Positions 1 through 24,461 of a DNA stretch of 24,461 nucleotides are shown piece by piece. Where the stretch lies: the IMG/VR virus record IMGVR_UViG_3300005748_000310, positions 1 to 24,461 of that record. One strand, written 5' to 3'. The first letter of the stretch is position 1. Each line of letters begins with the position of its first letter. The position numbers were made by a program, and so were the translations under genes. The stretch comes from a virus. The notes beneath the pieces were generated by a model. It had not been told where the DNA came from and searched no databases. It saw only the letters and a program-made list of their open reading frames with translations.

Positions 1-747
1 GAACCTACAAGTTTAAGTTTTATTTCATCTATGCCCGGAGCTGCATGTGGAGCTTTAAGAACAAACCCACCATGCTCATGCTCTGAAACGAACTGCAACG
101 GAAACTATCCACCATTTCGTAGTACTGGTGAGTTAGTTTATGATTTAAGGGCGCAGTATCAAATTATCCCAGTAACCCACTCAGGTGCTTCATGTACTGT
201 TCCAGTAGCCGCTGGAACTAGTGGTCTTCTTGAGGTAAATGGTCTTGTTCCTGCAACCATTGTTTTAGGACGAGGTGTTACTCTGATTCCTCCTGTTAGC
301 GGATTTGCCAACACTGGATCGTGTAATCACCTTACCGGACCTCTAGACCCTTCAGGGGCTTACTTTTGGCTTAACGATAGTGATTGTAACCCAATAACTG
401 ATTATGTATATGACGCTGGCGAAGTTAGCAGTACACTAGTTTGGGATTGTACGAATTACTTGTATACTTATGACCCCAAAGATGTTGACATTTGTGATTC
501 AACACAGGGGTTATGCGATGTGACATATAGGGCACCGCTACCACTAGGATGTGATAATCTATATTATATAAACGGACTTGGTTCCGGTGTCGGATTAATG
601 GAGCCAAGAAATTTTTCTGGTGTTTACAACGAGCATCCAACTACTGGGTGGTGGTCAGCAGACTGTGGATGTGGTTTTATGCCAACATCCTCAACACAAG
701 ACGATCAATGCACTGAATCAATGGTAAAAATGACAATTACTGAATAA
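1..747 (+). CDS. Cysteine-rich protein, 5' end cut by window edge; probable virion-associated protein
   Basis: The reading frame is open from base 1: ten in-frame codons without a stop precede the first ATG at position 31, so the gene very likely begins outside the window and 248 residues of its C-terminal part are seen. This part is rich in Cys (14 residues), Gly, Thr, Pro and aromatic residues, has few charged residues, and shows no transmembrane segment or enzyme motif. Cysteine pairs such as PCSCS near the start and DCGCG near the end suggest disulfides or metal binding. That composition is common in extracellular or virion surface proteins, so a structural role is plausible, but I recognise no family. 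It ends 11 bases before the next plus-strand gene, another cysteine-rich protein, and the two probably form the end of a structural-gene operon. An alternative is that ATG at 31 is a true start, which I think less likely. Confidence 0.6.
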   Translation, partial: EPTSLSFISSMPGAACGALRTNPPCSCSETNCNGNYPPFRSTGELVYDLRAQYQIIPVTHSGASCTVPVAAGTSGLLEVNGLVPATIVLGRGVTLIPPVSGFANTGSCNHLTGPLDPSGAYFWLNDSDCNPITDYVYDAGEVSSTLVWDCTNYLYTYDPKDVDICDSTQGLCDVTYRAPLPLGCDNLYYINGLGSGVGLMEPRNFSGVYNEHPTTGWWSADCGCGFMPTSSTQDDQCTESMVKMTITE

Positions 748-758
748 GGATTTATAAA

Positions 759-1211
759 ATGGAAAAGAAAACACCTTGCGAATGTCCGTTAGCTGGACTT
801 TGCAATAGACATAAAATGGAAAAAACGCCACACTATCACAAGCTATGCCAAAACCACCAAGGTTATTATGACCAGTGGGAAAAATGCAAAGGTCCGGGAC
901 AGAACCAGATGGAATGCATTCAGGCAAAAAATGATAGTGCTGAAACTAATAAAGTGAGCGAGGAAAGACCTAAGGAAGAACTATCTCTGCCTAGCACAGC
1001 TGCCATGGCAAAGAATTTTGCCGGTTCGTTATTTAAACATGCTCTCACAGGATTTGGAAAAACAGATCCTGAGACCTATGAAAAAAGGTTGGATGAGTGT
1101 GCTGGTTGTGAGTTTTACATGGCAGATGTTGATCGTTGTTCAAAGTGTGGATGCCCATGTGCGACAAAAGCTAGTTGGAAATCTTCTAGATGCCCAGTCG
1201 GAAAATGGTAG
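759..1211 (+). CDS. Small protein with two cysteine clusters, putative zinc-binding
   Basis: This 150-residue protein has two Cys-rich ends joined by a charged, low-complexity linker (about 55-80). The N-terminal cluster uses Cys 7, 9, 15, 30, 43 and 53 with nearby His (CPLAGLCNRHK, then HYHKLC). The C-terminal cluster is C114-x2-C117, C127-x2-C130-G-C132-P-C134 and C145, ending in CPVGKW; this resembles zinc-ribbon tails of small phage proteins of unknown role. An AAGGA ribosome binding sequence follows the upstream stop and the gene begins 11 bases after it. It is the last plus-strand gene before the convergent boundary. I recognise no function. Metal binding is inferred from Cys spacing only; its place beside the preceding cysteine-rich gene hints at a link to the virion module. 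Confidence 0.75.
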   Translation: MEKKTPCECPLAGLCNRHKMEKTPHYHKLCQNHQGYYDQWEKCKGPGQNQMECIQAKNDSAETNKVSEERPKEELSLPSTAAMAKNFAGSLFKHALTGFGKTDPETYEKRLDECAGCEFYMADVDRCSKCGCPCATKASWKSSRCPVGKW

Positions 1212-1312
1212 GATACTAGTTATCTAACATCAAAATTATAGGTATTTCATTGCTGTTGCACACAACGTCGCCGACTTTAACCTTCATTATTATTTAAACC
1301 TAATTTAATTAT

Positions 1313-1337
1313 AAAAAGGGGCGGCATAAGCCACCCC
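1313..1337 (-). terminator. Rho-independent terminator for the minus-strand operon
   Basis: Bases 1318-1325 (GGGGCGGC) pair with 1330-1337 (GCCACCCC) around an ATAA loop, with one C-A mismatch. Read on the minus strand, the hairpin is followed by five U residues (bases 1313-1317) and further AT-rich sequence, the classic intrinsic terminator form. It lies just beyond the last minus-strand gene, which ends at 1359, and between convergent gene sets, so its main job is probably to stop transcription of the long replication operon. On the plus strand the downstream sequence has no T-run, so it would be weaker in that direction. The rest of the 147-base gap (1212-1358) shows nothing else I can name. 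Confidence 0.75.
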
Positions 1338-1358
1338 GTCGTAAGTTGAGAATGAATG

Positions 1359-1595
1359 TTAGGCAATTTTATTGCCACTGTCCATTTCTAGATAGGTTCC
1401 GATCCCAAGCACCATAGCGTCTAAATAGGTAGCGTCTAGAGCTAGAAAATGGAAGTCTCCTCCCATGATCTGTCTGATAATTGGCCTGTCCCACTTAATC
1501 TGCTCAAATTCTTCTTGGTCAACTGTATGCTCCTGAATCTCAGAGAACATAACCGTTTCTTTATCTTTTCTGAATATAAGTCTATAGTATTTCAT
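1359..1595 (-). CDS. Small hypothetical protein, last gene of the minus-strand operon
   Basis: This 78-residue protein is not one I recognise. It has mixed beta-prone and acidic segments and no cysteines, signal peptide or membrane segment. Its ATG overlaps the stop of the upstream gene as ATGA (1592-1595), the usual form of translational coupling, and a terminator hairpin follows the stop within about 20 bases. These facts support it as real and as the operon's last gene. Its partner upstream carries a zinc ribbon, and the gene before that may act on ssDNA; whether this protein shares that role cannot be told. Confidence 0.65.
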   Translation of the reverse strand: MKYYRLIFRKDKETVMFSEIQEHTVDQEEFEQIKWDRPIIRQIMGGDFHFLALDATYLDAMVLGIGTYLEMDSGNKIA

Positions 1596-2002
1596 TCTTC
1601 CTGCTTTGTTTTAGGATTATAAACCACCCAACCTTTAGAGCCTCTAATACCTCCATCTTCATCTCTACGTTTAGCATATAGTCCGCCGCCAACCTTGTTG
1701 ACGCCAAACGGAAGTTTCGCGTAACAGTCCTTACACTTCATTTCATGATATTTATTATCATTCTTGTCAGTGCGAATGATGTTGTAAACATTCTTCGATT
1801 TGCACTTTCCACAAATCTCTTCATTAAGAACGTCGTTGTTGTGCGAGGCTGATAGAGCCGCGAATAAATCCACATCCTCAACATCGCTCATGCTAGGCTG
1901 CAACTTTTCAAGTAAAGCAATCTTTTTTACAAGATCGTTTTCAGTATTAACCTCAAAAGAAACCTCTACATTCCCCTTGTTATTTTTCCATTTAACTTGC
2001 AT
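1592..2002 (-). CDS. Zinc-ribbon protein, possibly linked to ssDNA handling
   Basis: The chosen ATG gives 136 residues and has a GGA motif about seven bases upstream; it overlaps the previous stop by 11 bases, a spacing also seen at the polymerase/exonuclease junction. An in-frame start further upstream (2044) would overlap the neighbour by 53 bases and is less likely. The N-terminal part (1-60) is charged and probably mixed alpha/beta. The C-terminal part holds a four-cysteine module, C64-x2-C67 and C90-x2-C93, followed by a Gly- and basic-rich tail (YAKRRDEDGG, then SKGWVVYNP). Such zinc ribbons often bind nucleic acid. I recognise no named family. Tight coupling with the upstream gene suggests the two products work together. 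Confidence 0.7.
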   Translation of the reverse strand: MQVKWKNNKGNVEVSFEVNTENDLVKKIALLEKLQPSMSDVEDVDLFAALSASHNNDVLNEEICGKCKSKNVYNIIRTDKNDNKYHEMKCKDCYAKLPFGVNKVGGGLYAKRRDEDGGIRGSKGWVVYNPKTKQEE

Positions 2003-2690
2003 TGTCATTCCAATCATCTTTATAGTTTTTAATATCTTCTTCAATCAAGCTACTGTCGCTTGAGAACGAACCAATTTTTTTAATCATTTTAGCTGCTGTG
2101 TCTCTCGTTACCTCATAGATACTTTTATATTGTTTAGTTCCAGAATTCACAAAACGCATAACATCGATATTTAGCTTTTTACACTTCATACCGATAAATG
2201 TAATTTGTTCACTTTGTATTCGATCATTGTCTTCTTGAGCCACATACTTAGACACATCTTTCTTACATAGCTCCTCAGCGGCCACAGCTCTGATTTTAAG
2301 AGCCTTTCGCAAAGATCTGGCTTCAGCCTTGGTTGAGGCCGTAGCTGCCGCGTGAACGCAAAATAGGTCGTCAGTATTGCCAGCCCAAACCTCTGCTGTA
2401 TCTCCATACGTTTTGGTTTTATCGCCAAGTTCAAAAACAACCTCATAGACAACAGTTGCCCTTCCAACACCATCTGATAAAACTGGAAATACTTGAGTTG
2501 GTTTGCTGCTAATAATTTCCCCTATGAGCATTTCAGCAACTCTCCTTAAGCCAGCGACGTTTGGATTGCCATCAATCAGTTCATTAGGCTGAAACAACCC
2601 CATAACATAATTATTCCACTCAGGTGAAAGATAGTGTGGAACCTCTTGTTGTTCTGACTCTTTAGTGTTAGACTCTTTTCGTTTTGCCAT
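1992..2690 (-). CDS. Conserved-looking phage protein; possible ssDNA-binding or annealing function
   Basis: The ATG at 2690 gives 232 residues and is preceded by GAGG with six-base spacing; a TTG at 2702 is in frame but lies upstream of that site. The middle region has a striking segment with alternating Ala/Thr and basic residues (HAAATASTKAEARSLRKAL, roughly residues 112-130) ending in AAEEL. The C-terminal 60 residues (from about ITFIGMKCKKLNIDV) look like the small helical tail found in several single-strand annealing proteins, where a similar pattern precedes a run of helix. This resemblance is from memory of motif style, not from a search, so the functional guess is weak. It overlaps the upstream endonuclease stop by 23 bases and the downstream zinc-ribbon gene by 11. 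The replication operon setting agrees with a DNA-related role. Confidence 0.65.
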   Translation of the reverse strand: MAKRKESNTKESEQQEVPHYLSPEWNNYVMGLFQPNELIDGNPNVAGLRRVAEMLIGEIISSKPTQVFPVLSDGVGRATVVYEVVFELGDKTKTYGDTAEVWAGNTDDLFCVHAAATASTKAEARSLRKALKIRAVAAEELCKKDVSKYVAQEDNDRIQSEQITFIGMKCKKLNIDVMRFVNSGTKQYKSIYEVTRDTAAKMIKKIGSFSSDSSLIEEDIKNYKDDWNDNAS

Positions 2691-3474
2691 TGCATACCTC
2701 AATTTCGATCAATCGTTTATTTTTACTAGGAAATTTTTCCTTAATCTTATCCAACTCAGACAAGATCGTCTCAAGCAAGGAATTCATTTTTGTCATTGAA
2801 ATACTTTTATCAATTTGTCTAATTCTAAGAATTACGTACCCATGGCTGATTAAAATACCTTGCTTTATAGTGTCCGCAGATTGCTGCTTACGCATCTTAT
2901 CCTCACCCCAAATAGGTAAGAAATGCCCCGGACCATCTATCTCAATAGCTGTTTTAACTTCTGGTAAAAATAGATCTACCTCAAGTTTACTACCCGGAAC
3001 TAGATTAGTCTTATGAAACATAACAGAGTATCCTGCGTTTGTCAAGCCATTTTTTAAATGTCTTTCAGTTTTTGACCCCTGCTTACTAGCTTCTCGCACA
3101 GCTTCCATTGCCATTCTTCGCATTTCACTCTTCTCTGAGTCACTCTTTTTTTCCCAAGCAGCCTTGCTCAAGCTAGACATTCTGTCCTTTTCCTTTTGCG
3201 GTAGGTCGTGCCAGCTCTTTGATTTTGACTCACCAATTTTACGCTTGTGTTCGTCTTCTAATTTTTTTCCTTTTGTTGGGTGGACAGTTCGTCCGCTCTT
3301 CAAAGAGTTTGATTGTGCCTGACTATATGTACGCCGCTCAACCCCTAAAAAGTCAAGCGCTCTCAAAATTCTAGTGGAGTAAGTATTCAAAGCCTCTGCT
3401 ACTTCATAGCTGCTTTTTTCTTCCTCGACATATAGTTTTATAATCTTGTCTTTATTTATTCTAGCAAATTCCAT
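2668..3474 (-). CDS. Free-standing homing-endonuclease-like protein (HTH + NUMOD3-like repeats + Vsr/EDxHD-like nuclease)
   Basis: The 268-residue product has three parts. Residues about 8-48 look like a helix-turn-helix (SSYEVAEALNTYSTRILRAL). Residues about 58-130 are Lys/Ser-rich with a NUMOD3-like motif (KLEDEHKRKIGESKSKSW), typical of DNA-recognition segments in homing endonucleases. Residues about 135-245 form a Vsr-like nuclease domain: E137, D167 in EVDLFLPE, then IEIDGPGHF (E178, D180, H184), and ILRIRQ near the end. The start has GGAG seven bases upstream and overlaps the previous gene by 19 bases. No intron or intein surrounds it, so it is free-standing, placed between the sugar gene block and the possible ssDNA-binding gene. 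Vsr/EDxHD proteins cut DNA and can spread their own gene; a repair role is an alternative. Its exact target is unknown. Confidence 0.75.
   Translation of the reverse strand: MEFARINKDKIIKLYVEEEKSSYEVAEALNTYSTRILRALDFLGVERRTYSQAQSNSLKSGRTVHPTKGKKLEDEHKRKIGESKSKSWHDLPQKEKDRMSSLSKAAWEKKSDSEKSEMRRMAMEAVREASKQGSKTERHLKNGLTNAGYSVMFHKTNLVPGSKLEVDLFLPEVKTAIEIDGPGHFLPIWGEDKMRKQQSADTIKQGILISHGYVILRIRQIDKSISMTKMNSLLETILSELDKIKEKFPSKNKRLIEIEVCNGKTKRV
2697..2700 (-). promoter_or_regulatory. Ribosome binding site deciding the start at 2690
   Basis: GAGG on the minus strand lies six bases before ATG 2690. The longer frame with TTG at 2702 would place this motif inside the coding region, so the ATG is preferred. 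Confidence 0.6.
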
Positions 3475-3914
3475 AATAACTCCAGTTTAAAATTTTGTAA
3501 AACTCCCAAAGGCTCTTTTCCGCATAACATCTTTAAAGCCCTTTTATGCTCTTCCGACCTTACGATAATATCCAACTTATCATTAGTAAGCACATCATAC
3601 AACCATTCAAAATTAAATGTGTTGTGCAGCCAGTCTACATCCCATAAGTATAGTACTTTTCTTGATGACGTGTTTACAGACAGGATGTGGTCTGCGTTAA
3701 TCAAGTTAGTACACATAAGTAGACCGTCTTGATAACAGCCAATTTCTGCCACATTGTTAACAGCTGTGTTAACCTCTATAATTTTGCTGCTAACATCATT
3801 AACAACAATAGAAATCTCGTCTATAGAATCAACAACAAACTCGTTAACGTCTTTAATTATGTCATAATTCTGTTCTGAGAATCCTAAGTGATCCAATAAA
3901 ATCATTGTTTTCAT
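3456..3914 (-). CDS. Hypothetical protein of the sugar gene block
   Basis: The 152-residue product is unrecognised. Its first two thirds look like alternating beta strands and helices (MKTMILLDHLGF, then a Val/Ile/Asp-rich stretch), with a later aromatic segment (VLYLWDVDWLHNTFNFEW) and a C-terminal part resembling the middle of a GT-B glycosyltransferase N-domain (LDIIVRSEEHKRAL). This resemblance is only suggestive. AAAGGAAA precedes the ATG by about seven bases, and the gene starts two bases after the upstream GT-B-like gene, so the two may act as a pair. It could be a glycosyltransferase accessory or a reduced transferase lacking the donor-binding domain. Confidence 0.6.
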   Translation of the reverse strand: MKTMILLDHLGFSEQNYDIIKDVNEFVVDSIDEISIVVNDVSSKIIEVNTAVNNVAEIGCYQDGLLMCTNLINADHILSVNTSSRKVLYLWDVDWLHNTFNFEWLYDVLTNDKLDIIVRSEEHKRALKMLCGKEPLGVLQNFKLELLWNLLE

Positions 3915-3915
3915 G

Positions 3916-4680
3916 CTATTTTCCTTTACTCTCTAGAACCATTTTAGATAACTTATTAAGACCTATCTTTAATAGGATATCAGACATTCTATCGTAATTA
4001 GTATACCTCTCCTCAATTTCTGCCTTAGATATAAAATCCCCCCTAAAGGACTTGCCATCTAAAGCGTCACGTATGTCTTCAACAAACTTGTCATCGCTGT
4101 CGTGAATCACTGGGTTGCCGCCAGAGTAAATAACATCTAAAAGTTTAAAGCTTAGCTTCGACTCTTCTGGAGATGGTTTATTAACAAGAACGCATTTTGA
4201 CATGTTGAAAAACTTTTTATAATTCTCAAATTGACAGGCTCCGCAATAGTTCGTAATCGGAATGTTGGTGTTGTGAATAATTTTAAAGTTAATGCTTGAG
4301 TCGCTCTGAAACTCAGAAACACAGTCTGGAAGTAAAGATGGGCTACCAACATAAACAATATCTGACTTATACCTAACGTCGTGAAGGTCTTGATCCGTTA
4401 TTCTAATAAACGGCTCAATATAATTCTTAGACGATTCATTCCTATAAGAAAAGCAGCTTGGGGAGTCTATTTCGTTGACACCAATACTGATAGCGTCCTT
4501 ATATTTAACAACGTCGGTTTTTTCTGAATTATGTATGATGACGTCTGGATCAAACTGGCTAATGTCAGAATCGCTTATATCCATAGACGAATGACCGACT
4601 GTGGCGTCTATATTATTAAGAGCTTCCAAAAGTATATGGTAAAACATATCACTTTCATCAGTCAACATTAATATTTTCAT
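3916..4680 (-). CDS. Putative GT-B-fold glycosyltransferase (CgeB-like/GT1-like C-domain)
   Basis: The 254-residue product starts with a Rossmann-type strand (MKILMLTDES) and contains DVIIHNS and DIVYVGSPS, typical of the two Rossmann-like halves of GT-B enzymes. The segment NIPITNYCGACQFENYKKFF followed by NMSKCVLV and then KLLDVIYSGGNPVIHDSDD matches the usual end of the donor-binding domain, where an acidic residue and a Gly-rich turn contact the nucleotide sugar. It is shorter than most GT-B enzymes (commonly 300-400 residues), so the N-domain is reduced. AAGGAAA lies before its ATG, which overlaps the upstream stop by one base (TAATG). Donor and acceptor are unknown. Confidence is moderate for the fold and low for activity. 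Confidence 0.6.
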   Translation of the reverse strand: MKILMLTDESDMFYHILLEALNNIDATVGHSSMDISDSDISQFDPDVIIHNSEKTDVVKYKDAISIGVNEIDSPSCFSYRNESSKNYIEPFIRITDQDLHDVRYKSDIVYVGSPSLLPDCVSEFQSDSSINFKIIHNTNIPITNYCGACQFENYKKFFNMSKCVLVNKPSPEESKLSFKLLDVIYSGGNPVIHDSDDKFVEDIRDALDGKSFRGDFISKAEIEERYTNYDRMSDILLKIGLNKLSKMVLESKGK

Positions 4681-5342
4681 TATATTTCCTTAATATTTTT
4701 ACTCTTGTGTATTTTAAATTTATACTCTTTAGCTATTAAATTGATGAAATCAAAAACGTTATAATAACTTCTTGTTAGATTATTTATCCTTTTTTTAAAA
4801 TTGTTAAATAGTTTGTTTGGTATGTAAAATATCTGACCCCATGCGTTATCAACCCCGTAAGATATGTTTTTGAGTGTTTCTTTTTGGTATACCAACCCTA
4901 AACTTAATGGCATTGATTCACATTCTGTAGTTTCTACTATAAATGGTCTATCATTACTTTCAAATGTGATTGACCCCTTATTAAAAATTTTATCGCCATA
5001 AATAATACAAGTGTCTTGCTGAGTGGCACAATTTAATGACATTCGTAGACTTTCAAGAGGGTTTGTCGTCTTAAACTTTGTATTTTCAACAATCCTAACT
5101 TGCGGATGATTATCAATCATATAGTTTATCATACTTTTTGACCTATCACCCACAGTGTAGATTATGTCTTTGTTTTTACAAGTTTTATTTATAACAGAAA
5201 TTTGTGAGTCAATTAACTTTTTACCATTTACATCGGTTAGCCCTTTAGCAACATTTTGTCCTTTTGTTTTATTCTTACCGGCAGCAAGAAGTATAAAATT
5301 AGTTCGACTGCTGTCGTTGATCTTATGAATAAAATTAGGCAT
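4680..5342 (-). CDS. Putative sugar-phosphate nucleotidyltransferase (NTP_transferase / MobA-like)
   Basis: The 220-residue product has the signature of the nucleotidyltransferase fold: FILLAAGKNKTKG at residues 16-28, the NTP-binding loop, followed by KGLTDVNGKKLIDSQI (33-48), the usual second motif with the conserved Lys and Gly. Later, NPLESLRMSLN (94-104) and CIIYGDKIF (112-120) fit the region that includes the metal-binding Asp (D117). Enzymes of this fold join an NTP to a sugar phosphate or phosphocholine, releasing pyrophosphate. Its place among glycosyltransferase-like genes suggests it makes an activated donor for them; that is inference. The canonical GxGxR loop Arg is replaced (GKNKTKG), so the substrate may be unusual or activity altered. 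It overlaps the upstream gene by eight bases and lacks a clear ribosome binding site. Confidence 0.7.
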   Translation of the reverse strand: MPNFIHKINDSSRTNFILLAAGKNKTKGQNVAKGLTDVNGKKLIDSQISVINKTCKNKDIIYTVGDRSKSMINYMIDNHPQVRIVENTKFKTTNPLESLRMSLNCATQQDTCIIYGDKIFNKGSITFESNDRPFIVETTECESMPLSLGLVYQKETLKNISYGVDNAWGQIFYIPNKLFNNFKKRINNLTRSYYNVFDFINLIAKEYKFKIHKSKNIKEI

Positions 5343-5901
5343 TTATTACTGAACATAACGCCAGAGGTGTATGCTTTGATAGTTTAGATGATAGTAAAAA
5401 ACCTTTGACATTTTCTTCAGTAACGTTTGAAAGATAATCCTCTGATGAAAAGGCTAGTAAAGGAAGTGATGTGCTGGACAAAGGAAATGATTTTTGGTGA
5501 ACATACACTTTATGACCATTCTTCGTCTGAGAATAGAAATCACTATACACAGAGCAGTAGTTTTTATCTTCTAAGTGTTCCAAGCCTAACACATCGATAA
5601 ATTCAGGCTCAAGCCCCAAAGAGCTTTCCACATCAATTATGACGTCACAGTCTTCAGCAATGTTACACTCTTTGATGTTCCGCTCGTGATCTCTCATGTC
5701 TTCATAATTCATCTCCGTCACTTTTACAACAGTAACATCTGAATCAGACTCTACAAAACTATCTTTAATTTTTTTAGATAGAGAGTAATCACATACGTGA
5801 ACGACCACCTCATGATTTAAGCTTTTACAGGATTCAATCATTCTGTCTAGCACCTCTTTGCTTACTTCGTGCCGACAGATGATATTAACTAATACTTTCA
5901 T
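5335..5901 (-). CDS. Hypothetical protein, possible reduced GT-A glycosyltransferase
   Basis: The 188-residue product begins with a strand and helix (MKVLVNIICRHEVSKEVLDRM) followed by EVVVHVCDYS and, after a helix, CDVIIDVESSLGLEP. That order of strands, with an acidic pair near residue 93-95 where GT-A enzymes have a DxD-like metal site, recalls family 2 glycosyltransferases, but the length is well under the usual 230-300 and I see no certain motif. The ATG has a very strong ribosome binding site (GGGAGGT, five to six bases away), placed inside the end of the upstream gene, with which it overlaps by 17 bases. It lies between another GT-A-like gene and the nucleotidyltransferase. Function is unproven. 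Confidence 0.6.
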   Translation of the reverse strand: MKVLVNIICRHEVSKEVLDRMIESCKSLNHEVVVHVCDYSLSKKIKDSFVESDSDVTVVKVTEMNYEDMRDHERNIKECNIAEDCDVIIDVESSLGLEPEFIDVLGLEHLEDKNYCSVYSDFYSQTKNGHKVYVHQKSFPLSSTSLPLLAFSSEDYLSNVTEENVKGFLLSSKLSKHTPLALCSVINA

Positions 5902-6760
5902 TTATGACCTCCCACGTAGTGAGTTGAGACTCAATACCTTGTTCTTTCGCAATTAGCTTTAATTTTTCTTCGAACGTTTCCAACTTGTTACCTTTTAAGT
6001 ACTTATAAAGTAGTGCTAACGATACAAGTCCATGAACTCCTTTGGTTGGCTTTACATAAATAATTCTATGCATTTCATTATAGATATACTTCTGTAACTT
6101 GTTTAGCATGTCCTTATCTACATCCATTTTAGAATCTAGTGAGATCATAAGCCCGTTATCAGCTCTTTTAAAAGCTTCATCAAGAAAATTTGTATCCTCT
6201 GAGTCCTTAATACCAACGGCGATTGGCGAGTTGATATATGTTTGCTCATGAAAGTAATCATAAACATCTTTAATTTTTAAGTCATCAAAATGAGCGACTA
6301 CCACCTTAAAATGTTCTACATAACTTGTTTGAGACAGTTGACTGAAGCATTTATCTAGATCTTCTAAATCGTCAGCGTAAACAAATATTGTTCCGCTAAC
6401 ATGAACTTCCCCTTTAGCGTCTTGAATGCATTGGTCAATATTTCTACGTCTACGATGTTCTTTTTTCCATTTTTGAGTTCTCCTAAAGCTACACACTCTA
6501 TCTATTAAAAATTTGTCATCCCTCTCTTCGATCTTGGCTCCTCTCTCAATGTATTTATTAATCTTTCCGAGTAAGCAGTTTTTACCATCCACTTCGTGAA
6601 AAATACACTCTTTGCAGTTTGTGCCCAAGTACGCTGCTTCGTTCTTGCTTTTTGGCTCAGTTTTAGTATCATTTTTTTGGTAAGTATTTAGCTCACTCTT
6701 CATTTCCGGAATTTCAACTTTAAATAAATCTTCATTCTTTGGTTTTAATTTTTTAGCCAC
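5885..6760 (-). CDS. Four-cysteine module fused to a GT-A-like domain
   Basis: The 291-residue product starts with GTG, chosen because GGAG lies seven bases upstream. A Lys/Glu-rich leader (1-45) precedes a compact cysteine module, C49-x2-C52, C62 and C90 (NCKECIFHEVDGKNCLLGK, then DRVCSFRR), which could hold zinc or an Fe-S cluster, followed by a basic stretch (KKEHRRRRN). From about residue 118 an alpha/beta region begins (VSGTIFVYADDLEDLDKCF, FKVVVAHFDDL) and continues to GLMISLDSKMDVDKDML, a layout like GT-A glycosyltransferases with an acidic metal site. A C-terminal segment (GVHGLVSLALLYKYL) is helical. It overlaps the GT4 gene by 16 bases. A sugar-transfer role is an inference from fold-like pattern and neighbours. 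Confidence 0.6.
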   Translation of the reverse strand: MAKKLKPKNEDLFKVEIPEMKSELNTYQKNDTKTEPKSKNEAAYLGTNCKECIFHEVDGKNCLLGKINKYIERGAKIEERDDKFLIDRVCSFRRTQKWKKEHRRRRNIDQCIQDAKGEVHVSGTIFVYADDLEDLDKCFSQLSQTSYVEHFKVVVAHFDDLKIKDVYDYFHEQTYINSPIAVGIKDSEDTNFLDEAFKRADNGLMISLDSKMDVDKDMLNKLQKYIYNEMHRIIYVKPTKGVHGLVSLALLYKYLKGNKLETFEEKLKLIAKEQGIESQLTTWEVINESIS

Positions 6761-8415
6761 TTCGCTTCTCCATCGTTAATAATGCTAGGGTTTACTCTGG
6801 CCTGTTCCCAAACGTTTGAATTGGTTAATCGACCTTTTAATATTTCTATTACTTTCTCTCTGGTAAATGATTGGGAGGTTACTCTGCTTGTGTAAGGGGA
6901 AAATTCACTCCCCCAGAATCCGTCCGGCGTTGGCTTAAATGACCCGGAGTTTAAATCTCTAAGGAAAACTCGCATCATATGGCTCTTTATCATGCTTGGA
7001 TCAATAAAGTATGCATCGGCACATCTTCTTAAAAAGCTTGCGTTCCCTTCTTGTGGATCTATTTTAACATCAAATACAGGCTTGATGACTGGATCAACAT
7101 CCCAATCTGCAAAGTCTAGATTGTCGATTGCGTCCATCCACGCCTGAGCTGACTTGCCCCATCCATAATTAGCTTCAAATAATTTTCTGGTTTTAATTCT
7201 ACTTGCTTCTCTTTCGTGAGACGTTTTAGAGAAGAAGTTTGTGAATATATCAACCATGCTATCAATACTAGGAACAGCCCTCATACATCCAGTTTCAAGC
7301 TCTTTATATTTTGCCTGAACCTCTATAGGGTAAGCTCCTAGCTTCTCAACCACATCTTGCATTGCTGAGTAATTGGTACACGCAATAGGAACGCCGCACG
7401 CTGCGGCCTCCACTTGAGGAAGTCCAAAACCTTCAGAATTAGCGCATTGAACATATAGATCATACATATTGTATATCTTTGCCAGAACGTCATCGCTAAC
7501 CCCACTACTAACATTAGACTGTGTTGACGTAAAATTACCACATTGACCACAGGGTTTTCTAGCGTCGTTAAACTTTGATATTTCTACAGCGTTGCATTCA
7601 ACGTGACTACAAATGTATGTAAAGAAAACTCTAGACGATACATCATGCTTATGTAGAAGTTCGCCAAAGTCCCACCCACCGTCTGGATAGCTACTATGAA
7701 TATGAAGGTAGGTTTTTTTATCGCCAGTTGCTTTTAAGTATTTGGAAAATGCACTAATAAGATCTGGAAATAACTTACGTCTTTGGTTTCTCATAACTGT
7801 ACCAATTATATTACAGTCTGCTGAAAACCCCATAGCCTCTTTGGCGGCAGCTTTATTGAGAGTCATTTGAAAATCTTTACTGGCAGAAGGAGATGCAGAA
7901 CCAATAACATTGGCTGCACCTCCAGATTGCTCATCGATAACACTCTTCGCCCAGTCTGAGTATGTCAGGACGGCTTCGCAATCACAGAACTGATCGATCC
8001 ACTCCTCATTCTGTGGTGATGCGTCTACCGTTGGCATCCAAACCCTTTTAAAGATCCTACGAAAGGGTGAGTTGTACACAAAGGAATCCATCCAGAAATC
8101 CCTGATTGTCAAAACAACATCTGGTTTAAAGTCTAAACACGTTCTTTCAAATCTCCAAGCCCCAAAAACATTTGCTGGGTTTGAATTATAAATATCCCTT
8201 TCATTATCTGGGGTGGTAGAGTCTGGTAAGTTGGGGTAATTCTTCCAAGGTATTAAGTTTCTACGAGTATCTTCAGAAGAACCATAAACAGACAATTCAG
8301 CTAGTTCATACTTTCCAGTGTCCCTCATGTGGTTTAAAACATTCTTAGAATAAGTCGCATAACCAGTGTTTAAATATGCGGCTTCGGTTAAAAATAACAC
8401 TCTTTTTTTTCTCAT
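6745..8415 (-). CDS. GT4-type glycosyltransferase with an inserted zinc-ribbon-like module
   Basis: The 556-residue product is a GT-B retaining glycosyltransferase of the GT4 kind. The N-domain begins RVLFLTEAAYLNTGYATY (5-22), with the Gly-rich acceptor loop. The C-domain carries GTVMRNQRRKLFPDLISAF (205-223), the usual post-linker motif, and the donor site SEGFGLPQVEAAACGVPIA (327-345), whose EX7E pair is E328 and E336. Between them lies an unusual insert, residues 269-292, with C269-x4-C274 and C289-x2-C292, looking like a zinc ribbon. The last 150 residues are an extra region not typical of the family. It would transfer a sugar from a nucleotide donor to an unknown acceptor in the infected cell. 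The start overlaps the sigma factor stop as ATGA, with AAGGA seven bases upstream. Confidence 0.85.
   Translation of the reverse strand: MRKKRVLFLTEAAYLNTGYATYSKNVLNHMRDTGKYELAELSVYGSSEDTRRNLIPWKNYPNLPDSTTPDNERDIYNSNPANVFGAWRFERTCLDFKPDVVLTIRDFWMDSFVYNSPFRRIFKRVWMPTVDASPQNEEWIDQFCDCEAVLTYSDWAKSVIDEQSGGAANVIGSASPSASKDFQMTLNKAAAKEAMGFSADCNIIGTVMRNQRRKLFPDLISAFSKYLKATGDKKTYLHIHSSYPDGGWDFGELLHKHDVSSRVFFTYICSHVECNAVEISKFNDARKPCGQCGNFTSTQSNVSSGVSDDVLAKIYNMYDLYVQCANSEGFGLPQVEAAACGVPIACTNYSAMQDVVEKLGAYPIEVQAKYKELETGCMRAVPSIDSMVDIFTNFFSKTSHEREASRIKTRKLFEANYGWGKSAQAWMDAIDNLDFADWDVDPVIKPVFDVKIDPQEGNASFLRRCADAYFIDPSMIKSHMMRVFLRDLNSGSFKPTPDGFWGSEFSPYTSRVTSQSFTREKVIEILKGRLTNSNVWEQARVNPSIINDGEAKWLKN
6768..6771 (-). 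promoter_or_regulatory. Ribosome binding site for a GTG start at 6760
   Basis: GGAG on the minus strand sits seven bases before GTG 6760, inside the end of the upstream glycosyltransferase gene. It supports this non-ATG start. Confidence 0.6.
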
Positions 8416-8936
8416 TCATCGTATCCTTTAATTGATGCTTCTAGTTTGTTTAGCATTTTCTTCACTTTAGTAGACGAAACTCCAACCTGACGAGAAATTT
8501 CTGCATTAGATTTTCCTTTGGATTTGAGCTTTACGACTTTATGAGTTAGTGTATCACTATCCCCAATGTATTCATCTATCTTAATATCTGGGTTATAATA
8601 GGAGTTGCCACTAATAAAGGAACTATTAAAGAAAGTGCTTTTCCTGCGCTGGTCACCACTACCGGACAGAGGAAGAGAATCAAATCGCGATTGGTGGATT
8701 TTGTTTTCGTCATGGTTTTTCTTAATAAACTTTATCATACTATTTTTTACACAATGGCAAATAAAAGTTGATAGTCGTGATCTTTCGCTGTTATAATTAT
8801 TCAAAGATGTAAGTAAGTTAACCACCCCAACCTGAATCAAATCCTCCACGCAGTATATGGAATTTTTTCTATACAGATTAGAAGCCATTTTGTTAACAAG
8901 GCCCATGTTTTCTTCAATTGTTTTTTCAATATTCAT
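8412..8936 (-). CDS. Phage RNA polymerase sigma factor (sigma-70 family)
   Basis: The ATG at 8936 gives 174 residues; a TTG at 8951 in the same frame, three bases past the upstream stop, is possible but lacks any ribosome binding site, while GAAAG precedes the ATG. Residues about 8-73 match sigma region 2: NMGLVNKMASNLYR, then the core-binding helix VEDLIQVGVVNLLTSLNNYN and RLSTFICHCVKNSMIKFIKK, which corresponds to the -10 recognition and melting helices. A Ser/Asn-rich linker (about 80-120) follows. Residues about 129-170 hold a region 4-like helix-turn-helix (KSKGKSNAEISRQVGVSSTK). The protein would direct host RNA polymerase to phage promoters, probably middle or late ones. It has no visible region 1 or 3. 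No promoter consensus could be derived from this window. Confidence 0.8.
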   Translation of the reverse strand: MNIEKTIEENMGLVNKMASNLYRKNSIYCVEDLIQVGVVNLLTSLNNYNSERSRLSTFICHCVKNSMIKFIKKNHDENKIHQSRFDSLPLSGSGDQRRKSTFFNSSFISGNSYYNPDIKIDEYIGDSDTLTHKVVKLKSKGKSNAEISRQVGVSSTKVKKMLNKLEASIKGYDE

Positions 8937-8953
8937 TTTCAATTCTTTCAATG

Positions 8954-9265
8954 TTAAGCGTCAATCAAGTTGGTTGATGACACGATTTTAAACTCATTAA
9001 TTCTAAAGTATACGTCTTTATTTGTTTCACGGATCTTCGCCGTGGCGCTGATCACTAAGTAATCTCCTACTGTGCTATTGTGTTCTAGGGTTTCAGCTGC
9101 TGAGTCCCAAGCTTCAAAATTAAGCGCTGATTTTTCTATAACCGGAAGTCCCGATTTAGATTTTCGTTGCTTTTGCACCTCAACCTGTAATTCTATTCTG
9201 CTAGTGTCATACCTCTTTGTAATGGACCTCGAAACAATTTTACCAAAAAATTTGCAATCATTCAT
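8954..9265 (-). CDS. SSB-like OB-fold single-stranded DNA-binding protein
   Basis: The 103-residue product fits an OB-fold SSB pattern: an N-terminal strand with a conserved Gly (CKFFGKIVSRSI), a basic loop (QKQRKSKSG), then LNFEAWDSAAETLEHN, which is the SSB landmark of an aromatic residue in an F-x-AW-like strand followed by the AE..L helix, and VGDYLVISATAKIRE with FRINEFKIV at the end. It lacks the Gly-rich linker and acidic tip that recruit partners in bacterial SSB, so it is short even for a phage SSB. It would coat ssDNA during replication and recombination. It lies between the Pol III fingers gene and the sigma factor; AGGT precedes the ATG by about seven bases. Confidence 0.75.
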   Translation of the reverse strand: MNDCKFFGKIVSRSITKRYDTSRIELQVEVQKQRKSKSGLPVIEKSALNFEAWDSAAETLEHNSTVGDYLVISATAKIRETNKDVYFRINEFKIVSSTNLIDA

Positions 9266-9273
9266 TATTCTAC

Positions 9274-10818
9274 CTAAATGCTAAACATGTTATCAACTAT
9301 AAAAGACTTTCTTTTTGAATGCTTTGTCTCACCAGTTATTAAGACCGTTGATTCATTATATATTGTATCCCTGTGTTGGCTATATACGTCAGGAAAAATG
9401 ACAATATCTTCTAATTCGCCCGAATTATCTTCAACAGCTATAAAAGCCATCGTTTCATCATTCTTTGTTGTGTGTTCCATAACCTTTTTTATCACGCAGG
9501 CTATTGTGCATTTACCTTTCTTGCCGTCTGACACCTCCACACACGTACTGTCAGCATGTGAGGCGTCGGCGCAAGCATCTAACTCAGAAGACGTTACGGA
9601 GCAACCTAAGAGCTTCTCTTCCATCTTAGCGTACATGGCTGGATTGTCAGACAGTTCTCGTCCCGGATTTTCCAATCTAGATATGATTTCGTCAACTTTT
9701 AATTGTCTTGTTACACTAGATATATACCCGCCATCCTTCTTCACACCTTTAGCCGCGAAAAGTTTTATATGATCAAGTAGTGTATTCTGGTTATTTTGCT
9801 CATCAACACCCTCACATAAATGAGTAAGCTCTACTTTAGTTAGTTGTTTAACGCAAGAGAATTCATGAAGCATGCTACTTCTTGATTTTCCCAACCCACT
9901 AAAGAAGCCAACCTTTATTAGATTTTCTACAGATCTTTTATTTATGTTTGGCAAAATGATAGTAACCAACTCAAGCCAAGTTAGCGGCCTATCCCATTCT
10001 GATATTAGTTTAAGATATTTGTCTAGATGGGCTTTACCAACACTCTTTACGTTACAAGCTCCAAAAAATATCTTCCCCTCTTGTTTAGTAAAGTTTTCAA
10101 ATGGGTACTTAATAGATGGGCCTACAACCTCCACACCATCTATTTTAGCAGCCATTATCAATTGGTGACGCTCAGTATCAGTATCTTGCTTGTCGTCGGA
10201 GTTGCGTAGCCAAAACTTAAAATACTTATCTATGTAATGCCGCTTTAACCACGCAGACCAATATGTAACTTGTGCGTATCCAACAGCGTGAGATTTATTA
10301 AAACTATACCTTTGACTCTCTTGAATGATATCGAAGACTTCTTGAGCTTTTGATTCATCAATACCTTTGTTTATAGACCCTCTAATAAAATTAGAGCGAA
10401 CCTTACCCATTAAATTTGCGTCTTTTTTACCAATAGCCTTCCTTAAGTTATCAGCTTCTTTTAGAGAGAATCCGGCCATCTTCTCGGCAATTTGCATCGC
10501 CTGCTCTTGGTAAACGATAACGCCGTAAGTTTCTTTTAATATATCCTCAATTGATTCATGCATGTAGTCTACATCTTCTGTGCCAGCTTTCCTGTCAGCA
10601 TATCTTTCTGTCATCGTCTTGCCATTAACTTTAGCAGAAACACAACCCGGTCTAATCAAGCTGATTACAGCCGCTAGTTCTACAATATTCCTTGGTTTAA
10701 GTCTTTGACACCAAGTTTTACCAAGGTAGCCCTCAATCTGAAAGCAGCCCTTAACACGACCTTCTGATAACATATCCCAAACTTGCGAATCTTCAAAATC
10801 AAGGTCTTCAATCTTCAT
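9274..10818 (-). CDS. dnaE: DNA polymerase III alpha subunit, C-terminal part (fingers, HhH, OB fold)
   Basis: The 514-residue product is the C-terminal half of a family C polymerase. It begins at the linker after the palm: DSQVWDMLSEGRVKGCFQIE (10-29) matches the DDxxxxxLL..GdT.GVFQLES landmark. Fingers motifs follow: LIRPG (54-58), YGVIVYQEQAMQIAEKMAGF (98-117), LRKAIGKK (125-132) and FNKSHAVGYAQVTYWSAWLK (173-192). A HhH-like segment (NLIKVGFFSGLG) comes later and the last 80 residues form an OB fold (KCTIACVIKKVM, then DNSGELEDIVIFPDVY). No palm catalytic Asp is present; they are in the gene at 11534-13393. The ATG chosen has GGAG at 10825-10828 and overlaps the exonuclease stop by 11 bases; the longer frame would start at 10860. 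No tau-binding tail is visible. The product must pair with the N-terminal half to be active. Confidence 0.9.
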   Translation of the reverse strand: MKIEDLDFEDSQVWDMLSEGRVKGCFQIEGYLGKTWCQRLKPRNIVELAAVISLIRPGCVSAKVNGKTMTERYADRKAGTEDVDYMHESIEDILKETYGVIVYQEQAMQIAEKMAGFSLKEADNLRKAIGKKDANLMGKVRSNFIRGSINKGIDESKAQEVFDIIQESQRYSFNKSHAVGYAQVTYWSAWLKRHYIDKYFKFWLRNSDDKQDTDTERHQLIMAAKIDGVEVVGPSIKYPFENFTKQEGKIFFGACNVKSVGKAHLDKYLKLISEWDRPLTWLELVTIILPNINKRSVENLIKVGFFSGLGKSRSSMLHEFSCVKQLTKVELTHLCEGVDEQNNQNTLLDHIKLFAAKGVKKDGGYISSVTRQLKVDEIISRLENPGRELSDNPAMYAKMEEKLLGCSVTSSELDACADASHADSTCVEVSDGKKGKCTIACVIKKVMEHTTKNDETMAFIAVEDNSGELEDIVIFPDVYSQHRDTIYNESTVLITGETKHSKRKSFIVDNMFSI

Positions 10819-11500
10819 CTTGTTCTCCAAATGCGTTTCGGAAGTTTTTTCTGGATGCAAGAGTTCTAAGCATGCGCATCATTTTGCAAAACAATTCAGC
10901 AGTCATCATAACGTCAGACATAGCGTCGTGAGCCCGGCCTTTAGAATACCCCATGTGCCCACGAATCAGATTATCAGCAGACAGAGAATGAACCTCTTTG
11001 TTATTTTCAAACATGGTAAACATAAAATCTAGCATATCTAAACTGTGAATATTGTTAAACACATCCTGTCTACCCTTCTTATCTATTGGTCCAAAATTGT
11101 ACGGATCTTTTGTACAAAGTCGATCAACGATGGGGTTATCAAAGTTTGTTATGTTATAACCCACAGCAATAGGGGCTGTAAAATTACTACTTTTAAAGTT
11201 ATATTGCTTAACGTACTCTGTAAAGTTCTTCCAAACAGCCTCTGTAGACGGTGCCTCTGCTAACATCTCCGCCGTTTTTCCATGAACAGCCACAGCCCCG
11301 TCCTCTAACATGTCCACGCCATGCTTATCACACTCCTCCTGCGTTAAATATGGTTTCATTAAAGATTCAAATTGAGACCCTTTTTTTATTTCTAACTTTC
11401 GACCGTGGACGACAACGGCAGCAATTTGAACAGGTTGCGTTGTCAATGGGTTAGGACTAGTTGTCTCAAAGTCATACACAATGTAATCACGATAATTCAT
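10808..11500 (-). CDS. DnaQ-like DEDDh 3'-5' exonuclease, probable proofreading subunit
   Basis: The 230-residue product carries all DEDDh exonuclease motifs. Exo I is IVYDFETT with D10 and E12. Exo II is GYNITNFDNPIVD with D121. Exo III is RAHDAMSDVMMTAELF with H191 and D196. These residues bind two metal ions and remove mispaired 3' ends. The length is close to that of bacterial epsilon subunits. The gene lies exactly between the two halves of Pol III alpha: it starts 33 bases after the palm gene, with GAGGAAA before the ATG, and its stop overlaps the fingers gene by 11 bases. This position makes a proofreading role for that polymerase very likely. A more general nuclease role is possible. 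The annotation of chemistry is firm; the partnership is inferred. Confidence 0.9.
   Translation of the reverse strand: MNYRDYIVYDFETTSPNPLTTQPVQIAAVVVHGRKLEIKKGSQFESLMKPYLTQEECDKHGVDMLEDGAVAVHGKTAEMLAEAPSTEAVWKNFTEYVKQYNFKSSNFTAPIAVGYNITNFDNPIVDRLCTKDPYNFGPIDKKGRQDVFNNIHSLDMLDFMFTMFENNKEVHSLSADNLIRGHMGYSKGRAHDAMSDVMMTAELFCKMMRMLRTLASRKNFRNAFGEQDED
10825..10828 (-). promoter_or_regulatory. Ribosome binding site deciding the start of the Pol III C-terminal gene
   Basis: GGAG on the minus strand lies six bases before ATG 10818, inside the last codons of the exonuclease gene. It shows that the second polymerase half has its own translation start, coupled to the exonuclease, rather than arising by frameshift. 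Confidence 0.7.
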
Positions 11501-11533
11501 AAATTTCCTCTGGTAATAAATTTGTTATATTTT

Positions 11534-13393
11534 TTAGTCATTATTTATTTCCTCAACGGTTTCAGATATTTTTTTTAAAATTGAAACACCTAGAATATCA
11601 AACTTAACACAGCCGATGGCTTCTAAATCTCCCATTTCAAGCCCCGCTATCTTATCGTTATTTCTAGACGCCTTGACCATAGGACAAACTTCGTCTAAAG
11701 GATCTGAAGCGATGACAACTCCAGCAGCATGTTTTCCTTGAGTCTTAAAAATACCCTCCATCCTCATAGCTTGATCAAAGACCTTAGCGTGATCACCAGA
11801 TAGCTTTCCGTCGTCATCTAAGTAGCAATAGTCTGATAAAGCATCTCTGTCATTTTCAAGAGCCCACCTGATAACAGATGGATTCTCCATTTCTTCAAGA
11901 AGGTCAGAAATATCAGCTTGGTTTGGTATCTTCTTGGTTATTTCATTCATCTCTTCAAAAGAGCAGGCTTCGTTTACACGTAAAACCTCTTTAATGATAG
12001 ATCGTCCAGCAAGTCTACCAAACGTTAGCATCTGACAAACTTTATTCCCGCCATATTTATCTTTTAAATATTGAATAACTTTCTCACGCCAGTCGGGTGG
12101 AAAGTCAACGTCGATATCAGGTAGTGAAATATGATCCTCTGTATTTCGCCCCTCGTTATAAAACCGCTCAAAGATTAATCCGTATTTAATGGGGTCAACG
12201 CTTGTTATCCCAGTCAGAAAGCATACTAGTGATCCACCACCACTTCCACGTCCCGGACCTATTAAACACCCTTTGTTTTTAAAGTGGTTTACATAATCCT
12301 GCACAATTAAGAAGTAACCAGCTAAATCAGCTTTCTCGATAACCCCAAGCTCTTTTAAAACTCTGTCTTTATAAGTTTCTACCTGACTCTTGTCTATTTT
12401 ACCGTTTAGAAATTTAGCCCATCCATCACGGCATAACTGTTTGAGATAATCGTTTTCGTTGAGTCCTTGAGGGCATTGAAACTTTGGCAGTCTTGGCTTG
12501 GATAAAATAGAAACATCCTCACATTGACTAATGAGTGACTCCATATTTTTAAACACATGGCTGTCTTCGGAGTATAAACCATCTAACTCTTCCACTGTTT
12601 TAATATTGAATTGGCTACTTCTAATAAACTTGACAAGGTCTTGCTTTTCGCCACTATCTATTTGTAGTGCTAATTTCTTAAGCGTTGTTTTTAGCTGCAC
12701 GCATAGAAGAACGCGATGGTCTATTGAATCACTCTCGTTGCAATAGTAGCTACATGTGTCATAAATACTTAGCGATTTATCAACATCAACCTGTTTCACA
12801 CATTCAGACATTATGTTGATTGCTGGCATTGTGTCAAAAACTTGATTATTGATTTCTAGATAGTAACTATTGAAAAAGCCTTTAGACTCTTTCACGTACT
12901 CATTAGCCTCTTCTAGCCAGTTATCAATCAAGAAACCATTAACTTCATCATCGTCAGCTGAATACACTGCGCTTGACGGAGATGTAAATAACTTATAAAA
13001 TAAGCGTGAGCCTATGTACCCATCAATTACAATGAAATTGTCAGGAGAGACCATGTCTGTTAACTTGTCATAGCTTATCTCTGGATGCTCGTTATAATTT
13101 TCTGGATCATTACATAGCGATATTAGTATTAGCAACTGCCGCCAAGATTCGTTATTTTTGCAAATTAATGTAAGACTACCTCCGCAACTAAGTTTAATCT
13201 CTGACCCGATAACGGGCTTTACCCCTTTATCTTTGCATGATTTTAAAAAGTTTACACATCCGCTAACAGTGGTTAAGTCTGTCAACCCGACACATTCATA
13301 GCCGGATTTTACACATTTGTCTACAACTTGCTTAGGTTTAGAAGTTGATAACAACAAAGAGTAATGTGAATGATTTCTCAAAGAGGCTAACAT
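11534..13393 (-). CDS. dnaE: DNA polymerase III alpha subunit, N-terminal part (PHP + palm)
   Basis: The 619-residue product is the N-terminal half of a family C replicative polymerase. Residues 1-70 are a PHP domain (LRNHSHYSLLL, then VGLTDLTTVSG and VIGSEIKL); the His of the usual TDH motif is Leu40, so its metal site is probably inactive. Residues about 350-619 are the palm: GYFLIVQDYVN, GPGRGSGGGSLV (379-390), LPDIDVDF with catalytic D426 and D428, GKHAAGVVIA, and VKFDILG with the third catalytic Asp, D599. The protein stops 20 residues later in the variable linker that leads to the fingers in intact DnaE. The remaining domains are in the gene at 9274-10818, and together the two total 1133 residues, near the 1160 of E. 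coli DnaE. No intein motif is at the break. Confidence 0.92.
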   Translation of the reverse strand: MLASLRNHSHYSLLLSTSKPKQVVDKCVKSGYECVGLTDLTTVSGCVNFLKSCKDKGVKPVIGSEIKLSCGGSLTLICKNNESWRQLLILISLCNDPENYNEHPEISYDKLTDMVSPDNFIVIDGYIGSRLFYKLFTSPSSAVYSADDDEVNGFLIDNWLEEANEYVKESKGFFNSYYLEINNQVFDTMPAINIMSECVKQVDVDKSLSIYDTCSYYCNESDSIDHRVLLCVQLKTTLKKLALQIDSGEKQDLVKFIRSSQFNIKTVEELDGLYSEDSHVFKNMESLISQCEDVSILSKPRLPKFQCPQGLNENDYLKQLCRDGWAKFLNGKIDKSQVETYKDRVLKELGVIEKADLAGYFLIVQDYVNHFKNKGCLIGPGRGSGGGSLVCFLTGITSVDPIKYGLIFERFYNEGRNTEDHISLPDIDVDFPPDWREKVIQYLKDKYGGNKVCQMLTFGRLAGRSIIKEVLRVNEACSFEEMNEITKKIPNQADISDLLEEMENPSVIRWALENDRDALSDYCYLDDDGKLSGDHAKVFDQAMRMEGIFKTQGKHAAGVVIASDPLDEVCPMVKASRNNDKIAGLEMGDLEAIGCVKFDILGVSILKKISETVEEINND

Positions 13394-13394
13394 T

Positions 13395-13604
13395 CTACAG
13401 CCACTCCCCTAGCAACTTCAATGCTTTATCAGAAAATTCGACTTCGCCCTCTAGTGAATTTATCGATTTGCAAATGTCTGGACCAGACGCTACCAACCAA
13501 CGCTTAAAGGACAAATTTTTCAACGAGTCCTTACGTGGAGAAGGTGCCATATTTTTTAATTCTTTTTTCCAAATGCTCTTTAATGTTTTTGTTGTAATTT
13601 TCAT
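13395..13604 (-). CDS. Small basic hypothetical protein upstream of Pol III
   Basis: This 69-residue frame is Lys-rich at its N-terminal end (TLKSIWKKELKNMAPSPRKD) and more acidic towards the end (LEGEVEFSDKALKLLGEW). No family is recognised. It fits the one-base to 30-base spacing of the operon: it starts 28 bases after the RecB-like gene and its stop lies one base before the Pol III start. A GGGAG motif for the polymerase gene lies inside its last codons. No membrane or metal motifs. It is likely real given the gap it fills, but could be a spurious frame. Confidence 0.55.
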   Translation of the reverse strand: MKITTKTLKSIWKKELKNMAPSPRKDSLKNLSFKRWLVASGPDICKSINSLEGEVEFSDKALKLLGEWL

Positions 13605-13632
13605 ACTTCACTTTCAATTTAATAGATGTTTG

Positions 13633-14646
13633 TTAATCGTTTGCCCCTTCTAACCTTCCTCCCCCCTGTCCATACTTAGCTATCCGTTCTATGTTTGCGT
13701 ACTTTGCTGTAACCTCTCCGATACCATGTAATTGTATCTTATCCTTGAACATTTGGCAAGTAGATTTTCCAGTTTTTTTGTCGATTTCGGAAAATTTGCA
13801 AAGATATTTACATTTCCAATGTGAGTGGTCTGGTGATAACTGTTTTGGATTATCGTTGTTCCTAATTTGATGAAATTTCTTCCTCAGTAAGTTTTCAGCT
13901 TTATTATAATCCCTCTCATCGAATACAACATCAAAAACACCTCCCGCATTAATGTAATAGATACTTACGTAGAATGAATAATCTGGGTAAAGATTCTTAA
14001 GAGCGTAGTAGTATAGCAGCAACTGCGTGTCCTTATGCAGGTCATCATGGGTTTTTTCTTCTCCAGTCGCCCAGTTTAACCTCTTTCCAGTTTTGTAGTC
14101 TAGGATTTGAAAGTATTTTTCACCTTCTTTCGCTATAACGTCTACAGTGCCCTTAATCGACAAGTATCCTGAAAGCTTTTTACCCCCAACTTCATAATCG
14201 TACTTTGCCCAGTCTTTCTTGATCTCAATATCAAAATATTGTTCAGTTGCAAAAATATCTTGATTTCTTGGGTCTAACTCCCCATTTTTATGAGATATTG
14301 CTTTGTAAGTCCAGTTAGTACACGTTCGTAAATCTTTATCTTCTAAAACTACTTCACCCTTTTCTACCTCCGCGTAGTAATCAAAACATAATTTTACAAT
14401 ATAGTCAATATCATCACACTGTTCGAACGTTAAATCGATTAAGTCATCATTGACAACTTTATCCTCGCCACGGCTCATCGCTAGTTTTTTATCACCAAGG
14501 ATTTGTAAAGCTCTGTGAACTATTGTACCAAGAACGGCTTTTTTATTTGTTTTGTCTTTATACCCCAAAACATATTGAAAAAAATACTTCATTTCACAAA
14601 ACTCCATCGTCCCTGCTGAGGAGCTACGTAAATAGCAAACTATCAT
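13633..14646 (-). CDS. RecB-family PD-(D/E)XK nuclease with putative Fe-S cysteines
   Basis: The 337-residue product has the RecB/Cas4/AddB-type nuclease signature: a Cys near the N-terminus (C17 in MEFCEMKYFFQYV), GTIVHRALQI with H44, IKGTVDVI with D169, and ILDYKTGK with D183 and K185, plus QLLLYYYAL with Q208. At the C-terminus, WKCKYLCKF gives C279 and C283, and C297 follows; with C17 this matches the four-Cys pattern that holds an iron-sulfur cluster in AddB and Cas4 nucleases. The enzyme would resect or process DNA ends in recombination or replication. It is placed between the dNMP kinase and the small gene before Pol III alpha; GAGGT precedes the ATG. A stand-alone nuclease without helicase partner is known in phages. 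Fe-S binding is inferred from spacing. Confidence 0.85.
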   Translation of the reverse strand: MIVCYLRSSSAGTMEFCEMKYFFQYVLGYKDKTNKKAVLGTIVHRALQILGDKKLAMSRGEDKVVNDDLIDLTFEQCDDIDYIVKLCFDYYAEVEKGEVVLEDKDLRTCTNWTYKAISHKNGELDPRNQDIFATEQYFDIEIKKDWAKYDYEVGGKKLSGYLSIKGTVDVIAKEGEKYFQILDYKTGKRLNWATGEEKTHDDLHKDTQLLLYYYALKNLYPDYSFYVSIYYINAGGVFDVVFDERDYNKAENLLRKKFHQIRNNDNPKQLSPDHSHWKCKYLCKFSEIDKKTGKSTCQMFKDKIQLHGIGEVTAKYANIERIAKYGQGGGRLEGAND

Positions 14647-14649
14647 ATT

Positions 14650-15534
14650 CTACCTCGCACTAGTGGTTCCAAGACGCTTATTAAAGCTCCTTATTTTTTT
14701 AGTAAATCCCATATCAACAACGATATCTAAAAATGAACCACATAACCGATCTACTGTCATGTCTCTATTATCAATTACCGCATCAAAACCTTCATAATTA
14801 TCCATATCAACTTCTGAACTGTGATTGTTAGTGTAAACATCTCTTTTTAAACCAATCACAACACCTCCAGCTTTTTTAATAGCCTCAGCTTCGCTAACAA
14901 AGCGACAGTCTGATATAATAGCAATTGGAGAATTATCGTACTTGATTCTATTTAAACAGTTGTCAACCCAAACATCTTTGTTGATTTTCCTCATTATTTC
15001 GGTGCCGAAATACTGCATGAATTCGCGTGCTGTCATTGGGCCGGGTTCGTGAGTTGTTAATGTAGAATAGTCAGAAGGCCAAGTGAGCGGTTGTTTATTA
15101 GCGTCTTGAACGTCTCCATAAATATCTGTTCCAGAGTCGGTAACGACTCCCGGCATATTCTCCCACATAATATCTGTTAAGCTATTTTTATTACTATCTA
15201 AACCATAAACTTGCTCATATGACAATCCAAATAAGTTGATGCATATTTCTTTAAGAGAGTCGGCAAAGTTATAACCTTTGATCAAAGGCCATATAAACCT
15301 TTGGGCATAATTAATAAAATCTTCTGACTGTTGCCACAAATCGAAAACTGCCGTTCCCTCTTCGTCTTTACCCTTGTCGTCAAACTGAACGTAATTAACA
15401 ACAAGGTTTCCAAATTCATTTATAGAAAAGTCCTGTATCACATCGTGCAACTTCATTTCATGCCCGTGCATAAAGTTTGACAAAGTACTTTTACCGCTCT
15501 GTTTTTTACCGGCAATAGCAATTATTTGAGTCAT
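14650..15534 (-). CDS. Deoxynucleoside monophosphate kinase-like P-loop protein
   Basis: The 294-residue product begins with a beta strand and Walker A loop (IIAIAGKKQSGKST, residues 4-17). The C-terminal part has IAIISDCRFVSEAEAIKKAGG, the second core strand with a DxR motif followed by the helix that in phage dNMP kinases contributes to binding, then VIGLKRD. These fit the family of T4 gp1-like and other phage nucleotide kinases that turn dNMPs into dNDPs. It is longer than the 180-240 residues usual for that family, because of an insertion of about 80 residues between the P-loop and the second motif. It supplies precursors for the replisome encoded beside it. AAGGA precedes the ATG. The specific substrate is not visible. 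Confidence 0.75.
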   Translation of the reverse strand: MTQIIAIAGKKQSGKSTLSNFMHGHEMKLHDVIQDFSINEFGNLVVNYVQFDDKGKDEEGTAVFDLWQQSEDFINYAQRFIWPLIKGYNFADSLKEICINLFGLSYEQVYGLDSNKNSLTDIMWENMPGVVTDSGTDIYGDVQDANKQPLTWPSDYSTLTTHEPGPMTAREFMQYFGTEIMRKINKDVWVDNCLNRIKYDNSPIAIISDCRFVSEAEAIKKAGGVVIGLKRDVYTNNHSSEVDMDNYEGFDAVIDNRDMTVDRLCGSFLDIVVDMGFTKKIRSFNKRLGTTSAR

Positions 15535-15558
15535 GCTTCTGTCCTTTTTAATAGTGTG

Positions 15559-16548
15559 TTAGAATAAACCTTTGATTTGAGGTTTTATAATTTTGTTGAT
15601 TTCTTCTGTTGTCATATCACCAACGTCGCATGTCGGAGTAACAACATCATAAACATTAAAAGATAGCTTTAGTTTATCTCTTGCTTTTGATCTGCAAACA
15701 CCACCAGCGTCATCATTGTCTGTCATGATAACTATGTTTAAAGCCCCACTTTTCTGAAGCAGGAAAACTTGAGAGTCAGAAATGTTAGAACCAAATATGC
15801 CAACAGCATTTTTTATTCCAGCCTCGTAAAGTCTAATAACATCTCCCTGCCCCTCTACTAGTATTATAGTACTGGTGCGGCTAATATCGCTCAACACTTT
15901 TCCATAATTGTACAAATAACTGGCTTTATTAAACCCCTTTTTGTTAATCCATTTTTTTACGTCGTTAGAGATTGTCCTACCGACGCAACCGATCATAAAC
16001 TCATCAGACTCATCATAAACTGGAAAAACAGCTCTATTGTACATTTCTGACCTAAAGTCCTTACAAACTCCAACATCAAAATGATCTAGAGCCTCAGGAG
16101 AATAACCTCGGTCAAGATAGTATTGGCATGGGAATACAAGCCTGCTCCTGACCTGCGATCTATCATATTTACCCTTAGTTTTTGTTTTTGAGTTTGCTGC
16201 CAATATGGAGGACAAAGTATCTCGTTTGTTAGAAAATTTAGAAAAGTCTCCGTCAACATCCTTTACAAAATCTTCACAAAAAGACAAGACTTTAGTGAAT
16301 GGCACTTGATCGCCATTCTTGAGGGACATTAGCTTACCGATAAGAGCTATAATATCATTGCCATCCTCATGACACCGCTTTGTATTACAAAACCAAGTTC
16401 CGTAAAAGACATCGTCGTGATCGATATTGATATTGAAAGCTGTGTGGTTATCGCCCTGATGGACTGGGCAGGCAGATGTTATTTTAAGATCGCCGTGAAA
16501 GCAATCGTAAATTTCAAAAAAATTTAATAAGTCAGAAATTCGGGTCAT
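15559..16548 (-). CDS. DnaG-type primase (CHC2 zinc finger + TOPRIM)
   Basis: The ATG at 16548 gives 329 residues and overlaps the dnaB stop by 17 bases; the longer frame from 16611 would overlap it by 80 and adds no motif. The CHC2-type zinc finger is C27-P-V-H30 and C54-x4-C59 (WFCNTKRCH), which binds template. The TOPRIM core has IILVEGQGDVIRLYEAG with E232 and later MTDNDDAGG with D277 and D279, the metal-binding residues for RNA primer synthesis. It lacks the C-terminal helicase-binding domain of bacterial DnaG, so it is a short phage-type primase. It follows dnaB directly, matching its role on the lagging strand. Confidence is high for function; moderate for the start. Confidence 0.85.
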   Translation of the reverse strand: MTRISDLLNFFEIYDCFHGDLKITSACPVHQGDNHTAFNINIDHDDVFYGTWFCNTKRCHEDGNDIIALIGKLMSLKNGDQVPFTKVLSFCEDFVKDVDGDFSKFSNKRDTLSSILAANSKTKTKGKYDRSQVRSRLVFPCQYYLDRGYSPEALDHFDVGVCKDFRSEMYNRAVFPVYDESDEFMIGCVGRTISNDVKKWINKKGFNKASYLYNYGKVLSDISRTSTIILVEGQGDVIRLYEAGIKNAVGIFGSNISDSQVFLLQKSGALNIVIMTDNDDAGGVCRSKARDKLKLSFNVYDVVTPTCDVGDMTTEEINKIIKPQIKGLF

Positions 16549-19036
16549 CAGCTTCATCTTCAGCTGAAGCATCTTCTGCGTCTGGTATTCCTTTGTATTC
16601 GTCTTTAGCATTTTTATTTATCTCCCGTATTGTTCCTAATTCTGTGACTCTAGCAAATTCTCCATCCATTTTTAAACATATGTATCCCTCATCTTCCATT
16701 CCGGGACCGTGACGAGATACGATTGGTATTAATTTTTTGTCACCATTTAGAATGCCGTCAGCAGCCTTCTCGTCCTCAGTCTTGTTTTTGAAAATTGAGA
16801 AACTCGTACAAAGCCACACAAGCCTATCTGAGCCACTTACAACATCGGTACTCTCCTTTGTCTCACCATCTCTATTTAGCTGCACAAAAGCCAAACAGGC
16901 GACGTCGTGTTCAACACAGAAGTTATGTAGCTGTGTTATCTGGAAACCAAGAACTTGAAACTCGGCTAGGTTGCTGCTAATACTAGCCGCGCTCATTAAC
17001 TTTAAGTAGTCATAGATTATTAAACAATCATTAAGTCTACCGTTCTCGTCATATCCAACATTTTTAAGAATCCACCTTCTAGCAATAGAAATCGTTTCTT
17101 CAAATGGTTTACCGGCGATGCTAATATACTCATATGGTATATCATTTATTTCTTGTACCGCTTGGTTAACTTTGTCAATTTTATCTGGATCGTCAGCAAA
17201 TGCCCCGGTAGCTATATCATTAATTTCTACACCGCTAATATTTGCTAAAATTCTATTCCAATGATCTTCCTTGCCCATCTCTGTATCCAACATTAAGACA
17301 GGAGTCTTCAATTCTTTAGAGACGTGCATAGCCACCTCATCAGCGAGTAATGACTTCCCAGTATTGTGCGTTACGACATAGTTGTCTGTCATAAACAAAC
17401 CATCATTTTCAGATAAAGTTAAACATCTGGCATTATCATTGCCTACTTTTTCTATGCTGGATATTACCCTTTTCGTTAAGCTATTTGTTCTTTTAGTAAA
17501 TGCATCCTTCTTTCTTTTAAGCCTGAACGGATTCACACCTTCTGGAAGCCTAATCTCACACCTGTATGACTGGAAACTCCTACCGTTACATTTTGTAGAA
17601 CATTTGTTAATTGAGCAAAGCCCACCAAGCGATTGTACGATCTCTTTTACGTCTTCACATAATTGTAAAGATACTGATCCAAATCTGGTTCTTGATTTAT
17701 TGGTTCTCCTATCAATAGTACAATCACCGTCAGTATCTAGCAAACCGGCTAAAACAGCCAATCTTACTTCTTGTGTGTTATATATGTATTTTTTTGGCAC
17801 AAATTTGCTGTAACAATTATGCCCAAAGATTCCAGACTCACGTAGTTGGTCTTGAAATGAGTTAATCCTATATGAATTGCATTTATTTCCTTCTACATGT
17901 CTATCAATCTTTATATCCAATCCTAAAGATTCTGCATACGAACTCATGTAGGTGTGAATTTCTTCGTCAGCTGTGTGATAAACGCAAGTGTTATTACCTA
18001 CAGACCCGTCACCTAAAAGAACTCCCAAAGCATATGGGTCTATAGGAACATCCTGCTGCTCAAACTCGACAGGGTCAGGAAGTGGGACAGACCATTTGGA
18101 TCGACCTTGATTACCATATGTGATATCATCAATCAATTCCTTTGTGGTTTTTAAATGCTCCTTATGACCTCCGTACATTAAGTTAACATGCCAAATATGG
18201 TCCTCGCAACAATCGACAAAATCACCATCTTTAAAAGATATTCGATATATGTCAACGCCCTTGTGTGGCCAAACCTCTGTTACGGTTGTCTCGCCCTTTG
18301 TCGGATGAAGCACTTTATCACCAACCATAACGTCTTCAATTTTTACTGGGCCGGTAGACTTATATACCAAAGATCCGTCACGAAGAGCTTTTGGCCTTGC
18401 GGCTATCAAGTCAACACACTTTCGCCTAAGACCACCACCGATAGCCTTGTCGTAAATTGAAAACCCGGTAGATAGTCCAATACTCTGAGCTTTATTGTTT
18501 TTCACATGCTCGATATATTCTTCCAGTGAATCACCCAGTTTAGTCGGGGTGTTATTGTCTTCACGAGTATATGACATGCAGATATCCTGAATGGGTTTTT
18601 CTGCTATGGATAAAATTTCTGTAATGCTTTCGTCTCCAGAAATATCATCCAACCCCCTATAAATATCTCTTAGCTCATTCTGGACATTTCTAGCAAATTG
18701 AAGTCTTCTTATTTTAGCCGCATGAAGCCTAACGTTTTCTATGTCGATAGGTGTATTTATTACCCCGTTGACATGTTGCATTACGTCTTGGCGTTCGATG
18801 TATTCGCTAAGTCCTAAACTCTTTGCTGATGAAAGTATTTCAGTGAAACCAATTTTTTCACTTTTCTTAACCGCGTCTTCTACGCACTTAAATAAAACCT
18901 TATTATGGTCTAGAGTAAAAGTGTCTTCATCAATCAACATCTCAACATCAATGAAACAGTCTATACCGTGGCTAAATATACCAGCCAGAACAGCTCTTTC
19001 AGAGGCAATATTTTTCAAAGCACTTTCTTTTGGCAT
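16532..19036 (-). CDS. dnaB: Replicative DNA helicase DnaB, interrupted by an in-frame class 3 intein
   Basis: The 834-residue precursor contains an N-terminal helical domain (1-150), a linker, and the RecA-like helicase core split by an intein. The extein before the intein ends GGGLRRKCVDLIAARPK (200-216) and resumes TGKSLLADEVAMHVS (559-573), so the intein breaks the Walker A loop. After splicing the helicase has 492 residues, near the usual DnaB size. LMLDTEMGKEDHW gives the next core motif (H1a-like), and CLIIYDYLKLM and CLAFVQLNRD mark the Walker B and sensor strands. The spliced protein unwinds the phage fork and recruits primase, encoded just downstream. GGAAGGGA precedes the ATG. Unspliced precursor should be inactive because the P-loop is broken. 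Confidence 0.92.
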   Translation of the reverse strand: MPKESALKNIASERAVLAGIFSHGIDCFIDVEMLIDEDTFTLDHNKVLFKCVEDAVKKSEKIGFTEILSSAKSLGLSEYIERQDVMQHVNGVINTPIDIENVRLHAAKIRRLQFARNVQNELRDIYRGLDDISGDESITEILSIAEKPIQDICMSYTREDNNTPTKLGDSLEEYIEHVKNNKAQSIGLSTGFSIYDKAIGGGLRRKCVDLIAARPKALRDGSLVYKSTGPVKIEDVMVGDKVLHPTKGETTVTEVWPHKGVDIYRISFKDGDFVDCCEDHIWHVNLMYGGHKEHLKTTKELIDDITYGNQGRSKWSVPLPDPVEFEQQDVPIDPYALGVLLGDGSVGNNTCVYHTADEEIHTYMSSYAESLGLDIKIDRHVEGNKCNSYRINSFQDQLRESGIFGHNCYSKFVPKKYIYNTQEVRLAVLAGLLDTDGDCTIDRRTNKSRTRFGSVSLQLCEDVKEIVQSLGGLCSINKCSTKCNGRSFQSYRCEIRLPEGVNPFRLKRKKDAFTKRTNSLTKRVISSIEKVGNDNARCLTLSENDGLFMTDNYVVTHNTGKSLLADEVAMHVSKELKTPVLMLDTEMGKEDHWNRILANISGVEINDIATGAFADDPDKIDKVNQAVQEINDIPYEYISIAGKPFEETISIARRWILKNVGYDENGRLNDCLIIYDYLKLMSAASISSNLAEFQVLGFQITQLHNFCVEHDVACLAFVQLNRDGETKESTDVVSGSDRLVWLCTSFSIFKNKTEDEKAADGILNGDKKLIPIVSRHGPGMEDEGYICLKMDGEFARVTELGTIREINKNAKDEYKGIPDAEDASAEDEADDPNF
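17363..18388 (-). mobile_element. Class 3 intein (WCT signature) with LAGLIDADG homing endonuclease, in DnaB P-loop
   Basis: The intein spans residues 217-558 (342 residues) of the helicase precursor. It begins with Ala217, not Cys or Ser, so the standard first splicing step cannot use residue 1. Block B has EDHIWHV with W282, block F has ARCLTL with C538, and block G ends VVTHN with T556, H557 and N558, followed by extein Thr559. W, C and T at these sites are the class 3 signature, where the block F cysteine starts splicing. Two LAGLIDADG helices, YALGVLLGDGSVG (335-347) and LAVLAGLLDTDGDC (426-439), mark an endonuclease that could cut intein-free dnaB alleles and copy the intein in. Both acidic residues (D343 and D436 or its neighbours) are kept, so the nuclease may be active. 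Confidence 0.9.
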
Positions 19037-19474
19037 TTATGATCCCTTCCCGTAACGCTTGCTTACACACCTGTCACACACAAAAATATCTTTTTTAAAA
19101 ATTGGATTTATTGAAACTTGTTTATGGCAAGATGTACATTCAATATCTATTGTAGAGTAAGCTCTTCTATTTCTTTTTGTTGGCTTGATATCGTCTTTAA
19201 TTTTGTCATAACCTTCCGGCTTCTCAATTTCTATATCTCCCATATCTTCGAACTTATTACCACTCCAAACTGGCTTTTTTGACTCAACTGGTTTAACTTG
19301 GAATTCATTCTCAAAGCTCTGGATTTTTGGTGGTGTTTTTTCTTGGGTTACTTCTTCTTTTTTTGCTTTTGGTTCATCCACACACTCAACTCCCAAACCA
19401 CTAGCGACATCCCTAGCAGCCTGAATCAAATCCCTTGCTGAATCTAACATTTCTTGAATTAGTTCTTTACTCAT
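19037..19474 (-). CDS. Hypothetical protein with C-terminal zinc ribbon
   Basis: The 145-residue product has a helical N-terminus (SKELIQEMLDSARDLIQAARDVA), a long Lys/Glu/Pro-rich, probably disordered middle (35-105), and a C-terminal zinc ribbon: C113-x2-C116 (ECTSCHKQ) and C133-x2-C136 (VCDRCVSK). No family name can be given. AGGAGC precedes its ATG, which overlaps the upstream stop by four bases, and its stop lies directly before the dnaB start. A disordered linker joining a helix to a zinc ribbon suggests a scaffold or adaptor near the helicase; this is speculation. Confidence 0.7.
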   Translation of the reverse strand: MSKELIQEMLDSARDLIQAARDVASGLGVECVDEPKAKKEEVTQEKTPPKIQSFENEFQVKPVESKKPVWSGNKFEDMGDIEIEKPEGYDKIKDDIKPTKRNRRAYSTIDIECTSCHKQVSINPIFKKDIFVCDRCVSKRYGKGS

Positions 19475-19971
19475 GAAAAGCTCCTCTTTTTTCCTAAACT
19501 TTGTAATAAATCAACTCTTGTTTTGACGTCTTTGCACTGCTCTACAACTATGTTGTAAACTGAATCTAGTCTAATTCTACACTTTTCTAAATCTTGGGCA
19601 TATGGGGTATTACGGATTATTGATTGCTTAATAATTTCTTTTGGGGTGTAAGACCCTCCACTACTCACAGAGTATGCGTCCCACTTTTGACTAAACAAAT
19701 AATCCATTGCGGCATTACACCAAGACAAATGGGATTTTAATTTATCAGCCTCTTTTTGTAGTGAGGATGCATAGTTCATTAAGCATATTGCGTTTGCATA
19801 ACACTCTTCCGATGTAAGATCTAATAAAGCATTGTAACCCATCTTCATTATTAGGGCGTCTGTCGCGTCGTATTCTAAATTTGGAATATTATTCTCAACG
19901 CAATATTCGTCAACCCAAAGAATAAAAACATCTAAACCTTTTATCTTTTCTGCATAATCATACTTTTCCAT
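19471..19971 (-). CDS. Helical protein, candidate UvsY-like recombination mediator
   Basis: The 166-residue product is predicted mostly helical. Its middle (CYANAICLMNYASSLQKEADKLKSHL, residues about 57-80) and the following W-N-A-x-M-Y and IIKQSIIRN segments, then a helix with CRIRLDSVYNIVVEQCKDVKTRVDLLQSL, recall the arrangement of T4 UvsY, which loads UvsX on SSB-coated ssDNA: a helix with Ala/Leu and basic residues, a tyrosine-rich turn, then two helices. I compare from memory of the pattern, not an alignment, so the call is tentative. It lies two genes after the RecA-like recombinase, a natural place for a mediator. Length is close to UvsY (137 residues). It overlaps the upstream gene by 31 bases. 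Confidence 0.6.
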   Translation of the reverse strand: MEKYDYAEKIKGLDVFILWVDEYCVENNIPNLEYDATDALIMKMGYNALLDLTSEECYANAICLMNYASSLQKEADKLKSHLSWCNAAMDYLFSQKWDAYSVSSGGSYTPKEIIKQSIIRNTPYAQDLEKCRIRLDSVYNIVVEQCKDVKTRVDLLQSLGKKRSFS

Positions 19972-20363
19972 TTATCTCTTTCGTTGTATGGTAGGATAAG
20001 AATATCTATATCGTTTAATTCACACCATTCAATTTTGTCGCGGTCTCTATTTTTGGACTTAAAAAAGTTGTACTTGTTCTTATGAAAGAAGTGACTATAG
20101 GTATAGTGTTGTTCTCCATGAACCTCAACAATCAAAGCTACTTCAGGTATATAAAAGTCAGCATAAAGAAGAGAGTTGCGACTTACTTTTTTAGATCCGG
20201 GAAGAGTTACCTCCTCGTAGATTGAATAGTTATTAAAATAGCTAGATATTAAAAGTCTTGCCTCTTTATGATAAGAGGACTTGTTAGACCTTGACCTTCT
20301 TGATTTATTTTTAGAGTAGTTGAACTTATGATCTTTACCGTCAAAACCAGTTACGTAGATCAT
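19941..20363 (-). CDS. Vsr/EDxHD-like PD-(D/E)XK endonuclease directly after recA
   Basis: The 140-residue product has a basic leader (KNKSRRSRSNKSS) and a compact nuclease core: E34 in a helix, LLYADFYIPEVALIVEVHGEQHY (D69, E80, H82 and H86), a basic-aromatic stretch, NRDRDK, and ILILPYNE near the end. This order matches the Vsr-like fold also found in EDxHD homing endonucleases and resembles the nuclease at 2668-3474 (EVDLFLPE...IEIDGPGHF), although the two differ in length and in flanking domains. The ATG overlaps the recA stop as ATGA. An EDxHD enzyme with a recA-linked intron is known elsewhere (I-Bth0305I); here recA is intact, so this one is free-standing. A repair or mismatch role is an alternative. 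It lacks an obvious ribosome binding site. Confidence 0.75.
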   Translation of the reverse strand: MIYVTGFDGKDHKFNYSKNKSRRSRSNKSSYHKEARLLISSYFNNYSIYEEVTLPGSKKVSRNSLLYADFYIPEVALIVEVHGEQHYTYSHFFHKNKYNFFKSKNRDRDKIEWCELNDIDILILPYNERDKWKSMIMQKR

Positions 20364-21391
20364 TCTAAAACACTCTGAACCTTATCTAAAACTAATTTAA
20401 AAACGTCCGGTCGGGATTCAAGAAATTTGTAAAGATTTTCTTGTCCGTGAAACTTTGGAGCTTCCTCAAATTCATCAGTGCCAGCTAGGAAGTCTAGAGA
20501 ATACCAAGCTCCGGATTTTTCAACAATAGAAAATGACTCAGCTAATTCTATGATTTCCTTGTTCTTGTCTATTCCTTTTCCAAATTTAATATGACTAACG
20601 CACTCTGTACCAGAAGCTCCCATGCTGGAGCAGCTAACCTTCCAGTGAACTAACTGCCCTATTTTTTTACTACTCTCTTCCCAGCTTTCAATCTTTGCGA
20701 TATCCATTCTAGTGTCAGCCTGATATTGTACCATGACTCCGCAGTCTGGTATCTTTTGCTTTCCCCAGCCACTGGTATTGGTAATGTAATGAGTGATAAT
20801 CAATACAATGATTCTATTCTTTACAACCGTTTGAGAGTTCTTTTTAATCCAGTGAGATAGAAGCTTGGGTAAACTAGCACGAATTGATCCAGATGGGTCT
20901 TCATCGAGTTCAGCCCTCGGAACTAAAGAAGAGCAAGAGTCAATGACACATACAGCGCCTTTATTTTTTGGCATCTTAATCATGGACTCACATATCTTTA
21001 AGAAGTCTTCTGCTGATAGCTGTTCGCCATCATCTGGCCCATGCACGATCTGTATTTTTTCTAAATCTAAACCTTCAATCCCAATCAAGTTGTAAGTCTT
21101 GAGCCTACTTTCTGCATCAATGTATATTACTGGCCGACCTTCGTCTTGGGCATTTTTACAAACCTGTAGACAACTTGTACTTTTGCCAGTTTTAGGATCT
21201 CCACTAATAATTGTCCAGCTACCCTCTAAAAGCCCCCCATTCAACGCCAAATCAATCGCGGGGCTAACAGTTAACGCCTTCAGGTTTTGTTTTGAAGCTA
21301 TTAGCTCTGTGCCATCAGATATAACCTTTCCAAACTCTTTCTGAATAGCTTTTTCATCGCTAAAATTTATTAATTTCTTTTTCTTGCTCAT
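20360..21391 (-). CDS. RecA/UvsX-like recombinase
   Basis: The 343-residue product has a RecA core. Walker A is GDPKTGKS (64-71), the catalytic Glu is E94 in IDAESRL, Walker B is VCVIDSC with D151, and IIVLIITHYI is the next core strand. Loop regions and the long VQYQADTRMD segment fit the L1/L2 and polymer face region, although the L2 motif is not obvious. It forms filaments on ssDNA and drives strand invasion in phage recombination and repair. Length is near UvsX (391) and bacterial RecA (about 350). AGAGGA precedes the ATG. It is bordered by a Vsr-like nuclease downstream and a basic small gene upstream. Whether it is nearer to UvsX or bacterial RecA would need a tree. Confidence 0.9.
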   Translation of the reverse strand: MSKKKKLINFSDEKAIQKEFGKVISDGTELIASKQNLKALTVSPAIDLALNGGLLEGSWTIISGDPKTGKSTSCLQVCKNAQDEGRPVIYIDAESRLKTYNLIGIEGLDLEKIQIVHGPDDGEQLSAEDFLKICESMIKMPKNKGAVCVIDSCSSLVPRAELDEDPSGSIRASLPKLLSHWIKKNSQTVVKNRIIVLIITHYITNTSGWGKQKIPDCGVMVQYQADTRMDIAKIESWEESSKKIGQLVHWKVSCSSMGASGTECVSHIKFGKGIDKNKEIIELAESFSIVEKSGAWYSLDFLAGTDEFEEAPKFHGQENLYKFLESRPDVFKLVLDKVQSVLE

Positions 21392-21825
21392 TATAATCCT
21401 CTCAATTTATTTTTACCAAACCCAAACGCTTTCATGGGTTTACTATCTTCAACTTTTTCGCTTTTGTCAAAACTTGTTTCGCTACGTTGTTTTTCAAACC
21501 TATCAATTATTTTTGCTAATTTAGGATCTTGTAGTTTATGTATAAACTTTGCCTCTTTAGACTTTACGGCTTTAATGATTGATTCAGCGTTATATTTCTT
21601 TAAAAGTCTGCCAGCCTGAATGACCTGCCCCTTATACGGCCCTGTGTACTTGGGGCTTGTCCAAAAACTTTCTGGACACCTTCCAGAATTAAAAGCTTCA
21701 TTCCGCTTGTTGAACACCAACTCCGTTATGTAATTAGCTGGTGTAACATAACCCTCTTTAAACATTGACTTGTAAGGTCGTTTATCGGTTGCGGAATTTG
21801 TGGATGTGGTTTTGTTTTGCTTCAC
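21391..21825 (-). CDS. Hypothetical basic protein upstream of the recombinase
   Basis: The 144-residue product is unrecognised. The start is GTG 21825, chosen because GGAG lies five bases upstream; the in-frame TTG at 21870 would overlap the neighbour by 89 bases. The N-terminal part is Thr/Ser/Lys-rich. The middle (YVTPANYITELVFNKRNEAF, FWTSPKYTGPYKGQVIQAGRLLKKY) has conserved-looking aromatic and basic residues, and the end is basic (KAFGFGKNKLRGL). It stops at the A of the recA ATG. It may be a DNA-associated protein, but this rests on charge and neighbours only. Confidence 0.6.
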   Translation of the reverse strand: MKQNKTTSTNSATDKRPYKSMFKEGYVTPANYITELVFNKRNEAFNSGRCPESFWTSPKYTGPYKGQVIQAGRLLKKYNAESIIKAVKSKEAKFIHKLQDPKLAKIIDRFEKQRSETSFDKSEKVEDSKPMKAFGFGKNKLRGL

Positions 21826-22210
21826 TGGCTCTCCTCGCCTTTTCTTGACTTTGTTTTTTTGTATCTCCAAGTTCGGAAGCTGTTTGAGTCATAACAACTG
21901 CTCCATACTTTTCGTTACGGCCAAAAAGCTTTGATGCTTTAATTGTGGTCGCCTCTTCTTTCATTTCTGCATCTATTTGTTTGTAATGGGCCTCCACTAA
22001 AGAAATTGGTTGAATATTGGCAGACATGACCTCATCTAAAGACTTACCGTTTTTACAGTTTTGTTCAACCCAGAATTTCTCAAGGTCAGTAAGTGAGGAT
22101 TTTTCCTCAGGAGTAGCATCTTGTTGCGACTCCATCTCCACCTCCACCTTTGGAGTTACTGATTTTTTTACTGCGTTACTTTTTTGAGTTGTTGATTTTT
22201 TCTTAGGCAT
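21782..22210 (-). CDS. Hypothetical protein with acidic middle and basic tail
   Basis: The 142-residue product has a Lys-rich leader (PKKKSTTQKSN), an acidic linker (KVEVEMESQQD), a central helical region (LTDLEKFWVEQNCKNGKSL, then ISLVEAHYKQI) and a C-terminal part (LFGRNEKYGAVVMTQTASE) ending in a basic tail (QNHIHKFRNR). No family is recognised. GGAGAG lies before the ATG and the gene overlaps both neighbours. The central helix and basic tail could bind nucleic acid or a polymerase, but the sequence does not show this. Confidence 0.65.
   Translation of the reverse strand: MPKKKSTTQKSNAVKKSVTPKVEVEMESQQDATPEEKSSLTDLEKFWVEQNCKNGKSLDEVMSANIQPISLVEAHYKQIDAEMKEEATTIKASKLFGRNEKYGAVVMTQTASELGDTKKQSQEKARRASEAKQNHIHKFRNR
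21831..21834 (-). promoter_or_regulatory. Ribosome binding site deciding the GTG start at 21825
   Basis: GGAG on the minus strand lies five bases before GTG 21825, which makes this the better start than the upstream TTG. Confidence 0.6.
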
Positions 22211-22526
22211 CTAGGTCTCTCCTACATAGTGTAAAGTATCTTGAATTTTTTTCTTGTAAATAACGAAGGTATAGTTTGGCCGCTTTAGCCCCAACCTTCT
22301 TTGGTTTTAAATCGTCGTAGTTCCTAAAGAATGTGTTTTCTCCTAGTGGGTTAACAAGTTCAGATTTATTAAACATTAAAAAGTATTTAGTTCCATGGTT
22401 TGTAATTACCTCCTTCATAAAAAACATACCGTCTTTATCGTCAACAACCTTTCCATCCTTATCGTACAGGATGGTTTGGCTTTCGACCTCTACTTTGTCT
22501 TCTTCTACGTAAAAGTTTTCACTCAT
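22203..22526 (-). CDS. Small hypothetical protein
   Basis: The 107-residue product has an acidic N-terminal half with repeated Asp/Lys (DKDGKVVDDKDG) and a C-terminal half with beta-prone and aromatic residues (KYFLMFNKSELV, TFFRNYDD) and a basic end (AAKLYLRYLQEKNSRYF). No motif is recognised. It has AAGGA before the ATG and overlaps both neighbours by eight bases, which supports it as a real gene in the operon. Confidence 0.65.
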   Translation of the reverse strand: MSENFYVEEDKVEVESQTILYDKDGKVVDDKDGMFFMKEVITNHGTKYFLMFNKSELVNPLGENTFFRNYDDLKPKKVGAKAAKLYLRYLQEKNSRYFTLCRRDLDA

Positions 22527-22731
22527 CTAATATGTCCTTGATCCTTTTCATTTTATCGGCTAGTACGGACACAGACTCTATAAAAGATCCCGTGTTCTTC
22601 TTAAATTCTATCATGTTTGGTATACCAACTTCGTCAGCATGCTCTTTCGATAACGGTTCAAGAAAATACATTCCATCAGGACGTTGCTCTGATGTGTGTG
22701 TGGTTACTATTATAACAGCCTTATTACCCAT
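22519..22731 (-). CDS. Small hypothetical protein between FmdB-like and unknown gene
   Basis: The ATG at 22731 gives 70 residues; a TTG two codons earlier is less likely. It has a strand-rich start (NKAVIIVTTHT) and a C-terminal helix with Lys and Asp (ESVSVLADKMKRIKDILDE). No family is recognised. It overlaps the upstream FmdB-like gene by eight bases and the downstream gene by eight bases. No clear ribosome binding site is seen, so translation probably depends on coupling. Confidence 0.55.
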   Translation of the reverse strand: MGNKAVIIVTTHTSEQRPDGMYFLEPLSKEHADEVGIPNMIEFKKNTGSFIESVSVLADKMKRIKDILDE

Positions 22732-23065
22732 TGTCAATGAACTTTCTCTTCTGAACCTCTGACATTTTGTTAATTTTTGAGTTCATCTCTTTTTTAGCCT
22801 CATTTAATGCTGTTTTTGTTTCATCTTTATTTTTCAGACTCCGCTCTTGTATCTCTTGCCTACCCAACTTCTTTGCGTTCCTGTCGGCTATTTGACCAAC
22901 TGTTGTTGCCTCCTGTGACACAAAAAAAGTTGGAGGAGAAAATATCTTAATCAATGTGTTTTTACCGCACTGATCACATTTTGTTAATGGGGCATCTTCA
23001 TATTTTTGATAAATATCAGTAAAGTCTACCGCGCAATTCTCGCAGTGGTAATCATGTAATGGCAT
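22724..23065 (-). CDS. FmdB-like zinc ribbon protein
   Basis: The 113-residue product starts MPLHDYHCENCAVDF, the typical start of FmdB-family zinc ribbons, with C8-x2-C11 and C30-x2-C33 (KCDQCGKNTLIKIFSPP). The rest is Lys/Glu-rich and likely helical. Such proteins are common in bacteria and phages as small metal-binding regulators of unknown precise role. TGGAGA precedes the ATG, which overlaps the phoH stop by one base. It is the second zinc-binding candidate on the right side of the window. Role in the phage is unknown; the family assignment is good. Confidence 0.75.
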   Translation of the reverse strand: MPLHDYHCENCAVDFTDIYQKYEDAPLTKCDQCGKNTLIKIFSPPTFFVSQEATTVGQIADRNAKKLGRQEIQERSLKNKDETKTALNEAKKEMNSKINKMSEVQKRKFIDNG

Positions 23066-23739
23066 TATGTCTCCAAAGCTCTTAATACTTTTGCTATTAA
23101 ATCATTTCTTTGTATGTCGTCGTGGTTGAGTTCACAAATGGCTATACCTTCTACTTCTCTAAGTTTGTTAATGCAGTTTTCAAGTCCGCTCCTACCCCTA
23201 GTCAAATCAGTCTGATTAATATCACCATTGATTATAACTTTAGAATTTTTACCCATTCTGGTTATAAACATCTTGATTTGTTCAAATGTGCAATTCTGAG
23301 CCTCATCAAGAATCATACAACAGTTGTGAAAAGTCATACCTCTCATCATCTCTAATGGCTCAAAACAAATCTGCCCCTGTTGATAAAATTCATTATAATA
23401 CATAAGACCTAAGAAGTATTTTAAGTTTTCTCTCATTGGAACTAAATACGGGTTTATCTTTTCTTGTAGCTCTCCGGGCAAAGAACCAATATCTTTACCT
23501 GTGCATACAAGCGGTCTAGTTATGATTATCTTTTCAATATCATCTTGATATAAATACTGAGAAGCCATACCCGCAGCAATAAATGATTTCCCTGAACCAG
23601 CAGGGCCAGAACAAAAAATAATATCATTATCTACTATTCCGTGTATGTAATTTTTTTGGTTTTCTGTCTTTGAGGAAACTAGTTTGACTTTTGGTCTTAA
23701 TCTTGATTGCGTGTTCTTAATAAGTCGTTTTCTAGACAT
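23065..23739 (-). CDS. phoH: PhoH-family ATPase
   Basis: The 224-residue product is a PhoH-like P-loop ATPase. Walker A is GPAGSGKS (45-52), Walker B is MILDEAQN with D145 and E146, and between them stand ITRPLV and the conserved GSLPGELQEKI segment and MRGMTFHN. NGDINQTDL follows as in the family. PhoH is frequent in aquatic phages, where it is thought to act in RNA or phosphate-related metabolism, though its precise action is debated. The length is about that of phage PhoH. Its start has no strong ribosome binding site; a 22-base gap separates it from the dUTPase. It resembles the helicase core of superfamily 1. Confidence 0.92.
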   Translation of the reverse strand: MSRKRLIKNTQSRLRPKVKLVSSKTENQKNYIHGIVDNDIIFCSGPAGSGKSFIAAGMASQYLYQDDIEKIIITRPLVCTGKDIGSLPGELQEKINPYLVPMRENLKYFLGLMYYNEFYQQGQICFEPLEMMRGMTFHNCCMILDEAQNCTFEQIKMFITRMGKNSKVIINGDINQTDLTRGRSGLENCINKLREVEGIAICELNHDDIQRNDLIAKVLRALET

Positions 23740-23761
23740 GTTTATTTACCATTATGTTAAA

Positions 23762-24271
23762 TTAATTGCCGCTACTTCCAAAGCCGTTATCACCCCTATC
23801 GGAGTCAGTCAAGTCTGAAAGTGTTAAGTGAAAGCTTGGCACTTGTTGAAATAAAATCTGAGAAATTCTATCACCTTTATTTATTTTACATGCTTCTTCT
23901 CCTGTGTTTAATAGACAAACTTTTATTTCTCCTCTGTATCCAGAGTCAACAACTCCAGCTAATACATCAACACCTTTCTTTACTGACATTCCAGATCTTG
24001 GCCAAATCAAACCAACGTATCCATCTGGTATCTCTAGGGAGATCCCTGTATGAAATGCGTGACGTTTTCCGGGTAGTAGATCTAGCTCTTCAACAGAATA
24101 TAAATCCCAGCCAGCGTCTGTTTTATTAGCCTTTGTTGGAACGGTTGCCAAAAGTGACCAATCCTTTAACACTTTTACTTTTATAGTATTGTTCGTGTTG
24201 AATTTAAAGCGATTATCAGTTTTCCAAAAAAGTTGCTGTTGCTTTGCTTGTAGGTCTAGGTTAGTTTCCAT
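23762..24271 (-). CDS. dut: dUTPase (deoxyuridine triphosphatase), trimeric type
   Basis: The 169-residue product has all five motifs of trimeric dUTPases: DAGWDL (52-57), PRSGMSVKKG (91-100), GVVDSGYRGEIK (106-117) with catalytic D109 and Y112, GDRISQILF (133-141) and RGDNGFGSSG (159-168). It turns dUTP into dUMP and pyrophosphate, keeping uracil out of phage DNA and supplying dUMP. The ATG has GAGGAA six bases upstream and starts 19 bases after the nrdB stop. A short N-terminal extension (1-30) precedes the first core strand. Length is as expected for the family. Confidence 0.95.
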   Translation of the reverse strand: METNLDLQAKQQQLFWKTDNRFKFNTNNTIKVKVLKDWSLLATVPTKANKTDAGWDLYSVEELDLLPGKRHAFHTGISLEIPDGYVGLIWPRSGMSVKKGVDVLAGVVDSGYRGEIKVCLLNTGEEACKINKGDRISQILFQQVPSFHLTLSDLTDSDRGDNGFGSSGN

Positions 24272-24290
24272 TTATTATTCCTCATAGTAA

Positions 24291-24461
24291 TTAAATAATA
24301 TCTCCAAAATCCATATCTTCTAAATCGTTTTTGCTTGCACCAATTTTGTAAGATGTTATCTCATGTTCTTGTGGCGCAACTTGTACGCTTTCGCTGCTCA
24401 TCCAGTGGTCAGTCCAACCACCGATTGGGTTCTTGCCAACGCTTTCGTAGGGTAGTCCAAT
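24291..24461 (-). CDS. nrdB: Ribonucleotide reductase small subunit (NrdB), C-terminal end; cut by window edge
   Basis: Only the last 56 residues are seen; the frame is open to the right edge. They read in part NPIGGWTDHWMSSESVQVAPQ followed by EHEITSYKIGASKND, which matches the end of class I NrdB (R2): the conserved QVAPQE-EI-SY motif, then an acidic, aromatic C-terminal tail (DLEDMDFGDII) that docks on the large subunit. The subunit holds the radical cofactor, and with NrdA makes dNDPs from NDPs. The radical Tyr and metal ligands lie outside the window. Its position before dut and phoH fits a nucleotide-supply start for the operon. Confidence 0.8.
   Translation of the reverse strand: MGLPYESVGKNPIGGWTDHWMSSESVQVAPQEHEITSYKIGASKNDLEDMDFGDII

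Follow-up and report, generated by a model that had tools for sequence, protein, structure and literature searches.

A DNA polymerase III alpha encoded in two parts with an exonuclease gene in the cut, conserved in a lineage of uncultivated phages

We found that the alpha subunit of DNA polymerase III (Pol III) of an uncultivated virus is encoded by two genes, with the gene of a proofreading exonuclease between them, and that this arrangement recurs across its relatives. Judged from sequence, it is highly probable that the three genes form an operon cassette for the core replicase, which would be made as separate polypeptides, each started on its own, with the two halves of alpha joined without a peptide bond. 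The split replicase thus appears real, conserved and functional-looking. The window, that is, the whole stretch of DNA analysed, comprises the 24,461 nucleotides of IMG/VR record IMGVR_UViG_3300005748_000310. Its minus strand carries, in order of transcription, the gene of the N-terminal half of alpha (alphaN), the DEDDh exonuclease gene (exo) and the gene of the C-terminal half (alphaC), with the joins listed below.

11534..13393, minus strand: alphaN, the PHP, palm and thumb half of Pol III alpha, 619 aa
11501..11533, minus strand: 33-nt gap from the alphaN stop to the exo ATG, with GAGGA at 11510-11506, seen in the sequence
10808..11500, minus strand: exo, DEDDh 3'-5' exonuclease, the gene in the cut, 230 aa; Pfam RNase_T; PHROG_192
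10825..10828, minus strand: GGAG six bases upstream of the alphaC ATG at 10818, within the 3' end of exo, seen in the sequence
10808..10818, minus strand: 11-nt overlap of the exo stop and the alphaC start, seen in the sequence
9274..10818, minus strand: alphaC, the fingers, HhH and OB half of Pol III alpha, 514 aa from the ATG at 10818

The frames and their Pfam and PHROG matches bear out the preliminary description, which had read the locus as Pol III alpha in two genes around its proofreading exonuclease, totalling 1133 residues (619 + 514) in the two pieces. AlphaN matches PHP (4e-22) and DNA_pol3_alpha (1e-71), and Pfam and alignment agree in giving this first gene the PHP domain and the three palm aspartates (D426, D428 and D599). 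The fingers, HhH and OB fold had been assigned to the second gene, and alphaC, scanned as the frame from an upstream TTG at 10860, indeed matches DNA_pol3_finger (5e-47) and HHH_6 (4e-7), with the OB fold at 1.6e-4, under the curated cut-off. Exo matches RNase_T (1.5e-15) and PHROG_192, annotated as DNA polymerase exonuclease subunit. The alpha profile PHROG_405 (1190 positions) is covered end to end, by alphaN at 45-616 and by alphaC at 617-1077. The domains of a C-family (DnaE-type) polymerase, namely PHP, NTPase/palm, fingers and HhH, are thus found in sequence over both halves; such an enzyme is one polypeptide, and here there are two frames with exo between. The exonuclease stop overlaps the second half, as first described, by 11 nt, and the GGAG at 10828-10825 is likely the ribosome site of alphaC itself; since it precedes the ATG at 10818, the upstream TTG is unneeded as a start.

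The cyanobacterial split DnaE is broken before CFNKS, within the fingers. The break in the window lies elsewhere: in phmmer alignments with E. coli alpha (5fku_A), the alphaN match stops at residue 573 and the alphaC match begins at 589, which places the break within a linker of about 15 residues at the palm-fingers boundary (E. coli 574-588), where the preliminary description had put it. As far as the sequence tells, such a break costs little beyond a linker. The motif FNKSHAVGY is found at alphaC 173-181 (FNKSH at 173-177), deep inside the second piece, as had been claimed.

The conservation of the arrangement was evaluated in 161 distinct records (IMG/VR contigs, the window and two MAG contigs) from profile searches of IMG/VR and of one-genome-per-species contigs; profile queries were needed, as single-protein scans of IMG/VR with the window halves returned one to three contigs only. 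AlphaN, exo and alphaC are separate frames in 145 of the 161 records, where the window and contig 3300005731_000081 are counted apart though identical in both halves, and where the search seeds were split genes and only the best rows were taken (in one IMG/VR search, the best 80 of 541 relatives), which could favour split forms. The order alphaN, exo, alphaC is kept on one strand in all 145, so the arrangement is, on this sequence evidence, more than chance. Another 15 records are without one or two of the three genes in the available DNA, and in a single one, L030, palm and fingers share a frame. Many records are near relatives, and collapsing those of the earlier searches at 85% identity left 90 split representatives. 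Relatives with the cassette reach down to about 35% identity; two at about 60% alphaN identity carry all three genes, more tightly joined, and several joins in relatives are overlaps or gaps of a few bases.

A control search seeded with the fused L030 protein gave, among the matches listed, 79 new loci, 78 of them split in the same order; the remaining one was L030's own contig, and the 80th match was L206, already counted as split. The conservation of the three-gene order, which had been proposed as the check to make, therefore holds in both sets. By name, 6 of the 78 contigs had been counted before, giving about 217 distinct records with the cassette. Among the 80 loci listed from genome_contigs, palm and fingers are in one frame in 76. 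Two of the others carry the phage cassette (L112, a Flavobacteriales MAG, and L113, a Lokiarchaeota MAG), one is without alphaN in the available DNA, and in the last (L156, contig title cov 1.05) one in-frame TAA interrupts the gene at the same linker. A 221-aa query spanning the L030 junction matched 1264 of 50,697 phage records, in 1245 of which one place covers at least 80% of the query, the other 19 being lower. Of 60 evenly sampled phage rows, all were in one piece and 58 had over 80% coverage. The junction is therefore intact in most isolates.

An intact palm-finger gene in a relative, which had been named as evidence against the reading, does exist once, in L030. It is nested inside the split clade, however, and reads as a secondary fusion. 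In a FastTree tree of 114 rows, the 90 split representatives cluster with L030, which lies inside the cluster, at support 100 and apart from bacterial and intact phage DnaE; an IQ-TREE tree of 41 rows has the same grouping. Split rows without L030 formed one group in none of 200 IQ-TREE bootstrap trees, and the AU test rejects this grouping (p 0.00274), the branch supports for the L030 placement being moderate (89/83, 91/98). These trees are read most simply as a single cut, probably in the common ancestor of the lineage, that was later undone once by fusion; in other phages the linker probably broke independently. L030 itself has its break near profile position 412, where a LAGLIDADG ORF separates the pieces. 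As its palm and fingers are one chain within the split clade, the halves elsewhere would act as one enzyme.

The catalytic residues are invariant. The palm aspartates D426, D428 and D599 of alphaN and the exonuclease residues D10, E12, D121, H191 and D196 are identical in 137 of 137 aligned records, and by column inspection the PHP metal-ligand histidines are mostly lost in alphaN. A fourth zinc ligand shared between the halves in CGC-bearing members was considered and rejected: the covarying alphaN columns resemble PHP metal ligands, and shared descent explains them. Of 24 computable dN/dS values, for the three genes in 13 pairs, 22 lie between 0 and 0.06 and the other two, both from the L004/L005 pair, at 0.21-0.23; 15 further values were uncomputable, as synonymous sites were saturated. 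These ratios indicate purifying selection on the three genes. Shine-Dalgarno-like motifs, counted when present before some start codon near the domain start, were found for alphaN in 91, exo in 109 and alphaC in 79 of 145 records, as compared to 70 of 431 internal control sets.

We also inspected 14 large contigs (119-244 kb, possibly fragments). Each holds one alphaN gene or set of pieces, two pieces occurring where there are internal breaks or gaps. Neither a family A nor a family B polymerase (PF00136) was matched in any of these possibly incomplete contigs, while controls were detected, and a recognised beta clamp was found in none of the 14. Clamp-motif-like strings occur in 36 of 137 alphaC and 28 of 137 exo tails, which settles no clamp-binding motif. 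Because Terminase_6N is present in 7 of the 14, the lineage looks like one of tailed phages; tail sheath was found in 0 of 14. The AF2 model of alphaC alone (pLDDT 89) has 14 PDB matches at E <= 0.001, all of them Pol III alpha chains, and thus takes the fold of the C-terminal portion of DnaE. The exo model (pLDDT 87) carries the D-E-D-H-D active site on a DnaQ fold, and the first 50 of its 309 Foldseek matches in the PDB at the same E threshold include ExoI, RNase T, DnaQ, DinG and PolC exonuclease. Outside the cassette, a search of the phage collection with exo gave one weak match, in phage Rctr197k, where the 12 kb flanking it to each side contain no annotated alpha, and no relative was found in genome_contigs.

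The core-replicase reading is supported by the conserved gene order, the invariant residues, the low dN/dS, the Shine-Dalgarno-like motifs, the absence of a family A or B polymerase from the large contigs, the alphaC fold, L030, and cuts at the same linker in Corynebacterium phage P1201 and Rossellomorea phage phiT1. Counting against it are the possibly fragmentary contigs, the lack of a recognised clamp, the sparse clamp-motif strings and the moderate supports around L030. From the separate frames, the separate start sites and the conserved catalysis we infer a non-covalent assembly of the halves; activity of the assembly and a binding place for the exonuclease are predictions as well. AlphaN would supply PHP, palm and thumb with the three metal-binding aspartates, alphaC would supply fingers, HhH and OB, and the DnaQ-like exonuclease would supply proofreading; with each gene started independently, the tight overlaps would favour equal and ordered synthesis. 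The alpha halves would dock, most likely, via the extensive palm-finger contact that holds a one-chain alpha together, so the lost covalent linker would be dispensable. The E. coli epsilon subunit, in the accessible part of the published account, binds the PHP domain (PMC3642679); this domain is here in alphaN alone, so by analogy exo probably binds the PHP of alphaN.

How the cut arose is a separate matter, and an origin as a by-product of mobile endonucleases, compatible with the core-replicase reading, is given somewhat less than an even chance. A homing element would have fractured the gene, perhaps initially together with a split intein that later disappeared; the break would then have become fixed by neutral drift, and exo would have come to lie in it by chance. 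Homing-endonuclease-like genes are frequent at the locus in relatives. For example, L016, L073 and L074 have other alpha breaks with split-intein-like ends and an endonuclease-like ORF between (NUMOD3 and DUF559 in Pfam, below cut-off); L030 has its LAGLIDADG ORF at another break, and Bacillus phage G has an annotated homing endonuclease at one of its breaks. Against this origin, we saw no trace of an intein at the junction, and exo, which is not itself mobile, accompanies all of the complete split records, a pattern suggestive of selection.

Alternatively, exo could be a structural bridge, that is, a subunit of an obligate three-chain core that spans the palm-side and finger-side chains and is needed for assembly, hence its gene kept in the cut. 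If true, polymerase and proofreading would assemble, and could be controlled, together. This is doubtful, at perhaps a quarter of our belief. Exo lies between the halves in all 145 records and 78 of the 79 later loci, even where other ORFs have entered the gaps, and it has a conserved short stretch past its domain, with a loose F..[AS]F-like pattern in 135 of 137 records, a pattern chosen post hoc and without a control. On the other hand, P1201 and phiT1 are cut at this linker with no exonuclease in the gap, the L030 exonuclease is 2.2 kb downstream of the fused chain, the PHP domain bound by epsilon is in alphaN alone, and gene order by itself can reflect coupled translation.

A rejoining of the halves, by a split intein, an exo-containing intron, or ribosomal frameshifting or bypassing, is very improbable. 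Relatives do carry inteins, and by eye some have additional split-intein-like breaks in alpha, between FNK and SH and between GPGRG and S; the DnaB of the window, judged partly by reading, seems to carry an intein as well. The contrast with cyanobacterial DnaE drawn in the preliminary description holds for the window; the additional breaks qualify it in these relatives. At the junction itself, the alphaN tail past the aligned region never exceeds 26 aa in 145 records or 11 aa in 78, which leaves no room for an N-intein, and inspection of the 145 records flagged no HN ending ahead of alphaC. An intein here is therefore unlikely, and its absence agrees with what was first described; the break also lies at the palm-fingers linker rather than beside FNKSH. 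Rfam gave no match in window 8900-13700 up to E 1 and none at the gathering threshold in eight relatives, and exo, at about 690 nt, encodes a whole enzyme and has a start site of its own. As neither an intein nor a known intron is seen at the junction, the most likely state is two distinct chains held together non-covalently. Less credible still is that the locus reflects decay or an artefact, whether a polymerase gene that has broken, an assembly error or two halves with unrelated functions: the homing-endonuclease-like genes and single breaks in low-coverage MAGs such as L156 would fit it, but the sequencing error or misassembly that had been raised as an explanation is ruled out by recurrence in independent assemblies of many metagenomes, and the invariant residues and low dN/dS speak against the rest.

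Replicative polymerases are usually pictured as one catalytic chain. Here a whole uncultivated phage lineage replicates, as far as is visible, with a polymerase severed at the palm-fingers boundary, and the exonuclease gene appears to have been retained in the gap by selection, in relatives as distant as described above. The cassette offers a natural way to ask which contacts within a polymerase are enough once the peptide bond is gone, and a ready two-part polymerase for engineering, with L030 as its natural fused counterpart. It also makes a case for asking whether gene order directs replicase assembly, and it is a warning for annotation, as two partial dnaE genes can be one enzyme.

A natural replicative polymerase of two non-covalently joined chains is known in Methanothermobacter (PolB1/PolB2), which is archaeal and of the B family, whereas the phage halves are of the C family. 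Closer cases are found in two isolates. P1201 (NC_009816) encodes alpha in the neighbouring genes gp59 and gp58, with the break at this same palm-finger linker (profile end at 610 of 613, start at 10), but the ORFs overlap by 29 nt with no exonuclease between, and its relatives at about 60% identity (Kimchi1738 and Darwin) are unbroken across the junction. phiT1 (PV767480) has the same linker cut in gp20 and gp18, both annotated as alpha, but the 49-aa ORF between them is not an exonuclease, and the phage falls outside the split clade in the FastTree tree, with a long-branch warning. Phage G likewise has Pol III alpha over several genes (gp329, gp331 and gp339); it is broken around profile 410-418 and again ahead of the third catalytic Asp, with the annotated homing endonuclease and other genes between.

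In group 2.2 jumbo phages, according to the accessible part of Iyer et al. 2021 (PMC7824862), a minimal Pol III alpha catalytic module is encoded as two stand-alone proteins that are expected to reconstitute the enzyme. That cut is inside the catalytic module, in distant genes, without other Pol III domains and with a family B polymerase alongside, and the part of the paper at hand does not mention an exonuclease in the cut; in our lineage the cassette is adjacent, PHP is present, the cut comes after the palm, and PF00136 has no match in the 14 large, possibly incomplete contigs. Cyanobacterial DnaE, in the accessible text of PMC3919608, is encoded by two genes with a split intein, by which it is rejoined, whereas the junction in the window has no intein. 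The literature searched, as far as its accessible text goes, held no description of a conserved exonuclease-in-cut cassette as a lineage trait. A split Pol III alpha is thus already known in kind, and what seems new, against these sources, is the lineage-wide cassette with the exonuclease gene in the cut.

Among the 145 records with alphaN (the PHP and palm half of Pol III alpha), the DEDDh exonuclease and alphaC (the fingers, HhH and OB half) as separate frames, 54 carry an added CGC motif at the alphaC N-terminus (e.g., loci L018 at 10578, L012 at 7172, and L208). The motif is paired with a Cys replacing the Asp before the fingers in all 51 CGC records in which this residue is readable, while all 77 records that keep the Asp are without CGC; 10 records have the Cys but are without the motif. 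In the CGC members, alphaN also retains PHP His ligands that have disappeared from the clade of the window. The CGC-bearing members possibly contain a zinc site.

Extra breaks and intein-like inserts were also observed in the alpha of relatives. A second alphaC break lies at FNK|SH in L016 (3497-6440), L073 (7968-10815), and L074 (6162-9014), where the ends read from sequence resemble split-intein halves and the break encloses an endonuclease-like ORF, with NUMOD3/DUF559 matches below the cut-off. A second alphaN break at GPGRG|S, with ends that by eye are split-intein-like, is found in L029 (5870-8717) and L079 (3116-6409). L004 (10494-12857) has a 268-aa intein-like insert in alphaC at IRPG|C, containing an HNH-like stretch, which is missing from the near-identical L005 (10494-12053). 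L030 (7968-12457) is the sole record with palm and fingers in one chain; its alpha is instead interrupted near profile position 412, a LAGLIDADG ORF separates the pieces, and its exonuclease (14668-15327) lies 2.2 kb downstream of alpha.

Elsewhere in the window, a DnaB-like helicase (16532-19036) has an intein-like insert after the Walker A region, DnaB matches being confined to outside about residues 211-558 of the product, and a homing-endonuclease-like gene is found at 2668-3474 (PHROG_559, 6e-14).

Other ORFs occupy the cassette gaps. A conserved small ORF of ~71 aa (FSGCSI...YQVWS...) is located between alphaN and the exonuclease in L048, L058, L059, L060, and L073, while the gaps of L029 and L079 hold a uracil-DNA glycosylase (8916-9485, 1.8e-32) and a DNA/RNA non-specific endonuclease (7268-7972, 1e-41), respectively.

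The phage cassette was also present in MAG-binned contigs, L112 (Flavobacteriales) and L113 (Lokiarchaeota), which are probably phage contigs; their binning is a weak hint of the host. In L156, a contig from a bacterial MAG with cov 1.05 in the contig title, an in-frame TAA (4447-4449), which may be an error, falls in the same palm-finger linker as the phage cut.

The alphaC model matches three short viral BFVD proteins:
A0A3G2KGE5, phage Fowlmouth, 463 aa
A0A1J0MHX0, phage PA5, 569 aa
A0A6J5RLW8, under the name Intein C-terminal splicing region, 422 aa
These model matches suggest that the three proteins could possibly be further split alphas.
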